Source: Catenuloplanes indicus (GTDB lineage: Bacteria > Actinomycetota > Actinomycetes > Mycobacteriales > Micromonosporaceae). Taken from it: a DNA stretch of 64,000 nucleotides. The stretch's first letter is position 1. Each line of letters begins with the position of its first letter. The notes beneath the pieces were generated by a model, which saw only the letters and a list, made by a program, of their open reading frames with translations, did no database searches and was not told where the DNA came from. The position numbers and the translations under genes were made by a program. The stretch spans positions 5,580,001 to 5,644,000 of the forward strand of contig NZ_JAUSUZ010000001.1 of assembly GCF_030813715.1 (NCBI RefSeq). The letters are read 5' to 3'. Positions 1 through 64,000 of the stretch are shown here, one piece after another.

Positions 1-1281
1 CCCTTCGGCGAGCGCCGCGGTCTCGTCGCTGGAGCCGTCGTCGACCACCACCACCTCGATGTGCGGGTAGTCGCCACCGGCCAGTGACCGGACGGCCGCC
101 TCGATGCCCTCCTTCTCGTTGTAGGCCGGGACGATCACCGAGACCGGCGCCGTCACCTCCGGCCCCCAGCGGAAGCCCTTCGCCCGCCGCTTCCGGGCGT
201 GCCGCCCGGCCAGGAGCAGCATCAGCAGGGTACGGATCAGCGTCAGCGCACCGGCGATCACGAACAACACGCCGAGTGCGCCGACCGTGGTGTCCGCGAT
301 CCGGATCGCCCACACCAGCGCGGCGCCGCGCCAGATCTCGCCGTCCGAGGCCGCCTGCTCGGTCCGCGCGGTCGCGTTGCCGGCCGGTGCCGCGGACTCC
401 ATCGCCTGGGTCAGGCCCTGCGAGACGGTCACGAACCGGTAGCCGCGCTCCTTCATCATCGGGACGAAGCGGTCCAGCGCGGCGACGGTCTGCGCGCGGT
501 CACCACCGGCGTCGTGGAACAGGATGATCGCGCCCTGCGTCCCCTCCGGCGTGGAGTTCGTGATGATCTGGTCGACGCCCGGCCGCGCCCAGTCCTTGCT
601 GTCCGTGTCGTTGAGCACCGGCAGGTAGCCGAGGTCGCCCGCCTCCCGGTAGAGCGGCCAGTTCTCGTCGTCGATCGCGTACGCGTGGGACGAGTACGGG
701 AAGCGGATCAGCGACGTCTTCACGCCGGTCGCGCTGGCGATCGCCATCTGCGTCTGCGAGTACTCGACGCGCCGCTGCCAGCCCGCCATCTGCGTCAGGT
801 CCGGGTGGGTGAACGTGTGCACGCCCAGCTCGTGCCCCTCCCGCGCGACCTGGCGAACCAGGTCCGGGTGCCGCGCCGCGCCGCTGCCGACCACGAAGAA
901 CGTGGCGTCCACGTCGTGCTCGGCAAGCGTGCGCAGCACCTTCGGCGTCCACCACGGGTCCGGGCCGTCGTCGAACGTCAGCGCGATGGTCTTCTCCGGC
1001 AGCCGGTACGACTGGGTGCCACCCCGCGCGGTGTTGATGATCGGTCCGCCCTCGACGATCTCCGCCGGGACGGCGCCCTGTTCGCCGGAGCTCTCGTGCA
1101 GCCCGTCCGGGGAGAGCGCCGCGCCGGCGTACGCGCGGACCATGAGCACGCTGACCAGCAGCACCAGCAGCGTGGTGGCGACCAGCAGGCGCGGGCGCGG
1201 GACGATACGGCGAGCGGTCGTGGCGCGGGCGTGCCGCCGGGGCGGTGGGGCGGCGTCCGAGCGGGGCGGCGTCACTATCAC
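1..1281 (-). CDS. Bifunctional polysaccharide deacetylase / family 2 glycosyltransferase, 3' end cut by window edge
   Basis: 427 codons are visible from a GTG at 1281 and the frame runs off the left edge. After a basic N-terminus and a membrane segment at about residues 31-50 comes a NodB-type deacetylase domain with the metal-binding Asp pair in TFDDGPD (102-108) and the His pair in HTFTHP (155-160). A second hydrophobic segment at about 330-355 leads into a GT2 domain that starts SVIVPAYNEKEG and reaches VVVDDGSSDET. By family knowledge such fusions polymerise and N-deacetylate an amino-sugar polysaccharide at the membrane. The GTG overlaps the stop of the upstream gene (GTGA), so the two are probably translated together. 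The substrate is unknown. Confidence 0.88.
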   Translation of the reverse strand, partial: MIVTPPRSDAAPPPRRHARATTARRIVPRPRLLVATTLLVLLVSVLMVRAYAGAALSPDGLHESSGEQGAVPAEIVEGGPIINTARGGTQSYRLPEKTIALTFDDGPDPWWTPKVLRTLAEHDVDATFFVVGSGAARHPDLVRQVAREGHELGVHTFTHPDLTQMAGWQRRVEYSQTQMAIASATGVKTSLIRFPYSSHAYAIDDENWPLYREAGDLGYLPVLNDTDSKDWARPGVDQIITNSTPEGTQGAIILFHDAGGDRAQTVAALDRFVPMMKERGYRFVTVSQGLTQAMESAAPAGNATARTEQAASDGEIWRGAALVWAIRIADTTVGALGVLFVIAGALTLIRTLLMLLLAGRHARKRRAKGFRWGPEVTAPVSVIVPAYNEKEGIEAAVRSLAGGDYPHIEVVVVDDGSSDETAALAEG

Positions 1282-2654
1282 GTGTCGATCTCCGGGCTCT
1301 CGTCGTCGGTCTCGTCGGCCTGGCTGCCGTCGCTGTCGCCGTCGTTGTCGTCCTCGCTCTCCGCGACGACGGCCTGGAGCGGCACGGCCGGCCGGGCCTC
1401 GTCGACGGGTGCGACCGGGACGGCCGGGAAGCTCTCCGGCGCGGGCGCGGGTGCGCTCGGCGGCTGCGGGGCGACATAGGGCGGCTCGGGCTGCGGGTCC
1501 GGCGCGGGGAGTGCGCTGCCGCCGCCTGTTCCGCCGGTCGCCGGTGGCTCCTCGACGGGCGATACGACGCCGGCACCGGGGCCGCCGCTGCCGTTTCCGC
1601 CGGTGCCGGTGCCGGTCCCGCCCGTTCCGTCGGCGCCGCCGTTGTTCCCGCCGGTCGCGGTGCCGCCGCCGGTCCCCCCGCTGCCGGTGTTTGCGCTACC
1701 CGACCCGGTACCGGTGCCGTTTCCGGCGTTACCGCCGTTGCCGGTGGCCGTGCCGCCACCGGCCGTACCGCCGCCGGTGTTGCCGTTTGTGGAGTTGCCG
1801 CCGGCCGTACCGCCGGTGTTGCCGTTGCTGGTGCCGCCGGCCTCCTCGCGCGGGCCCCCACCGCCGGCGCCGACGCCTACGCCACCGCCGACGCCACCGC
1901 CCTCGTTCGGTGCGGACGGGGTGGGCGTGACCGGCGAGCCGCTCGGTGTCGGCGTGCCGGTCGCCTCCGGCACCCGGCTCGGCGTCGGCGTCACCTTCGC
2001 CGACTCCAGCGGCCGTGGTGACGTGGTCCGGGCCGGCGTCGGTGCCACGCCCAGCCCGGCGCCGCCGGACCGGGCCGGGGCCGGCGGCTGCTGTTGCGGC
2101 AGTGCGTCCGGGGCCGGGAACGGGTACGCCGGGTACGGGTTCACCGGCTCGCGCTGCGGTTCGGCGGACCGGATCGGCTCCGGCGCGGACGGTGACGGCT
2201 CCGGCTTGACGATGCCGGGGACCACGTTCTCCAGTACCTCGGGGAACGGCAGCAGCGCGCGCGGGCTGACCGGGCCGCCGGCCAGGCTGACGCCGACCAT
2301 GCCGGTGTAGACCAGCGAGAGCGCGCCGACCACGACCGCGAGGCTGCGCAGCCGCCGCCGGCGACGGCCGGTCGTGTCCACGAAGACCGGACCGGCCGAC
2401 GGCGCGTTGACCGGCAGCACCGTGGTGGCGAGCGTGTCGTCGTCGATGGAATCCGCCGGCAGATCCAGAGAATAGGCCTTCGTGTATCCGAGTTCGATGT
2501 GCGCGGTTTCCGCGTGGGCCATTCCGGCCAGCGGAAGATCACTCTCCTCGTGGTGGAGCGTGTGGTCGGGCCCCAGGTCCGCGGAGGCGGTGCGGGTGTC
2601 GTCGAGGCCGCTCGGCGTGCTCGACCGGTCAGTGGGGGGATCGTGCTGAGTCAC
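1278..2654 (-). CDS. Single-pass membrane protein with long Gly/Pro/Thr-rich tail, unknown function
   Basis: 458 residues. The acidic N-terminal 95 residues are followed by a basic stretch (GRRRRRLRS) and one hydrophobic segment near 105-125 (AVVVGALSLVYTGMVGVSLA). This predicts a cytoplasmic N-terminus and an exported remainder. The remainder is low complexity: Pro-rich to about 230, then runs of Gly-Asn-Thr, then an acidic end. I recognise no catalytic domain. It overlaps the start of the deacetylase/glycosyltransferase gene by 3 bases, so a shared cell-envelope role is a reasonable inference. The long plus-strand ORF opposite the tail arises from the Gly/Pro codon bias and is not a gene. 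Confidence 0.75.
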   Translation of the reverse strand: MTQHDPPTDRSSTPSGLDDTRTASADLGPDHTLHHEESDLPLAGMAHAETAHIELGYTKAYSLDLPADSIDDDTLATTVLPVNAPSAGPVFVDTTGRRRRRLRSLAVVVGALSLVYTGMVGVSLAGGPVSPRALLPFPEVLENVVPGIVKPEPSPSAPEPIRSAEPQREPVNPYPAYPFPAPDALPQQQPPAPARSGGAGLGVAPTPARTTSPRPLESAKVTPTPSRVPEATGTPTPSGSPVTPTPSAPNEGGGVGGGVGVGAGGGGPREEAGGTSNGNTGGTAGGNSTNGNTGGGTAGGGTATGNGGNAGNGTGTGSGSANTGSGGTGGGTATGGNNGGADGTGGTGTGTGGNGSGGPGAGVVSPVEEPPATGGTGGGSALPAPDPQPEPPYVAPQPPSAPAPAPESFPAVPVAPVDEARPAVPLQAVVAESEDDNDGDSDGSQADETDDESPEIDT

Positions 2655-3025
2655 TCCCCGAGATTAGGAAAAGCACAGATGAGAAAGCCTCTCCACTCAC
2701 TCGCCCGGATGATGGCCGATCGCTTGAAGGAACGGTACGAAAAACCGATGATGGCATTAGTGACGCCCTCGATGAATTTGCCTGTGGCGATTTCTTAAGC
2801 GATTGACGTGGCATGTTGCGGCGGCTCGGAAAAGGTTACGGCGGGCCGTGCGACCCTTCGCTGTCCGCAACGCGACTGAGGGAAAAGTCAGCAGACATCC
2901 GGTTTGCCGGGCGGGCGGAAGATCCACAGTGTCCCGGACCGGGAGTTGCTGTCCGAAATGTCCGCAAAAATACATTAGTGGCAAATGACGGATTTGGAGC
3001 GCGCGATCTGTTCACCCTCCACCCG

Positions 3026-3054
3026 TTGTGCCGGTGATCCCGGATGGTTAACAT
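3026..3054 (+). promoter_or_regulatory. Candidate sigma-70-type promoter for a short RNA
   Basis: A -35-like TTGTGC (3026-3031) and a -10-like TAACAT (3049-3054) are separated by 17 bases. Transcription would start about 3060, immediately before the hairpin at 3062-3109. No protein-coding gene follows on this strand for 2 kb. Confidence 0.4.
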
Positions 3055-3059
3055 CTGTG

Positions 3060-3118
3060 GTGCGCGCTCCTATCGCCCGCTTCCCCCGTGGCAGGCGATC
3101 GGAGCGCGCCCTTTTTTG
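3060..3118 (+). ncRNA. Candidate ~60-nt small RNA consisting of one C-loop hairpin and a U tract
   Basis: A 9-bp stem (3062-3070 with 3101-3109), one T/C mismatch and a further 6 bp (3072-3077 with 3094-3099) enclose a loop containing TTCCCCCGTG. CCTTTTTTGT follows. As DNA it is an excellent intrinsic terminator, but there is no upstream plus-strand gene for it to terminate. A promoter-like pair lies just upstream. The C-run loop recalls the actinobacterial 6C small RNA, which however has two such loops; only one is seen here. It could also simply be an orphan terminator. Confidence 0.45.
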
Positions 3119-3377
3119 TGTCCCGGAACGGTCGCCTCCCTGAAAATCCTTACGGTTCGCATTGTCGGCCGATCGGGGGTCGTTCGCCGCGGCGATCAAC
3201 CGTTGTGCGGCGTTCTGTCGTTTCCTATTCACCACGGTTGACACCCCGGTGCCCGGAAAGCACGCTGATCAGCGTCGGCGGCCGGTAACGGGGGGCGCTC
3301 TGCGTCTCACGGCGGGGCCCCGGTCCGCGCCATCGGCCGGGACGGGAGCGCAGGGCGTGCGGCACAGCCGGCACAAA

Positions 3378-3414
3378 GATCTGGGGCCCGTCCGGATCGG
3401 ACGGGCCCCAGATC
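3378..3414 (-). terminator. Terminator hairpin of pmt
   Basis: A perfect 17-bp inverted repeat (3378-3394 with 3398-3414) with a 3-nt loop lies 57 bases after the pmt stop. Read leftward it is followed by TTTGTG. Confidence 0.75.
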
Positions 3415-3470
3415 GAACGCGGTCGCGCTGAAGACCGGCGGTCGCGGCGGATCAGCGGTCGCGCCGCGGG

Positions 3471-5090
3471 TCAGATCCAGCGGCTGCCCAGCCACATACG
3501 GGCCGACCAGTCGGAGTACGGGATCGACTCACCCACGAAGACCGGGTAGAAGTACCAGAAGCAGACCGCCACCAGGATCACGTAGACGCCGAGCACCACG
3601 GCGCCGATCTTGCGGCGCTCCAGCACCGCCTCCGGGTCCAGGCGCTGGGCGGTGAACGTGGGCGTCATGATCGCGCCGAGCACGTAGACCACGGCCAGTA
3701 CGAAGAACGGCACCGCCGGCAGGATGTAGAACGAGAACATCGTCCGGCCCTCGGCCACCGCGTAGTAGAACCACGGCAGGAAGCTGCCCAGCACGCCCAG
3801 CAGGATGAACAGCGCCCGCCAGTCCCGCCGCGCGATGCCGAACCAGATCAGCGCGAGCACGGCCGGGACGAACGACCACCACAGCACCGGCGTGCCGAGC
3901 AGCAGCACCTCGGCCGCGCACTGCGACGCGTCGCACGGCAGGTCGCTGCTCCAGAAGAACGCGACCGGCCGGCCCAGCAGCAGCCACTGCCACGGCCACG
4001 ACTGGTACGGGTGCTTCGTCACCAGCTGGTTGTGGAAGCCGTACGCCTCGTCGTGGTAGTGCCACAGGTTGACCAGCGCGCCGATCACCGGCGGTTCGGC
4101 GCGGCCGCTGTCCGCCAGCCAGTGCCGGAAGTAGCCGTCGTCGGTGACCAGCCAGCCGGTCCAGGTGGTCAGGTAGACCGCGAAGATGATCACGGCGGCG
4201 ATCAGGCTCCAGCCCAGCGCGTACGGGATCGACTTCAGATAACCCCAGCGGATCCCGGCGGTACGCTGTGCGCCGCCCTCCCAGAGCCACACCAGCAGGA
4301 AGAACACCGGCAGGACGGAGAGCGCGCTCCACTTCACGCCGAGCGCGCAGCCGAGCATCAGCGCCGCGACCAGCCGCCACCACGGCACGCCGCCCGGGAA
4401 CGCGAACACCACCCGGCCGGCCGGCTGCACCGTGCCCCGCTCGATCGCGCGCAGCCAGTACCGCCGGCGGTGGTCCCGGTCCAGCACCAGCGCGGCGAAC
4501 GCGGCCAGGATGAAGAACTGCAGGAAGATGTCGAGCAGCGCGGTCCGCGACATCACCACGTGGAACCCGTCCAGCGCGAGCAGCAGACCGGCGGTGCAGC
4601 CCAGGATCACGGAGCCGAACAGGCGGATCGCCAGCCGGGTCAGGATCAGCACGGACAGGATGCCGGCCACCGCGGCGGAGATCCGCCAGCCGAACTCGTT
4701 GTTACCGAAGACCGCCTGGCCGAGCGCGATCAGCCACTTGCCGAGCGGCGGATGCACCACGTACGCCGGGCCGTTGGTCTCCTCGTTCCACTCGATGCCG
4801 CGGGACAGCATGTCGTAGGCGTCGGTCGCGTAGTAGACCTCGTCGAAGATCAGGCCCTTCGGCGTCGCGAGCCCGACCAGCCGGACCAGCGCGGCGATCG
4901 CCACCACGAAGCCGGTGGCCGCCCACGAGTAGCCGTCGAACCGCCGATCCCACGGGACCAGGCGCCGCCGCACGATCGCGGGGACGCCGCCGTCACCCGT
5001 TTGGGCAGGTGAGGTGGCCTTCGCGGGAGCGTCGGGGTCGATCGCCGGGTCCGCGAGGCCTTCTGTCTGCGCTGTTGCCGCCGAGGTCAC
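3471..5090 (-). CDS. pmt: Dolichyl/polyprenyl-phosphate-mannose--protein mannosyltransferase
   Basis: 539 residues from a GTG at 5090. The frame is open further upstream, but that sequence is Arg/Pro-rich and lies under the start of the divergent rsmI. It is a polytopic membrane protein with about 10-11 hydrophobic segments. An acidic FDEVYY motif sits in the first extracytoplasmic loop, as expected for the GT39 catalytic Asp-Glu pair, and HPPLGKWLIALG follows. Family role: O-mannosylation of secreted proteins as they are exported, using lipid-linked mannose. The gene is divergent from rsmI, the arrangement also seen in Mycobacterium (Rv1002c/Rv1003), which supports the call. A strong hairpin follows the stop. 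Confidence 0.94.
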   Translation of the reverse strand: MTSAATAQTEGLADPAIDPDAPAKATSPAQTGDGGVPAIVRRRLVPWDRRFDGYSWAATGFVVAIAALVRLVGLATPKGLIFDEVYYATDAYDMLSRGIEWNEETNGPAYVVHPPLGKWLIALGQAVFGNNEFGWRISAAVAGILSVLILTRLAIRLFGSVILGCTAGLLLALDGFHVVMSRTALLDIFLQFFILAAFAALVLDRDHRRRYWLRAIERGTVQPAGRVVFAFPGGVPWWRLVAALMLGCALGVKWSALSVLPVFFLLVWLWEGGAQRTAGIRWGYLKSIPYALGWSLIAAVIIFAVYLTTWTGWLVTDDGYFRHWLADSGRAEPPVIGALVNLWHYHDEAYGFHNQLVTKHPYQSWPWQWLLLGRPVAFFWSSDLPCDASQCAAEVLLLGTPVLWWSFVPAVLALIWFGIARRDWRALFILLGVLGSFLPWFYYAVAEGRTMFSFYILPAVPFFVLAVVYVLGAIMTPTFTAQRLDPEAVLERRKIGAVVLGVYVILVAVCFWYFYPVFVGESIPYSDWSARMWLGSRWI

Positions 5091-5176
5091 CGGTCGATCG
5101 TAGGCTGCATGGGCGGTGGAGGGGGCAACCCGCCCCCACTTCCGATCGATGGTCGACGGGATTTCGAGGTGAGCTT

Positions 5177-6019
5177 GTGGCTGACGGCGGACGGCTGATC
5201 CTGCTGGGTGCGCCGCTGGGCAACGTCGGGGACGCGTCCGCGCGGCTCCGCGAGGTGCTGGCGTCGGCCGACGTGGTGGCGGCGGAGGACACCCGGCGGC
5301 TGGCCCGGCTCGCCCGGGACCTGGACGTGACCGTGGCCGGCCGGGTGGTGTCCTACTTCGAGGGGAACGAGGAGCGGCGTACCCCGGAGCTGGTCGAGGC
5401 GCTGCGCGACGGCGCCGTGGTGGCGATCGTGACGGACGGCGGCATGCCCAGCGTGTCCGACCCCGGCTACCGGCTGGTCCGGGCCGCGCTGGACGCGGAG
5501 ATCCCGGTGACGGCCGCGCCCGGGCCGAGCGCGGTGACCACCGCGCTGGCGCTCTCCGGTCTGCCGAGCGACCGGTTCTGCTTCGAGGGCTTCCTGCCGC
5601 GCTCGGGGTCGGCACGCCGGTCCCGGCTGCGCGAACTCGCGGCCGAGCCGCGCACGCTGGTGTTCTTCGAGGCGCCGCACCGGATCTCCGGCACGCTCGC
5701 GGACCTGGCGGCGGTCTTCGGCGCGGACCGGGCGGCCGCGGTCTGCCGCGAGCTGACCAAGACCTATGAGGAGGTACGCCGCGGCGCGCTCGGCACGCTG
5801 GCCGGCTGGGCCGCGGAGTCCGGGCCGCGCGGCGAGATCACGGTGGTGGTGGCCGGTGCGGTGCCGACCGCCGGGGACCGCCCGTCCGACGAGCGGCTCC
5901 GGGCCGAGGTGGCGGAGGAGGAAGCGACCGGCGTGTCCCGCCGGGACGCGGTGACCGCCGTGGCCGCGCTGCACGGCCTGCGCCGCCGCGAGGTCTACAA
6001 CCTGGTCACCGGCGGCTGA
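5177..6019 (+). CDS. rsmI: 16S rRNA (cytidine(1402)-2'-O)-methyltransferase
   Basis: 280 residues, the usual size. The GTG at 5177 is preceded by GAGGTGAG. It begins GGRLILLGAPLGNVGD, the SAM-binding start of this tetrapyrrole-methylase-like family, and contains AEDTRRLARL, IVTDGGMPSVSDPGYRLV and PGPSAVTTALALSGL. It methylates the ribose of C1402 in 16S rRNA in the cytoplasm. It is divergent from pmt and convergent, 16 bases apart, with the membrane protein that follows. Confidence 0.95.
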   Translation: MADGGRLILLGAPLGNVGDASARLREVLASADVVAAEDTRRLARLARDLDVTVAGRVVSYFEGNEERRTPELVEALRDGAVVAIVTDGGMPSVSDPGYRLVRAALDAEIPVTAAPGPSAVTTALALSGLPSDRFCFEGFLPRSGSARRSRLRELAAEPRTLVFFEAPHRISGTLADLAAVFGADRAAAVCRELTKTYEEVRRGALGTLAGWAAESGPRGEITVVVAGAVPTAGDRPSDERLRAEVAEEEATGVSRRDAVTAVAALHGLRRREVYNLVTGG

Positions 6020-6035
6020 GCGGAGCGGCCGGGCC

Positions 6036-7349
6036 TCACCAGGCGGCGATCAGGAAGCCGAGGAGCAGCGCCAGCGGCGCGCCGAGGCTGATCATGACCG
6101 CGCGGGTACGGGACCGGCGCGTCTCCAGCCGGGTCGCGCCGGTCGCCCGGACGATGCCGAGCCCGCAGAGGAGGACCAGCGCCAGGCCGAGCGACCAGCG
6201 CAGGTGCAGGCCGAGACCGTGGAAGCTGGCGTGGGCCCGGCCGGCCCCCTCGTCCACCATCCGCGCGGGCAGCCGGGTGCCCGCGGCGCGGCTGCCGCCG
6301 GGCACGCCGAGCAGGGCGACGTCCTCCGCGGTGAAGTGCGCGCTGACGAACGTGCCCGTGCAGCGCTGCGCCAGCGTCGGCCCGGAGCAGTGGCTGACGG
6401 TCGCGGTGCCGGGCGTGCCGTGGCCGACGGCCAGCCAGAGCGGTTCGGCGCTGACCCAGGCGAAGAACGCGGTGAGCAGCGCCAGCAGCACCAGCAGCGG
6501 CAGGCCGGTGGCCGGGTTGCGCGGCAGCCGGGCCCCGGTGCGCCGCGGTGCGGCCTCCACGGTGGACGGCCGGCCCATGCGCATCCCGGGCGACGGCCAT
6601 GCGGCGTCGGCGCCGGACCGGCCGGCGGACGGGGACAGCCAGGTGGCGCGCTCGCGCGGCGCGGCGACCGCGGCGCGCTCCGGCGCGGGTGGGACCACCG
6701 GCCCGGACGGCGCGGTGCCGACGGCCGCGGTTCGGGCTTCGGCGTGCTCGGGACCCGCGGGTTCGGCGTGCACCGGTTCCGGGGGTGCGATGCGTACCGG
6801 CTCGCCGCGGTGTGCCGTGGGCGCGGGGAAGACCGGGCGGCCGGCGGACGGCTGCGCCGGTGCGGGCGGCGCGGCGTCCGCACCGCCCGACCCGGCCACG
6901 ACCTCGAAACCGGCCTGGCTCTCGCTACCGAGCGCCGCGTCCGCGCTGGACAGCGGACCGGTACCGGCGGCTTCCGGCTCGCCGGACCCGGCGGTTCCGG
7001 CGGTTCCGGCGGGCTCGCCGGTTCCGGCGGGCTCGGCGGGCTCGCCGGTGGCGGTGGGCTCCGCGGTGGCGGCTGATGCGCCGGCCTCGATGGATGCGGC
7101 GGGCTCGGCCGGGCCGGCCGGCGGGGGAGTGGTCTCGTCGTCCGGGCGGCCGTGCCGGGGGCGCCGGACCATGGTCAGGTCCTCGGTCGGGCGCGTGCTC
7201 GTGTTGCCGGTGGCCGGGCGGTGCAGCGGGAGCGGGACGGTGTGCCGGACCTCCGCGGCCGGTGCCTTCGGCGTGACGGGGGTGGCCGCATCGCGTACCG
7301 GCGAAGGGTTCGGGGGTTGATCGTGGTTCTGGCTACCCGTCACCATCAC
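6036..7349 (-). CDS. Membrane protein with long disordered N-terminus, unknown function
   Basis: 437 residues if translation starts at the ATG at 7349; the codons just inside (ATG, GTG) and the Met of [10 protein letters not shown] near residue 60 are alternatives. The first ~265 residues are Ala/Pro/Gly/Glu-rich low complexity. Then come a hydrophobic segment ([19 protein letters not shown]), a roughly 85-residue extracytoplasmic portion with Cys residues, and two further hydrophobic segments at the C-terminus ([13 protein letters not shown] and [16 protein letters not shown]). No known domain is recognised. It is divergent from metG; position alone does not suggest a function. Confidence 0.75.
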
Positions 7350-7462
7350 ATTTGACTACGGATAGTGGCCAAATGAGTGCATATCGTGTGGTGTGTTGCG
7401 CGCCGGAGTGGCGGGTCAATAGGTTCGCGGCGTTCCCGGGTGGGTCACTACAGTTGACTGTC

Positions 7463-9259
7463 ATGAGTCACGTTCTCGCGGCGGTTGCCTGGCCATATGC
7501 CAACGGCCCGCGCCACATCGGTCACGTTTCCGGCTTCGGAGTGCCCTCCGACGTCTTCAGCCGGTACATGCGGATGGCCGGTCACGACGTGCTCATGGTG
7601 TCCGGCACGGACGAGCACGGCACGCCGATCCAGGTCCAGGCGGACAAGGAGGGTGTCACGCCGCGTGAGCTCGCCGACCGGTACAACCGGGTGATCGTGG
7701 AGGACCTGCACGGCCTCGGCCTCTCCTACGACCTGTTCACCCGGACCACCACGCGCAACCACTACGCGGTGGTGCAGGAGCTCTTCGAAGGGCTGTACGC
7801 GAACGGGTACATCGTCGCGAAGACCACGCTCGGTGCGATCTCCCCGTCCACCGGGCGCACGCTGCCGGACCGCTACATCGAGGGCACCTGCCCGATCTGC
7901 GGGTACGACAGCGCGCGCGGCGACCAGTGCGACAACTGCGGCAACCAGCTCGACCCGTCCGACCTGATCGACCCGAAGTCGAAGATCAACGGTGAGACGC
8001 CGAAGTTCGTCGAGACCGAGCACTTCTTCCTCGACCTGCCCGGCTTCGTGTCCGCGCTCAATTCCTGGCTGGACACCCGCGAGGGCTGGCGGCCGAACGT
8101 GTTGCGCTTCTCCAAGAACCTGGTCGACGACCTGCAGCCGCGCGCGATCACCCGCGACCTGGAGTGGGGCGTGCCGATCCCGCTCGCGGACTGGAAGGAC
8201 CGCACCGACAAGCGGATCTACGTCTGGTTCGACGCGGTGATCGGCTATCTCTCCGCGTCGGTGGAGTGGGCGCGACGCACCGGCGACCCGGAGGCGTGGC
8301 GCCGCTGGTGGTCCGCGGACGGCGAGGGCAAGGACGCGGCCGCGTACTACTTCATGGGCAAGGACAACATCGTCTTCCACTCGGTGATCTGGCCGGCGCT
8401 GCTGCTCGGCTACTCCGGCGAGGGTGACCGCGGCGGTGAGCCTGGCCCGCGCGGCCGGCTGAACCTGCCGACCGAGGTGGTCTCCAGCGAGTACCTCACC
8501 ATGGAGGGGAAGAAGTTCTCCTCGTCCCGGGCCGTGGTCATCTACGTGCGGGACTTCCTGGAGCGGTACGACGCGGACGCGCTGCGCTACTTCATCGCGG
8601 CGGCCGGGCCGGAGAGCAACGACACCGACTTCACCTGGGCCGAGTTCCTCCGCCGCAACAACGACGAGCTGGTCGCGGGCTGGGGCAACCTGGTCAACCG
8701 GTCGATCTCGATGGCGGCGAAGAACTTCGGCGAGATCCCGGCGCTGGCCGATCCGACGCCGGAGGACCAGGCGCTGCTGGCGACGGTCCGGGCGGGTTTC
8801 CAGTCGGTCGGCGAGCTGATCGGCAAGCACCGGCAGAAGGCGGCGATCGGCGAGGCGATGCGGATCGTGGCGGAGGTCAACAAGTACCTCTCCGACCAGG
8901 CGCCGTGGAAGCTGAAGGCGGCGGAGGAGAAGCCGCGGCAGGGCACGATCCTGCACGTGGCGCTGCAGGCGGTGAGCGACTGCAACCGGCTGCTCACGCC
9001 GTTCCTGCCGCATTCCGCGCAGAAGATCCACGAGCTGCTCGGCGGCACCGGTGTGCACGCGCCGCAGCCGCGGATCGAGGAGGTCGATGACCTGGACGGC
9101 GGTCCGTCGTACCCGATCCTGACCGGCGACTACACGGCCGGTGCGAAGTGGGAGCCGGCCGACGTGGTCGCGGGCACGCCGCTGGCCGCGCCGAAGCCGG
9201 TGTTCCGCAAGCTCGACCCGTCCGTCGTCGAGGAGGAGCTGGCCCGCCTCGGCGGCTGA
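7463..9259 (+). CDS. metG: Methionyl-tRNA synthetase
   Basis: 598 residues from the ATG at 7463. An in-frame start at 7352 would add 37 residues outside the family alignment, and the conserved protein begins [13 protein letters not shown]. The HIGH signature is literal in [12 protein letters not shown] single zinc knuckle, [18 protein letters not shown], and the KMSKS-equivalent KFSSS are present, followed by the helical anticodon-binding domain. It charges methionine onto tRNA-Met. There is no C-terminal tRNA-binding extension. It sits where metS lies in Mycobacterium tuberculosis, between rsmI and tatD. Confidence 0.97.
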
Positions 9260-9263
9260 GGCA

Positions 9264-10523
9264 TCACGCCGGCGGGTAGGGCACGGTCACGGTCTCGTGG
9301 TCGGACAGCTCGCCCGCCGGCGCCCACACCTCGTAGACGCCGCGCTCGTAGCACTGCGCGCCGAGCCGGGCGATCGCGTCCGCGTCCGGCCGGGCCAGCC
9401 GCAGCCGGGTCCACCCGGAGTCGGTGTGCAGCACCTGGCAGAGCACGCCGCGCCAGCGGCCGAACGCGGCACGCCGGCTGACGTTCTCCACCGGGTACCG
9501 CGCGGCGCGCGTCATGGCCAGCACCCGGAAGCCGCCGGGCAGGTCCGCGACCGCCTCGTACTCGCGCTCGCCGTACGTACCGACCAGGATCGTGGACCGC
9601 ACGGCGTCGCCGACCGGCAGGTACTCCTGGTCCGGCGGGATCTCCGGGATGCCGGTGACCAGGTGCCGCCACTGCGGCCCGACCATCCGCAGCCAGCCGC
9701 GCTGCTCCGGCTGATAGGTGTAGAGCACCACCTCGGTGCCGTCCGAGGTGTACGCGATCAGCGCCGCGTTCGCCGGCATCGGCAGGTCGGCCATGTCCCG
9801 CGTGACGAACTCCGGGATCAGGTGCCGCTCGCTGGGCGTGAACCCGGTGCCGAGGACCGGCGCGCCGACCCGGTCGTGCGGCGGCACCTCGCGCAGCCCG
9901 CTCTGCTCGGCACCGGCCGGGATCTCGTAGTCGTCCGGCGAACTTGCCCGCCAGCGCAGCGCGTAGACCACCTCCGGCACGCCGCGGCCGGCCTCGCCGT
10001 CCGTGCGCAGCAGCATCAGGTCGGCCGGCGTGCGCAGGTGGGCGACGTCGTACTCCCGGTAGCAGAAGCCGTAGGGCAGCCAGCCGCGCAGGTAACCGGC
10101 GATCTGGCCGGCGGACAGCGCCTTGATCATGCGGGTGCCGCGCCGGATCGACGCGGTGCGCCGGATGCCGGCCAGCATCGGATCGTCCCGGTACGCCGGG
10201 TTCTGTGCTGCCTTGTGTACATCCGTCCAGCGGATGCCGCGGGACAGTGGCACCATCAGCGGCGCGTCCAGCGGGTCCTCCGGCGTGCCGTCGCCGAGCA
10301 CACCGAGCCCCGGCTGCGCGTGACCGCCGACGCTGACGCCCTCCACCTCGGAGGCGTGCACGAACCGGTGGAACGGCGCCGGCGCACCGGCGCGCGACAC
10401 CCGGCGGAAGCCGTCCTCCTCCACCGTGCTGAACAGCTCGAACGCGGCACCACGGGCGATCTGCTCGGCCGGGTGGAGGGTGCCCTTGACGGTGACGCGC
10501 AGGCCCGTCGGCGCGTCGTTCAC
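9264..10523 (-). CDS. Conserved actinobacterial protein of unknown function
   Basis: 419 residues from the GTG at 10523, with GAGGCTCGTAAC before it; GTGs at 10544 and 10550 are in-frame alternatives. No signal peptide or membrane segment is seen. The protein is rich in Trp, Tyr and Arg and contains segments such as RLARPDADAIARLG and ERGVYEVWAPAGEL that suggest several alpha/beta modules. I recognise no family. It ends 4 bases from metG, tail to tail, and is divergent from the hybrid kinase, sharing a 135-bp promoter region with it. That shared region is the only hint about regulation. Confidence 0.75.
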   Translation of the reverse strand: MNDAPTGLRVTVKGTLHPAEQIARGAAFELFSTVEEDGFRRVSRAGAPAPFHRFVHASEVEGVSVGGHAQPGLGVLGDGTPEDPLDAPLMVPLSRGIRWTDVHKAAQNPAYRDDPMLAGIRRTASIRRGTRMIKALSAGQIAGYLRGWLPYGFCYREYDVAHLRTPADLMLLRTDGEAGRGVPEVVYALRWRASSPDDYEIPAGAEQSGLREVPPHDRVGAPVLGTGFTPSERHLIPEFVTRDMADLPMPANAALIAYTSDGTEVVLYTYQPEQRGWLRMVGPQWRHLVTGIPEIPPDQEYLPVGDAVRSTILVGTYGEREYEAVADLPGGFRVLAMTRAARYPVENVSRRAAFGRWRGVLCQVLHTDSGWTRLRLARPDADAIARLGAQCYERGVYEVWAPAGELSDHETVTVPYPPA

Positions 10524-10658
10524 GTTACGAGCCTCGGGAAACACGCTCACCTGCCGCAACCTACTTTCGCATGGTAGACGGCCAGTGAACGTAAGGTGAC
10601 GCGAGCAAGGTTCCTCATTCCGCCTCCGGAGCGGCTCTGACCAGCGGATAGTGTTTTC

Positions 10659-12704
10659 ATGGAGACCGCGGCGCGAATCAGACACGATGCGTTGACCGAC
10701 CTCACGTCCGCGCTGACGGCCGCTTGCACGCGCGCGGAATCGGTGCTCGAGGTCGCCACCGAGGCCGCCGCCCGGATCGTCGGGGACGGCGGTGGCATCC
10801 GGCTGGTCCGGGAGGACGGGCGGTTCGGCCCGATGATCACACACCACCGCACGCACGACGGCCCGGAGATGCTGGGCGAGTTCCTCTGCGGCTTCAGCGA
10901 CCGGGTCGACCAGGGGCACCTGAACCGGCTGCGGGCCGGCGCCACCATCGTCTTCAGCTCCATGGACCAGCAGGAGTTCCAGAAGCTCGCGCCGCCGCAG
11001 CACTGGACGAATCTGGCCGGCGCGCGGATCTCGGCCGTGCTCGCCTGCCCGCTGATCAGCGACGGCGCGTTCCTCGGCTACCTGGCGCTGGCCCGGACCA
11101 CGGAGGGCGCCACGTACACGGACCCGGACGTGGAGACAGCCCGGGCGATCGCGGAGCACACCGCGGCCGCGCTGCACACCGCCCGGTCGGTCGAGGCGCT
11201 ACGGGCGTCCGAGGACCGCTACCGGAACATCGTCGAGACGACACTGGACGGCGTCTGGCAGTTCGACCGCGAGGGCGTGACCACGTTCGCGAACGCGCAG
11301 ATGGCCCGCATGCTCGGGATCTCCCGGGAGGAGCTGCTCGGGCTGTCGGTCCGCGGCTTCCTGGACAACAAGGGGCAGCAGCGGCTCGCCAAGCGGCTGG
11401 CCGAACGGCAGCAGGGGCGCTCCGAGGTGTACGAGTGCCGGCTGATCCGCGCCGACGGCAGCGCGCTCTGGGTGCAGATGTCCGCCGCGCCGCTGCTCGG
11501 CCCGGACGGCGAGATCATCGGCTCGCTCGCGTTGGTCAGCGACATCACCGAGCGGATCGCCGCGCGGGACATGCAGCGCCAGCTCGACCAGCTGCGCCGG
11601 GTGGACAGCCTGGGCCAGCTGGCCGGCGGCATCGCGCACGACTTCAACAACCTGCTGACCGTGATCGCCGGCTCCGCGGAGGTGCTGGCCTCGGACGCGG
11701 AACCCGGCTCGGACGTCGAGGCGATGGCCCAGTCGATCATGCGGGCCGCGGCCAGCGGCGCCGCGCTCACCCACCAGCTGCTGGCGTTCGGCCGGCGCAG
11801 CCCTACCGCGCACACGGTTTCCGTGCCGGAGCTGCTGGACGGCGCACGCGACCTGCTGACCCGTGCGCTGGGCGAGCACATCGACCTGCGCTTCAAGATC
11901 GACGATGACCTGTGGGTGGTGCAGGCCGACCGCGGCGAGCTGGAGCAGGCGCTGGCGAACCTGGCGGTCAACGCGCGGGACGCGATGGGCAGCGGCGGCC
12001 GGCTGACCATCGAGGCGCACAACACCATGATCGACCCGGGCGGGCTGGAGGACGAGGCCGCGTCCGGCCGGTTCGTGGTGCTGGCGGTCTCGGACACCGG
12101 CAGCGGCATGGACTCCGAGACCCGGTCGCACGCGTTCGAGCCGTTCTTCACCACCAAGAAGGCGCGCGGCGCGGCCGGCCTGGGCCTGGCCACGGTCTAC
12201 GGCATCGTGCACAACAGCGGCGGGCACATCCGGCTCGTCTCCGACCCGGGCATCGGCACCACCGTGAAGATCTTCCTGCCGGCCAAGGAGGCGACCGAGG
12301 AGCCGCCGGTCCTGCCGGTGGAGAACCTGCGCGGCCAGGGGCACGTGCTGGTAGTCGAGGACCAGCCGGAGCTGGCGCAGCTGGTGCGCTACCTGCTGCA
12401 GCCGGCCGGCTACACGGTCACGGTCGCCACCGATCCGGCCTCGGCCGTCTCCCACCTGCACGCGGGCGCGCGGCCGGACCTGCTGCTGACCGACGTGGTG
12501 ATGCCCGGCATGACCGGGTCGGAGCTGGCCAAGGAGATGCGCGCGCACTACCCCGACCTGCGGGTGCTGTTCATGTCCGGCTACACGGCCGGTGTGCTGA
12601 ACCCGCGCGGGCACCTGGACGAGAACAGCACGCTGATCCAGAAGCCGTTCAACCGGGAGAGCCTGCTCACCGCCGTCGCGAAGGCGCTCGGCACCCGCCG
12701 GTGA
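10659..12704 (+). CDS. Hybrid sensor histidine kinase: GAF-PAS-HisKA-HATPase-receiver
   Basis: 681 residues without membrane segments, so probably a cytoplasmic sensor. Rough order: GAF domain 10-165, PAS 185-300 (EDRYRNIVETTLDGVWQFD), dimerisation domain with the phospho-accepting His near 327 in GGIAHDFNNLL, HATPase 425-545 with VNARDAMGSGG, DTGSGM and AGLGLATVYG, and a fused receiver 560-681 with the acceptor Asp near 611 in LLLTDVVMPGMTG. The carboxy-terminal receiver implies intramolecular phosphotransfer and then a separate phosphotransfer or output protein. None is encoded nearby. The signal is unknown. It stands alone between a hypothetical gene and tatD. Confidence 0.92.
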   Translation: METAARIRHDALTDLTSALTAACTRAESVLEVATEAAARIVGDGGGIRLVREDGRFGPMITHHRTHDGPEMLGEFLCGFSDRVDQGHLNRLRAGATIVFSSMDQQEFQKLAPPQHWTNLAGARISAVLACPLISDGAFLGYLALARTTEGATYTDPDVETARAIAEHTAAALHTARSVEALRASEDRYRNIVETTLDGVWQFDREGVTTFANAQMARMLGISREELLGLSVRGFLDNKGQQRLAKRLAERQQGRSEVYECRLIRADGSALWVQMSAAPLLGPDGEIIGSLALVSDITERIAARDMQRQLDQLRRVDSLGQLAGGIAHDFNNLLTVIAGSAEVLASDAEPGSDVEAMAQSIMRAAASGAALTHQLLAFGRRSPTAHTVSVPELLDGARDLLTRALGEHIDLRFKIDDDLWVVQADRGELEQALANLAVNARDAMGSGGRLTIEAHNTMIDPGGLEDEAASGRFVVLAVSDTGSGMDSETRSHAFEPFFTTKKARGAAGLGLATVYGIVHNSGGHIRLVSDPGIGTTVKIFLPAKEATEEPPVLPVENLRGQGHVLVVEDQPELAQLVRYLLQPAGYTVTVATDPASAVSHLHAGARPDLLLTDVVMPGMTGSELAKEMRAHYPDLRVLFMSGYTAGVLNPRGHLDENSTLIQKPFNRESLLTAVAKALGTRR

Positions 12705-12741
12705 CCGGGGTGGCGTCGCGCGCTGGATAACCTTGGCATTC

Positions 12742-13617
12742 GTGAGTTCCCGTGAGAAGACCAGTCCGCGCCGGATGGGCGAGTTCCCGGCCGCGCCGGA
12801 CGCACTGCCGGTGCCGGTGATCGACAGCCACACGCACCTGGACATCACGGTGCACGAGGCCGGCGTGCCCGGCGATGCCACGGACGACCCGGTGCAGCGG
12901 CTGGTGGACGCCGCCGCCGCGGCCGGCGTGGACCGGCTGGTGCAGGTCGGCGTGGACGTGGCGTCCTCGCGGTGGAGCGCGGAGCTGGCCGCGACGCACC
13001 CGTCCGTGCTGGCCGCGGTCGCGCTGCACCCGAACGACGCGCCCCGGCTCGGCGACCGGCTGGACGAGGCGCTGCGGGAGATCGAGGCGCTGGCCGCGCA
13101 CGACCGGGTGCGGGCGATCGGCGAGACCGGGCTGGACACGTTCCGCACCGGGGAGGACGGGCGGGCCGCGCAGGAGGAGAGCTTCCGCGCGCACATCGGC
13201 TTCGCCAAGCGGTACGGCAAGGCGCTGATGATCCACGACCGGGACGCGCACGCGGACGTGCTGCGCGTGCTGGACGCCGAGGGCGCGCCGGACACCGTGG
13301 TGCTGCACTGCTTCTCCGGCGACGCGGAGTTCGCGGCCGAGTGCGTGCGGCGCGGGTACCTGCTCAGCTTCGCCGGGACCGTGACGTTCAAGAGCGCGGA
13401 GCACCTGCGCGCGGCGGCCCGGATCACGCCGCCGGAGCACCTGCTGGTGGAGACGGACGCGCCGTACCTGACGCCGGCCCCGTTCCGCGGCCGGCCGAAC
13501 GCGTCCTACCTGATCCCGCTGACCATGCGCGCGCTGGCCGAGACCACCGGCCGTGACCTGGCCGAGTTGTGCGCCGCGGTCTCCGCGAACGGCGAGCGCG
13601 CGTTCGGCGGCTGGTGA
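12742..13617 (+). CDS. tatD: TatD family metal-dependent hydrolase / DNase
   Basis: 291 residues from the GTG at 12742; a TTG three codons upstream is also possible. It contains the amidohydrolase-fold metal motif DSHTHLD, then GETGLDTF, HDRDAHAD, LHCFSGDAEFA and the late ETDAPYLTPAPFRG, all diagnostic of TatD. Family members are Mg-dependent 3'-5' DNases. The gene lies between metG and ksgA, as in other actinobacteria. rpfB, which directly follows tatD in Mycobacterium tuberculosis, is not present. Confidence 0.94.
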   Translation: MSSREKTSPRRMGEFPAAPDALPVPVIDSHTHLDITVHEAGVPGDATDDPVQRLVDAAAAAGVDRLVQVGVDVASSRWSAELAATHPSVLAAVALHPNDAPRLGDRLDEALREIEALAAHDRVRAIGETGLDTFRTGEDGRAAQEESFRAHIGFAKRYGKALMIHDRDAHADVLRVLDAEGAPDTVVLHCFSGDAEFAAECVRRGYLLSFAGTVTFKSAEHLRAAARITPPEHLLVETDAPYLTPAPFRGRPNASYLIPLTMRALAETTGRDLAELCAAVSANGERAFGGW

Positions 13618-13624
13618 CGCGCGG

Positions 13625-13891
13625 TCACCGGAACGCGGCCGGATACCGGGCCTGGGGGACGGACCGGGCGCGCACGTACAGCTCGCGCTGCGCGCCCGGG
13701 TCGGACGGCGCCCGCCGGCACCAGGCCCGGATGTGCCACCACGGCTCGTTGTCGAAGTGCACCACGTCCACCACGAACGACACGGTTGCGATCAGCGCGC
13801 CCACGCCGAACCGGTAGTCCGGCTCGCGCAGGTGCAGCGTCTCGCCGACGACCGGCTCGGCCGGTGCCGGGCGGCGGGCCGGCGGGCTCAC
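13625..13891 (-). CDS. Small protein of an XRE/DUF397-associated pair, unknown function
   Basis: 88 residues from a GTG at 13891 that overlaps the stop of the upstream small gene (GTGA). The core includes GETLHLREPDYRFGVG and an alternating hydrophobic stretch suggesting a small beta-rich fold. I recall similar short proteins encoded beside XRE/DUF397 genes in Micromonosporaceae, without experimental function. It ends 7 bases from the tatD stop in convergent orientation. Confidence 0.6.
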   Translation of the reverse strand: MSPPARRPAPAEPVVGETLHLREPDYRFGVGALIATVSFVVDVVHFDNEPWWHIRAWCRRAPSDPGAQRELYVRARSVPQARYPAAFR

Positions 13892-14172
13892 CACGCCGCC
13901 CGCCCCGGACGCCGGGTACGGCACCAGCCCAGGAAGCGCGCACCGGCCCGCGCGCACTCGGCGGCCGGCCGGTCCCGCGCGAACCGGTGCAGGTACGTCG
14001 CCATCAGCATGGCGAGCCCCACCCGGTCGCGGCGATAGTCGCGCAGAGCGGTCCTTTTGTACGATTCGCACGGCCATTCGGACCGGCAGCGGGCGCACTG
14101 CCAGCCTGAATCCGGAATGTGCCGGACACCCGGAGGGCCGGCGTCGGAGGACCTGGTCTGAAATTCATTCAT
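13888..14172 (-). CDS. Small Cys/Trp-rich protein, type often annotated as flavin reductase
   Basis: 94 residues from the ATG at 14172; the frame is open to 14247, so a longer form is possible. The core has HIPDSGWQCARCRSEWPC followed by a basic helix, YKRTALRDYRRD, and a helical AMLMATYLHRFARD. The two Cys pairs suggest a small metal-binding knuckle. Database entries of this shape are often named flavin reductase, but at this length it cannot hold a flavin-reductase fold, and I regard that name as unreliable. It is translationally coupled to the gene after it and divergent from the XRE regulator. Confidence 0.6.
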   Translation of the reverse strand: MNEFQTRSSDAGPPGVRHIPDSGWQCARCRSEWPCESYKRTALRDYRRDRVGLAMLMATYLHRFARDRPAAECARAGARFLGWCRTRRPGRAAW

Positions 14173-14432
14173 CTTGTCCGCCCAGACAGGTGACGGCGTG
14201 CCGAGAATAGGACCCGCGCCGGACCCCGGGAGCGTGAATGGCGGCATCTTCGCCCGTACGGCACCGTGTTACCTCCCGGACTGACTCGAACGGGGCGGCA
14301 TCGCCTCCCCGTCGTGTGCCGCCCGGCCGCGGCAGTGGACGTCGAGGGCCCGGGAACCGGGCCGCGCCGTCCAATCATTTGGGCAAAGCACCGCCGGTGC
14401 AATATTCCGTGGCCGGAAATCGTCCCGCGCCA

Positions 14433-14462
14433 TTGACTTTCGCCTTGATCGGTCGGTAGGCA
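14433..14462 (+). promoter_or_regulatory. Candidate promoter giving a leaderless XRE transcript
   Basis: TTGACT (14433-14438), an 18-base spacer and TAGGCA (14457-14462). A start 6-7 bases downstream would fall at the ATG at 14467, and no Shine-Dalgarno-like sequence is seen before that ATG. Confidence 0.4.
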
Positions 14463-14466
14463 TTCC

Positions 14467-15393
14467 ATGACGGAAGCCAGAGCATTCCCTGAGCGGAGGA
14501 AGCCCGTGGACGCCGAGCCGGGATCGACGGTCCCACGCCGCCAGCTGGGCCGATACCTACGCCGCCTGCGTGAGCAGGCCGGTGTCACGGTGAAGGCCGC
14601 CGCCGCGGAGCTGGAGTGCTCAATCCAGAAGCTGTGGCGGATCGAGAAGGGCGCGGTGCCGGTCCGGGGCGCCGACGTGAAGGTGCTCTGCCAGCGCTAC
14701 GGCGCGTCCGAGGAGATGACGCAGGCGTTGGTCGCGCTGGCCAAGGAGACGAAGGCCAAGGGCTGGTGGCACTCGTACGGCGACGTGGTGCCGCGCTGGT
14801 TCGAGGTGTACGTCGGCATGGAGGCGGCCGCGTCCCGGCTGCGGATGTACGAGCCGTCCCTGGTCCCCGGCCTGCTTCAGTCCAGGGACTACGCGGACGC
14901 GGCGATCCGGGCCGACCAGCCCGGCATGGGTGACGAGGAGCGCCGCCGCCGGGTCGACCTGCGCCGCGAGCGGCAGGAGCTGCTGGCCCGGTCGTTCCCG
15001 GAGCCGCCGGCGCTGGAGGCGATCGTCTGCGAGACGGTGCTGCGCCGCGACCCGGGCCCGCCCGGCGTGATGGCCCGGCAGCTGGCGTATCTGCAGAAGG
15101 CGGGCGAACAGCCACATATATCGATACGGATCCTGCCGCTCGCGATCGGGTTGCATCGCGCGTCGGTGGCCGGCGCTTTCACGATTTTGGAATTTCCATC
15201 CGAGGGAAATGAGCGTAGGGAACCTCCAACGGTCTACAGCGAATCACTCACAGGGGCGATCTATCTCGACAAATCCCAAGAGATCGAGGCCTATGAAGAA
15301 GTTTGGGTTAGCCTTGCGGCGTCGGCGCTGAGCGAGGGTGATTCAGCGGCCATGATCGCAAGCCTGATAAAGGAGTTGAATCGCAGTGATTGA
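14467..15393 (+). CDS. XRE-family regulator with DUF5753 C-terminal domain
   Basis: 308 residues. A helix-turn-helix occupies about residues 25-80 (LGRYLRRLREQAGVTVK, then LECSIQKLWRIEKG). The rest matches the DUF5753 type (MYEPSLVPGLLQSRDYA, HISIRILPLAIGLH). Codon use near the 3' end is less GC-rich than in the neighbours. The stop overlaps the start of a DUF397 gene by 8 bases, the standard pairing in streptomycetes and relatives. In characterised examples the DUF397 partner antagonises the DNA-binding protein. The target is unknown; self-regulation and control of the divergent small genes are likely inferences. Confidence 0.9.
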   Translation: MTEARAFPERRKPVDAEPGSTVPRRQLGRYLRRLREQAGVTVKAAAAELECSIQKLWRIEKGAVPVRGADVKVLCQRYGASEEMTQALVALAKETKAKGWWHSYGDVVPRWFEVYVGMEAAASRLRMYEPSLVPGLLQSRDYADAAIRADQPGMGDEERRRRVDLRRERQELLARSFPEPPALEAIVCETVLRRDPGPPGVMARQLAYLQKAGEQPHISIRILPLAIGLHRASVAGAFTILEFPSEGNERREPPTVYSESLTGAIYLDKSQEIEAYEEVWVSLAASALSEGDSAAMIASLIKELNRSD

Positions 15394-15574
15394 CTCGTCG
15401 GGCGCCCTCTGGCGCAAGTCCAGCCGAAGTGGCGCCAACCAATGCATCGAGGTCGCGGACAATCTCGGTGCGGTCGTCGCGGTCCGTGACTCCAAGGACC
15501 CGGCCGGCCCGGTACTGGCCTTCTCGCCCGGTTCGTGGCGCGCCTTCACCACCGGCCTCAAGCACGCCCGCTAG
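15386..15574 (+). CDS. DUF397 protein, partner of the XRE regulator
   Basis: 62 residues from a GTG inside the end of the XRE gene. It carries the family pattern [18 protein letters not shown], then [19 protein letters not shown] and a Trp-containing C-terminus. By family knowledge it acts as a small modulator that binds or inhibits its cognate XRE protein. The overlap implies coupled translation and a fixed ratio of the two products. Confidence 0.9.
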
Positions 15575-15582
15575 CTCCTCCC

Positions 15583-15610
15583 TGGGCCGCCTCGCTCCCG
15601 AGGCGGCCCA
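15583..15610 (+). terminator. Hairpin terminator after the XRE/DUF397 operon
   Basis: Perfect 11-bp stem (15583-15593 with 15600-15610) with a GCTCCC loop, 8 bases after the DUF397 stop. There is no T tract, which is common in high-GC actinobacteria. Confidence 0.65.
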
Positions 15611-15665
15611 GAGCCTGTGTCGACGTGGGATGCCGAGCTACGGCCCCCAATTCGATACAGGCTCT
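15610..15665. repeat. 14-bp imperfect inverted repeat upstream of ksgA
   Basis: AGAGCCTGTGTCGA (15610-15623) and TCGATACAGGCTCT (15652-15665) are inverted with one mismatch, 28 bases apart. The right arm ends 13 bases before the ksgA start. It could be an RNA stem in the ksgA leader or the two ends of a small decayed element. Confidence 0.6.
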
Positions 15666-15678
15666 AGGATCGCACGTC

Positions 15679-16524
15679 ATGGACGGACTACTCGGGCCCG
15701 CGGAGATCCGCGAGCTGGCGGCCAGCCTCGGCGTGGCGCCCACCAAGCGGCTCGGGCAGAACTTCGTCCACGACCCCAACACGGTACGGCGCATCGTGGC
15801 CGCGGCCGAGCTGACGCCGGACGACGTGGCGCTGGAGGTCGGCCCCGGCCTCGGCTCGCTCACGCTCGGCCTGCTCGGCGCCGTCCGGCACGTGCACGCC
15901 GTGGAGATCGACCCGGTGCTCGCCGCCCGCCTGCCGCGCACGGCCGCGGAGCGGCTGCCGGACCGGGCGGACCGGCTCACCGTGCACCTCCTGGACGCGC
16001 TCAAGGTCACCGTGCTGCCCGAGCCGGCGCCGACCGCGCTGGTCGCGAACCTGCCGTACAACGTGGCGGTCCCGGTCGTGCTGCACCTGCTGGCCACGCT
16101 GCCCAGCCTGCGCACCGGCCTGGTGATGGTGCAGAAGGAAGTCGCGGACCGGCTGGTCGCGGCGCCCGGCTCCAAGATCTACGGCGTTCCGTCGGTGAAG
16201 CTCGCCTGGTACGGCCCGTCCCGGCCGGCCGGCAAGGTGCCGCCGAACGTGTTCTGGCCGGTGCCGAACGTGGACTCCGGACTGGTCGCGTTCAGCCGCC
16301 GGAAGCCGCCACGCGACGGCGTACCGCGGGAGAAGGTCTTCGCCGTGGTGGACGCGGCGTTCGCGCAGCGGCGCAAGACGCTGCGCGCCGCGCTGGCCGG
16401 CTGGGCCGGCGGGCCGGACCTGGCGGAGAAGGCGCTGCTCGCCGCCGGGATCGACCCGCGCACCCGGGGCGAGCAGCTGGACGTCGAACAGTTCATCGCG
16501 ATCGCGGCCGCAGCGGGTTCCTGA
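15679..16524 (+). CDS. ksgA: 16S rRNA (adenine(1518)-N6/adenine(1519)-N6)-dimethyltransferase
   Basis: 281 residues from the ATG at 15679; an in-frame start further upstream would run through the DUF397 terminator. [12 protein letters not shown], the SAM motif [15 protein letters not shown] and the catalytic NLPYNVAVP are all present, and the C-terminal helical domain is complete. It dimethylates two adenines in helix 45 of 16S rRNA during small-subunit maturation. It is followed by ispE, the usual actinobacterial order. Confidence 0.96.
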
Positions 16525-16645
16525 GGCTCCCCGCCGGTGCGCCGGCCGGGCCCCGGCGACGCCCGCACGCCGACACGGAGCCGCATGCCGGATCGGCTTG
16601 CCGGTAGAGTTGCGCCGAGCTGAGCGGACGAGGAGGTGGGCGGCC

Positions 16646-16699
16646 ATGATCGACACGGCCGGTAGGAGCGCCGTCCCGGGCCGGGGCGCCGCGCGGTGA
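16646..16699 (+). CDS. Candidate 17-residue upstream ORF coupled to ispE
   Basis: ATG at 16646 is preceded by GAGGAGGTGGG, the best ribosome-binding site in the interval, and the ORF reads MIDTAGRSAVPGRGAAR. Its TGA overlaps the GTG start of ispE (GTGA at 16696-16699), while ispE has no obvious site of its own. A leader peptide that carries ribosomes into ispE is the simplest reading. It may have no function beyond coupling. Confidence 0.45.
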   Translation: MIDTAGRSAVPGRGAAR

Positions 16700-17646
16700 C
16701 GGAGGCCTGGAGGCCGGAGGACGACCGTCCGCGCTCGGCGATGACCGGGCCGGTGCGGGTCCGCGTCCCCTCGAAGATCAACCTGCACCTGGGCGTCGGG
16801 CCGCTGCGCGACGACGGCTTCCACGAGCTGAACACGGTGTACCAGGCGATTTCGCTCTACGACGAGCTGACCGCGCGGCGCGGCGACACGCTGAGCCTGA
16901 CCATGGAGGGCGAGGGCACCGGCTCGCTCGCGCTGGACGGCACCAACCTGATCATCCGCGCGGTGCAGGCGCTGGCCGACTACGCCCGCGTCCCCGCGCA
17001 CGCCCGGCTGCACCTGAGAAAGCAGATCCCGCTCGCCGCCGGCCTGGCCGGCGGCAGCGCGGACGCGGCCGCCGCGCTGGTCGCCTGCGACGCGCTCTGG
17101 GGCATCGGGCTCTCCCGCGACCAGCTGGCCGAGGTCGCGGCCACGCTCGGCTCGGACGTGCCGTTCCTGATCTACGGCGGCACCGCGCTGGGCACCGGCC
17201 ACGGCGAGACGATCAGCCCGGTGCTGGTCCGCCCGCACTCCTGGCACTGGGTGGTCGCGGTCGCGGACGGTGGCCTGTCCACCCCGGAGGTCTACCGGGA
17301 GCTGGACCGGCTGCGCGCCGAGCCGGACGGTCCCGCGCCGCTCGGCACCGCGGACGCGCTGCTGGCCGCGCTCCGGCAGAAGGACCCGGCGGTGCTGGCC
17401 GCCGCGCTCGGCAACGACCTGCAGGCGGCCGCGCTCTCGCTGCGGCCGGGCCTGGCCGGTCTGATGAAGGCCGGTCTCGCCGCGGGCGCCTGTGCCAGCC
17501 TGGTCTCCGGTTCCGGCCCGACCGTGCTGTTCCTCGCCCGCGACGCCGCGCACGCGGAAGCGCTCACCACGGAGATCGAGGCGTCCGGCCTCTGCCGTGC
17601 CGCCGGCACCGCGCACGGTCCCGTGCCCGGTGCCCGCATCCTGTAA
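16696..17646 (+). CDS. ispE: 4-diphosphocytidyl-2-C-methyl-D-erythritol kinase
   Basis: 316 residues. A GHMP kinase with RVRVPSKINLHLGVG at the N-terminus, the ATP loop PLAAGLAGGSADAAAAL and the late GSGPTVLFLA. It phosphorylates CDP-methylerythritol in the non-mevalonate isoprenoid pathway. The GTG at 16696 is chosen because it overlaps the stop of a short upstream ORF with a strong ribosome-binding site. An ATG at 16741, just before the conserved region, is an alternative that lacks a close site. An ABC-F gene follows 17 bases after the stop. Confidence 0.95.
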   Translation: MTEAWRPEDDRPRSAMTGPVRVRVPSKINLHLGVGPLRDDGFHELNTVYQAISLYDELTARRGDTLSLTMEGEGTGSLALDGTNLIIRAVQALADYARVPAHARLHLRKQIPLAAGLAGGSADAAAALVACDALWGIGLSRDQLAEVAATLGSDVPFLIYGGTALGTGHGETISPVLVRPHSWHWVVAVADGGLSTPEVYRELDRLRAEPDGPAPLGTADALLAALRQKDPAVLAAALGNDLQAAALSLRPGLAGLMKAGLAAGACASLVSGSGPTVLFLARDAAHAEALTTEIEASGLCRAAGTAHGPVPGARIL

Positions 17647-17663
17647 CAAGCATCTGGGGAGTC

Positions 17664-19460
17664 ATGGCGAACCTGGTCAATCTCGACCGCGTCTCGAAGG
17701 GCTACGGCGCCGTCGGCGCGCTGCTCACGAACGTGTCGCTCGGCCTGGAGGACACCGACCGGGTCGGCGTGGTCGGCCTCAACGGGGCCGGCAAGAGCAC
17801 GCTGCTGCGCATGCTGACCAAGCAGGAGGAACCGGACGAGGGCCGCGTCACGCACCGCCGTGACCTGCGCGTCGCCCAGCTGCCGCAGTCGCTGACGCTG
17901 CACGGCGACGCGACGGTGCGGGACGTGGTGCTCGGCACCGCCTGGCTCGACGAGGGCTTCGGCGCGGAGCACGAGTGGGCCGGCGACGCCGGTGTGCGCG
18001 CGGTGCTGGACGGGCTCGGCATGGGTCACCTCGGACTGGACGCGCCGGTCGGCCCGATGTCCGGTGGCGAGCGCCGCCGGGTGGCGCTGGCCGCGCTGCT
18101 GATCCGCGAGTCCGACCTGCTGATCCTGGACGAGCCGACAAACCACCTGGACGTGGCCGGCGTCAACTGGCTGGCCGCGCATCTGCTCAAGCGGCGCGGC
18201 GCGCTCGTCGTGGTCACCCACGACCGCTGGTTCCTGGACGAGGTCTGCACCGCCACCTGGGAGGTCGCGGACCAGACCGTGCGTGCGTACGAGGGCGGCT
18301 ACGCGGCCTGGACGCTGGCCCGGGCCGAGCGCGAGCGGGTCGCGGCCGCGGTCGAGGCACGCCGGCAGAACCTGCTGCGCAAGGAGATCGCCTGGCTGCG
18401 CCGCGGGCCGCCCGCGCGTACCTCAAAGCCCCAGTTCCGGATCGACGCGGCGAACGCGCTGATCGCGGACGTGCCGCCGGCCCGCGACTCGGTGTCGCTG
18501 ACCCGGCTGGCCACGTCGCGGCTCGGCAAGCAGGTCTACGACCTGGAGGACGTGACGCTGCACGCCGGGCCGAAGGAGATCCTCTCCGACGTGACGTGGC
18601 GGATCGGCCCGGGCGACCGGATCGCGCTGCTCGGCGCGAACGGCGCCGGCAAGACCACGCTGCTGCGCCTGCTCGCCGGCATCACGCAGCCCGACGCCGG
18701 CGTCTTCCGCCGCGGCCAGACCGTGAAGGCCGCGTTCCTCTCCCAGGAGCTGCACGAGCTGCCCGGACACCTGCGGCTGCTGGAGGCGGTGGAGGAGGTG
18801 GCCCGCCGGGTCCAGCTCGGCGACCGGGAGCTGTCCGCGTCCCAGCTGGCCGAGGTGTTCGGCTTCACCGACAAGCGCCTCTGGACGCCGGTCTCCGACC
18901 TCTCCGGTGGCGAGCGGCGGCGGCTGCAGCTGCTGCGCCTGCTGGCCGCCGAGCCGAACCTGTTGCTGCTCGACGAGCCGACGAACGACCTGGACACGGA
19001 CACGCTGGCCTCGCTGGAGGACCTGCTGGACACCTGGCCGGGCACGCTGATCGTGGCCAGCCACGACCGCTACCTGGTCGAGCGGGTCACCGACACGGTT
19101 TACGGGCTGCTCGGCGACGGGCAGATCACCCACCTGGTCGGCGGGATCGACGAGTACCTGACCCGGATCGGCGGGACGCCCACCACGCCGACCGCCACCA
19201 CGAAGGCTGATAAGTCCGATAAATCGGACGCGCTTTCGGCGGCCGACGTGCGGGCGGGCAGGAAGGAGCTCGGCAAGCTCGAGCGCGCGGTGTCGAAGCT
19301 GGAGCAGAAGGAGGCGAAACTGCACGAGCAGCTCGCCGCCAACGCCACCGACTACGGCAAGGTCGCGGAGCTGGACGCACAGCTCAAGGCGGTGCAGGCG
19401 GAGCGCGCCGAGGCCGAGGAGGCCTGGCTCGAACTCGCCGACCGGCTCGGTGACGGGTAG
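17664..19460 (+). CDS. ABC-F family ATPase
   Basis: 598 residues with two ATP-binding cassettes and no membrane segments: Walker A GLNGAGKST and GANGAGKTT, signature motifs MSGGERRRVALAAL and LSGGERRRLQLLRL, and Walker [14 protein letters not shown] and LLLLDEPTNDLDT. The linker contains basic helices. The C-terminal ~90 residues are a coiled coil with heptad-like Glu/Lys/Leu spacing, as in Uup. ABC-F proteins act on the ribosome or on unusual nucleic-acid structures rather than in transport. The position downstream of ispE matches other actinobacteria. An antibiotic-resistance role is not indicated. Confidence 0.92.
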   Translation: MANLVNLDRVSKGYGAVGALLTNVSLGLEDTDRVGVVGLNGAGKSTLLRMLTKQEEPDEGRVTHRRDLRVAQLPQSLTLHGDATVRDVVLGTAWLDEGFGAEHEWAGDAGVRAVLDGLGMGHLGLDAPVGPMSGGERRRVALAALLIRESDLLILDEPTNHLDVAGVNWLAAHLLKRRGALVVVTHDRWFLDEVCTATWEVADQTVRAYEGGYAAWTLARAERERVAAAVEARRQNLLRKEIAWLRRGPPARTSKPQFRIDAANALIADVPPARDSVSLTRLATSRLGKQVYDLEDVTLHAGPKEILSDVTWRIGPGDRIALLGANGAGKTTLLRLLAGITQPDAGVFRRGQTVKAAFLSQELHELPGHLRLLEAVEEVARRVQLGDRELSASQLAEVFGFTDKRLWTPVSDLSGGERRRLQLLRLLAAEPNLLLLDEPTNDLDTDTLASLEDLLDTWPGTLIVASHDRYLVERVTDTVYGLLGDGQITHLVGGIDEYLTRIGGTPTTPTATTKADKSDKSDALSAADVRAGRKELGKLERAVSKLEQKEAKLHEQLAANATDYGKVAELDAQLKAVQAERAEAEEAWLELADRLGDG

Positions 19461-19579
19461 TGAGGTGTGCCGCGTCCCGCCGGGCTGCGGAGGCGCGGCC
19501 CGAGCGGATACGTCACAATCTCCGTTCGGATGATCGCGGCGTGCGACCGGCGTGCGCCCCACTTGGAGGTTGAGGACCG

Positions 19580-20023
19580 ATGGCGTCGCACATGCCCGTC
19601 AACCACCCGCTGCGGCCGATCTACCGCATCGTCGGTGGTCTGAGCGGGCTCTACATGATCGTGTTCGGTGTGCTGGGCGCGATCCAGACCGGCGGCGAGT
19701 CGCCGCTCGGCATCGGCGTCGGCGAGGTGCTCGGCCAGGGCACGAACCTGGCAAACTCGCTCCTCTCCATCGTGATCGGCGCGCTGGTCGTGCTCGGCAC
19801 CGTGATCGGCCGGAACGCGGACACGCTCGCCTACACGTACCTCGGCTGGGCGATGCTGGTCATCGGCATGCTGTTCCTGGCGGTCATCCGGACCGACGCG
19901 AACGTGCTGAACCACAGCATCATCACCACGATCGTGTGGTTCGTGGTCGGCACGCTGCTGATCACGGCCGGCCTCTACTCGCGCAGCGCCCCGGCGAACC
20001 GTTCCGTCGCCACCACGCACTAG
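19580..20023 (+). CDS. DUF4383 integral membrane protein, first tandem copy
   Basis: 147 residues with four hydrophobic segments at about 20-40, 58-78, 87-107 and 115-137. A well-placed GGAGG precedes the ATG. The N-terminal MPVNHPLRPIYRIVGGLSGL is typical of DUF4383, a family of unknown function. The next gene is a clear paralogue (HIPINHPLRPFWRAVSGL), so this is a tandem duplication. A hairpin lies between them. Confidence 0.85.
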   Translation: MASHMPVNHPLRPIYRIVGGLSGLYMIVFGVLGAIQTGGESPLGIGVGEVLGQGTNLANSLLSIVIGALVVLGTVIGRNADTLAYTYLGWAMLVIGMLFLAVIRTDANVLNHSIITTIVWFVVGTLLITAGLYSRSAPANRSVATTH

Positions 20024-20043
20024 TACGTTCCCCCGCTCCGCCG

Positions 20044-20072
20044 CCGCCCAGGGTGCCCCGCACTCTGGGCGG
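20044..20072 (+). terminator. Hairpin between the two DUF4383 genes
   Basis: CCGCCCAG (20044-20051) pairs with CTGGGCGG (20065-20072), with an inner GTGC/GCAC pairing, and is followed by TTTCGTG. It probably terminates or attenuates transcription after the first copy. Confidence 0.6.
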
Positions 20073-20183
20073 TTTCGTGCATATGCGCAGGTGCGGTGGG
20101 GAAGGATGGAGTGCAGGTGTGGTCCCGCGGACGGTGGGAACACCGGTTCCATGGCCGACGAGCGCGCTAGGAAGGTGGGCGAC

Positions 20184-20657
20184 ATGGCTCACATCCCGAT
20201 CAATCACCCCCTGCGGCCGTTCTGGCGGGCGGTCTCCGGCCTGTGCGGCGTCTTCATCCTGGCGTTCGGCATCATGGGCGTGATGGCGTCCGCCGGCGAG
20301 GAGTTCTTCTCCCGGGAGAGCATCTGGGCGCTCTGGCTGAAGACCAACATGGCGTTCTCGCTGCTCTCCATCCTGCTCGGGGCGATCCTGGTGGCCGGCT
20401 ACGTGATCGGCGGCGACATCAGCCACTGGATCAACTACTACGGCAGCTGGGTGCTGCTGGCCGGCGGCCTGGCCGGCATCGCGGTGATGCGCACCGACCT
20501 CAACATCCTCAACTGGTCCATGGTCAACGCGATCGTCTCGCTGGTCCTCGGCACGCTGATCCTCACCGCCGGCCTCTACGACAAGGCCGGCCCGCCCGAG
20601 CCCGCCCGCCCCAAGGGCGCGCTCCGCCCCGGCCCCGCCACCCCGGCCAAGGGCTGA
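20184..20657 (+). CDS. DUF4383 integral membrane protein, second tandem copy
   Basis: 157 residues from the ATG at 20184, preceded by GGAAGG. Four hydrophobic segments match those of the first copy, including the shared MRTDLNILNWSMVNAIVSL versus IRTDANVLNHSIITTIVWF region. A Pro-rich, positively charged tail of about 20 residues is extra. Function unknown. The ATG at 20151 would add 11 residues (MADERARKVGD) and is less well supported. Confidence 0.85.
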   Translation: MAHIPINHPLRPFWRAVSGLCGVFILAFGIMGVMASAGEEFFSRESIWALWLKTNMAFSLLSILLGAILVAGYVIGGDISHWINYYGSWVLLAGGLAGIAVMRTDLNILNWSMVNAIVSLVLGTLILTAGLYDKAGPPEPARPKGALRPGPATPAKG

Positions 20658-20700
20658 CCTCCGTCACCGGCCACCGCGGCGACGACGCGACCAGCGTCGC

Positions 20701-20750
20701 CCCGTCGCCGTTCCTGCCGCCCCGTCGCCGTAGCTGCCGCCTCGTCGCGG
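20701..20750. repeat. Short tandem repeat, about 2.5 copies of a 20-bp unit
   Basis: CCCGTCGCCGTTCCTGCCGC (20701-20720) is repeated with two changes at 20721-20740. A degenerate ten-base partial copy (CTCGTCGCGG) follows. Confidence 0.6.
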
Positions 20751-20858
20751 CGGCCGCACCCGCCCGGCAGCGACCCGCCCGCCACCGATCGGTCGCAGGC
20801 GCTGGGCAGTCGTCCTGCAAGATCCACAGCCCGCGATCGCGCGTCCCTCCCCACCCGC

Positions 20859-21018
20859 CTTTGCTCTGCTTACCGGGCTCAACATTGCTCCCGCGGTATG
20901 CCCGCGGTCCACGGTTCACCCGTGCTGGCTGATCGCTCGCCACCGATAACGACGTCGGCTGCGGCGCCCGGATAAATCGGATTTATCCTGCCACGGCGCG
21001 TAGGTAAGCAGAGCAAAG
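20859..21018. repeat. Widely spaced perfect 16-bp inverted repeat, possible MITE or remnant
   Basis: CTTTGCTCTGCTTACC (20859-20874) and its exact complement (21003-21018) bound a 160-bp segment. The outer flanks keep weaker complementarity (a shared CCCAC region). This length and perfection is unusual by chance, and no gene lies between the arms. There is no obvious target-site duplication. Confidence 0.6.
20970..20988. promoter_or_regulatory. 19-bp AT-rich palindrome
   Basis: GGATAAATC, one base, then GATTTATCC: perfect 9-bp arms in otherwise GC-rich DNA, inside the 16-bp inverted repeats. It resembles an operator for a dimeric regulator. The TetR gene lies about 300 bp away, but its 3' end faces this site. 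Confidence 0.4.
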
Positions 21019-21277
21019 CGGCGTGGGAAAGCGGGTTGGGTGGGGTGAACGTGATCAGACGGGCGAAACGGGCTTCAGGCGGGTGATCAGGCTAATGCGG
21101 CCGGGGCGTCCGGTGTGGGTGTAGCGGGGCGGCGGCCCGGGATAGCGGGCGCCGGGGAGTCGTGGGGGTGTGGTGACCGGCGGCGGGACGTGCGGGGAGG
21201 AGCGCCGGCGACGACCGGTGCCCGCTGGAGCGTGCGGGTGGTGACCACCCGGGAAGCGGGAAGATCCGGGGTTGGGC

Positions 21278-21958
21278 CTATCTGGCCGGGCGGGTGATCA
21301 GCGTGGGCTTGGCGTCGAGGTTGGAGAGGCCGTTCCAGGAGAGGTTGACCAGGTGGGCGGCGACCACCTCCTTGCGGGGCTTGCGGACCTCCAGCCACCA
21401 GCGGCCGACCAGGGCGACCATGCCGACCAGGGCCTGGGAGTAGAGCTCGGCGAGCTTGGGGTCGTAGCCGCGGGACTCGAACTCGTCGCCGAGAATGTGT
21501 TCGACCTGGTGGGCGACGTCGTTCATGACGCTGGAGAAGTTGCCGGACGCGGAGAGCAGCGGGGATTCGCGGGTGAGGACGCGGAAGCCGTTCGTCTCCA
21601 CCTCGATGTACTCCAGGAGCGCGAGGGCGGCCTGTTCGAGCAGCTCGCGGGGGTGACCGGCGGTGAGTGCGGTGGTGATCCGGTCGAGCAGGGAGCGGAC
21701 CTCGCGGTCGACGACGACGGCGTAGAGGCCCTCCTTGCCGCCGAAGTGCTCGTAGACGACCGGCTTCGAGACCTTGGCGCGCGCCGCGACCTCCTCGATC
21801 GAGGTGGCGTCGAAGCCGCGCTCGGCGAAGAGCTGGCGGCCGATCATGATGAGTTGCTCGCGGCGCTGGGCGGCGGACATGCGCACCCGGGAGCTGCCCT
21901 TGGTGGTGCGGGCGGATGCTCGGCGGGCCTCCGGGACGGGTGCGGTGTCGTCGGCCAT
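21278..21958 (-). CDS. TetR-family transcriptional regulator
   Basis: 226 residues from the ATG at 21958, preceded by AGGATGA; the frame stays open to 22012. The helix-turn-helix lies at about residues 28-70 with AARAKVSKPVVYEHF, then GGKEGLYAVVVDREV. The C-terminal helical domain (WWLEVRKPRKEVVAAHLVNL) resembles a type common upstream of glmU in actinobacteria. Ligand and targets are unknown. It is transcribed away from tRNA-Gln, about 105 bp from it. Confidence 0.9.
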   Translation of the reverse strand: MADDTAPVPEARRASARTTKGSSRVRMSAAQRREQLIMIGRQLFAERGFDATSIEEVAARAKVSKPVVYEHFGGKEGLYAVVVDREVRSLLDRITTALTAGHPRELLEQAALALLEYIEVETNGFRVLTRESPLLSASGNFSSVMNDVAHQVEHILGDEFESRGYDPKLAELYSQALVGMVALVGRWWLEVRKPRKEVVAAHLVNLSWNGLSNLDAKPTLITRPAR

Positions 21959-22063
21959 CCGCTCATCCTGCCAGGCTCGCCGATCGTGGCGGTTCCCGGC
22001 GGGGCGGGGCAATGTCGATTCCGTACCGGTGCGGGGAGGCGCTAGGCTGACGGGGCGCTGCGA

Positions 22064-22135
22064 TCGGCCGTGGTGTAATTGGCAACACTTCGGGTTTTGG
22101 TCCCGACATTCTAGGTTCGAGTCCTAGCGGCCGAG
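22064..22135 (+). tRNA. tRNA-Gln (anticodon TTG)
   Basis: 72 nt. A 7-bp acceptor stem (TCGGCCG with CGGCCGA) and the anticodon stem TCGGG/CCCGA enclose the loop TTTTGGT, so the anticodon is TTG for the Gln codon CAA. The T arm is CTAGG TTCGAGT CCTAG. The 3' CCA is not encoded. The position just upstream of glmU is conserved among actinobacteria. Confidence 0.96.
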
Positions 22136-22249
22136 CTCTCCCACGATCGAGACCGCCGTCCGATTCGCGACTGGGGGTTCCCCGGCCCGATCGCCCCTTC
22201 TGGCCTAGCATGGGGCCGCACCCCGCTACCGCCTGAATCGGAGCATCTC

Positions 22250-23728
22250 GTGAGCCAGGCCCGGCCCCGCACCGTCATCGTCCTCGCCGCCGGTGAGGGC
22301 AAGCGGATGAAGTCAAGCCTCCCCAAGGTCCTGCACCCGCTGCTCGGCCGCACGCTGGTCGGCCACGTGCTGGCCGCCGCGAGCGCCGCCGGGGCGGACC
22401 GCACGCTGGTCGTCGTCGGTCACGGCGGTGACGCGGTGCCGGAGCACCTGGCCGGGATCGCGCCGGACGCGCTGACCGTGCGCCAGGAGCAGCAGAACGG
22501 CACCGGGCATGCGGTCCGGATCGCGTTGGAGTCGCTGGACGCCGGGCTGACCGGGACCGTGGTGGTGCTCAACGGTGACGTGCCGCTGCTGCGCGGCGAG
22601 ACCGTGCGCGCGCTGATCGAGGCGCACGAGACCGCGGGTGCGGCCGCCACCGTGCTGGCCGCGTCCGTGACCGACCCGACCGGGCTGGGCCGTATCGTGC
22701 GGGCCGCGGACGGCGGGCTGGAGCGGATCGTCGAGGAGCGGGACGCGTCCGCGGCCGAGCGCTTGATCGCGGAGGTGAACGCGGGCATCTACGCGTTCGA
22801 CGCCGCGATCCTGCGCACCACGCTGGGCAAGCTCTCCACCGACAACGATCAGGGCGAGGAGTACCTGACGGACGTGTTCGGGCTGCTCGCCGCGGCCGGT
22901 GAGCCGGTCGGCGTGCACGTGGCCGCTGACCCGGAGGAGACGCTCGGCTGCAACGACCGGGTCGAGCTGGCCGGGCTGCGCGCGCGGCTGCGCGACCGGG
23001 TCAACACCGCGCTGATGCGGTCCGGCGTCGCGATCCTGGACCCGGCCACCACCTGGATCGACGTCACCGCGACCGTCGAGCCGGACGCGACGATCGACCA
23101 GAACACCCAGATCCGTGGTACGTCGCGGGTCGCCGCCGGTGCGACGGTAGGCCCGGACACCACGCTGATCGACACCGCCGTGGGCGCCGGCGCGACCGTG
23201 CTGCGCGCGCACGCGGTCGAGGCGGAGATCGGGGCGCGGGCCAGCGTCGGGCCGTACGCGTACCTGCGCCCGAAGTCGCGGCTGCACGAGAAGGCGAAGG
23301 TCGGCACGTTCGTCGAGACGAAGAACTCGGAGATCGGCGCGGGCAGCAAGGTGCCGCACCTGTCGTACGTGGGCGACGCCACCATCGGCGAGCAGAGCAA
23401 CATCGGCGCGGCCACGGTCTTCGTCAACTACGACGGCGTCAACAAGTACCGCTCGGTGATCGGCGCGCACGCGCGGACCGGCGCGGACAACATGTTCGTG
23501 GCGCCGGTGACCGTGGGCGACGGTGCTTACACCGCGGCCGGATCGACGATCACCGAGGACGTGCCGCCGGGCGCGCTCGGCGTGTCCCGCGCGCGTCAGC
23601 GCAACATCGAGGGCTGGGTGGAGCGGCGCCGGCCGGGCACCGCGGCAGCCGAAGCCGCAGGCAGGGCGCGCGCAAGCCAGGGTGAGGCTAATAACGACGT
23701 TGCGGACCCCGATGGATCGGACAGCTGA
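22250..23728 (+). CDS. glmU: Bifunctional N-acetylglucosamine-1-phosphate uridyltransferase / glucosamine-1-phosphate acetyltransferase
   Basis: 492 residues from a GTG with GGAG six bases upstream. The N-terminal pyrophosphorylase domain has LAAGEGKRMKSSLPKVLH; Lys replaces the usual Thr of the GxGTRM signature. It also has QQNGTGHA and LNGDVPLL. From about residue 255 there is a left-handed beta-helix of hexapeptide repeats with the acetyltransferase residues in PYAYLRPKS and FVNYDGVNKYRS. The Ala/Gly-rich C-terminal tail after WVERRRPG is typical of actinobacterial GlmU. It makes UDP-GlcNAc for peptidoglycan. prs follows, as in Mycobacterium. Confidence 0.97.
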   Translation: MSQARPRTVIVLAAGEGKRMKSSLPKVLHPLLGRTLVGHVLAAASAAGADRTLVVVGHGGDAVPEHLAGIAPDALTVRQEQQNGTGHAVRIALESLDAGLTGTVVVLNGDVPLLRGETVRALIEAHETAGAAATVLAASVTDPTGLGRIVRAADGGLERIVEERDASAAERLIAEVNAGIYAFDAAILRTTLGKLSTDNDQGEEYLTDVFGLLAAAGEPVGVHVAADPEETLGCNDRVELAGLRARLRDRVNTALMRSGVAILDPATTWIDVTATVEPDATIDQNTQIRGTSRVAAGATVGPDTTLIDTAVGAGATVLRAHAVEAEIGARASVGPYAYLRPKSRLHEKAKVGTFVETKNSEIGAGSKVPHLSYVGDATIGEQSNIGAATVFVNYDGVNKYRSVIGAHARTGADNMFVAPVTVGDGAYTAAGSTITEDVPPGALGVSRARQRNIEGWVERRRPGTAAAEAAGRARASQGEANNDVADPDGSDS

Positions 23729-23807
23729 CGGGGAGATACTGCATCTGCTGGCGACGATGACGTCCGCTGGTGACACACAGACCCTCGACCCGGGGAGCGT
23801 TACGCCG

Positions 23808-24788
23808 ATGGGCAGCATCGTCGCGGAGAACCGTAAGAGCCTGATGCTCTTCAGCGGCCGGGGTTTCCCGGAACTGGCGCAGGAGATCGGCAAGACCCTC
23901 GGGGTCGCGCCGACGCCGTCTGACTCGTACGAGTTCGCCAATGGTGAGATCTTCGTCCGCTTCAATGAGTCGGTGCGCGGCTCGGACGCGTTCGTCGTCC
24001 AGTCCGTCACCGAGGGTGTCAACCGTTGGGTCATGGAGACCCTGATCATGGTGGACGCGCTGAAGCGGGGCTCGGCCAAGCGGATCACCGTGGTCCTGCC
24101 GTTCTATCCGTACGCGCGGCAGGACAAGAAGCACCGCGGCCGGGAGCCGATCTCCGCGCGGCTGGTGGCCGACCTGCTGAAGACCGCGGGTGCGAACCGC
24201 ATCCTGACCGTGGACCTGCACACCGCGCAGATCCAGGGATTCTTCGACGGTCCGGTCGACCACCTGTTCGCGATGGACACGCTGGCGTCGTACGTCGAGC
24301 AGAAGTACAAGGGCCGGCCGATGACCGTGGTCGCGCCGGACTCCGGCCGGGTGCGCGTGGCGGAGCGCTGGACGGACCGGCTGGGCGGCTGCCCGCTGGC
24401 GTTCATCCACAAGACCCGCGACCCGCTGAAGCCGAACCAGGTGGTCGCGAACCGGGTGGTCGGCGACGTCGAGGGCCGGGTCTGCCTGATCGTCGATGAC
24501 ATGATCGACACGGGTGGCACGATCGCGAAGGCCGCGGACATCCTGCACGACCAGGGTGCGGCGGACATCGTGGTCGCGGCCACCCACGCGCTGCTCTCCG
24601 ACCCGGCCACGGAGCGGCTGAAGAACGGCCCGATCAGCGAGATCGTCATCACGAACACGCTGCCGCTGCCGCCGGAGAAGACGCTCGACAAGATCACCGT
24701 GCTGTCCATCGCGCCGCTGCTGGCGCGCGCGATCCGCGAGGTCTTCGACGACGGCTCGGTGACCACGCTGTTCGGTGGCCTTTCCTAG
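23808..24788 (+). CDS. prs: Ribose-phosphate pyrophosphokinase
   Basis: 326 residues from the ATG at 23808 with CGGGGAG upstream. Characteristic segments are SYEFANGEIFVRFNESVRG, LPFYPYARQDKKHRGREPIS, the metal-binding VDLHTAQIQGFFD and the PRPP loop VDDMIDTGGTI. It forms PRPP from ribose-5-phosphate and ATP, feeding purine, pyrimidine, His and Trp synthesis and, in actinobacteria, decaprenyl-phosphoryl-arabinose. Upstream in-frame codons overlap the end of glmU and are not conserved. Confidence 0.97.
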   Translation: MGSIVAENRKSLMLFSGRGFPELAQEIGKTLGVAPTPSDSYEFANGEIFVRFNESVRGSDAFVVQSVTEGVNRWVMETLIMVDALKRGSAKRITVVLPFYPYARQDKKHRGREPISARLVADLLKTAGANRILTVDLHTAQIQGFFDGPVDHLFAMDTLASYVEQKYKGRPMTVVAPDSGRVRVAERWTDRLGGCPLAFIHKTRDPLKPNQVVANRVVGDVEGRVCLIVDDMIDTGGTIAKAADILHDQGAADIVVAATHALLSDPATERLKNGPISEIVITNTLPLPPEKTLDKITVLSIAPLLARAIREVFDDGSVTTLFGGLS

Positions 24789-24859
24789 GCTTGGTCCGTT
24801 TTTCCCGGTGAAAACCCTCCGCCGGTTGTGGCGGATGGTGTGAACTGACTCCGGTAGGA

Positions 24860-24891
24860 CTGTCGCCGGTCGGGCTCCCGACCGGCGACAG
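24860..24891 (+). terminator. Hairpin terminator after prs
   Basis: A perfect 15-bp inverted repeat: CTGTCGCCGGTCGGG (24860-24874) with its complement at 24877-24891, nearly without a loop. There is no T tract. Confidence 0.65.
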
Positions 24892-25045
24892 GGCGTTCGT
24901 GCGGACGGCGCCGGGCTGCCGGAGAGCGCGGAGCAGCGGGGGTCACGTCGGGGTGGCGAAACGCCGTGGGTAAACTGGTCAGGTTGCCACGGCGAGGGTG
25001 CCCTGCGGGCCGATGCTGACGAAGCACTGGCCGCATGGAGGCATC

Positions 25046-25147
25046 GTGATCGACGCGGTGTTCTGGGCCCTTTCGGAGCCCCGGGCCCGTGCCCAGCGCG
25101 CCTCTCGCCCGGCACCGCAGCCACTTCATCCGGTCATGATCGGGTGA
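25046..25147 (+). CDS. Candidate 33-residue ORF in the rplY leader
   Basis: GTG at 25046 with GGAGG at 25037-25041, four bases upstream. It starts with Met-Ile-Asp-Ala-Val-Phe-Trp, passes through an Arg/Ala/Pro-rich middle and ends HPVMIG at a TGA at 25145-25147, 42 bases before rplY. Spacing and position suit a leader peptide or a small independent protein. The spacer is rather short, and no homologue is known to me. Confidence 0.35.
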   Translation: MIDAVFWALSEPRARAQRASRPAPQPLHPVMIG

Positions 25148-25189
25148 GCATCGCACACGAGCCCGACGAAAGCATCAGGAGTTACTTCC

Positions 25190-25807
25190 GTGTCCGAGGT
25201 AAAGATCAGCGCCGAGCTTCGCACCGAGTTCGGCAAGGGCGGCGCCCGCCGTACCCGCCGCGCCGGCAAGGTCCCCGCCGTGCTGTACGGGCACGGCGAG
25301 AAGCCGCAGCACATCGCGCTCCCCGCCCGTGAGTTCGCCGCTGCCATCCGGCACGGTGGCGCCAACCAGGTCTTCGCGATCGACATCGCCGGTGGCAGCC
25401 CGATCCTGGCGCTGGCCAAGGCGATCCAGCGCGACCCGATCAAGGACTCGTTCGACCACATCGACCTGCTCATCGTGAAGCGCGGCGAGAAGGTCACCGT
25501 CGACATCCCGGTCACGCTGACCGGTGAGGCCGCGAAGAACACGCTGATCGTGCACGAGAGCGACACGCTCTCCGTCTCCGCCGAGGCGCTGCACCTGCCG
25601 GAGTCGCTGGAGGTCTCGATCGACGGCCTCGAGGCCGGCTCGCAGATCACCGCCGGCGACATCCCGCTGCCGAAGGGCACCGAGCTGGTCGCGGACCCGG
25701 CGCAGGTCATCGCGCTGATCTCGGCCGCGCCGACCGCCGCCGACCTGGAGGGCGACTCCGCCGAGGCCGGGGCTGCGGCCGAGCCGGCCGAGGCCGCCGC
25801 CGAGTAA
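25190..25807 (+). CDS. rplY: 50S ribosomal protein L25 (CTC/TL5 form)
   Basis: 205 residues from a GTG with AGGAG eight bases upstream. The 5S-rRNA-binding N-terminal domain (ELRTEFGKGGARRTRRAGKV, then VLYGHGEKPQHIAL) is followed by the TL5-type C-terminal beta domain (LEVSIDGLEAGSQITAGDIP). It ends with an Ala/Glu-rich tail of about 25 residues, common in actinobacteria. pth follows, and the two are probably cotranscribed. Confidence 0.96.
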   Translation: MSEVKISAELRTEFGKGGARRTRRAGKVPAVLYGHGEKPQHIALPAREFAAAIRHGGANQVFAIDIAGGSPILALAKAIQRDPIKDSFDHIDLLIVKRGEKVTVDIPVTLTGEAAKNTLIVHESDTLSVSAEALHLPESLEVSIDGLEAGSQITAGDIPLPKGTELVADPAQVIALISAAPTAADLEGDSAEAGAAAEPAEAAAE

Positions 25808-25890
25808 GACCCTTCGCTTTCGTCGCGAGCCATGTGAGGCGCCCGCTCCCGTGTTCCGCGGGGGCGGGCGCTTCCGCCTGAGAGGGAGTC

Positions 25891-26493
25891 ATGACGGACC
25901 AGATCGCCATCGACGACGCCCCGTGGCTGATCGTGGGCCTCGGCAACCCCGGCAAGGAGTACGCGGGTAACCGGCACAACGTCGGTTTCATGGTCGCCGA
26001 GCTGCTGGCGAAGCGGGTGGGCGGCACGTTCGGCCGCCACCGGCGCGCGGTGGCGGACGTGGCCGAGGGGCGCCTGGGCATCGGCGGCCCGCGGCTGGTG
26101 CTGGCGAAGCCGCTGACCTACATGAACCTCTCCGGCGGGCCGACGGCCGTGCTGGCGCAGTTCTACAAGATTCCGGTCGAGCACGTGATCGCGGTGCACG
26201 ACGAGCTGGACATCCCGTTCGGCGAGTTGAAGGCGAAGCGCGGCGGCGGCGAGGGCGGCCACAACGGGCTGCGCTCGATCTCGAAGTCGCTGGCCACCAA
26301 GGAATACGCGCGGGTGCGGTTCGGCGTGGGCCGCCCGCCCGGCCGGCAGGACCCGGCCGACTACGTGCTCTCCGACTTCGCCGGCGCGGAGCGCAAGGAG
26401 CTGGAGTTCCTGATCGACCGCGCGGCCGACTTCACCGAGATGATCGTGGAGAAGGGCCTGGAGCCCGCGCAGAACTACTACCACGGTCGCTAA
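25891..26493 (+). CDS. pth: Peptidyl-tRNA hydrolase
   Basis: 200 residues from an ATG with GAGAGGGAG upstream. It contains [21 protein letters not shown] with the catalytic His in [27 protein letters not shown] and [13 protein letters not shown]. It releases peptides from peptidyl-tRNAs that drop off ribosomes. It closes the conserved glmU-prs-rplY-pth series. Confidence 0.97.
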
Positions 26494-26616
26494 CTCAGCG
26501 TTTTGTCCGGTTTTATCCCCCGTAAGTAGCCGTGACGCCGCCGGGTGATCAGGAGTTGGTCACCTGGGCGGGCCGGTAGCGCCGGCCCGTCATGCAGGCT
26601 GCGGGGGTGAGGCACG

Positions 26617-28335
26617 GTGGAGCAGGGGCGGGTGCGCGACGCGGACGCCACCTGGCCGGTGCTCTACCGGGTGACCCCGGACGGCATTTTGGTCGAGGAG
26701 GTCCATCCCCCGGACGTCCCGGCCCCGGTGCCGGCCGCGCCGCCCCGGCAGCCCGCGAGACCTCAACTGGACTGGCCGGACTGGGACGACCCGGCCGCGA
26801 CCGTGTCGATGGAGCGGATCCAGGCCGAGTTCGACCGCACGGTAGCGCCGGTCAGCCCGGTCTCCGACGCGCCGCAGGCGGTGCCGGAACGACCGCGGCG
26901 GCCGCTGCGGCGCACGCCCGGCCGGCACGCGGCCGTGTCCCGGCGGTACGGCTGGGAGGGCCGCTACGTACGGCGGCTGCTCGGCGCGGACCTGATCGTC
27001 GGCGTGCTGGCCGGCGCGCTCGCGTTCGGGCTGCGCTTCGGCCAGGTGGTCACCGCCCGCAACTGGGTCTACGCGCTGCTCTCCGTGCTGCTGCCGGTCG
27101 CGCTGATCGCGGTGCTGGCGCTCGGCCGCTGCTACGAGCGCCGCTTCCTCTACGTCGGCATCGACGAATATCAGCGGGTGATCCGGGCCGGGCTCGGGCT
27201 GACCGCCGCGGCCGCGATCGTCTCGTACGCGCTGGAACTGCCGCTGGCCCGCTCGTACGTGCTGATGGCGCTGCCGGTCGCCACCGCGGCCACCGTCTCG
27301 GTCCGCTTCCTGCTGCGCAAACGCCTGCACACGGCGCGCACCCGCGGGCAGTGCCTGCGCCGGGTGATCCTGGTCGGCCACGAGCTCGCCGTCATTCACA
27401 TGAGCCGTCAGCTGCGGCGCGAGCGCTACCACGGGTACGAGGTGGTCGGCGCGTGCTTGCCGCCGCGGCACGACGGCGCGGTCGGGCTGCCGGTCTACGG
27501 CACGTTCGACGACGTGGCAGAGGCGGTGGACGCCGCGTCCGCGGACACCGTGATCGTGCTCAGCTGCCCGGAGCTGGACGGGCAGGCGCTGCGCCGGCTG
27601 GCCTGGCGGCTGGAGCGCAACGAGGCCGACCTGATCGTGGCCAGCGCGCTGATCGACGTGGCCGGCTCGCGGACCACGGTCCGGCCGGTGGACGGCCTGC
27701 CGATGCTGCACGTGGACCACCCGCGGCTGGACGGTGCGACCCGGGTGGTGAAGGAGATCGTCGACCGGGCCGGTGCGGCCGTGCTGCTGCTGCTGAGCGC
27801 GCCGCTGCTGCTGGCGCTGGCCGCCGCGGTACGCCTCGGTTCGCCCGGGCCGGTACTCTTCCGGCAGGTCCGGGTGGGACGGGACGGGCGCGAGTTCGTC
27901 ATGTACAAGTTCCGCAGCATGTACCCGGACGCGGAGGCTCGGCTCGCCGAGCTGCGCCACCTCAACGAGCACGACGGCGTGCTCTTCAAGATCCGTGACG
28001 ATCCCCGGGTCACGCCGGCCGGCCGCTGGCTGCGCCGGCTCTCCCTGGACGAGCTCCCGCAGCTGCTGAACGTGCTGCGCGGGGAGATGTCGCTGGTGGG
28101 ACCACGGCCGCCGTTGCCGGCCGAGGTCGCCGCGTACCCGGACGACGCCCGCCGCCGGCTGGTGGTCAAGCCGGGGATGACCGGACTGTGGCAGGTATCC
28201 GGCCGCTCGGACCTCACCTGGGACGAGGCCGTGCGACTGGACCTGAGTTACGTGGAGAATTGGTCACTGTCGCTGGATCTGACGATCCTGCTGCGTACGG
28301 TGGCCGTGGTGGCCCGCTCCTCCGGCGCCTACTGA
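26617..28335 (+). CDS. Polyprenyl glycosylphosphotransferase (exopolysaccharide-initiating)
   Basis: 572 residues from a GTG with GGGGGTGAGG upstream. A Pro-rich cytoplasmic N-terminus of about 120 residues is followed by four hydrophobic segments, a Rossmann-like nucleotide-binding region around RRVILVGHELAVIHM, and one more membrane segment. The C-terminal sugar transferase domain has VMYKFRSMYPDAE, DELPQLLNVLRGEMSLVG and KPGMTGLWQVSGRSDLTW. The family (WbaP/CpsE/EpsE-like) transfers a sugar phosphate to undecaprenyl phosphate to start repeat-unit assembly. No other polysaccharide genes lie next to it. cysQ starts 42 bases downstream. Confidence 0.93.
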   Translation: MEQGRVRDADATWPVLYRVTPDGILVEEVHPPDVPAPVPAAPPRQPARPQLDWPDWDDPAATVSMERIQAEFDRTVAPVSPVSDAPQAVPERPRRPLRRTPGRHAAVSRRYGWEGRYVRRLLGADLIVGVLAGALAFGLRFGQVVTARNWVYALLSVLLPVALIAVLALGRCYERRFLYVGIDEYQRVIRAGLGLTAAAAIVSYALELPLARSYVLMALPVATAATVSVRFLLRKRLHTARTRGQCLRRVILVGHELAVIHMSRQLRRERYHGYEVVGACLPPRHDGAVGLPVYGTFDDVAEAVDAASADTVIVLSCPELDGQALRRLAWRLERNEADLIVASALIDVAGSRTTVRPVDGLPMLHVDHPRLDGATRVVKEIVDRAGAAVLLLLSAPLLLALAAAVRLGSPGPVLFRQVRVGRDGREFVMYKFRSMYPDAEARLAELRHLNEHDGVLFKIRDDPRVTPAGRWLRRLSLDELPQLLNVLRGEMSLVGPRPPLPAEVAAYPDDARRRLVVKPGMTGLWQVSGRSDLTWDEAVRLDLSYVENWSLSLDLTILLRTVAVVARSSGAY

Positions 28336-28376
28336 ACGGCGCCCGCGAGGGGCATCGAGGCGATGGGACTGAGGGC

Positions 28377-29210
28377 ATGGGTGAGAGTCAGGGCGGCGAG
28401 AGCCCGCCGGTCATCGACGGTGCGTTCGCCCGGTGGCTGGCCGGCCGCGCCGGTCAGCTGCTGATGGAGGTGCGAGCCGAGGTCGGCCACGACGACCCGG
28501 CCGCGCTGAAGGCGGCCGGGGACAAACGTGCCCACGACTTCCTGATGTCGGAGCTGGCCCGGCACCGGCCGGCCGACGCGGTGCTCTCCGAGGAGCAGCA
28601 GGACGCGCGCGGTGTGCTGGCCGGCGAGGGCACGCGGCTGGACGCGAAGCGGGTGTGGATCATCGACCCGCTGGACGGCACGCGTGAGTTCTCCGAGGAG
28701 GGGCGCGCGGACTGGGCCGTGCACGTGGCGCTCTGGGGCGCGGGCTGCGCGCATCCGAACCGGCTGGCCGCGGGCGCGGTGGCGCTGCCGGCCCAGCACC
28801 GGGTGATCGCCACGGATCACCCGCCGGCGTACCCGCCGATGCCGGTCGCGTCCGCCACCGGCGGGAAGCTGCGGCTGGCCGCGAGCCGGTCCCGGCCACC
28901 GGCGTTCCTCAGCGGGCTGGCCGAGGAGATCGGCGCGGAGCTGGTCCCGATGGGGTCGGCCGGCGCGAAGATCGCGGCGGTGATCAGCGGCGAGGTGGAC
29001 GCGTACGTGCACGCGGGCGGCCAGTACGAGTGGGACTCGGCCGCGCCGGTGGCTGTGGCCACGGCCACGGGGCTGCACGCTAGCCGGGTCGATGGTTCTG
29101 CGCTGGAATATAACGGCGCGAATCCCCGCCTTCCCGATCTGGTCGTCTGCCGCAAGGATCTCGCTCCTCGGTTGCTCTCTGCACTCCGCGGGCATCTCCA
29201 GGTACCGTGA
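28377..29210 (+). CDS. cysQ: 3'(2'),5'-bisphosphate nucleotidase (CysQ)
   Basis: 277 residues from the ATG at 28377. The lithium-sensitive phosphatase signature is present: LSEEQQD, IIDPLDGTREFSEEGRADW with the metal-binding Asp residues, then GSAGAKIAAVISGEVDAYVH and EWDSAAPVAVA. It recycles PAP, and possibly PAPS, in sulfate assimilation. Its stop touches the frame of cysD, and the order cysQ-cysD-cysN indicates one operon. Confidence 0.94.
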   Translation: MGESQGGESPPVIDGAFARWLAGRAGQLLMEVRAEVGHDDPAALKAAGDKRAHDFLMSELARHRPADAVLSEEQQDARGVLAGEGTRLDAKRVWIIDPLDGTREFSEEGRADWAVHVALWGAGCAHPNRLAAGAVALPAQHRVIATDHPPAYPPMPVASATGGKLRLAASRSRPPAFLSGLAEEIGAELVPMGSAGAKIAAVISGEVDAYVHAGGQYEWDSAAPVAVATATGLHASRVDGSALEYNGANPRLPDLVVCRKDLAPRLLSALRGHLQVP

Positions 29211-29248
29211 TGGAAGCTTCAGCACTTGACCAACCGGAAAGGTCGGGA

Positions 29249-30157
29249 ATGACTCAGCCGACGTACCGGGTGTCGCATCTCGACGCCCTCGAAGCGGAGA
29301 GCATCTTCGTGATGCGCGAGGTGGTCGCCGAGTTCGAGCGCCCGGCGCTGCTCTTCTCCGGGGGCAAGGACTCGATCGTGATGCTGCGCCTCGCGGAGAA
29401 GGCGTTCGCGCCCGCGCGCATCCCGTTCCCGGTGATGCACGTGGACACCGGCCACAACTTCCCCGAGGTGCTCCAGTACCGGGACCGCCGCGTCGCGCAG
29501 CTCGGGCTGAACCTGGTGGTCGCGTCCGTGCCCGAGGCGATCGAGTCCGGCACGGTCCGCGAGCCGGCCGACGGCACCCGCAACCGGATCCAGACGCCGG
29601 TGCTGCTGGCCGCGCAGGAGAAGTACCGGTTCGACGCGCTGTTCGGCGGCGCCCGGCGGGACGAGGAGAAGGCGCGGGCCAAGGAGCGGGTCTTCTCGTT
29701 CCGCGACGACTTCGGCCAGTGGGACCCGAAGAACCAGCGCCCCGAGCTGTGGTCGCTCTACAACGGCCGGCACCAGCCCGGCGAGTCGATCCGGGTGTTC
29801 CCGCTGTCCAACTGGACCGAGCTGGACATCTGGCGGTACATCGAGCGCGAGCGGATCGAGCTGCCGTCCATCTACTACGCGCACGACCGCGACGTGGTGG
29901 TCCGGGACGGCATGCTCTACGCGGTCAACGAGTACCTGAAGGCCCGGGACGGCGAGGAGATCGTCACCAAGCGGGTGCGGTACCGGACCGTCGGCGACGC
30001 GTCGCTGACCGCGGCCGTGGAGTCGGACGCGGACACGGTGCAGAAGGTGATCGCCGAGGTGGCGGCCACCCGGCTGACCGAGCGCGGTGCGACCCGTGGC
30101 GACGACCGGGTGAGCGAGGCGTCGATGGAAGACCGCAAGCGGGAAGGCTACTTCTAG
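29249..30157 (+). CDS. cysD: Sulfate adenylyltransferase subunit 2
   Basis: 302 residues from the ATG at 29249, chosen because GGAAAGG lies six bases upstream; the overlapping GTG at 29207 and ATG at 29210 would add 13-14 residues. The PP-loop motif is LLFSGGKDSIVMLRLAEKAF, followed by MHVDTGHNFPEVL and FGGARRDEEKARAKER, both conserved in CysD. With CysN it makes APS from sulfate and ATP. It ends DRKREGYF, the usual C-terminus. Confidence 0.96.
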   Translation: MTQPTYRVSHLDALEAESIFVMREVVAEFERPALLFSGGKDSIVMLRLAEKAFAPARIPFPVMHVDTGHNFPEVLQYRDRRVAQLGLNLVVASVPEAIESGTVREPADGTRNRIQTPVLLAAQEKYRFDALFGGARRDEEKARAKERVFSFRDDFGQWDPKNQRPELWSLYNGRHQPGESIRVFPLSNWTELDIWRYIERERIELPSIYYAHDRDVVVRDGMLYAVNEYLKARDGEEIVTKRVRYRTVGDASLTAAVESDADTVQKVIAEVAATRLTERGATRGDDRVSEASMEDRKREGYF

Positions 30158-30160
30158 ACC

Positions 30161-31453
30161 ATGACTGCACCTGCTCCGGTGGCGGACGACTCCCGCACCG
30201 TGGATCTGTTGCGCTTCGCCACCGCCGGTTCGGTGGACGACGGCAAGTCCACGCTGATCGGCCGGCTGCTCTACGACACCAAGTCGCTCTTCACCGACCA
30301 GCTGGAGGCCGTCGAGGCGGTCTCCGCGGCGCGCGGCGACGAGTACACCAACCTGGCGCTGCTCACCGACGGCCTGCGGGCCGAGCGGGAGCAGGGCATC
30401 ACGATCGACGTCGCGTACCGCTACTTCTCCACGCCGCGTCGCAAGTTCATCATCGCGGACACGCCGGGGCACATCCAGTACACCCGGAACATGGTGACGG
30501 GCGCGTCCACGGCGGACCTGGCGCTGATCCTGGTGGACGCGCGCAAGGGCCTGGTCGAGCAGTCCCGGCGGCACGCGTTCCTCTGCTCGCTGCTGCGCGT
30601 GCCGCACCTGGTGCTGTGCGTGAACAAGATGGACCTGGTCGACTGGGACCAGCAGGTCTACGAGCGGATCGCGGACGAGTTCACCTCGTTCGCGGCGAAG
30701 CTGGACGCGCCGGATCTCTCGGTCATCCCGATCTCCGCGCTGCACGGCGACAACATCGTCACGCGGTCCGAGAAGACGCCGTGGTACGACGGGCCGTCGC
30801 TGCTGCACCACCTGGAGCGGGTGCACATCGCGTCCGACCGCAACCTGGTCGACGTGCGCTTCCCGGTGCAGTACGTGATCCGCCCGCAGTCCACCACGGT
30901 CACCGACTACCGCGGCTACGCCGGTCAGGTCGCGTCCGGCGTGCTCAAGCCGGGCGACGACGTGATGGTGCTGCCGTCCGGCATGACGTCGAAGATCGCC
31001 TCGATCGACACCGCGGACGGGCCGGTCGCGCAGGCGTTCCCGCCGATGTCGGTGACGGTGCGGCTGGAGGACGAGATCGACATCTCGCGCGGCGACATGA
31101 TCTGCCGGCCGCACAACCGGCCGAGCCCGGCCCAGGACATCGAGGCCATGATCTGCTGGATGGACGAGACGCGTCCGCTGACCGTGGGCGGGAAGTACGC
31201 GATCAAGCACACCACCCGGACCGCGCGGGCCGTGGTGCGCGGGCTGCAATACCAGATCGACGTGAACACGCTGCACCGCAACGAGGGCGCGACCGAGCTG
31301 AGGCTGAACGAGATCGGCCGGGTCCGGCTGCGCACCACGGTGCCGCTGCTCGCGGACGAGTACCGCCGCAACCGCACCACCGGTGGTTTCATCCTGATCG
31401 ACGAGACCACGAACCGTACGGTCGGCGCCGGCATCATCCGCGAGGCGAGCTGA
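30161..31453 (+). CDS. cysN: Sulfate adenylyltransferase subunit 1 (GTPase)
   Basis: 430 residues, starting 3 bases after cysD. GTPase motifs are AGSVDDGKSTLIGRLLYD, the switch DTPGHIQYTRNM and NKMDLVDW, followed by two beta-barrel domains. GTP hydrolysis drives APS formation by CysD. It ends after the second barrel, so there is no fused APS kinase (CysC). Neither a separate cysC nor cysH is seen downstream, so the onward route of APS must be encoded elsewhere. Confidence 0.96.
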   Translation: MTAPAPVADDSRTVDLLRFATAGSVDDGKSTLIGRLLYDTKSLFTDQLEAVEAVSAARGDEYTNLALLTDGLRAEREQGITIDVAYRYFSTPRRKFIIADTPGHIQYTRNMVTGASTADLALILVDARKGLVEQSRRHAFLCSLLRVPHLVLCVNKMDLVDWDQQVYERIADEFTSFAAKLDAPDLSVIPISALHGDNIVTRSEKTPWYDGPSLLHHLERVHIASDRNLVDVRFPVQYVIRPQSTTVTDYRGYAGQVASGVLKPGDDVMVLPSGMTSKIASIDTADGPVAQAFPPMSVTVRLEDEIDISRGDMICRPHNRPSPAQDIEAMICWMDETRPLTVGGKYAIKHTTRTARAVVRGLQYQIDVNTLHRNEGATELRLNEIGRVRLRTTVPLLADEYRRNRTTGGFILIDETTNRTVGAGIIREAS

Positions 31454-31466
31454 CCTCAGGACGGCG

Positions 31467-31496
31467 AAGGGGCTGCCCGGATCGGGTGGCCCCTTT
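31467..31496 (+). terminator. Rho-independent terminator after cysN
   Basis: AAGGGGC pairs with GCCCCTT and an inner CCCG with CGGG around a GAT loop. TTTCTCG follows. Confidence 0.75.
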
Positions 31497-31587
31497 CTCG
31501 TACCGTCCGATGTTTGAATGTGTTGACTCTTGAGCGATTCTGGTGGAACTATGATCGGTGCATACACCGACTTAGGAGGCCACGGAC

Positions 31588-32565
31588 GTGAAATTGCTCG
31601 TCACCGGCGGTGCCGGATACATCGGCAGTGTGGTCAGCCGGCTGCTGCTGGACGCCGGGCACGAGGTGACCGTCCTCGACAGCCTGATCACCGGGCACGC
31701 GGAGTCGGTCGCGCCGGACGCGACGTTCGTCGAGGCCGACATCAAGGACGCGGCCACCGTGCTCACGCCCGGCGCCGGGTTCGACGGTGTGCTGCACTTC
31801 GCCGGGCTGATCGCGGCCGGTGAGTCGATGACCAAGCCGGAGCTGTACTGGCAGCAGAACGTGGTGCACTCGCTCGCCCTGCTGGACGCGGTCCGTGCGG
31901 CCGGTGTGCCCCGGTTCGTGTTCTCCTCGACCGCGGCCTGCTACGGCAACCCGACCGAGATCCCGATCACGGAGACCGCGGTGACGCTGCCGACCAGCAC
32001 GTACGGTGCGACCAAGCTGGCGTTCGACATGGCGCTGACCTCGGAGGCGTTCGCGCACCAGCTCGGCGTCACGTCGCTGCGCTACTTCAACGTGGCCGGC
32101 GCCTACATCCGCGAGGACCGGGCGATCGGCGAGCGGCACGACCCGGAGACGCACCTGATCCCGATCGCGCTGCAGGTCGCGGCCGGCAAGCGGGACAAGC
32201 TGACGCTGTTCGGCGACGACTACCCGACGCCGGACGGCACCTGCGTGCGTGACTACATCCACGTCGAGGACCTGGCCCGCGCGCACCTGCTGGCGCTGGA
32301 GACGTCGACGCCGGGCGAGCACCGGTTCTACAACCTCGGCAACGGCCAGGGCTTCTCCAACCGTGAGGTGGCGGAGGCGGTCCGCGAGGTCACCGGCGCC
32401 GAACTGCCGGTCGAGGTCGCGCCGCGCCGCGACGGCGACCCGGCGATCCTGGTCGCGTCGTCCGCGAAGGCGCGCGCCGAGCTGGGGTGGGTCCCGGCCA
32501 AGCCGACGCTGCAGGCGATGATCGGTGACGCTTGGACCTTCTACCGGGAGCACGTGGCCGCATGA
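31588..32565 (+). CDS. galE: UDP-glucose 4-epimerase
   Basis: 325 residues from the GTG at 31588, with TTAGGAGG about 10 bases upstream. It has the extended SDR fold with VTGGAGYIGSVVSRLLL, the catalytic SSTAACYG and STYGATK (Tyr-x-x-x-Lys), and SLRYFNVAGAY. It interconverts UDP-glucose and UDP-galactose. It overlaps galK by four bases. The region upstream has a -10-like TATGAT near 31550, consistent with a promoter after the cysN terminator. Confidence 0.96.
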   Translation: MKLLVTGGAGYIGSVVSRLLLDAGHEVTVLDSLITGHAESVAPDATFVEADIKDAATVLTPGAGFDGVLHFAGLIAAGESMTKPELYWQQNVVHSLALLDAVRAAGVPRFVFSSTAACYGNPTEIPITETAVTLPTSTYGATKLAFDMALTSEAFAHQLGVTSLRYFNVAGAYIREDRAIGERHDPETHLIPIALQVAAGKRDKLTLFGDDYPTPDGTCVRDYIHVEDLARAHLLALETSTPGEHRFYNLGNGQGFSNREVAEAVREVTGAELPVEVAPRRDGDPAILVASSAKARAELGWVPAKPTLQAMIGDAWTFYREHVAA

Positions 32566-33716
32566 GTGAGCTTGCGAACGAATCATCGGCTCAGCGCTTC
32601 GAGTCGGTTTTCTCCGGTACGGCCGAGGGGACCTGGGTCGCGCCGGGCCGGGTGAACCTGATCGGTGAGCACACCGACTACAACGACGGCTTCGTGCTGC
32701 CGTTCGCGATCCCGCAGCGGACCGAGGTGGCCGCCGCCCGCCTCCCGGAACATTCGTGGGAGGCGTGGTCCGCGCTCAACGGCGAGACCGTCCGGTTCAC
32801 CGAGGACGATCTCACGCCCGGCGGTGTCCCCGGCTGGGGCGCCTACGTGGCCTCGGTGGTCTGGGCGCTGCGCGAGCGCGGTTACGACGCGCCCGGTGCC
32901 CGCCTGGCGATCACCTCGGACGTGCCGCTCGGCGCCGGTCTGTCGTCCTCGGCGTCGCTGGAGTCCGCGGTGCTGGGCGCGCTGGTCGACCTGGGCCGCC
33001 TGGACGTGCCGGTCGAGGAGCGCCCCGCGATCGCGCAGCTGGGCGAGAACAAGTACGTCGGCATGCCCAGCGGCATCCTGGACCAGTCCGCGTCGATCCG
33101 CTGCCGCGAGGGCCACGCGCTGTTCCTGGACTGCCGGTCGCTGGCGGTCGAGCACATCCCGTTCGATCTGGCCTCGGCCGGCCTGGCCATCTTGGTGATC
33201 AACAGCAACGCGCCGCACCAGCTGGTCGACGGGGAGTACGCGGCACGCCGGGCCAGCTGCGAGGCGGCCGCGGCCGCGCTCGGCGTGCCCGCGCTGCGCG
33301 ACGTCTCCCTGGACGGGCTGGACGACGCGCTGGCCCGGCTGGACGACGACGTGCTGCGCCGCCGGACCCGGCACATCGTCACGGAGAACGACCGGGTGCT
33401 GCGCACGGTCGAGCTGCTGCGCGCCGGTGACGTGCGCGGCATCGGCCCGCTGATGACCGCGTCGCACGCGTCCATGCGCGACGACTTCGAGATCACGGTC
33501 GAGCAGGTGGACCTGGCGGTCTCCGCGGCGCTGGAGGCCGGCGCGTTCGGCGCCCGGATGACCGGCGGCGGCTTCGGCGGGTGCGTGCTCGCGCTGGTCG
33601 AGACGTCCGCGGCGGACGAGGTCCGGTCCGCGGTGGAGAAGGCCTACGCAGCCCGCGCGTTCACGCCGCCGGCCACGTTCGTCGCCACCGCGGCGCCGGG
33701 CGCGCACCGCCTCTGA
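32562..33716 (+). CDS. galK: Galactokinase
   Basis: 384 residues from the ATG overlapping the galE stop (ATGA). It contains the galactokinase signature GRVNLIGEHTDYNDG, the GHMP loop PLGAGLSSSASLESA and the C-terminal MTGGGFGGCVLAL. It phosphorylates galactose at C1. galT is not in the cluster, so either it is elsewhere or another uridylyltransferase completes the pathway. A strong terminator follows. Confidence 0.96.
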   Translation: MSELANESSAQRFESVFSGTAEGTWVAPGRVNLIGEHTDYNDGFVLPFAIPQRTEVAAARLPEHSWEAWSALNGETVRFTEDDLTPGGVPGWGAYVASVVWALRERGYDAPGARLAITSDVPLGAGLSSSASLESAVLGALVDLGRLDVPVEERPAIAQLGENKYVGMPSGILDQSASIRCREGHALFLDCRSLAVEHIPFDLASAGLAILVINSNAPHQLVDGEYAARRASCEAAAAALGVPALRDVSLDGLDDALARLDDDVLRRRTRHIVTENDRVLRTVELLRAGDVRGIGPLMTASHASMRDDFEITVEQVDLAVSAALEAGAFGARMTGGGFGGCVLALVETSAADEVRSAVEKAYAARAFTPPATFVATAAPGAHRL

Positions 33717-33725
33717 GTCACGTCA

Positions 33726-33757
33726 CGAACGGCCCCGGGCACGCCCGGGGCCGTTCG
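33726..33757 (+). terminator. Hairpin terminator after galK
   Basis: A perfect 14-bp stem (33726-33739 with 33744-33757) with a CACG loop. It lies between convergent genes and may serve both. Confidence 0.75.
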
Positions 33758-33790
33758 CCGTGCCGCGCCCAGAAGGGCGGGCGCGGCGGG

Positions 33791-35053
33791 TCAGTTGATC
33801 CAGAGCTTCTGCCAGGTGAGGCCGTCGGTGGAGAACGCGACGTAGCCGGAGCCGTAGAGGTTCTCCGCGACCCAGCCGGCCGTGGTACGGCGCAGGTCGC
33901 CGACGTTCGGCAGCGGGCCGGTCAGCTTCGTGAACGTGGCGCCGTGGTCCGCGCTGACCCACCAGGTGGCACCGCCGCTCGCGACCAGCAGCCGGCCGTC
34001 CGGCAGCGGCACCGCCTCGCCGGACACCGAGCCCGGCTTGCCGGTGGACCCGGCCGTGCGGGTGGTGTGGAACGAGTCGCCGCCGTCGGTGGAGTGGTGG
34101 ATCGCCAGCACCGCGTCGTCCTCACCGGTGACGATCACGTAGACGTGCTCGTTGCGGACCGCGACCGAGATGCCCTCGACGCCGCCGGTGCCGAACGAGT
34201 GCAGGTCCCAGCTCTTGCCCGCGTCGTGGGTGACCGCGACCGCGGCCTTGCCGGCCTGGTCGACGCCCGCGACCCACCACGCGCGCGAGGCGGTGGCGGC
34301 CGGTGCGACCCAGCGCACGTCCAGCGCGGGCTGTGTGGCCAGCGCGACCGCGCGGCCGCCGGTGGACAGCGCCGCGGTCTTGAACGCGCCGCCCTCGGCC
34401 TGACGGCGGCACATCACGTCGCCGTCGGTCAGCGAGTGGGCGGACGAGCCCTCGTTCGGTACCCGGGTCCAGTCCCGGCCGGAGTTGCCGGAGACCAGCG
34501 ACTCGGTCTTCGAGCCGAGCACCACGGTGCCGCCGGCGAACGCGTTCAGCTCGGTGATGTCCAGGTCGGTGTCGACCGGGCTGGTCTCCCACCGCCGGCC
34601 GCCGTCCGTGGTCCGGGCCAGCGTGCGGGTGCAGCGCGGGTCGCCGGTGCAGTCGTTCAGCACGTACCCGGTGGTCTTGTCGACGAACGCGACCTGGCCG
34701 ATCCGGCCGGGCAGCTCGGTGATCTCGGCGCCGTCCTCCAGCCCGATCAGCGTGATGCCGTCGCTGCTGGTGACGGACGTGTCCGCGGACGCGGACGGGC
34801 TGGCGGTGACCGGAACGGCCGCGATCGGCGTGCCCCGGCCGGTGTCGCCGCCGAACTGCGGGCGCAGCGCGACCGCGCCACCGGTCAGGACCGCGAGCGT
34901 GGCGACCGCGGCGGCGGCGGCACGCCGGCGACGGGTGCGGTGGGCGTGCGCGCGGGCCCGCAGCGCGCCGAGCGGTGGCTGCGAGATGCGGCCGAGCACG
35001 TCGTTGCGGGCGGCGTCGAGGCGCTCGTCCAGCGACGGGTCCTCAGCGGGCAC
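33791..35053 (-). CDS. Membrane-anchored beta-propeller protein, probable anti-sigma partner
   Basis: 420 residues from a GTG at 35053 that overlaps the stop of the ECF sigma gene. A short cytoplasmic segment of about 35 residues (DERLDAARNDVLGRIS) precedes a basic stop and a membrane segment near 45-62. The remaining ~350 residues are extracytoplasmic and contain repeated Asp-box-like units (TTDGGRRWETSP, THDAGKSWDLHS, STDGGDSFHTTR, SADHGATFTKL). These indicate a sialidase/Ycf48-type propeller. No zinc-binding anti-sigma motif is seen. Its place after a sigma factor and its topology suggest a sensor that restrains the sigma factor until the propeller binds something outside. Confidence 0.82.
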   Translation of the reverse strand: MPAEDPSLDERLDAARNDVLGRISQPPLGALRARAHAHRTRRRRAAAAAVATLAVLTGGAVALRPQFGGDTGRGTPIAAVPVTASPSASADTSVTSSDGITLIGLEDGAEITELPGRIGQVAFVDKTTGYVLNDCTGDPRCTRTLARTTDGGRRWETSPVDTDLDITELNAFAGGTVVLGSKTESLVSGNSGRDWTRVPNEGSSAHSLTDGDVMCRRQAEGGAFKTAALSTGGRAVALATQPALDVRWVAPAATASRAWWVAGVDQAGKAAVAVTHDAGKSWDLHSFGTGGVEGISVAVRNEHVYVIVTGEDDAVLAIHHSTDGGDSFHTTRTAGSTGKPGSVSGEAVPLPDGRLLVASGGATWWVSADHGATFTKLTGPLPNVGDLRRTTAGWVAENLYGSGYVAFSTDGLTWQKLWIN

Positions 35054-35681
35054 GGACCACCTCCACCCCCGCGGCCGCGACCCCGGGCAGCGGGACGGCC
35101 GTGCGTCGTACCGGTGCTGGCTTTGGCATCGTCTCGGTTTTCTCCGGTACCGGTTCTGGTGCATGCCCGGGGTAGTCCGCGAGCAGCTCGGACATCGCGG
35201 CCCGGCCCCGGTAGAGCCGGGACTTGACCGTTCCGGTGGGCAGGTCGAGCAGCGCGGCGATCTCCTCGACCGGCAGGTCGGCGAAGTAGTGCAACGTGAT
35301 CACCTGGCGGTAGCCGGCCGGGATCCGGGCCAGCGCCGCGTGCACGTCCGGTCGCTCCGGGCCGGGTGGCGGCGCGACCGCCTCGACCAGCGGGCGGTCC
35401 CGGAGCAGGATCGTGTCCAGCAGCTTCCGCCGCCGCCACCGCCGCCGGACCACGTTGATCGCGACGGTACGCAGCCAGGCCTCCGGGTTGTCCAGCGAGG
35501 TGAGCGTGCCCGGCCTGGCCAGGGCGCGGGCGAACGCCTCCTGCACCACGTCCTGCGCCTCGGTCAGGTCCGTGGTGAACGCGTAGACCTGCGTCACCAG
35601 CCGCCGGTAGCAGGCGTGGTAGATCTCCGTGAGGGCGCGCTCGTCGTCGTCGCCGACTTCCTCGTCGCGTTGTGCCAGCAA
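35043..35681 (-). CDS. ECF-type RNA polymerase sigma factor
   Basis: 212 residues from a TTG at 35681 with GGGAGG six bases upstream. Region 2 includes DLTEAQDVVQEAFARAL and EAWLRTVAINVVRRRW. Region 4 has YRQVITLHYFADLPVEEIAA and GTVKSRLYRGRAAM. The ~45-residue Pro-rich C-terminal extension is unusual for a minimal ECF protein. It shares a transcript with the propeller protein by an 11-base overlap. A likely target is its own promoter, in the 108 bp before trpS. Confidence 0.92.
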   Translation of the reverse strand: MLAQRDEEVGDDDERALTEIYHACYRRLVTQVYAFTTDLTEAQDVVQEAFARALARPGTLTSLDNPEAWLRTVAINVVRRRWRRRKLLDTILLRDRPLVEAVAPPPGPERPDVHAALARIPAGYRQVITLHYFADLPVEEIAALLDLPTGTVKSRLYRGRAAMSELLADYPGHAPEPVPEKTETMPKPAPVRRTAVPLPGVAAAGVEVVRAR

Positions 35682-35765
35682 CCGTGGCCTCCCGGCGTCG
35701 TCCGTCAGGTTAGTTGAACCTTCAACCTACTCTCCCCACGCAGGGTACGACCCATACCTGTGTGA

Positions 35766-36815
<1,050 letters not shown>

Positions 36816-37340
36816 GTGCCGCCGCGCACCACGAAGGTCGGCGTCGCGGTCGACATCCCGGAACCGTGGGGCAGCGTGCTCACCGCGCGCCGCGCCGAGG
36901 CCGGTGACCCGCAGGCCGCGTTCGTGCCCGCGCACGTCACGCTGCTCGGCCCGACCGAGGTCGACGCGGACGCGCTGCCCGCCATCGAGAAGCACCTGGC
37001 GGCGGTCGCGTCCGCGCACCCGTCGTTCGAGCTGCACCTGCGCGGCACCGGCACGTTCCGGCCGCTGACCCAGGTGGTGTTCGTCGCGGTCGCCACCGGC
37101 ATCGGCGAGTGCGAGCGGCTGGCCTCGGCGATCGCGGCGGCCGAGGAGATCGACCGGCAGCTCAAGTTCCCGTACCACCCGCACGTCACGATCGCCCAGG
37201 ACGTGACGCCGGAGGCGCTGGACGCGGCGTACGAGGACCTGGCGGACTTCGAGGCGCGCTTCGAGGTCGACGCGTTCACGCTGTTCCTGCACGGTGGCGA
37301 AGGCGCCTGGCAGCCCCGACGCGACTTCCCGCTGCGCTAG
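36816..37340 (+). CDS. 2'-5' RNA ligase / 2H phosphoesterase family protein
   Basis: 174 residues from a GTG adjoining the trpS TAG. The two H-x-T motifs of the 2H superfamily are present: AHVTLLG near residue 40 and HPHVTIAQ near 123. Family members act on 2',3'-cyclic phosphates or 2'-5' linkages in RNA; the natural substrate here is unknown. It overlaps the next gene by one base. Confidence 0.88.
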   Translation: MPPRTTKVGVAVDIPEPWGSVLTARRAEAGDPQAAFVPAHVTLLGPTEVDADALPAIEKHLAAVASAHPSFELHLRGTGTFRPLTQVVFVAVATGIGECERLASAIAAAEEIDRQLKFPYHPHVTIAQDVTPEALDAAYEDLADFEARFEVDAFTLFLHGGEGAWQPRRDFPLR

Positions 37341-38248
37341 TGCTGGGCCGGGTGCTCGGCCGGGCGCTGGCGGCCGTCGACGACGCCGTCGTGCGGGTCC
37401 GCCGCCGGCACCGCGTCTTCGACCACTTCTGGCTGGCCCAGGAACGGTACGGCGAGGTGCTGGCCGGCCGGTGCGCGGCCGCGATCGCGTACTACTCGTT
37501 CTTCGCGCTGTTCGCGATCGGCCTGCTGGCGTACTCCGTCTTCGGCTTCCTGCTCAGCTTCAACCTCGACCTGTTCGACGCGGTCCGGCACTACCTGTCG
37601 CAGAACATGCAGATCATCGACCCGAACGCGATCCTGGACAGCCGCGGCCGGGTCGGCCTGATCGGCCTGGTCGGGCTGCTCTTCTCCGGCATCGGCTGGG
37701 TCGAGGCGATCCGTTCCTCGCAGCGGCTGATCTGGCGGCTCGACCAGCAGCCGGGCAACCTGATCATCCGGCGGCTGGTGGACCTGGGCGTGCTGCTCGG
37801 AATTCTGATCATGCTGGCCGCGTCGATCGCGGCGGTGGACGCGCTGGAGGGCCTGATCGGCTGGCTGGCCGGCGGGCTCAGCTTCCTCACCTCCGCGTAC
37901 GCCTGGCTGATGCAGTTGATGCTGAACATGCTGCTCGGCGCCGCGCTGCTGGTGGCCGTGCCCCGGCTGCGGATGACGCTGCGCCGGGTGGCGCCGCCGG
38001 TGCTGCAGGTCGGCATCGGCGTGACGCTGCTCAACACGGCCGGCCGTTACGTGATCGGGCTCGCCCAGCACAACCCGGCGTACACCGTGGTCACCGGCGC
38101 AGTCGGCCTGCTGGTCTACCTCTATCTGCTCAATCAGATGCTGCTGTTCGCCGCGGCCTGGGCGGCGACCAGCCCGCACGGCAAGGTCTGGGACTACTCC
38201 GGCGGCCCGGTCGAGAATCATGACGGCGACCGGCTCCACTTGGCATGA
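37340..38248 (+). CDS. YihY/BrkB family inner-membrane protein
   Basis: 302 residues from a GTG in TAGTG, sharing one base with the previous stop. Six hydrophobic segments are preceded by a basic N-terminus. RCAAAIAYYSFFALFAIGLL is the typical first segment, and LYLLNQMLLFAAAWAA is near the end. The family is of uncertain function; it was once thought to be RNase BN and is now usually annotated as an envelope protein. The acidic gene downstream overlaps it by four bases. Confidence 0.9.
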   Translation: MLGRVLGRALAAVDDAVVRVRRRHRVFDHFWLAQERYGEVLAGRCAAAIAYYSFFALFAIGLLAYSVFGFLLSFNLDLFDAVRHYLSQNMQIIDPNAILDSRGRVGLIGLVGLLFSGIGWVEAIRSSQRLIWRLDQQPGNLIIRRLVDLGVLLGILIMLAASIAAVDALEGLIGWLAGGLSFLTSAYAWLMQLMLNMLLGAALLVAVPRLRMTLRRVAPPVLQVGIGVTLLNTAGRYVIGLAQHNPAYTVVTGAVGLLVYLYLLNQMLLFAAAWAATSPHGKVWDYSGGPVENHDGDRLHLA

Positions 38249-38688
38249 TGAGGCCCATGGGGGCTTTGGTGACGCTTGACCTGCCGGACGATTCGCCGAC
38301 GCTGGACCTGCCGTGGATCATCACGATCGGGCCGCTGTCCGATGACGACGAGTGGGAGCCGGTGGTGTGCGGGCCGTACGAGCGGCAGCACGCACTGTCG
38401 CTGGCCGAGTCAGTGGTGGCGGACGAGCAGCTGATGGCCGTGGTGGAGCCGCTGCTGCCGGCCACGGCCGCGGCCGAGATCCGGGACGAGATCGAGAAGG
38501 CGCGGCGGCTGGCCGAGGAGGAGCCGCCGCAGCTCGGGGACGAGAGCTTCGGCGACGCGGGCCTGTCCGGCCTGCTCGACGAGAACGGCCAGGACCACGA
38601 CCACGATCACCTGGAGGCGGCCGAGCCGCCCACGACCGCGGAGATCAAGGCGGGCATGCGGCGGATCGCGGCGAAGCTCTCCGCGTAG
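38245..38688 (+). CDS. Small acidic protein of unknown function
   Basis: 147 residues from the ATG overlapping the previous stop (ATGA); ATGs at 38248 and 38257 are alternatives. It has no membrane segment. The N-terminal half has an ordered look (DLPWIITIGPLSDDDEWEPV). The rest is acidic and helical with a DHDHDH stretch that could bind metal, ending in a basic AGMRRIAAKLS helix. It is the last gene of the trpS operon and is convergent with the LacI gene, 5 bases apart. Confidence 0.8.
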   Translation: MMRPMGALVTLDLPDDSPTLDLPWIITIGPLSDDDEWEPVVCGPYERQHALSLAESVVADEQLMAVVEPLLPATAAAEIRDEIEKARRLAEEEPPQLGDESFGDAGLSGLLDENGQDHDHDHLEAAEPPTTAEIKAGMRRIAAKLSA

Positions 38689-38693
38689 ATGTC

Positions 38694-39731
38694 TCAGGCC
38701 GGCACGGCGAGTGTGGTGCGGGCCGCGGCGGTGGAGCCACGGACGACCAGCTCGGGGCGGAACACGTACTCCGAGCGCGGCGCCGCATGGCCGTTGATCT
38801 CGTCGACCAGCGCGCGCACCGCGGCCACCGCCATCGGGTGCACGGGCTGGCGCAGCGTGGTCAGCGGCGGGTCGGTGAACGCGGTCAGCGGCGAGTCGTC
38901 GAAACCCACCACGGACAGATCACCGGGTACGGACAGCCCGCGCCGCCGGCCCGCCCGCACCGCGCCCAGCGCCATCAGGTCGGAGCCGGAGATGATCGCG
39001 GTGACGCCCGCGTCCAGCAGCCGGGTGGTGGCCGCGTCGCCGCCCTCCACGCCGAACAGCAGGGACAGCGAGATCAGCGGGTCCAGCTCCGGGCCGGGCG
39101 TGCCGGTCAGCCGGGTCATGGCCGCGCGGAAGCCCTCGATCTTGCGGCGCACCGGCGTGAACCGGTCCGGGCCGGAGATGAAGCCGATCCGCCGGTGGCC
39201 GAGCGCGACCAGGTGCGAGACGGCCAGCTCGGCGGCGTCCCGGTCGTCGCAGGAGATGAACGGCGCGTCCACGTCCGGCGTGTAGCCGTTGATCAGCACG
39301 ATGGGCAGCGGGCGGGTGGTGAGCCGCCGGTACCGCTCCAGGTCGGCCGTGGTGTCCGCGTGCAGGCCGGAGACGAAGACGATGCCGGAGACCTGGCGGT
39401 CCAGCAGCATCTCCACGTACTCGTCCTCGGTGACGCCGCCGGGTGTCTGGGTGCACAGCACCGGCGTGTAGCCGGTCTGCGACAGGCTCGACTCGATCTC
39501 CTGCGCGAACGCGGGGAAGATCGGGTTGTTCAGCTCCGGCACGATCAGGCCGACCAGGCCGGCGCTGCGCTTGCGCAGGCGGGCCGGCCGCTCGTAACCC
39601 AGCACGTCGAGCGCGGTGAGCACGGCCTGGCGCGTGTCGCCGGCGACGCCCGGGCGATCGTTCAGGACGCGGGACACCGTCGCCTCGCTGACCTGCGCCT
39701 GCTGTGCGATGTCCGACAGACGTGCGCGCAT
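38694..39731 (-). CDS. LacI-family transcriptional regulator
   Basis: 345 residues from the ATG at 39731; six upstream in-frame codons are unlikely. The helix-turn-helix is DIAQQAQVSEATVSRVL at the N-terminus, followed by the hinge and a periplasmic-binding-protein-like sensor domain (SAGLVGLIVPELNNPIFPAF, GHRRIGFISGPD, VVGFDDSPLTAFTDPPLTT). The effector is probably a sugar, by family analogy. It is divergent from a secreted-protein gene. No sugar transporter lies nearby. Confidence 0.93.
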   Translation of the reverse strand: MRARLSDIAQQAQVSEATVSRVLNDRPGVAGDTRQAVLTALDVLGYERPARLRKRSAGLVGLIVPELNNPIFPAFAQEIESSLSQTGYTPVLCTQTPGGVTEDEYVEMLLDRQVSGIVFVSGLHADTTADLERYRRLTTRPLPIVLINGYTPDVDAPFISCDDRDAAELAVSHLVALGHRRIGFISGPDRFTPVRRKIEGFRAAMTRLTGTPGPELDPLISLSLLFGVEGGDAATTRLLDAGVTAIISGSDLMALGAVRAGRRRGLSVPGDLSVVGFDDSPLTAFTDPPLTTLRQPVHPMAVAAVRALVDEINGHAAPRSEYVFRPELVVRGSTAAARTTLAVPA

Positions 39732-39813
39732 TCGAGAACAGTAACTCATCGGCAGGTCGCCACGGGGTCCTGCGCGCCGTGGTTGACCGGCCGCTCAGTT
39801 ATGACGGTCCTGT

Positions 39814-39828
39814 TGCGTAACGAACGCA
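39814..39828. promoter_or_regulatory. Candidate LacI-type operator
   Basis: TGCGT, five bases, then ACGCA, an inverted repeat in the divergent region between the LacI gene and the secreted LVIVD gene. The arms are short and the call rests on position as well as symmetry. Confidence 0.3.
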
Positions 39829-39927
39829 GAGTGGCGGGAAGTTCACAACGGGCTGGTATTTGTGGAGTGCAAATGCTTCGATGTCCAGGTACGGCAGCCG
39901 CGCCGTCCTGATCGAAGGGCAGTGTGT

Positions 39928-41724
39928 ATGACCAGCCACACCCCACGAGGGTTACGCAGGCTCAGTCTCGCCGGGTTCGCCGCGACCGCCGCCACGCTCG
40001 TGGCCGTGGCCTCGGCACCCACTCCCGCCCTCGCGGCGGAGATACCCGGCGTCGATGAGATCGTCCACAGTGACAACCTCACCCAGCTGGCGAACGTGCC
40101 GAAGTCGGCCGCGTTCAGCCAGCTGAACTCCGACCTGGCGTTCCAGGGGAAGTACGCGTTCTCCGGCAACTACAACGGTTTCGTCGTCTACGACATCAGC
40201 GTGCCGACGGCGCCCGCGGTGGTCAGCGAGGTGCTCTGCGTGGGTGCGCAGAACGACATCTCGGTCCTCGGCAACCTGCTCTTCCTCTCCACCGACTCGT
40301 CCCGCAGCGACGACTCGTGCAACAGCACGGCACTCCCGGCGTCGGACAAGAACGCGTGGGAGGGCATCAAGATCTTCGACATCACGGACAAGGCCGCGCC
40401 GAAGTACATCAAGTCGGTCGAGACCAACTGTGGTTCGCACACGCACACGCTGGTGCCGTCCAAGAAGGACGTCTACGTGTACGTGTCGTCGTACTCGCCG
40501 TCCTCGACGTACCCGGACTGCCTGCCGCCGCACGACGCCGTCTCGATCATCAAGGTGCCGCTCAGCAAGCCGACGGACGCCGCGGTGATCGCCGCGCCGA
40601 ACCTGTTCCCGGACGGCGGTAACCCGGGCGGCAACGGCAGCTCCTCGACGACCGGCTGCCACGACATCACGGCGTACCCGGCGAAGAAGATCGCGGCGGG
40701 CGCCTGCATGGGCGACGGCATCCTGCTGGACATCTCCAACCCGGAGGCGCCGGTGGTCACCGAGCGCGTCCGGGACCTGACGAACTTCGCGTTCTGGCAC
40801 TCCGCGTCGTTCAACAACGCCGGCACCAAGGTGGTCTTCACCGACGAGCTGGGCGGCGGCGGCCTCGCCACCTGCAACCCGGAGATCGGGCCGAACCGGG
40901 GCGCGGACGCGGTCTACGACCTGGCCGGCGGGAAGCTCGAGTTCAAGAGCTACTTCAAGATCCCGCGAGAGAACGCGTTCAACGAGAACTGCGTGGCGCA
41001 CAACGGATCGATCATCCCCGCGTTCGGCCGGGACATCCTGGTCCAGGCCTGGTACCAGGGCGGCGTCTCGGTCTGGGACTTCACCGACTCGGCGAACCCG
41101 GTGGAGCTCGGCTACTGGGAGCGCGGTCCGCTCAGCGCGACCGGCACGGCCACCGGCGGATCGTGGTCGGCGTACTACTACAACGGCCTGATCTACTCGA
41201 ACGACATCGCGAAGGGCTTCGACGTGCTGAAGCTCGACGACCCGCGGACGAACAGCGCCGCGGCCGTCCGGTTCAGCGAGCTGAACGTGCAGACGCAGCC
41301 GCAGTACCCGGCCTGTGACACGGTGCTGCGCGACGCGTCCCGCGGCATCTCCGCCAAGCGCGGCGTCACCTGCGTCGACGGCGGCACCATCCGCGGCAAG
41401 GTGGAGGTGTCCCGCGGCGCGACGCTGCTGGCCTACGGTGCGACCGTGGCCGGCGACGTCCGGGTCACCGGCGGCGGCACGTTCTCGCTGCTGGACAGCA
41501 GCATCGCGGGCGACGTCTGGGCGGACGAGCTGGCCCAGGTGTACGTGGCGGGCAACCGCATCACCGGTGACCTGGACGTGCACGACACCGCGGGCGCGGT
41601 CGTCATCTCCGGCAACACGATCGGCGGCAGCCTGGAGTGTGAGTACAACAAGGTGGCCCCGGTCAACGACGGTGTGCGGAACACCGTGGACCACCGCGAG
41701 CCCGGCGCCTGCGCCGAGCTGTAA
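39928..41724 (+). CDS. Secreted LVIVD-repeat protein with C-terminal repeat domain
   Basis: 598 residues from the ATG at 39928, preceded by GAAGGG. A signal peptide runs to about residue 34 (GFAATAATLVAVASAPTPALA). The main domain (45-455) carries LVIVD-type units (NGFVVYDISVPTAPAVVSEV, GIKIFDITDKAAPKYIKSV, GILLDISNPEAPVVTERV, VSVWDFTDSANPVELGYW), a predicted beta-propeller. Residues 480-585 are a different repeat (IRGKVEVSRGATL, GDVRVTGGGTF, GDVWADELAQVYV, GDLDVHDTAGAVVI) that looks like a beta-solenoid. Function unknown; extracellular. Confidence 0.88.
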   Translation: MTSHTPRGLRRLSLAGFAATAATLVAVASAPTPALAAEIPGVDEIVHSDNLTQLANVPKSAAFSQLNSDLAFQGKYAFSGNYNGFVVYDISVPTAPAVVSEVLCVGAQNDISVLGNLLFLSTDSSRSDDSCNSTALPASDKNAWEGIKIFDITDKAAPKYIKSVETNCGSHTHTLVPSKKDVYVYVSSYSPSSTYPDCLPPHDAVSIIKVPLSKPTDAAVIAAPNLFPDGGNPGGNGSSSTTGCHDITAYPAKKIAAGACMGDGILLDISNPEAPVVTERVRDLTNFAFWHSASFNNAGTKVVFTDELGGGGLATCNPEIGPNRGADAVYDLAGGKLEFKSYFKIPRENAFNENCVAHNGSIIPAFGRDILVQAWYQGGVSVWDFTDSANPVELGYWERGPLSATGTATGGSWSAYYYNGLIYSNDIAKGFDVLKLDDPRTNSAAAVRFSELNVQTQPQYPACDTVLRDASRGISAKRGVTCVDGGTIRGKVEVSRGATLLAYGATVAGDVRVTGGGTFSLLDSSIAGDVWADELAQVYVAGNRITGDLDVHDTAGAVVISGNTIGGSLECEYNKVAPVNDGVRNTVDHREPGACAEL

Positions 41725-41739
41725 CCCGGTCCCGCGTCG

Positions 41740-41769
41740 CGGGCCCGCTCCCATCCGGGGGCGGGCCCG
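41740..41769 (+). terminator. Hairpin terminator after the LVIVD gene
   Basis: CGGGCCCGC (41740-41748) pairs with GCGGGCCCG (41761-41769), with inner TCCC/GGGG pairing. It lies between convergent genes. Confidence 0.7.
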
Positions 41770-41778
41770 TGCCGTCTC

Positions 41779-42045
41779 TCAGGCGGTCGGCGCGGTCCGC
41801 TTCCGGGCGGCGGCGATGCGGGCGATGGCGACCGTGCCGATCGCGACCCAGACGACGTTCAGCGCGGCGGACGGCCAGGCGCCGAACCAGGCCGAGTTGA
41901 CGGCGAGCGCGAGGCCACCGGCCAGGTTCAGCACCTGGAACCGCCAGCCGTCGCCGGTCAGACGTTTCGTGGAGACCAGCGCGTAGGCCAGCAGCAGCAC
42001 GCCGGCACCGGCCCAGCCCAGGATCGCGATCAGCGAGATGTCCAT
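41779..42045 (-). CDS. CBU_0592-like small membrane protein
   Basis: 88 residues with three hydrophobic segments: LIAILGWAGAGVLLLAYALV, a middle segment from LNLAGGLALAVNS, and NVVWVAIGTVAIARI. The pattern GWAG...LLAYAL, then FQxLNLxGGxxLAVNS, matches the CBU_0592 domain type found widely in bacteria without known function. It follows the DUF305 gene 22 bases downstream and may be cotranscribed with it. Confidence 0.78.
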   Translation of the reverse strand: MDISLIAILGWAGAGVLLLAYALVSTKRLTGDGWRFQVLNLAGGLALAVNSAWFGAWPSAALNVVWVAIGTVAIARIAAARKRTAPTA

Positions 42046-42067
42046 GCCGTCGATCCTGGCGGATGAC

Positions 42068-42766
42068 TCAGCCGATGACGATGGCGCTCATCCGGTCGAT
42101 CTCGACGCCCTGCTCGTGGGCGACGGAGGTGGCGGTCTGCAGGATCCAGGTGTTGGTGCCGGCGCGGAGGGCCTCGTTGGCCATCGCGATCGCGCCGGCG
42201 TGGTGGTCGGTCATCATCTCCACGAAGCGGCGGTCGAACTCGTCGCCCTTCAGCGCGGCCAGCTCGGCCATCCGCTCCGCGCTCTGCATGCCGGGCATCG
42301 TGCTGTGGTCGTGGCCGGGCAGGTCCTCGCCGAGGTTGTGCTGGCGCAGCCAGCCGCGGAACGAGCCGATCTCCAGTGTCTGGGTGTCCGAGATGCGCTC
42401 GGCCAGCGCGACCAGCTGCGGGTTGGCGGCCCGGCCGGGGGCCAGCGCGGAGATCTCCAGGGCCTGCTGGTGGTGCGGGATCATCTTGCGCAGGAAGTCG
42501 GCGTCGGCCTGGTTCCACGGGTCGGTGGCGCCGGGTGCCTCGGAGCCGGGCGGCGGCGGGGTGGGCAGGACGACCCGCGCGGACTCACCGGGACGGCCGG
42601 GCAGGAGCGCCGAGCGCTGCGGCGCGGGTGCGGCGGCGCTGGCCGCGGGTGCGGCGCCGGGGCCGTCACCGTCCGGCGTGGACGCGAGCGCGATGCCGGT
42701 GGCGGCGACCGCCAGCACCACGAACGCTCCGGCACCGATGAGGACCCGCCGGTCCGTCAGTCGCAT
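42068..42766 (-). CDS. Secreted DUF305 protein
   Basis: 232 residues with a signal or anchor segment at 9-29 and a Pro/Ala-rich linker to about 85. The DUF305 domain follows with two His-rich helices: FLRKMIPHHQQALEISALA and MMTDHHAGAIAMANEAL, plus DHSTMPGM. The paired HH motifs and Met residues are characteristic and suggest metal, possibly copper, binding; that role is inferred from the family. It is exported, facing outside the cell. Confidence 0.9.
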   Translation of the reverse strand: MRLTDRRVLIGAGAFVVLAVAATGIALASTPDGDGPGAAPAASAAAPAPQRSALLPGRPGESARVVLPTPPPPGSEAPGATDPWNQADADFLRKMIPHHQQALEISALAPGRAANPQLVALAERISDTQTLEIGSFRGWLRQHNLGEDLPGHDHSTMPGMQSAERMAELAALKGDEFDRRFVEMMTDHHAGAIAMANEALRAGTNTWILQTATSVAHEQGVEIDRMSAIVIG

Positions 42767-43183
42767 GAGGACTCCCCGGGGATGGTCGTTGCATCCACCC
42801 GATCCTATCCGTCGCCACGCCCTGACCGATAGTGATCGATCTTGAGTCAAAGAAAGATCGAGACGGCGCGGGGCGCGGGATCGCGCGGGCCCGGGGTGGG
42901 GTGGCGCACGTACCGCCGAAGGGTCGTGAATTTGATTTTGAGTTACCGGTTCGTAAAACTTTTTCACGGTGGGTGATCGGTGGATCCGTGCGACATGTGG
43001 CGAATTCACCCACGAAGCCCCTGATCGGCGGTGCAATGTTGATCAGGAGAGTTACGTGCGGGTAACGGTGCTCCAACAGGTAGCGCACGGTTGGCCAACC
43101 CGTGACCTGGGGCAGCGTACGCTCTCCGTCTCGTGGGATTCACCGCCCGTCGTGCGGTGTGCAGTGATTGGAAGGAGACCCTC
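42767..43183. other. 417-bp divergent regulatory region
   Basis: No gene. 42930-43050 is notably AT-richer than its surroundings. A candidate rightward promoter is TTGATT (42932-42937), 17 bases, AAAACT (42955-42960), which would leave a leader of about 220 nt before the lipoprotein gene. A 12-bp palindrome lies at 43089-43100. The leftward promoter of the DUF305 gene must also be here. Confidence 0.5.
43089..43100. promoter_or_regulatory. Candidate operator of the nucleoside uptake operon
   Basis: GGTTGGCCAACC is a perfect 12-bp palindrome. With a one-base bulge the symmetry extends to CACGG on the left and CCGTG on the right. It sits 84 bases before the lipoprotein start. Confidence 0.35.
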
Positions 43184-44266
43184 TTGCGCGCTGCGCGTGG
43201 GATTCAGATTCTTGCGGTGCTGGCGGCCTCCGGGCTCGCCCTCTCCGCGTGTGGCGAGGCTCCGGAGGAGAACGCCGCCGGCGGCGGCGACGCCCCCGCC
43301 TACAGCACCTGCATGGTCACCGACACCGGTGGCATCGACGACAAGTCGTTCAACGCGTCCGCCTGGGCCGGCCTGGAGGCCGCCAAGGCCGAGGCCAGCA
43401 ACATCAGCACGAAGTTCACCGCGTCCAACGCGATCGCGGACTACGAGCCGAACCTGACCGACTTCGCGGCGCAGAAGTGCAACCTGATCCTCGCGGTCGG
43501 CGGTCTGATGACCGACGCCACGAAGAAGATCGCGGCGGCGAACCCGGGCTCGCAGTTCGCGATCGTCGACGCGGCGATCCCGGACCAGACGAACGTCTAC
43601 CCGCTGCAGTTCGACACCGCGCAGGCGTCGTACCTGGCCGGTTACCTGGCCGCGGGCTACTCGAAGTCCGGCACGGTGGCCACCTACGGCGGCATGAACA
43701 TCCCGCCGGTGACCATCTTCATGGACGGCTTCGTCGACGGCGTCGCGAAGTACAACGAGGTCAAGGGCAAGTCCGTCAAGGTGCTCGGCTGGGACAAGGC
43801 CACCCAGAAGGGCACGTTCGCGGAGGACTTCACCAGCCAGGCCAAGGGCAAGGCGATCTCCGACACGTTCGTCGGCCAGGGCGCGGACGTGATCCTGCCG
43901 GTCGCCGGCGGCACCGGCCTGGGTACCGCGGCCGCGGCCGCGGAGTCCGGCGGCAAGTACAGCGTGATCTGGGTCGACTCGGACGGCTGCGAGGTCGCGG
44001 CGCAGTACTGCTCCGCGTTCCTGAGCACGGTCGTGAAGAGCGTCTCCGGCGGCGTCAAGGACGCGGCGCTGAAGGGCTCGAAGGGCGAGAAGCTGGACGC
44101 GGCCGTCGGCTACAAGGGCACGCTGGAGAACGGCGGCGTCGCGCTCGGTGCCTACCACGAGTTCGACAGCAAGGTCCCGGCCGAGCTGAAGACCGAGATC
44201 GAGCAGCTCAAGGCGGACATCATCGCCGGCACGATCAAGGTTGAGTCGGCCGCCGCGCCGAAGTGA
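43184..44266 (+). CDS. BMP-family nucleoside-binding lipoprotein
   Basis: 360 residues from a TTG at 43184 with GGAAGGAGA five bases upstream. The longer open frame to 43133 would place extra residues before a perfect lipoprotein signal (ILAVLAASGLALSAC, lipidated Cys at 23). The mature part has the BMP/Med/PnrA pattern DTGGIDDKSFNASAWAGLEA, LQFDTAQASYLAGYLAAG and GWDKATQKGTF. Family members bind purine or other nucleosides. The downstream ATPase, permeases and nucleoside enzymes fit that role. Confidence 0.93.
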   Translation: MRAARGIQILAVLAASGLALSACGEAPEENAAGGGDAPAYSTCMVTDTGGIDDKSFNASAWAGLEAAKAEASNISTKFTASNAIADYEPNLTDFAAQKCNLILAVGGLMTDATKKIAAANPGSQFAIVDAAIPDQTNVYPLQFDTAQASYLAGYLAAGYSKSGTVATYGGMNIPPVTIFMDGFVDGVAKYNEVKGKSVKVLGWDKATQKGTFAEDFTSQAKGKAISDTFVGQGADVILPVAGGTGLGTAAAAAESGGKYSVIWVDSDGCEVAAQYCSAFLSTVVKSVSGGVKDAALKGSKGEKLDAAVGYKGTLENGGVALGAYHEFDSKVPAELKTEIEQLKADIIAGTIKVESAAAPK

Positions 44267-44286
44267 TGATCTGATAGCCGTAACAC

Positions 44287-44320
44287 CCGGCCGCCGCGCG
44301 GATCTCCGCGCGGCGGCCGG
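44287..44320 (+). promoter_or_regulatory. Strong intercistronic hairpin between lipoprotein and ATPase genes
   Basis: A perfect 15-bp GC stem (44287-44301 with 44306-44320) with an ATCT loop, 20 bases after the lipoprotein stop. There is no T tract. It probably protects the upstream mRNA or partly terminates, so that binding protein exceeds transporter. Confidence 0.65.
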
Positions 44321-44437
44321 ACCGGATGTGCTGCCGGGCACCCGCGCGCCGGGTGTCCCGCAGCATCGCCGGCCCGAACACCGCCTCGCCCCCAAGCGGC
44401 CACCAGCCGCCGAGGCACCGGACTCAGGAGGTCCGCC

Positions 44438-45952
44438 CTGAAGCTTGAACTGCGTGGCATCACCAAGCGGTTCGGTGACCTGGTCGCCAACGACCACATC
44501 GACCTGACGGTGGAGCCGGGAGAGATCCACGCCCTGCTGGGCGAGAACGGCGCGGGCAAGTCGACGCTGATGAACGTGCTCTACGGGCTGCTGCAGCCGG
44601 ACGAGGGCGAGATCGTGGTCGACGGCGAACCCGTGCAGATCAAGGGTCCGCGGGACGCGATCGCGGCCGGCATCGGCATGGTGCACCAGCACTTCATGCT
44701 GGTCCCGGTCTTCGACGTGGCGGAGAACGTGATGCTCGGCGCCGAGCACGTCAAGGGCGGCACGTTGGGCTGGCTGGACCGACGCCGGGCGCGCAAGGAG
44801 ATCAGCGAGGTCTCCGAGCGGTACGGCCTGCGCGTCGACCCGGACGCGCTGGTCGAGGACCTGCCGGTCGGCGTGCAGCAGCGCGTCGAGATCATCAAGG
44901 CGCTCACCCGCAACGTCGACCTGCTGATCCTGGACGAGCCGACCGCCGTGCTCACGCCGCAGGAGACCGAGGAGCTCCTGGCGGTGATGCGCACGCTCAA
45001 GGCGTCCGGCAAGTCGATCGTCTTCATCACCCACAAGCTCCAGGAGGTGAAGGCGATCGCGGACCGGATCACCGTGATCCGGCGCGGCAGGACCGTCGGC
45101 ACCGCGTCCCCGTCCGCGAGCAAGGACGAGCTGGCCGCGCTCATGGTCGGCCGCGACGTGGTGCTGGAGGTGCAGAAGGCACCGGCCACGCCGGGCGAGC
45201 CGGTGCTGGAGGTCGCCGGGCTGACGGTCCGCGACGACCGCGGCACCGTGCAGGTGGCGGGCGTGGACCTGACCGTGCGCGCCGGTGAGGTGCTGGGCAT
45301 CGCGGGCGTGCAGGGCAACGGCCAGACCGAGCTGATCGAGGCGCTGATGGGCCTGCGCGAGATCGAGGCCGGCACGGTCACGCTGGCGGGTGCGCCGATG
45401 ACCGGCCGCTCCACCCGGCAGGTGCTGCGGGCCGGCGTCGGCTACGTGCCCGAGGACCGCAGCGTGGACGGCGTGGTCAAGGAGTTCTCCGTCGCCGAGA
45501 ACCTGGTGCTGGACGTCTACGACCAGGCGCCGTACGCGCGCGGCATGGTGCTGAACCCGGAGCGGATCGCGGCGAACGCGGCCGAGCGGATCGAGAAGTT
45601 CGACGTGCGCACGCCGTCCGCGGACGCACCGGTCGGCACGCTCTCCGGCGGTAACCAGCAGAAGGTGATCGTGGCGCGGGAGATGTCCCGGCCGCTGAAG
45701 CTGTTCATCGCCTGCCAGCCCACCCGCGGCGTGGACGTCGGCTCGATCGAGTTCATCCACGCCCAGATCGTCCACGAGCGGGACATCGGCACCGGCGTGC
45801 TGCTGGTCTCCAGCGAGCTGGACGAGGTGATCGGGCTCGCGGACCGGATCGCGGTCATGTACCGGGGCCGGATCCTCGCGATCGTCGGCCCGGACACCCC
45901 GGTGGAGAAGATCGGCCTGCTGATGGCCGGCGTTACAGAGGACGCGGCATGA
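44438..45952 (+). CDS. Nucleoside ABC transporter ATPase with apparent CTG start
   Basis: 504 residues with two ATPase domains. The first has GENGAGKST near 35-43, [15 protein letters not shown], then [15 protein letters not shown] and [11 protein letters not shown]. The second has [31 protein letters not shown] and QPTRGVDVG. The first ATG/GTG/TTG in frame (GTG 44510) would delete the conserved first strand ([19 protein letters not shown]). Upstream of this is a CTG at 44438 with GGAGG six bases before it and no other start in the frame, so CTG initiation is inferred. It energises both permeases and overlaps the first by four bases. Confidence 0.92.
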
Positions 45953-47163
45953 AGGTGGAAGAGTCCCGGCGTGAGCTCACCGCCGGGCGGATCGTGACGG
46001 CCATCTGGTCGGCGAACACGGTCACCGTGACGGTGCTGGCGATCATCGCGGCGCTGCTGATCGGCGCCGTGCTGATCATCCTGTCCGACCCGGACGTGCT
46101 GGCCACCTACGGCTACTTCACGGCCCGGCCGTCGGACGCGCTGACCGCGAGCTGGGAGCTGGTCAGCGAGGCGTACGCGAACCTCTTCAAGGGTGCGATC
46201 TTCGACCCGGACGCGACCTCGGCCACCACCGCGCTGCGGCCGATCTCGGAGACCCTGACCTACGCCGCCCCGATCGTGTTCACCGGCCTCGCGGTCACGC
46301 TCGCGTTCCGCGGCGGCCTGTTCAACATCGGCGCCCAGGGCCAGGCGGTCATGGGCTGCATCGTGGCCGCGCTGGCCGGCTTCCTGATCCCGCTGCCGGT
46401 CGGTGTGCACCTGGTGGTGGCGCTGGTGGCGGGCGCGGCCGGCGGCGCGTTCTGGGGCTTCCTGCCCGGCATCCTGAAGGCCCGGTTCGGCGCGCACGAG
46501 GTGATCACCTCGATCATGCTGAACTACATCGCCGGCCTGTTCCTGGGCTGGATCATCATGCAGCCCGGCGTGCACGACCCGGACCGGACGGACGCGATCA
46601 GCCGGCCGGTCGACTCCTCCGCGCATCTGCCCGGCCTGCTCGGCGGCGACCAGCGGGTGCACCTCGGCATCGTGCTGGCCGCGCTCGCCACCTGGGGCGT
46701 GTCCTGGCTGCTCAACCGCTCCACGTTCGGCTTCGAGCTGCGCGCGGTCGGTGCGAACCCGGACGCGGCGAAGACCGCCGGGATCAGCGTCACCGCGACG
46801 TACACGATGCTGATGGTGGTCTCGGGCGGTCTGGCCGGCCTCGGCGGCGCCACCCAGGTGCTCGGCACCGGGTACGCGCTGAACCCGCTGGTCGCCGGCA
46901 ACATCGGCTTCGACGGCCTGCTGGTCGCGCTGCTCGGCCGCGGCAAGCCGTGGGGCGTGCTGTGGGCCGCGATCCTGTTCGGCGCGCTGCGCGCGGGCGG
47001 CAACCGCATGCAGTCGTACGCCAGCGTCTCGCTCGAGCTGGTCACCGTGCTGCAGGCGCTCATCGTCATCTTCATCGCGGCGCCCGCCCTGGTGAAGGCC
47101 ATCTTCCGGCTCCGGGCCGCGCGTGCGGCCCGGCTGTCCGCCAGCATCGCGAAGGGTTGGTGA
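45949..47163 (+). CDS. Nucleoside ABC transporter permease 1
   Basis: 404 residues with about 9-10 membrane segments. The BPD_transp_2 pattern is present ([54 protein letters not shown]). It starts with an ATG overlapping the ATPase stop (ATGA), so stoichiometric coupling is likely. It forms the pore with the next gene product. Confidence 0.94.
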
Positions 47164-47165
47164 CC

Positions 47166-48428
47166 ATGTCCACGACCCTTCTCACGGTGGACGACCTGGC
47201 ACCCGCTAAGTTCTGGACGCGGGAGCGGAAGAGCGGGGCCGTGCTGGTCTTCCTCGGCCTGCTCGCCGCGGTCGGGTTCGCGCTGCTGGCCGAGTCCGCA
47301 CCGGCCCGGTTCACGCTCGGTGAGGACGCCACCGGCGCCGCGCTCAGCATCAACGGCAAGGTCGGTGCGGCCGTGTTCGGCGCGCTCACCGTGGCCGCGG
47401 GCGCGGGCCTGCTGGCCGGCGTGGCCCGCCGCTGGTTCAACGTGCTGCTGGTCGCCGGCGTGCTCGGCTTCGTGCTGTCGTTCCTCTGCTGGCAGGTGGC
47501 CGGCAACTTCCTGCCGCTGGTCGGCACCGCGAGCAGCTCGCTCGGCCTGGCCGTGCCGCTGATCCTGGGCGCGCTCTGCGGCGTGCTCTGCGAGCGCACC
47601 GGCGTGGTCAACATCGGCATCGAGGGCCAGCTGTTGATGGGTGCGTTCGGCGCGGCGCTGATCGGCACGATGACCGCGAGCGTCTGGCTCGGCGTGCTCG
47701 GCGCGATCACCGGCGGCGTGCTGATCGCGGCGCTGCTGGCCGTGCTGGCGATCCGCTTCCTGGTCGACCAGGTGGTCATCGGCACGGTGCTGAACCTGCT
47801 GGCGCTCGGCGTCACCGGGTTCCTCTACGAGCGGCTGATGCAGACCGACGCGGCCGCGTTCAACACGCCACCGCGCATGCAGAACCTGCGGATCCCCGTA
47901 CTGGCCGACATCCCGGTGATCGGGCCGGTGCTGTTCGACACCAGCCCGCTGGTCTACATCGCGCTCATCCTGGTCGCGGTGATCCACTTCGGGCTGGCCC
48001 GGACCCGGTGGGGCCTGCGCACCCGCGCGGTCGGCGAGCACCCGACCGCGGCCGACACGGTGGGCATCCGGGTGCGCGGCACGCGGTACCTGAACGTGCT
48101 GCTCGGCGGCGTGGTGGCGGGTCTCGGCGGCGCGTTCTTCACGCTCGTCTCGACCGGTGCGTTCGGCAAGAACATGACCGCGGGGGCCGGCTTCATCGCG
48201 CTCGCCGCGCTGATCTTCGGCGGGTTCCGGCCGGTGGGCGCGCTGCTCGCGGCGCTGTTCTTCGGCTTCGCGAACACGCTGGCGATCTACCTGAGCGCGA
48301 TCGGCAGCCCGGTGCCGAGCCAGTTCCTGAACATGCTGCCGTACATCGCGACGATCGTGGCGGTGGCCGGCCTGGTCGGCCGGGTGCGCGCGCCCGCCGC
48401 GGACGGCAAGCCCTACGTCAAGAGCTAG
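47166..48428 (+). CDS. Nucleoside ABC transporter permease 2
   Basis: 420 residues from the ATG at 47166; a GTG at 47160 overlaps the previous stop and is possible. About ten membrane segments are predicted. Diagnostic parts are CERTGVVNIGIEGQLLMGAF, VIGTVLNLLALGVTGF and RAVGEHPTAADTVGIRV. It pairs with permease 1. A terminator follows, separating the transporter from cdd-deoA. Confidence 0.94.
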   Translation: MSTTLLTVDDLAPAKFWTRERKSGAVLVFLGLLAAVGFALLAESAPARFTLGEDATGAALSINGKVGAAVFGALTVAAGAGLLAGVARRWFNVLLVAGVLGFVLSFLCWQVAGNFLPLVGTASSSLGLAVPLILGALCGVLCERTGVVNIGIEGQLLMGAFGAALIGTMTASVWLGVLGAITGGVLIAALLAVLAIRFLVDQVVIGTVLNLLALGVTGFLYERLMQTDAAAFNTPPRMQNLRIPVLADIPVIGPVLFDTSPLVYIALILVAVIHFGLARTRWGLRTRAVGEHPTAADTVGIRVRGTRYLNVLLGGVVAGLGGAFFTLVSTGAFGKNMTAGAGFIALAALIFGGFRPVGALLAALFFGFANTLAIYLSAIGSPVPSQFLNMLPYIATIVAVAGLVGRVRAPAADGKPYVKS

Positions 48429-48435
48429 CGTTACG

Positions 48436-48470
48436 GGATCCGGGCGTCCACTCGTTGGGCGCCCGGATCC
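48436..48470 (+). terminator. Hairpin terminator after the transporter operon
   Basis: GGATCCGGGC (48436-48445) pairs with GCCCGGATCC (48461-48470), extended inward by about five weaker pairs. Confidence 0.65.
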
Positions 48471-48501
48471 GTGCGCATACGTCAGGATTGAGGGCGTGAC
48501 T

Positions 48502-49203
48502 ATGGAGATCGACTGGGCCGAGCTGCGCGCCGCCGCCGTCGAGGTGATGCAGCGGGCGTACGCGCCCTACTCACGCTTCCCGGTCGGCGCGGCCGCGCTG
48601 GTCGACGACGGCCGGGTGATCGTCGGCTGCAACGTGGAGAACGCCGGGTACGGCGTGGCGCTCTGCGCCGAGTGCGGCGTGGTGTCCCAGCTGCACGCGA
48701 GCGGCGGCGGCCGGATCGTGGCGCTCTCCTGCGTGGACGCGACCGGTCAGCCGATCATGCCGTGCGGCCGGTGCCGTCAGCTGCTGTGGGAGAACGGCGG
48801 GCCGAACTGCCTGGTCGAGGCGTACCCGAGCCCGCTGACCATGGACGAGCTGATGCCGCACGGCTTCGGCCCGGCGGACCTGGCCGTGGTGACCAGCTCG
48901 CCGGCACCGAGCGTGCCGGTGCGGCTGTCCACCTGGATCGGCCAGGGCACCGTCTTCATCCATCCGGAGCTGGACGGTGGCAAGCAGGTGTGGACCGGGT
49001 ACTGGGACCGCTCCAGCGGCGCTGAGGAGTCCGAGCGCGCCGGGATCCTGGAGGAGGGCCCGATCTGGCCGGACACCGAGGACGGTGTGCGGTGGGGCCG
49101 GGCGCGGACGCCGCGGGTGATCGTGGTGGACGCGGAGGGCGCGATGTCGTGGGCGGGCGAGGGTGACCCGCCGGCGGCGTTCAACGAGGGGATTCCGGCA
49201 TGA
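48502..49203 (+). CDS. cdd: Cytidine deaminase with ~100-residue C-terminal extension
   Basis: 233 residues from the ATG at 48502, with GAGGG seven bases upstream; a GTG two codons earlier is too close to that site. Residues 1-128 are a complete cytidine deaminase: VGAAALVDDGRVIVGCNVEN, the zinc site in LCAECGVVS and PCGRCRQLLWE. It deaminates (deoxy)cytidine to (deoxy)uridine. The normal enzyme stops near 130 residues. The remaining ~100 are Trp- and acid-rich (FIHPELDGGKQVWTGYWDR, EEGPIWPDTEDGVRWGRA) and match no domain I know. It overlaps deoA by four bases. Confidence 0.93.
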   Translation: MEIDWAELRAAAVEVMQRAYAPYSRFPVGAAALVDDGRVIVGCNVENAGYGVALCAECGVVSQLHASGGGRIVALSCVDATGQPIMPCGRCRQLLWENGGPNCLVEAYPSPLTMDELMPHGFGPADLAVVTSSPAPSVPVRLSTWIGQGTVFIHPELDGGKQVWTGYWDRSSGAEESERAGILEEGPIWPDTEDGVRWGRARTPRVIVVDAEGAMSWAGEGDPPAAFNEGIPA

Positions 49204-50507
49204 CTTTCGCCGCGGTTGACGTGATCCGGGCCAAGCGCGACGGTGGCGTGCTCAGCGATGCCCAGATCGACTGGGTGATCGACGCGTACACCCGGGGTGC
49301 GGTCGCGGACGAGCAGATGTCCGCGCTGGCCATGGCGATCCTGCTGCGCGGCATGACCGGGCCGGAGATCGCCCGCTGGACCGCCGCGATGATCGCCAGC
49401 GGCGAGCGGCTGGACCTGAGCACGGCCGGCCGGCCCACCGCGGACAAGCACTCCACCGGCGGCGTCGGCGACAAGATCACGCTCCCGCTCACTCCGCTGG
49501 TGGCCGCGTGCGGCGTCGCGGTGCCGCAGCTGTCCGGCCGCGGCCTCGGCCACACCGGCGGCACGCTGGACAAGCTGGAGTCGATCCCCGGCTGGCGGGC
49601 CCGGCTGAGCAACGAGGAGTTCCGCACCCAGCTGCGCGACGTCGGCGCGGTGATCTGTGCGGCCGGTGACGGGCTGGCCCCGGCCGACCGCAAGCTCTAC
49701 GCGCTGCGCGACGTGACCGGTACGGTCGAGGCGATCCCACTGATCGCGAGTTCCATCATGAGCAAGAAGATCGCCGAGGGCACCGGCGCGCTGGTGCTGG
49801 ACGTGAAGGTCGGCTCCGGCGCGTTCATGAAGAACCTGGACGACGCGCGCGAGCTGGCCCGCACCATGGTCGAGCTGGGCGGCGCGCACGGCGTGAACAC
49901 GGTCGCGGTGCTCACCGACATGTCCACGCCGCTCGGCCTCGCGATCGGCAACGCGGTCGAGGTCGCGGAGTCGGTCGAGGTGCTGGCCGGCGGCGGCCCG
50001 GCGGACGTGGTCGAGCTGACGCTGAGCCTGGCCCGGGAGATGCTGGCCGCGGCCGGCCGGACCGACGTGGACCCGGCGGACGTGCTGGCCGGGGGCGGTG
50101 CGATGGACCGCTGGCGGGAGATGATCCGTGCGCAGGGCGGCGATCCGGACGCGCCGCTGCCGGTCGCGCCGGAGATCGAGACGCTGTACGCGGCGGCGGA
50201 CGGCTACGTCACCGCGATGGACGCGTACGACATCGGGGTGGCCGCGTGGCGGCTCGGCGCCGGCCGGGCGCGCAAGGAGGACGCGGTCAGCGCGGGCGCC
50301 GGCATCCTGCTGAAGGTCAAGCCGGGCGACCCGGTGCGGCGCGGTCAGCCGCTGCTGGAGCTGCGCGCGGACGACCCGTCGCGGATCGAGGTGGCCCGCG
50401 AACTCGCGCGGGATGCGATTGTCATCGCGGACCAACCGGCCGCGCGGACGCCGCTCATCATTGAGCGGATCGCACTGCCCATGGTGCGGACGTCGCTGAC
50501 CAGCTAA
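49200..50507 (+). CDS. deoA: Thymidine phosphorylase
   Basis: 435 residues from the ATG overlapping the cdd stop. The family signature is RGLGHTGGTLDKLESIPG, with the phosphate site KHSTGGVGDK and the hinge IMSKKIAEGTGALVLDVKVG. It phosphorolyses thymidine or deoxyuridine to the base and deoxyribose-1-phosphate. Overlap with cdd suits a route deoxycytidine to deoxyuridine to uracil. Confidence 0.96.
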   Translation: MTFAAVDVIRAKRDGGVLSDAQIDWVIDAYTRGAVADEQMSALAMAILLRGMTGPEIARWTAAMIASGERLDLSTAGRPTADKHSTGGVGDKITLPLTPLVAACGVAVPQLSGRGLGHTGGTLDKLESIPGWRARLSNEEFRTQLRDVGAVICAAGDGLAPADRKLYALRDVTGTVEAIPLIASSIMSKKIAEGTGALVLDVKVGSGAFMKNLDDARELARTMVELGGAHGVNTVAVLTDMSTPLGLAIGNAVEVAESVEVLAGGGPADVVELTLSLAREMLAAAGRTDVDPADVLAGGGAMDRWREMIRAQGGDPDAPLPVAPEIETLYAAADGYVTAMDAYDIGVAAWRLGAGRARKEDAVSAGAGILLKVKPGDPVRRGQPLLELRADDPSRIEVARELARDAIVIADQPAARTPLIIERIALPMVRTSLTS

Positions 50508-50618
50508 GGTTTCCGGCCGAGAGCATTGGGGTGCTGTGTCGACAGTCCCGGCGTTCTGTGCCGCAGGTGGGGGAGCGCCGGCGGTCCCGCCGGGCAGGAC
50601 GCGATGGGGAAGGATGCT

Positions 50619-51299
50619 GTGGTCCTAGCCGTTCCCGACCCCCAGGCGGTACGTGCGGCCAGTCTCGAGGAGCTGCGCCGTCTGCGTCTTCCGGTGCCGC
50701 CGGACGGGTTTCCGCTGGTGTGGGAGCCGGGCGACGAGGTGGAGCTGCGGCCCACCGACCAGGTGGAGGCGCGCGCGGCGATCCTGCACGTCGTGCTGGC
50801 CCGGTGTTTCGGGATGCCACCCGACGCCGCGATGAGCTGGCTGCTCGGGTCGCACCTGGTGGAGAGCGTCACCGGCCCGGAGTGGCAGTTCGTGATGGGC
50901 GGGCGCGGCGACCACCGGTCGTTCGTGCTGCACCACGACGCGGTCTTCGCGCTGGCCTGGGTGCTGGGCCTGACCAAGCACCTGGACCCGATGGAGCCGC
51001 CGGACGGCCGCCTGATGGGCCTGCTGCCGAACCTCGCGGCCGGTGAGACGTACCGGCAGTGGCGGTCCCGCACGCTGGTCGCGCCGCGCGACGCGGTGGA
51101 GGCGGCCGCGCTGCTCGATCTCTACTACTGCCTGGACTACGCGTACCTGGAGGCGGAGCGGCTCGGGCTGCCGTCGCCCGGCGCGATAGACGCGAACGCG
51201 ATCGGCCAGCGGCGGTGGGCGCTGGAGTGGGCGATCGTGTTCCGCGGGCCGTATCACGAGCCGCCGGTCGGCTGGGAGGAGATCGACCTGTCAGTCTGA
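50619..51299 (+). CDS. DUF4272 protein
   Basis: 226 residues from the GTG at 50619, chosen because GGGGAAGG lies five bases upstream; an ATG at 50604 lies on that site. The protein contains RCFGMPPDAAMSWL, VFALAWVLGLTKHLDP and a C-terminal GQRRWALEWAIV, which is the DUF4272 hallmark. Function unknown. The 3' end overlaps that of the convergent methyltransferase gene by nine bases. Confidence 0.82.
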   Translation: MVLAVPDPQAVRAASLEELRRLRLPVPPDGFPLVWEPGDEVELRPTDQVEARAAILHVVLARCFGMPPDAAMSWLLGSHLVESVTGPEWQFVMGGRGDHRSFVLHHDAVFALAWVLGLTKHLDPMEPPDGRLMGLLPNLAAGETYRQWRSRTLVAPRDAVEAAALLDLYYCLDYAYLEAERLGLPSPGAIDANAIGQRRWALEWAIVFRGPYHEPPVGWEEIDLSV

Positions 51300-52121
51300 C
51301 GGCGCCCAGGTGCTGATCCGGACCGCGGCCGTGACCGTGGCCGCGGTGGTCGCGCCCACGTGCGCGTGCCAGGCGCTCGGTCCCATGCCGACCACCGCGG
51401 CCACCTCGGCCGCGGTCAGGGCGAGCACGCGCCGGTGGGTGCCGGCGGCCACCTCGGTGAAGTGCCCGCCGAGGCTGCGGGCTATCTTGTCGGACTTGTC
51501 CGGGTCGACCCGGAGCAGGCCCAGCGCGCCGACCAGCTCGGCCAGATGGTCCGGCTCCGGCGTGACCACCAGCAGCCGGCCGCCCGTGCCCAGCACCCGC
51601 CGGAACTCCGCGCCGTTGCGCGGCGCGAACACGTTCAGCACCAGGCCGGCCGCGCCGTCCGCCAGCGGCAGCCCGGCCCAGGTGTCGGCCAGCGCGGCCG
51701 GGACCCGGCGGGCCGCGCGCCGCAGCGCCGGCTTGGAGACGTCCAGCGCCAGGCCGTCGGTGCCGTTCCGCTCGGCCCGCAGCGTGCCGAGCACGCCGGC
51801 CAGGTGCCGGCCGGTCCCGGCGCCGGCGTCCACGATCAGACCCGCGCCGGGGTACGCCGTGCGCGCCGCCTCGCCGAGCGCGTCGATCACGAAGTCGTAG
51901 TGCCCGGCGCCGAGGAACTCCTCCCGGGCCGCGATCATCTCGGCGGTGTCGCCCACGTGCGGGGTCCGGCCGGTGGTGAGGTTGACGTAGCCCTGCCGGG
52001 CCACGTCGAAGCTGTGCCCGGCCGGGCAGCGCAGCGCGGCGCCGTCCCGGGTCAGCGGGCTGCTGGCGGCGCGGGCGGCGCAGACGGGGCAGCGGAGCCG
52101 CGCCAGCACGGAAGCGTTCAA
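51291..52121 (-). CDS. rlmA: 23S rRNA guanine-N1-methyltransferase, RlmA family
   Basis: 276 residues from a TTG at 52121 with CAGG shortly upstream; a GTG at 52109 is an alternative. The N-terminal zinc finger is CPVCAARAASSPL with CPAGHSFD. The conserved QGYVNLTTGRTPHVGDTAEM follows, then the SAM site IVDAGAGTGRHLAG. Gram-positive members (RlmA-II, TlrB) methylate G748 in 23S helix 35 and can give tylosin tolerance; Gram-negative ones modify G745. The N-terminal pattern fits the family, but which base is modified cannot be decided from sequence alone. It is divergent from add. Confidence 0.85.
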   Translation of the reverse strand: MNASVLARLRCPVCAARAASSPLTRDGAALRCPAGHSFDVARQGYVNLTTGRTPHVGDTAEMIAAREEFLGAGHYDFVIDALGEAARTAYPGAGLIVDAGAGTGRHLAGVLGTLRAERNGTDGLALDVSKPALRRAARRVPAALADTWAGLPLADGAAGLVLNVFAPRNGAEFRRVLGTGGRLLVVTPEPDHLAELVGALGLLRVDPDKSDKIARSLGGHFTEVAAGTHRRVLALTAAEVAAVVGMGPSAWHAHVGATTAATVTAAVRISTWAPSD

Positions 52122-52162
52122 ACCGGCCTGATTTCCTCTCCGGGAGGCACTAATGTCTCTCC

Positions 52163-53251
52163 ATGGTCGCAATCCCGTACGACGAGATCGTCAAAGCACC
52201 CAAGGCCCTGCTCCACGACCACCTGGACGGCGGTCTGCGGCCCGCAACGATAGTCGAACTGGCCGACGGCATCGGGCACGCGCTGCCCGAGACCGACCCG
52301 GCCGCGCTCGGCGAATGGTTCGTCACCGCGGCGAACTCCGGCTCGCTGGAGCGCTACCTGGAGACGTTCGCGCACACCGTGGCCGTGATGCAGACCGAGG
52401 AGGGCCTGCACCGGGTAGCCCGGGAGTGCGCGCTCGACCTCGCGGCCGACGGCGTGGTCTACGCCGAGGTCCGCTACGCGCCGGAGCAGCACCTCGAGCG
52501 CGGGCTCAGCCTGGACGCGGTGGTGGAGGCCGTGCTGGCCGGCTTCCGGGACGGTACGGCGGAGGCGGCCGCGGCCGGCCGGACCATCCGGGTCGGCACG
52601 CTGGTCACCGCGATGCGGCACGCGGCCCGCTCGCAGGAGATCGCGGAGCTGGCGGTCCGGCACCGGGACGCGGGCGTGGTCGGCTTCGACATCGCGGGCG
52701 CGGAGGCCGGCTTCCCGCCCACCCGGCACCTGGACGCGTTCGAGTACCTGCAGCGGGAGAACTTCCACTTCACCATCCACGCCGGCGAGGCGTTCGGCCT
52801 GCCGTCGATCTGGCAGGCGATCCAGTGGTGCGGCGCGGACCGGCTGGGCCACGGCGTGCGGATCGTCGACGACATCACCGGTGAGACGGCGCCGGTGCTC
52901 GGCCGGCTCGCGTCGTACGTGCGGGACAAGCGGATCCCGCTGGAGCTGTGCCCGTCGTCGAACGTGCAGACCGGCGCCGCGGCGTCGATCGCGGAACACC
53001 CGATCGGGCTGCTGCGCGATCTGCGGTTCCGGGTCACCGTCAACACGGACAATCGGCTGATGAGCGGCACGTCCATGTCGCGCGAGATGGCGCTGCTCTC
53101 CGAGGCGTTCGGGTACGGATGGGCGGAGATGCAGTGGTTCACCATTAACGCCATGAAGAGTGCATTCGTCCCGTTCGACGAGCGCCTCTCGATCATCAAC
53201 GAAGTGATCAAGCCGGCCTACGCAAAGTTGATCACCGAGCAGCCGCTGTAA
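52163..53251 (+). CDS. add: Adenosine deaminase
   Basis: 362 residues from the ATG at 52163. Zinc and catalytic residues appear in [12 protein letters not shown], in [14 protein letters not shown] (His and the Glu of HAGE), in DRLGHGVRI and in [14 protein letters not shown]. It deaminates adenosine or deoxyadenosine to inosine. It fits the nucleoside theme of this region but is separated from deoA by two genes and probably has its own promoter in the 41-bp divergent gap, which is unusually short. Confidence 0.95.
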
Positions 53252-53298
53252 AAGATCTGTTACGACTTGCTTTGCGGTTCCTTAGCGAGCCGGCACCG

Positions 53299-53931
53299 TC
53301 AGTTGATCGCGGGCTCGCCGTGCGTCCCGGCCGGGTCCGGGGCGCCGGCCATCGCGCGCACCTCGCGCACGATCCGCCCGGCGCTCGCGGCCCGGCAGCC
53401 GAGCTCCACCTGACGGCGCAGCACGACCGGCTCGGCCCGCAGCAGCTGCAGCCCGCGCCGGACCAGGAGGGCCGGGGGTTTGCGCCGTTCCGTCAGGTCC
53501 CGGCCCAGCCGGCGGGCGAACGTGACGGTCCGCGAGCGCCGGAGTGCGAATGCGTCGGCCAGTAGCCCTCGGTCCCGAAGCTCGCGTACGATCTCGGCGG
53601 CAAATATCCCCTCGGCCATAAAAATTGGCGAACCGGCCAGGTCGAGTAGCCGAGTGGCTATCCGCCGATCTACCCCAAATGCGTAAACCGGCACTTCGGC
53701 CCTGCCACTCTCGGCCAGGCGGGCGATCGTCTCGACCGCCATGGCAGAATCCCAGGCTTGAGGCGACTCCCAATCCGTCCCTTCGGCCGTTCGGGGTAGC
53801 GTCGGGTCATCGCCATCCTTGTAAAAGTCGTCAAGGCAAAGCACAGGAAATCCGGCTCGCCGGGCTATGTAGGACTTGCCGGACCCCGAGGGGCCGGCCA
53901 GCAGAACGACGCGGGCAGGAGAACTGGTCAC
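53299..53931 (-). CDS. Uridine-kinase-like P-loop kinase
   Basis: 210 residues from a GTG. P-loop VVLLAGPSGSGKS, then VLCLDDFYKDGDDPTLPR with the base-binding Asp-Asp, DWESPQAWD and FMAEGIFAAEIV. These match the uridine kinase family, though shorter than Udk and with a different C-terminus, and nucleotide specificity is not certain. The 5' half is less GC-rich than its neighbours. It is convergent with add and divergent from the conservon kinase. Confidence 0.85.
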   Translation of the reverse strand: MTSSPARVVLLAGPSGSGKSYIARRAGFPVLCLDDFYKDGDDPTLPRTAEGTDWESPQAWDSAMAVETIARLAESGRAEVPVYAFGVDRRIATRLLDLAGSPIFMAEGIFAAEIVRELRDRGLLADAFALRRSRTVTFARRLGRDLTERRKPPALLVRRGLQLLRAEPVVLRRQVELGCRAASAGRIVREVRAMAGAPDPAGTHGEPAIN

Positions 53932-54121
53932 TATGGGTAGCTCCGGGAAGACACGTTGCAGTCAAACGTCATGAACATCCCACCACACTCCCAGTCCGAC
54001 CCAACCTGGGCTTTCTCTTTGACACTCGTCGTGATGGAATCTCGAAGGTTCGGCCCACCCGGGTCGAACTATGTTCGGCGGCCACCCACTCGGGGTGGCG
54101 CGGATGCTGAGGGGCGGTGAC

Positions 54122-57100
54122 GTGAGCGAGCAGCCAAGGAAGAAGGCGGCGGGAGCCGTCTCTTCACGTCTCCGTTGGCCTGGCAGCCGACTCCGCGACC
54201 TGCCGATCTGGTCCAAGCTCGGACTGATCATGATCGTGCCGACCATGGCGACGATCGTCGTGGGCACCAGCGGTCTGATCGACCACATCGAAGAGGCACA
54301 GGACGCGGATCAGGCGCGCACGATCGCCCAGCTGGAGCAGTACTCCGGCGAGCTGGTCGACAGCCTGCAGAACGAGCGGGCCGCCGCCGCGCGCTTCCTG
54401 AGCACGCCGAACTCCCAGCGTGACGCCAAGGCCGCGCTGCTGGAGGCGTTCAACCAGACGCACTCCGTGGTCGACGCCGCGAAGAAGGACTACTCGCAGC
54501 AGCGCACGCTGATCACCGACCTGCCGGACAGCAACTTCGAGTCGCTGCTGGACAGTGCGGACTCCGGGCTCGAGCAGCTGCCCGCGACCCGCAGTCAGGT
54601 GAGCAACAACTCCGTGCAGCTGTCGCTGGCCAAGCAGAGCTACGACGGCGTCATCACCGGCCTCCTGCAGATCCGTAACTCCGCCTCCCAGCTCGCCGGT
54701 GACCCCGGCCTGAGCGACCGCATGCGGGCCAGTGCCGCGCTGGCGCAGGAGAAGGAGTACCTCTCGACCCAGCGCGTCATCGTGCACAGCGCGTTTGCCC
54801 AGGGCGAGATCACCCCAAACCTCCGCAAGGACTACATCGCGACGCTGACCGGTCAGAGCCAGGCGGCCGCCACGTTCGAGACCGTCGCCACCCGCGAGGA
54901 CCGGGACTACAAGCGCCAGGTCATCGCCGGCCCGGACGAGCGCGAGGCGAAGTCCAACGCCGGTAAGATCGAGGCGAACCAGGACGGTGACATCAACTCG
55001 CTCGGCTTCTCCGCGGAGGAGTGGGACGAGGGGATGGCCGGCAAGAACAACCTGTTCCGCACGGTGGAGAAGCGACTGGACGAGCAGACCGTCACCCAGG
55101 CCACGACGCTGCGGAACGACGTGCAGCGGCGAGTCCTGGTGGAGACCGGTGTGCTGCTCGGCATGCTCCTCCTCGCGATCCTCTTCGCCTGGCTGGTGGC
55201 CCGGTCGATGGCCCGCTCGCTGCGCGAGCTGCGGCACGGCGCGCTCTCCGTCGCACAGTACGGCCTGCCCCAGGCGGTGGCCCGGCTCCGTGACCCGGCG
55301 ATCTCCGCGCAGCTGTCGCCGGTCCAGGTCGCCAACCAGATCGCCGAGCCGCTGCCGGTCCGCAGCCGGGACGAGTTCGGTCAGGTGACCGAGGCGTTCA
55401 ACGCGGTCCACCTGGAGGCGGTGCGCACCGCGGCCGAGCAGGCCGTGCTCCGCGCCTCCGTCTCCACCATGTTCGTCAACCTGGCCCGCCGTTCGCAGAT
55501 CCTGGTCGACCGGCTCATCGGTCACCTGGACCGGCTGGAGCGCGGCGAGGAGGACCCGGACCGGCTGGCCGAGCTCTTCCAGCTCGACCACCTGGCCACC
55601 CGAATGCGCCGCAACGACGAGAACCTGCTGGTCCTCGCGGGTGCGGACTCCACCCGCGTGCAGCGCGAGCCGGCCGCCCTGATCGACGTGCTGCGCGCTG
55701 CGCAGTCCGAGGTCGAGCACTACACCCGGATCGACTTCGGCAACATCGACAAGGACATCGAGATCTCGGCGCACGCCGTCAACGACCTCGTGCACCTCGT
55801 CGCCGAGCTGTTCGACAACGCGACCGCGTTCTCGCCGCCGGACTCGCAGGTCGTCGTCGACGCCCGGATCTACGGTGACCGTGCCACGCTCTCCGTCGAG
55901 GACCGCGGCATCGGCATCGCGCCGGACCAGATGCGCGACCTGAACGAGCGGCTGCAGCGTCCGCCGACCGTGGACGTCACGGTCTCCCGGATGATGGGCC
56001 TGGTCGTGGTCGCCCGCCTGGCGGCCCGGCACGGCGTCAAGGTGGAGCTGCGCTCGGCCGCCGAGCGCGGCACGATCGCCGAGGTCACGCTGCCCACGGC
56101 GGTGCTGGCATCGCACGCGGTCGCCGGTGCCGGCCGTACCCCGGCCGCGGTCGGCGGTGCCCGGCCCGAGCCCGCGGCGTTCGGCGGCGGCCAGGGCGGC
56201 TTCGGCTCCCCGCTGGCGCTGGAGGGTGGCAGCGGCCGCTCGCCGTCGCAGCGCGAGTCCGCGCCGTCGCTCGGTGGCTTCGCGAGCGAGCCGCTCCCGT
56301 CCTTCGGCGGGTTCGGCAACGATCCGGCGCCCACCTCGGGCGGCCCCACCCGGTCCATGCCGGCCTGGTCCGACCTGACCGGCGCCGCGCCGGGCGGCGG
56401 CACCAACGGCGCGAACGGCGGGCCCGCGAACGGCAACAACGGTTTCGGCAGCTTCAACGGCTTCGGTGCCGGCCCGGCCGGTGGCGGTCCGCGCAACGGC
56501 CGCGCGACCGACGCGTTCGGCGCCAACGGCAGCCGCGGCGAGGGCCTGCCGCACCGCCCGCGCCAGGACGGCCCGGCGCCGCTGGACGACTTCGCCGGAC
56601 CGGCGTCGCCGACCATCCCGCGGCAGAAGCCGGCCACGCCGGAGCAGCAGCGCGGCCCGGTGCCGCCGCTCTCCGTCCCGCCGGTCGCGTCGGCCCCACC
56701 GGCCAGCGGCCCGGCGTCGGCGCAGTCGGCTCCGCCGGTATGGCCGCCGATCGCCCCGGCGGCGGAGAACCCGGCGCCCGCGGTGCCGGAGCGGCTCGCC
56801 TCCTCGCTGGACCTGACCGCCGAGATCCCGCGTTACCGCCCGGAGAACGGTGCCCCCGCGGTGCCGCCGATCGCCCCGGTGGTTGCGGTTCCGTCGTCGG
56901 CGCAGCCGATCCCGTCCCCGGTGGCCCCGGCCACGCCGACTCCGTCGGCCCCGCAGGTCACGCCGACTCCGTCGGCCCCGCAGGCCGCGCCGAAGCAGCC
57001 GGTGGTGGACGAGACGATGGAGCTGCCGATCTTCCGGGAGCTGGAGTCCGCGTGGTTCCGCACCCAGAAGGCGTCCGGCAAGCCGGCCACCGGCCCGACC

Positions 57101-57613
57101 GGTGCGGCGGCCACGCCGAGCCCGGCCGAGGCCGCGAGCGCCCCGACCCAGCAGTACGGGACGATCGAGCCGAAGAAGCGTAGTCTTCCCACGCCGGGTG
57201 GTGCAGCGCGCACGCCGGAGCCGGTCACCGCCGGGTCCGGGGCGCCGGTCAGCCCCGGTGACGGCGCCACGTCGCAGCGGATCTCCACCGAGCCTTCCGG
57301 CTGGCGGACCGCGGCCGACGAGGGCTGGCGGACGGCCGCCTCGGTCGCCGCAGCCGCGGGAGACACGGCGTCGGAGACCACCCAGGCGGGCCTGCCGAAG
57401 CGCAAGCCGATGGCACAGCTCGTTCCTGGTGGAATCGAGAAGGGGACCACGGTCGTCAACAAGCGGTCGCCCGAGGGGGTGCGCGGGCTCCTGTCCGCCT
57501 ACCACCGCGGCGTGCAGCGCGGACGTACGGGTCCCAAGGACAACCCGACCGGTTCAGAGGGAACATTGGACGGGCAGCAATCCTCGCAGGCTGGCAAGGA
57601 GCATGAGGGATGA
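54122..57613 (+). CDS. cvnA: Conservon sensor histidine kinase with NIT domain and long C-terminal tail (CvnA)
   Basis: 1163 residues from a GTG with GAGGGGCGG upstream; ATGs at 54071 and 54104 are in frame. Membrane segments at about 33-53 and 340-362 enclose an extracytoplasmic nitrate/nitrite-sensing type helical domain ([19 protein letters not shown]). A HAMP region, a dimerisation region with [20 protein letters not shown], and a HATPase near 540-665 ([31 protein letters not shown]) follow. The last ~500 residues are Pro/Gly/Ala-rich. Near the end are [10 protein letters not shown] (970-978), [15 protein letters not shown] (1088-1103) and YHRGVQRGR (1126-1135), also found in the protein at 60573. 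It heads the four-gene conservon. Confidence 0.93.
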
Positions 57614-58014
57614 CAACAACGCAGGACCTCGGTTGGTTGCTGGCGAACTTCGCCGACCGCGTTCCGGGTGTCGCGCATGCGGTCGCCGTATCCGCCGACG
57701 GTCTGCTTCTCGCCGGTTCCCGTGATCTTCCGCGGGACCGGGCTGACCAGCTGGCGGCTATCGCGTCCGGTCTGGTCAGCCTGACCCAGGGCGCGGCCCG
57801 CTGCTTCGAGGGCGGCGCGGTGCTCCAGACCGTCGTGGAGATGGACAACGGGTTCCTCTTCCTGATGTCGATCTCCGATGGCTCGTCCTTCGCCGTGCTG
57901 GCCGCACGGAGCTGCGACGTCGGCCAGGTCGGGTACGAGATGGCCCTGCTGGTGGACCGGGTGGGCGACGCCCTGACCCCGGCTCCGCGTACCGCGGCAG
58001 GGATGGTTGGCTGA
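57610..58014 (+). CDS. cvnB: Roadblock/LC7 domain protein (CvnB)
   Basis: 134 residues from the ATG overlapping the kinase stop. A single roadblock/LC7 domain ([46 protein letters not shown]). In characterised conservons the CvnB protein interacts with CvnA and helps form a membrane-proximal complex resembling a G-protein-coupled system. The position as second gene is diagnostic. Confidence 0.94.
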
Positions 58015-58126
58015 CAAGCCAGGGCGATGGCCGGCGGGAGCCGGCCGGAGCACTATATAAATGCGACAACGGGTTTCCGCGATCTTGAAACCGCTATCTA
58101 GGAAACAGAGGGGGTGAACGGCGACG

Positions 58127-58504
58127 ATGGCCGAACGCGAAGAGCCGACCGGCGCGCTGGTCAGGCCGTACGCCGTTACCCGAGGCCGGACCCGGCCACG
58201 GTTGGAGATCGCACTCGAAGCGCTGATTGAGACGACGGTGCGGGGCCGGTCCTCCGGTTCCAACAACGGCGGACACGGTCGAGAGCATCAATACATAGCC
58301 GCGCTGTGTGACGGCCGGCTGCAGTCACTCGCGGAGATCGCCGCGCGGATGTCACTTCCGCTCGGGGTCGCTCGGGTCCTCATCGCCGACATGGCCGCCG
58401 ACGGCCTTGTCGCGGTGTACGAACCGACGTCCCTGGAGGATGCGAACGACGCGGTGGGCACGGAATTGCTGGAGAGGGTGCTGAGTGGACTTCGCAGGCT
58501 CTGA
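58127..58504 (+). CDS. cvnC: DUF742 protein (CvnC)
   Basis: 125 residues. It has the RPYAVTRGRTRP motif of DUF742 and a winged-helix-like second half (LQSLAEIAARMSLPLGVARV). A short Ser/Gly/Asn insertion (RGRSSGSNNGGHGREH) is present. It overlaps cvnD by 20 bases. The 112-bp gap after cvnB is AT-richer (CACTATATAAATGCG) and could hold an internal promoter. Confidence 0.93.
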   Translation: MAEREEPTGALVRPYAVTRGRTRPRLEIALEALIETTVRGRSSGSNNGGHGREHQYIAALCDGRLQSLAEIAARMSLPLGVARVLIADMAADGLVAVYEPTSLEDANDAVGTELLERVLSGLRRL

Positions 58505-59093
58505 CACGGCGCACCGCCCTATGGCCGGGCGCGTGACATCGGCGAAGATTGTCATCGCCGGTGGGTTCGGCGTCGGAAAGACGACGCTGGTCGGCTCGGT
58601 CTCGGAAATCACTCCGCTGACCACCGAGGCCATCATGACGTCGGCGGGCGTGGGCGTGGACGACACCCGGCAGGTGCCGGGCAAGACCACCACTACGGTC
58701 GCCATGGACTTCGGTCGTATCACGATCGATCGCGACCTGATCCTGTACCTGTTCGGTACGCCGGGTCAGACGCGTTTCTGGTTCATGTGGGATGAACTGG
58801 TGCGCGGCGCGATCGGTGCGGTGGTGCTGGTGGACACCCGCCGGCTCGCGGACTGCTTCGCGGCGATCGACTTCTTCGAGCACCGGCGCCTGCCGTACCT
58901 CGTGGCGATCAACTGCTTCGACGGGATGCAGTACCACAACGCTCAGGATGTGCGGGACGCGCTCGCCATCTCCAGCGAGGTGCCCGTGGTGAGCTGCGAC
59001 GCGCGTAACCGCGAGTCGACGAAGCACGTGCTGATCTCCCTGGTGGAGTACGTGCTGTCGATGCGGCGTTCGCGCGCGGTCGCGCCGGCCTGA
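58485..59093 (+). CDS. cvnD: Conservon small GTP-binding protein (CvnD)
   Basis: 202 residues from a GTG inside the end of cvnC. G1 loop AGGFGVGKTTLVGSVSEI, G3-like LFGTPGQTRFWFMWDEL, and a degenerate NKxD position, INCFDG. It acts as the GTPase component with CvnA-C at the membrane in described conservons. A good intrinsic terminator follows, so the operon ends here. Confidence 0.94.
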   Translation: MDFAGSDTAHRPMAGRVTSAKIVIAGGFGVGKTTLVGSVSEITPLTTEAIMTSAGVGVDDTRQVPGKTTTTVAMDFGRITIDRDLILYLFGTPGQTRFWFMWDELVRGAIGAVVLVDTRRLADCFAAIDFFEHRRLPYLVAINCFDGMQYHNAQDVRDALAISSEVPVVSCDARNRESTKHVLISLVEYVLSMRRSRAVAPA

Positions 59094-59121
59094 TCACCGG
59101 GTCCAACGGCGGAACACCCAT

Positions 59122-59159
59122 CAGGGGTACGGGATGATCCCGTACCCCTGCGGGTTTTT
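59122..59159 (+). terminator. Rho-independent terminator of the conservon
   Basis: CAGGGGTACGGGA (59122-59134) pairs with TCCCGTACCCCTG (59138-59150). GCGGG and five T follow. Confidence 0.85.
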
Positions 59160-59173
59160 CCACGGGAACGAGA

Positions 59174-59201
59174 AAACGCCCCGCCGGACGGCGGGGCGTT
59201 T
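59174..59201 (-). terminator. Terminator of the binding-protein gene
   Basis: Perfect 12-bp stem AAACGCCCCGCC (59174-59185) with GGCGGGGCGTTT (59190-59201) and a GGAC loop, 9 bases from the stop of the leftward gene. A/T-rich ends make it usable in both directions. Confidence 0.75.
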
Positions 59202-59210
59202 CGTCGCGCG

Positions 59211-60413
59211 TCAGGCCGTGCGCACCCAGCTGTTCAGGTTGACGCTGAAGACGCCGAGCGAGTCGGCCTCCATGCCGCCGTGCCGGATCGTGGTCAGCGC
59301 GTAGGCGCCTGCCATGCCCTCCAGCGACGAGCGCTCCAGGTAGGCGCGCAGCCGGCCGCGGTCGACGCTCTTCGCCTGGAACGCGGCCTGGATCAGCAGG
59401 CTCAGGCCGTCCCCGGCGTACGGGGCGAAGCCCTTGAACGAGCCGTACTGCGTCACGTACCGCTGGATGAGGTCCCGGCGGCGCTGACCCTCCGGGCCGG
59501 TCTCGGTCAGCGACGAGGCGCCGAGCGAGCCGGGGCTGATCGCGTACGAGCCCTCCACCGCGTCCGCGTTCTCGTCCGAGAGCGTCTCCTCGGTGACCGC
59601 CTCCGGCGTGAAGAAGAACCGGCCCGTGTAACCGGCCGCACGAAGCGCACGGGCGGCTTTTCCGGCGTCGGGCGACATCGCCCATATGACGATGGCCCCG
59701 GGGCGTCCCAGGACCGCCTCAGCGGCCGCGGCGGCGAAGTCCTGATCTCCGGCGGGCAGCCGGACCGTGCTGCCGAGCGTGATGTCCCGGCTGGCGAGCG
59801 CGGAACCCATGTGCCGCACGCCCGCGTCGCCGTGCCGGCCGGTGCCGGCCAGGATCGACGCCTTCGCGATCTTCTGCCGGTTGATCTCCTGGGCCAGTGC
59901 CTGCGCGACGTCCCGGGCGTCCGGCGTCAGCTTGAACGTGTAGGTGCGCTCGGACAGCGGCGTCAGGATGTCGTCCGCGGACGCCAGCGACAGGAACGGC
60001 ACCTGGAGATCCTGCGCCACGTCGGAGATCGCGGTGGAGGTCTCCGGCACGGTGCCACCGATGAGCGCGTTCACGCCGTCCCGGTTGGTCAGCTGCTGCG
60101 CCAGCTCGGCGGCCTTCTTCGGGTCGCCGCCGCTGTCCACGACCTTCAGCTGGAGCGTGCGGCGCTGCGTGCCGACCTGGAAGCCCTCCGCGTTCACCTG
60201 GACCTGGAACAGCTCCATGGCGCGGGCCTGCAGCTCGCCCATGGCGGTGCCGGTCCCGGTGCGTTCCAGGACACCGCCGACGACGAGGTCGGTGCTGGAG
60301 GCGGTCCTCGGGCCGGTGGACTCGTCGTCACCGGTGCCGCAGGCGGCCACGGTGAACGCGGACGCGGTCGCCACGAGCAGGCCCCGGCGCGTAATGGTGG
60401 GCCGGTTGAGCAT
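59211..60413 (-). CDS. Branched-chain-amino-acid-type substrate-binding lipoprotein
   Basis: 400 residues from the ATG at 60413. The N-terminus has TITRRGLLVATASAFTVAAC, a lipoprotein signal with Cys at 25 and a possible twin-arginine. The mature part is a type 1 periplasmic-binding fold (LVVGGVLERTGTGTAMGE, VDSGGDPKKAAELAQQL, ALIGGTVPETSTAISDVA). No permease or ATPase is nearby. It lies beside a conservon, so it may be a receptor for signalling rather than transport; that is inference. Confidence 0.88.
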   Translation of the reverse strand: MLNRPTITRRGLLVATASAFTVAACGTGDDESTGPRTASSTDLVVGGVLERTGTGTAMGELQARAMELFQVQVNAEGFQVGTQRRTLQLKVVDSGGDPKKAAELAQQLTNRDGVNALIGGTVPETSTAISDVAQDLQVPFLSLASADDILTPLSERTYTFKLTPDARDVAQALAQEINRQKIAKASILAGTGRHGDAGVRHMGSALASRDITLGSTVRLPAGDQDFAAAAAEAVLGRPGAIVIWAMSPDAGKAARALRAAGYTGRFFFTPEAVTEETLSDENADAVEGSYAISPGSLGASSLTETGPEGQRRRDLIQRYVTQYGSFKGFAPYAGDGLSLLIQAAFQAKSVDRGRLRAYLERSSLEGMAGAYALTTIRHGGMEADSLGVFSVNLNSWVRTA

Positions 60414-60476
60414 GGTTCCAAGCCTTTCGCCACGGGGTGGCGACAAGGGATGTGGAGCCGCCACGCCCCCAGCAGA

Positions 60477-60506
60477 ATCGTGCTTGTTATCACGCCCTGT
60501 AGTCAA
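60477..60506 (-). promoter_or_regulatory. Candidate promoter of the binding-protein gene
   Basis: Read leftward: TTGACT (60506-60501), 18 bases, CACGAT (60482-60477). It lies 64 bases before the start codon. Confidence 0.4.
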
Positions 60507-60572
60507 TAGCCCGACATGTGGGCAATGACACCGAGGTCAGCGGGCAGATGTATAGAACTACTCAAAGTGACA

Positions 60573-62930
60573 TTATGAGCGGTATGTCGCCGACCGGAAT
60601 TCGTACTCGTCGTTGTCGGTGTCGTCCACCCGGCTGCCCTGATCGCGGGTGAAGTCCCAGCCACCGGCCGACTCGCGGCCCGGGCGGCCGCCGACCGCGA
60701 ACCCGCCGATCTCCTGCCCGCGACGCCAGCCGCGGAAGTAACCGGTGGTGTTCGCCGCCAGCGACTGGGCGTCGCGGACGATGCGCAGCTGACGGTCCTC
60801 GCGGAGCGCCGAGCCGGGCACCAGGTTGGCCTGCGGCACGCGCTTCGGCAGGCCCGCGTTGGTCTCCGCGCCGACGGCCGGGCGGGCCGCTTGCTCCGCG
60901 GCCTGCCAGGCCGAGTCCATCCGGCCCCAGTTCGGCTCGGCCTCGGACTCCACCACCGGGTCTTCCTTGCTGTGCCCGGTGAACCAGGCCGACGCGGTGG
61001 CCGAGAAGATCAGCAGGTCGCCGTCGCCCTCGTCGACCGGTAGCGGGGTCGAGCTGTCCAGCGCGTCCGGCACGCGGCGGGCCGGGTCGACCAGACGCAG
61101 CGGCGGCGCGTACGACCCGTTGCCGAGCGCCGGGTCGTCGCCACGTCCGTTGACCGGCTCGACCAGGCGCAGCACCGGCGGCTCCGGCGGCAGATCGTCC
61201 GACTGCCACGGCGGGCGGACGCGCAGCGTCTCCGCCATCGTCGGCGCCTCCGGGCCGGACGGCCCGCGCAGCTGCGGCTGCTCGCCGGTGTGCGCGCGCT
61301 CGTCACCGTCCTGGTGCGTCGGCCACGCGGCCCGGGAGCCAGGCTCCGGCGCCGGCGGCGTGGTGCGGGACGGCGGCATGCCGCCGAGCCTTATGTCGGT
61401 GAGGCCCCCACCGGCGGGCGGCGGCGTGTTTATCCCGTTCGCCGCGGGCAGTTCGGGCTCGCGCGAGGTCAGCTCCGCCATCCGCTGCCGGTGCTCGGCG
61501 CGGCTGCTGTTGATCGCGGCGGTGGTCAGCGGCGCGCGGAACGGCTCGCCGGAATCGGCCGGGCTCGGCGTACGCGTCGGCGGCTTCGGCCCGGGACGGA
61601 CACCGGGCTGTATCGGCGTGAGGCCGGGCGGCGGGGGCGGCGGCGCGGAGACCGGCCGGTTGGCCAGGCTGTCCGGGCGGCGGCCGGCCGGGCTGACCGG
61701 CACGTTCTCGCCGGTGCCCTCACGCGCGGCACGGCGGCCAACGGCCGGGTCGACGCGCCGGAACGCGCCGGTCGTCGAGTCCAGCTGGATCGACGACGTG
61801 TCGGGCCGGCTGAGCGGGCTGAGCGAGGTGTCCGGGCCGGTCATGTCGCTGGACGCGGCGACCGCGAACGGCGGCGGCCCGGCCGGGACCGGCGTGCCCG
61901 GCGTCTGACCCTCCGCGGCCTGGATGCGGGCCCGGCGGCTGCCCATGGCGGCCGCGGCACCGCCGCCGCGCACCGGGTGCAGCGGCGGCGCGGCCGGAGC
62001 GGCCGCCGGCTCCACGGGCGCGCCGAGCAGGCGGCGGTCCGCGGCCGGTGCCGGCGCGACGATCCGCGATGCGAGCGTGGCGACCAGCGTCTCGCAGGCG
62101 GCGTCGCAGGCCCGGACGGCCGCGACAGCCTGGCGGACGGTCTCGGCGACGGTGGGGGCGAGCGCGCGGTTGAGGCCGCGGCGGGCGGCCTCGTTCACCG
62201 AGGCCTGCAGCGCGGTGATCGCGGCGTGCACCCGCTCGGCCGGTGCGATGCCGTCCGAGACGATCTGGGAGGCGATCGCCTCGGTGGTGACGGTGACCTC
62301 GCGGTCCCGCCCAGGAGCGCCGCCGCCGAGCCGACTCGGCTCGGGGACGGCCGCGAGGACGGCCAGCACGAGCGGATCGGCCGGGTCCGGGTAGGCCCGC
62401 AGCGCGGCCGGGTAGAGCTCGCGCAGCACCTCGCGCAGCGCCACCGCGGCGGCGTGCCGCCCGGTGGCGAGCGCGGCGTGCGCGTTGAGGACCGGCTGGT
62501 AGCCGACCAGGCCGGCCGGCGGCGCCACGTTTATCGCGGTGAGCGCGCCGGCCTGCAACGCCCGGGCCAGCCCGACCGCGCGGCGTGCCCCGGGGGAGGA
62601 CGGTGCCTCGTCGCCGGCGAACCGGGAGGCGAAGTCGTCGGCGTCGTCGTCGTCCGCCACGGCCAGCGGGCGCCCCGCGGCCGTGAGCAGCGAGGTGACC
62701 AGCAGATCGTCGCTGTCCGCGGCGACCGACACGCTGGGAGAACCGCTGGCGCGCTCCGCGAGCAGCGAGCTGAGCCGGGCGAACCCGGACGCGTCGTCGC
62801 TTATCTCGGAGACGTGCAGCTGCCGGCCGGCGTCGTCCACCACGGCCACCATGAGGGACTGACCCTCGGTGGCCCGCCGCGCGGACGAATCCGCCGACGC
62901 CAGACCGCAGTACACCCGCACGAGCGCCAC
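60573..62930 (-). CDS. IS110-transposase-like N-terminal domain fused to a conservon-kinase-like tail; non-mobile, unknown function
   Basis: 785 residues from a GTG at 62930 with GGGAGGAGG eight bases upstream, a better site than that of the GTG at 62954. Residues 1-200 resemble the DEDD domain and following helix of IS110 transposases: MVAVVDDAGRQLHV, SGFARLSSLLAE, then LREVLRELYPAALRAYPDP and AVLAAVPEP. The catalytic acid positions look altered and no C-terminal Ser-transposase domain follows. Residues 200-300 are helical and 300-630 Pro-rich. The last 150 residues contain IFSATASAWF, AGLPKRVPQANLVPG and YFRGWRRG, as in CvnA. Similar proteins may be labelled transposase in databases. Confidence 0.8.
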   Translation of the reverse strand: MALVRVYCGLASADSSARRATEGQSLMVAVVDDAGRQLHVSEISDDASGFARLSSLLAERASGSPSVSVAADSDDLLVTSLLTAAGRPLAVADDDDADDFASRFAGDEAPSSPGARRAVGLARALQAGALTAINVAPPAGLVGYQPVLNAHAALATGRHAAAVALREVLRELYPAALRAYPDPADPLVLAVLAAVPEPSRLGGGAPGRDREVTVTTEAIASQIVSDGIAPAERVHAAITALQASVNEAARRGLNRALAPTVAETVRQAVAAVRACDAACETLVATLASRIVAPAPAADRRLLGAPVEPAAAPAAPPLHPVRGGGAAAAMGSRRARIQAAEGQTPGTPVPAGPPPFAVAASSDMTGPDTSLSPLSRPDTSSIQLDSTTGAFRRVDPAVGRRAAREGTGENVPVSPAGRRPDSLANRPVSAPPPPPPGLTPIQPGVRPGPKPPTRTPSPADSGEPFRAPLTTAAINSSRAEHRQRMAELTSREPELPAANGINTPPPAGGGLTDIRLGGMPPSRTTPPAPEPGSRAAWPTHQDGDERAHTGEQPQLRGPSGPEAPTMAETLRVRPPWQSDDLPPEPPVLRLVEPVNGRGDDPALGNGSYAPPLRLVDPARRVPDALDSSTPLPVDEGDGDLLIFSATASAWFTGHSKEDPVVESEAEPNWGRMDSAWQAAEQAARPAVGAETNAGLPKRVPQANLVPGSALREDRQLRIVRDAQSLAANTTGYFRGWRRGQEIGGFAVGGRPGRESAGGWDFTRDQGSRVDDTDNDEYEFRSATYRS

Positions 62931-62991
62931 GGCGTCGTCCTCCTCCCAGGACACATGTCGTGTGCCAAAGACTGATGCTCCCCGTAAAGGG

Positions 62992-63972
62992 TCAGTCGCG
63001 CCAGTCCACGACAGCAGAGATCTTGCCGATGATGGTGCGCCAGCCGAGGCTCGCCTGTTGCGCACCGATGCGCTTCAGACGGCGCCGGCCCATGAAGCCA
63101 CCGATGCCACCTCGCGACGCGGACCGCAGCGCCTCGTCCAGGTCGTCCAGCGGAGAGCCCGGTGAGAGCGCGGTCAGCACCGGCGCCAACCGAAGAGCGT
63201 AGCCGAGGTCGCGGGCGACCTCGCCGGCCTCGATCAGCAGACCGAGGTCCCACGCGTCGGCGCCACCCCGGAGGTTTTCCACCACCAGGTCCAGGCCGTA
63301 GTCGTCCTCCTCCAGCGGAACGACGTCCGCCGGCTGGAGACGCTCTGCCAGTGTGCCCCAAGTATCGAGCTGAGCGAGGTCGTGCGGAGCACCCGAACGG
63401 ACGAAAGCGACAAGCGATTCGGGGGTCTTGAACAGCAGCAGCTTGCCCTTGTGGGACAGGAAGGCCGGGACCTCCTCGGCTTCCTCCTCCTTCTCGGCGG
63501 CCGCGGTGTCCGAGTCGGCGTCCTTCTCGTCCGAGTCGGCGCCGTCGTCGGCCGAGTCGCCGGACTTCTCGTCCTTCTCGGCCTCCTCGAACAGCTCCTT
63601 GGCCTCCTCGTCGAGGATGACCACCTCGCCGTCCTCGTCCTCGCCCAGGTCGTCCTCGTCCTCGTCGCGCAGCCGGCGGGCGCGCGCGGCGAACGGGTCG
63701 TCGTCGTCCGCGGCCTCGATCTCGGTCGGCGTCACCTCGGTGGACGGCCGGTACGCCCGGAGCGTGTAACCGACGCCGGAGGGCAGCGCGATCGACACCG
63801 GGTCGATCCTCGTCTCCTCCCACAGCGAGCGGTCGGCCTCGGCAGCGGTGGTGTCGTCGGCCTCGGCGGCGGTGGTGTCGTCGTCCTCGACCGCCGCACT
63901 GGTCACGGCGTCGTCGTCAACGCCGGTCTCGGGCTCGTCGGCATCCTGCCGGTTGGGCGTCTGGGCGGCCAC
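62992..63972 (-). CDS. Acidic protein of unknown function upstream of the IS110-like gene
   Basis: 326 residues from a GTG with GGAGG five bases upstream. It begins with an Asp/Glu/Ala-rich stretch, then an ordered SLWEETRIDPVSIALPSGVG and YTLRAYRPST. A second, very acidic Lys/Glu/Asp segment covers about 85-165. The C-terminal half is folded (FLSHKGKLLLFKTPESLVAF, DLGLLIEAGEVARDLGYA) and ends with a basic GRRRLKRIG. No family is recognised with confidence. The next gene starts 61 bases after its stop, so the two probably form an operon. Confidence 0.8.
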   Translation of the reverse strand: MAAQTPNRQDADEPETGVDDDAVTSAAVEDDDTTAAEADDTTAAEADRSLWEETRIDPVSIALPSGVGYTLRAYRPSTEVTPTEIEAADDDDPFAARARRLRDEDEDDLGEDEDGEVVILDEEAKELFEEAEKDEKSGDSADDGADSDEKDADSDTAAAEKEEEAEEVPAFLSHKGKLLLFKTPESLVAFVRSGAPHDLAQLDTWGTLAERLQPADVVPLEEDDYGLDLVVENLRGGADAWDLGLLIEAGEVARDLGYALRLAPVLTALSPGSPLDDLDEALRSASRGGIGGFMGRRRLKRIGAQQASLGWRTIIGKISAVVDWRD

Positions 63973-64000
63973 GGTGACCTCCGTATGGCTCTCGTGTTCG

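Follow-up and report, generated by a model that had tools for sequence, protein, structure and literature searches.

A C-terminal tail shared by the conservon kinase CvnA and a neighbouring IS110-derived protein in Micromonosporaceae, a candidate docking module for roadblock proteins

In the window, i.e., the whole analyzed stretch of 64,000 nucleotides from the 9.25-Mb genome of Catenuloplanes indicus, the sensor kinase-like protein CvnA of a canonical conservon and a 785-aa protein encoded nearby on the opposite strand (hereafter P785) were found to end with the same four-motif tail. Our best reading is that P785 belongs to the actinobacterial G-protein system as a hitherto unrecognised accessory subunit, which would join it by docking through this tail. 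In particular, we consider it probable, at about 60%, that the tail docks on a roadblock protein, tethering CvnA and letting P785 share or compete for CvnB.

The conservon occupied positions 54071–59093 of the forward strand and comprised, according to Pfam, CvnA, CvnB, CvnC and CvnD in one operon, with a CvnA of the NIT type (54071..57613, +) in which NIT (E 4e-38), HAMP (5e-6) and HATPase_c (8e-16) domains were recognized. The start codon of the roadblock/LC7 gene cvnB (57610..58014, +; Robl_LC7, 1.1e-22) overlapped the stop codon of cvnA (ATGA), and it was followed by the DUF742 gene cvnC (58127..58504, +; 1.4e-29) and by cvnD (58485..59093, +; ATP_bind_1, 2.2e-34), which encodes a small GTPase. 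P785 (60573..62930, −) consisted of an IS110-like N-domain of about 290 residues (residues 1–290; 62061..62930, −), a proline-rich linker of about 335 residues and the conservon tail. Its start is most likely the GTG at 62930 instead of the longest-ORF start at 63065, because GGGAGGAGG is located just upstream and homologues align from 62930. A gene for a Peripla_BP_6 substrate-binding protein (59211..60506, −; 3.7e-33) lay between P785 and cvnD; only some of the fetched loci had a recognisable homologue at this place, and the protein is a variable bystander. The gene directly upstream of P785 (62992..63972, −) showed a weak match to SatS, a family of mycobacterial protein export chaperones (NF050072, E 2.9e-10, 39.7 bits, far below the family cutoff of 700), and in the fetched loci of Micromonosporaceae this SatS-like gene was usually located upstream of P785.

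The sequence-only reading had noted the same motif series in the same order in both proteins, and this was confirmed once the motifs were located in the translations. The tail spanned 57029..57526 (+) in CvnA and, from motif 1 to motif 4, 60714..61010 (−) in P785. Motif 1 (IF....SAWF; IFSATASAWF in P785) was found at 57029–57058 and 61010–60981, respectively; motif 2 (W, 3–4 residues, D..W..A; NWGRMDSAWQAAEQAA in P785) at 57302–57340 and 60932–60885; motif 3 (AGLPKR.P.A.LVPG; AGLPKRVPQANLVPG in P785) at 57386–57430 and 60857–60813; and motif 4 (R, 11 residues, Y.RG..RG) at 57464–57526 and 60776–60714, where it ended with YHRGVQRGR in CvnA and with YFRGWRRGQ in P785. Motif 2 adds a fourth shared element to the three quoted in the sequence-only reading. 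Alignment of the two tail cores reached a score of 90, whereas none of 5000 shuffles exceeded the maximum of 57. The whole tails aligned with a score of 91 (maxima of 88 in 2000 shuffles and 73 in 5000 shuffles), but since the whole tail is compositionally biased, the core alignment is the better test against chance.

Furthermore, a leave-out profile built from 17 other CvnA tails, from which the window, P785 and LysR rows were excluded, matched two of the 550 window ORFs, namely CvnA (E 1.4e-26) and P785 (E 9.8e-18). Searched against separate target sets, the same profile matched the P785 of another genome (2e-19), a LysR-type protein (2e-24) and stand-alone tail proteins (2e-16). P785 tails also matched CvnA tails with E values from 1e-15 to 2.4e-11 (target set of 11 tails), and a search of the strain's own genome with a profile that includes the window rows returned P785 at 9.6e-36 and CvnA at 2.0e-33. 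At the level of sequence, these comparisons show that both tails are one homologous module. When modelled alone with AlphaFold2 from a shallow alignment (12 sequences), the tail was predicted to be disordered (pLDDT 48.5), with short helices at residues 45–54 and 94–104 that correspond to motifs 2 and 4. No description of the conserved CvnA tail or of P785 was found among the open-access papers listed for conservons, including the roadblock/disorder and IS110/Micromonosporaceae angles; the terms 'C-terminal' and 'tail' are absent from the accessible portion of one conservon paper (PMC13343842), and 'C-terminal' from that of another (PMC8510531).

With regard to the N-domain of P785, the earlier description of the protein as IS110-like was borne out by both fold and sequence homology. 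Foldseek ranks 1–11 were all IS110 recombinase-like, and the RuvC/RNase H-like fold of DEDD_Tnp_IS110 was present. No Pfam domain matched the whole protein at E 0.1, and the sole match of the N-domain alone was PF01548, at E 0.13. Comparison with five IS110-type ORFs revealed that the D of GID was replaced, that the E was changed to D or to another residue and that both D residues of D..DA were absent. These positions in the IS110 alignment are the catalytic DEDD residues, three of which are lost and the fourth changed. Similarly, PF02371 (Transposase_20) matched neither the window P785 nor seven homologues, in contrast to both control transposases. These observations show an IS110 origin of the N-domain with loss of its catalytic residues. 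P785 therefore resembles the IS110 recombinases IS621 and ISCro4 in the fold and sequence of its N-domain, and differs from them in its mostly lost DEDD residues, the missing Transposase_20 match, its single copy (one profile match in the window genome), its fixed synteny and its added linker and conservon tail.

Within Micromonosporaceae, the location of P785 next to the conservon is conserved. In GTDB genomes, the SatS-like gene followed by P785 faced an oppositely oriented cvnABCD operon, cvnD being proximal, in 10 of 11 loci, and in the eleventh the contig ended too early. Of 61 Micromonosporaceae genomes, at least 46 had two tails facing each other at a distance of 1.9–4.9 kb. Thirty-nine of these 46 loci were fetched, the other seven being those of the window and of L064, L207–L209, L214 and L215, and each of the 39 showed a CvnA-type tail, next to cvnB-C-D, that faced a P785-type tail. 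A single ORF joined the CvnA core to its tail in 35 of them (two were cut by contig ends and two were split over ORFs) and the P785 N-domain to its tail in 36 (of the other three, contig ends cut two and one was split). No P785 was found beside this conservon in G255 and G296, two one-contig genomes of one genus; G255 had further tail hits elsewhere in its genome. The position of P785 beside the conservon was otherwise mostly fixed across the family, the exceptions being G300, G264 and perhaps G263. The distance between the strong-tailed conservon and the operon of P785 with a second roadblock gene (cvnB2, see below) was about 2.3 Mb in G300 and about 12 kb in G264. As a separate observation, most branch lengths of the CvnB proteins of the NIT conservon in Micromonosporaceae were about 0.01–0.05, which seems unusually invariant for a signalling protein.

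Beyond this family, a first profile detected the tail (E ≤ 0.1) in 43 of the 61 genomes searched from the order. A broader profile detected it in 23 of 198 genomes drawn across the phylum (E ≤ 1e-3), in 94 of 200 drawn from the order (E ≤ 1e-9), in 61 of 61 Micromonosporaceae (E ≤ 1e-12) and in 61 of 61 genomes of a family presumed to be Streptomycetaceae (f18; E ≤ 1e-9). As just 94 of the 200 genomes of the order had a strong tail, it is unlikely to be required by every conservon. The loci examined contained 211 distinct tail ORFs, most of which were CvnA kinases: 134 had a CvnA core, 57 were P785 and 20 were others, mainly ends of CvnA or P785 that had been cut or split, together with LysR and stand-alone carriers. 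The LysR-type regulator (G022, L069:5154-8426, 1090 aa; LysR_substrate 1.8e-25, HTH_1 2.3e-7), which has a long low-complexity linker, ended in the tail and was present in one of the two genomes examined from its family; no conservon gene was found in the 16.5 kb fetched around it. Stand-alone tail ORFs of 134 and 146 aa, counted stop to stop, were encoded in G022 and G008, respectively. The former had no conservon gene in the 10 kb fetched, and the latter was on a 3.9-kb contig devoid of a roadblock gene and too short for its conservon context to be judged. Neither the LysR-tail gene nor the G022 stand-alone gene adjoined a roadblock gene in the stretches fetched.

Thus, the tail was neither confined to histidine kinases, with P785 at background score, nor spread over many unrelated proteins, as few other protein kinds carried it in the contexts examined. 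The claim that the IS110-like protein is a conservon-associated component held in so far as P785 is conserved beside the conservon in Micromonosporaceae; its narrow form, in which the tail would be associated with conservons only, is contradicted by the G022 carriers, which had no conservon gene in the stretches fetched, and by the distant P785 in G300.

Additional arrangements of the tail were observed. A small tail ORF (171–222 aa) was encoded on the same strand 0–0.65 kb after cvnD in seven genomes (L301–L307), which were all sampled members of genera g236 and g239 among the 61 f18 genomes; it carried the tail near its start and a conserved WGDGW..FRPG segment at its end. Relatives carry two tandem conservons at this place, and the small ORF is therefore possibly the remnant of a second CvnA. 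In L070, L071, L311 and L312, the CvnA proteins had two tail copies, which suggests multivalent docking.

Regarding the partner of the tail, a roadblock gene then followed it in 129 of the 134 distinct CvnA-core ORFs (four were without, and in one there was no room). Moreover, a second roadblock gene, here termed cvnB2, was located directly after P785 in 11 genomes of 10 genera. The stop and start codons of P785 and cvnB2 overlapped by 4 nt in seven of these 11 cases, as at the CvnA/CvnB junction of the window, and by 1 nt in one; they abutted in two and were 118 nt apart in one. All three CvnB2 proteins tested, out of 11, were Robl_LC7 by Pfam, and in a tree of 65 roadblock proteins the CvnB2s grouped as a single clade (support 100/100, with a warning from the tool of long branches). 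No same-strand CvnC or CvnD was detected after CvnB2 at the 11 loci, and the roadblock gene was therefore the only partner gene common to both tail contexts. The 129 CvnA cases are not independent, since CvnA-CvnB is the general conservon order, and the CvnB2 operons, being one clade, may go back to a single ancestral event; gene order shared by descent thus leaves few independent events behind the tail-roadblock adjacency. A second roadblock gene and a second DUF742 gene were also seen after cvnD in the conservons of L081, L082, L083 and L085.

A clear CvnB2 was absent from the window genome, where the best match of the CvnB2 profile was the neighbouring CvnB (113 bits, compared to 225 and 209 for true CvnB2 proteins). 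P785 of the window extended beyond motif 4 with the segment EIGGFAVGGRPGRESAGGWDFTRD (60642..60713, −), which was found in P785 proteins without an adjoining roadblock gene. Of the distinct P785s scored, this W[DE]FxR extension was carried by all 48 that lack an adjacent CvnB2 and by one of the 11 that have it; L012, L232 and L203 were left unscored, although L203 shows WDFSR, and two duplicates were dropped. The exception, L214, had both a variant of the extension and CvnB2, which suggests that the extension was gained before CvnB2 was lost. When P785 tails were compared with the neighbouring CvnA tails, mean scores were 54.3 bits without CvnB2 (n = 51) and 56.0 bits with it (n = 11); tails of CvnB2-less P785s were thus no closer to CvnA tails, and nothing indicated that they had adapted to a shared partner.

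In order to account for these results, we propose that the tail acts as a docking peptide, disordered and with several motifs, which would bind a roadblock/LC7 dimer formed by CvnB or a close paralogue. The proposal is based on the roadblock gene directly following the tail in both contexts, on the two-hybrid interaction of CvnA9 with CvnB9, reported in the accessible part of PMC8510531, on eukaryotic precedents and on the modelled disorder. In CvnA, the tail would tether the kinase to CvnB, which presumably regulates the GTPase CvnD. As a second tail-bearing subunit, P785 would share or compete for the same roadblock protein through its tail, and its recombinase-derived N-domain, with the catalytic residues lost, may serve as a sensor or scaffold. 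Ancestral P785 probably had its own translationally coupled roadblock partner, CvnB2, which was probably lost after the C-terminal segment had been gained; P785s without an adjacent CvnB2, i.e., those of most Micromonosporaceae examined, including the window strain, would now probably use the CvnB of the conservon. The sequence-only reading had proposed a common docking partner and named CvnB, CvnD or a membrane-proximal complex; the 129 CvnA cases and the 11 CvnB2 loci point to CvnB among these, with binding itself, and competition or bridging, as the inferred steps. Several results speak against roadblock docking: the tails of CvnB2-less P785s have not converged on the CvnA tail, the LysR and G022 stand-alone carriers had no adjoining roadblock gene, many genomes of the order had no strong tail, and the independent events are few.

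The eukaryotic precedents are p18/LAMTOR1 of Ragulator and the dynein intermediate chain, in which a mostly disordered chain with short helices is placed on roadblock dimers: p18 wraps roadblock heterodimers, and the LC7 site of the intermediate chain lies where a partly disordered region ends, according to the available sections of PMC5680233 and PMC9771362, respectively. The likeness to them lies in the proposed mechanism; no sequence relation of the bacterial tail is claimed, and its binding to roadblock proteins is putative.

An alternative is that the tail directs its carriers to a common site, such as the membrane, the hyphal tip or the septum, or to a non-conservon partner, with the roadblock adjacency reflecting merely gene order. 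Motif 4 appears basic and amphipathic by eye, which would fit such a role, as would the LysR-tail and G022 stand-alone genes, which are not beside roadblock genes, and the G008 contig, which has none; this explanation is nevertheless unlikely, as it leaves the separate operons of overlapping P785-tail and roadblock genes unexplained. Binding of the tail to CvnC or to the GTPase CvnD in place of the roadblock protein would agree with the two-hybrid interaction of CvnA9 with CvnC9 (accessible part of PMC8510531) and with cvnC or cvnD being close to most CvnA-tail genes seen. We regard this as rather unlikely, given that the 11 P785-CvnB2 operons had no same-strand match to either, the junction of tail and roadblock being the constant.

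As for P785 itself, its tail could be a functionless relic, a transposon fragment fused to the 3′ end of cvnA, in keeping with a transposase-derived N-domain and a gene beside the conservon. This is disfavoured as highly improbable: 62 of 64 ORFs with the P785 N-domain (a few genomes counted twice) kept the tail, the two misses being due to a gap in the assembly (L012) and to the splitting of an ORF (L232). Moreover, mean identity of the window P785 to nine Actinoplanes homologues was 77% in the tail core, from motif 2 to WDF, and 82% in motif 1 and its flanks, compared to 60% in the N-domain and 33% in the linker. That P785 still acts on nucleic acid, as a relative of guided or sequence-specific recombinases whose tail would couple this activity to the kinase or the GTPase, is very unlikely in view of the altered DEDD residues and of the Transposase_20 match that both controls have and P785 has not. 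A related speculation, which adds to roadblock docking and which we hold to be decidedly unlikely, is that the dead IS110 (bridge-RNA-type) domain may have kept the ability to bind nucleic acid or some other ligand and is wired into the G-protein complex by the kinase's roadblock-docking tail, and that the LysR factor is wired likewise, giving direct outputs or inputs at the nucleic-acid level.

P785 can be compared with CvnE (a P450) and CvnF (a GAF protein), which are likewise accessory genes linked to conservons. It is unlike them in having neither a P450 nor a GAF domain, in being encoded on the opposite strand and in carrying CvnA's own tail. In addition, P785 accompanies a CvnA with a sensory domain, whereas CvnE and CvnF overwhelmingly accompany CvnAs lacking one, as stated in the available portion of PMC13343842, which also describes the signal path from CvnA to the roadblock protein and the GTPase as poorly understood. 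A portable, conserved tail would offer a short peptide open to deletion, swapping and co-crystallisation. The fact that a dead recombinase, a LysR regulator and tail-only proteins carry it suggests accessory subunits of a kind that surveys by domain would overlook, and the tail may serve as a sequence tag for finding further ones.
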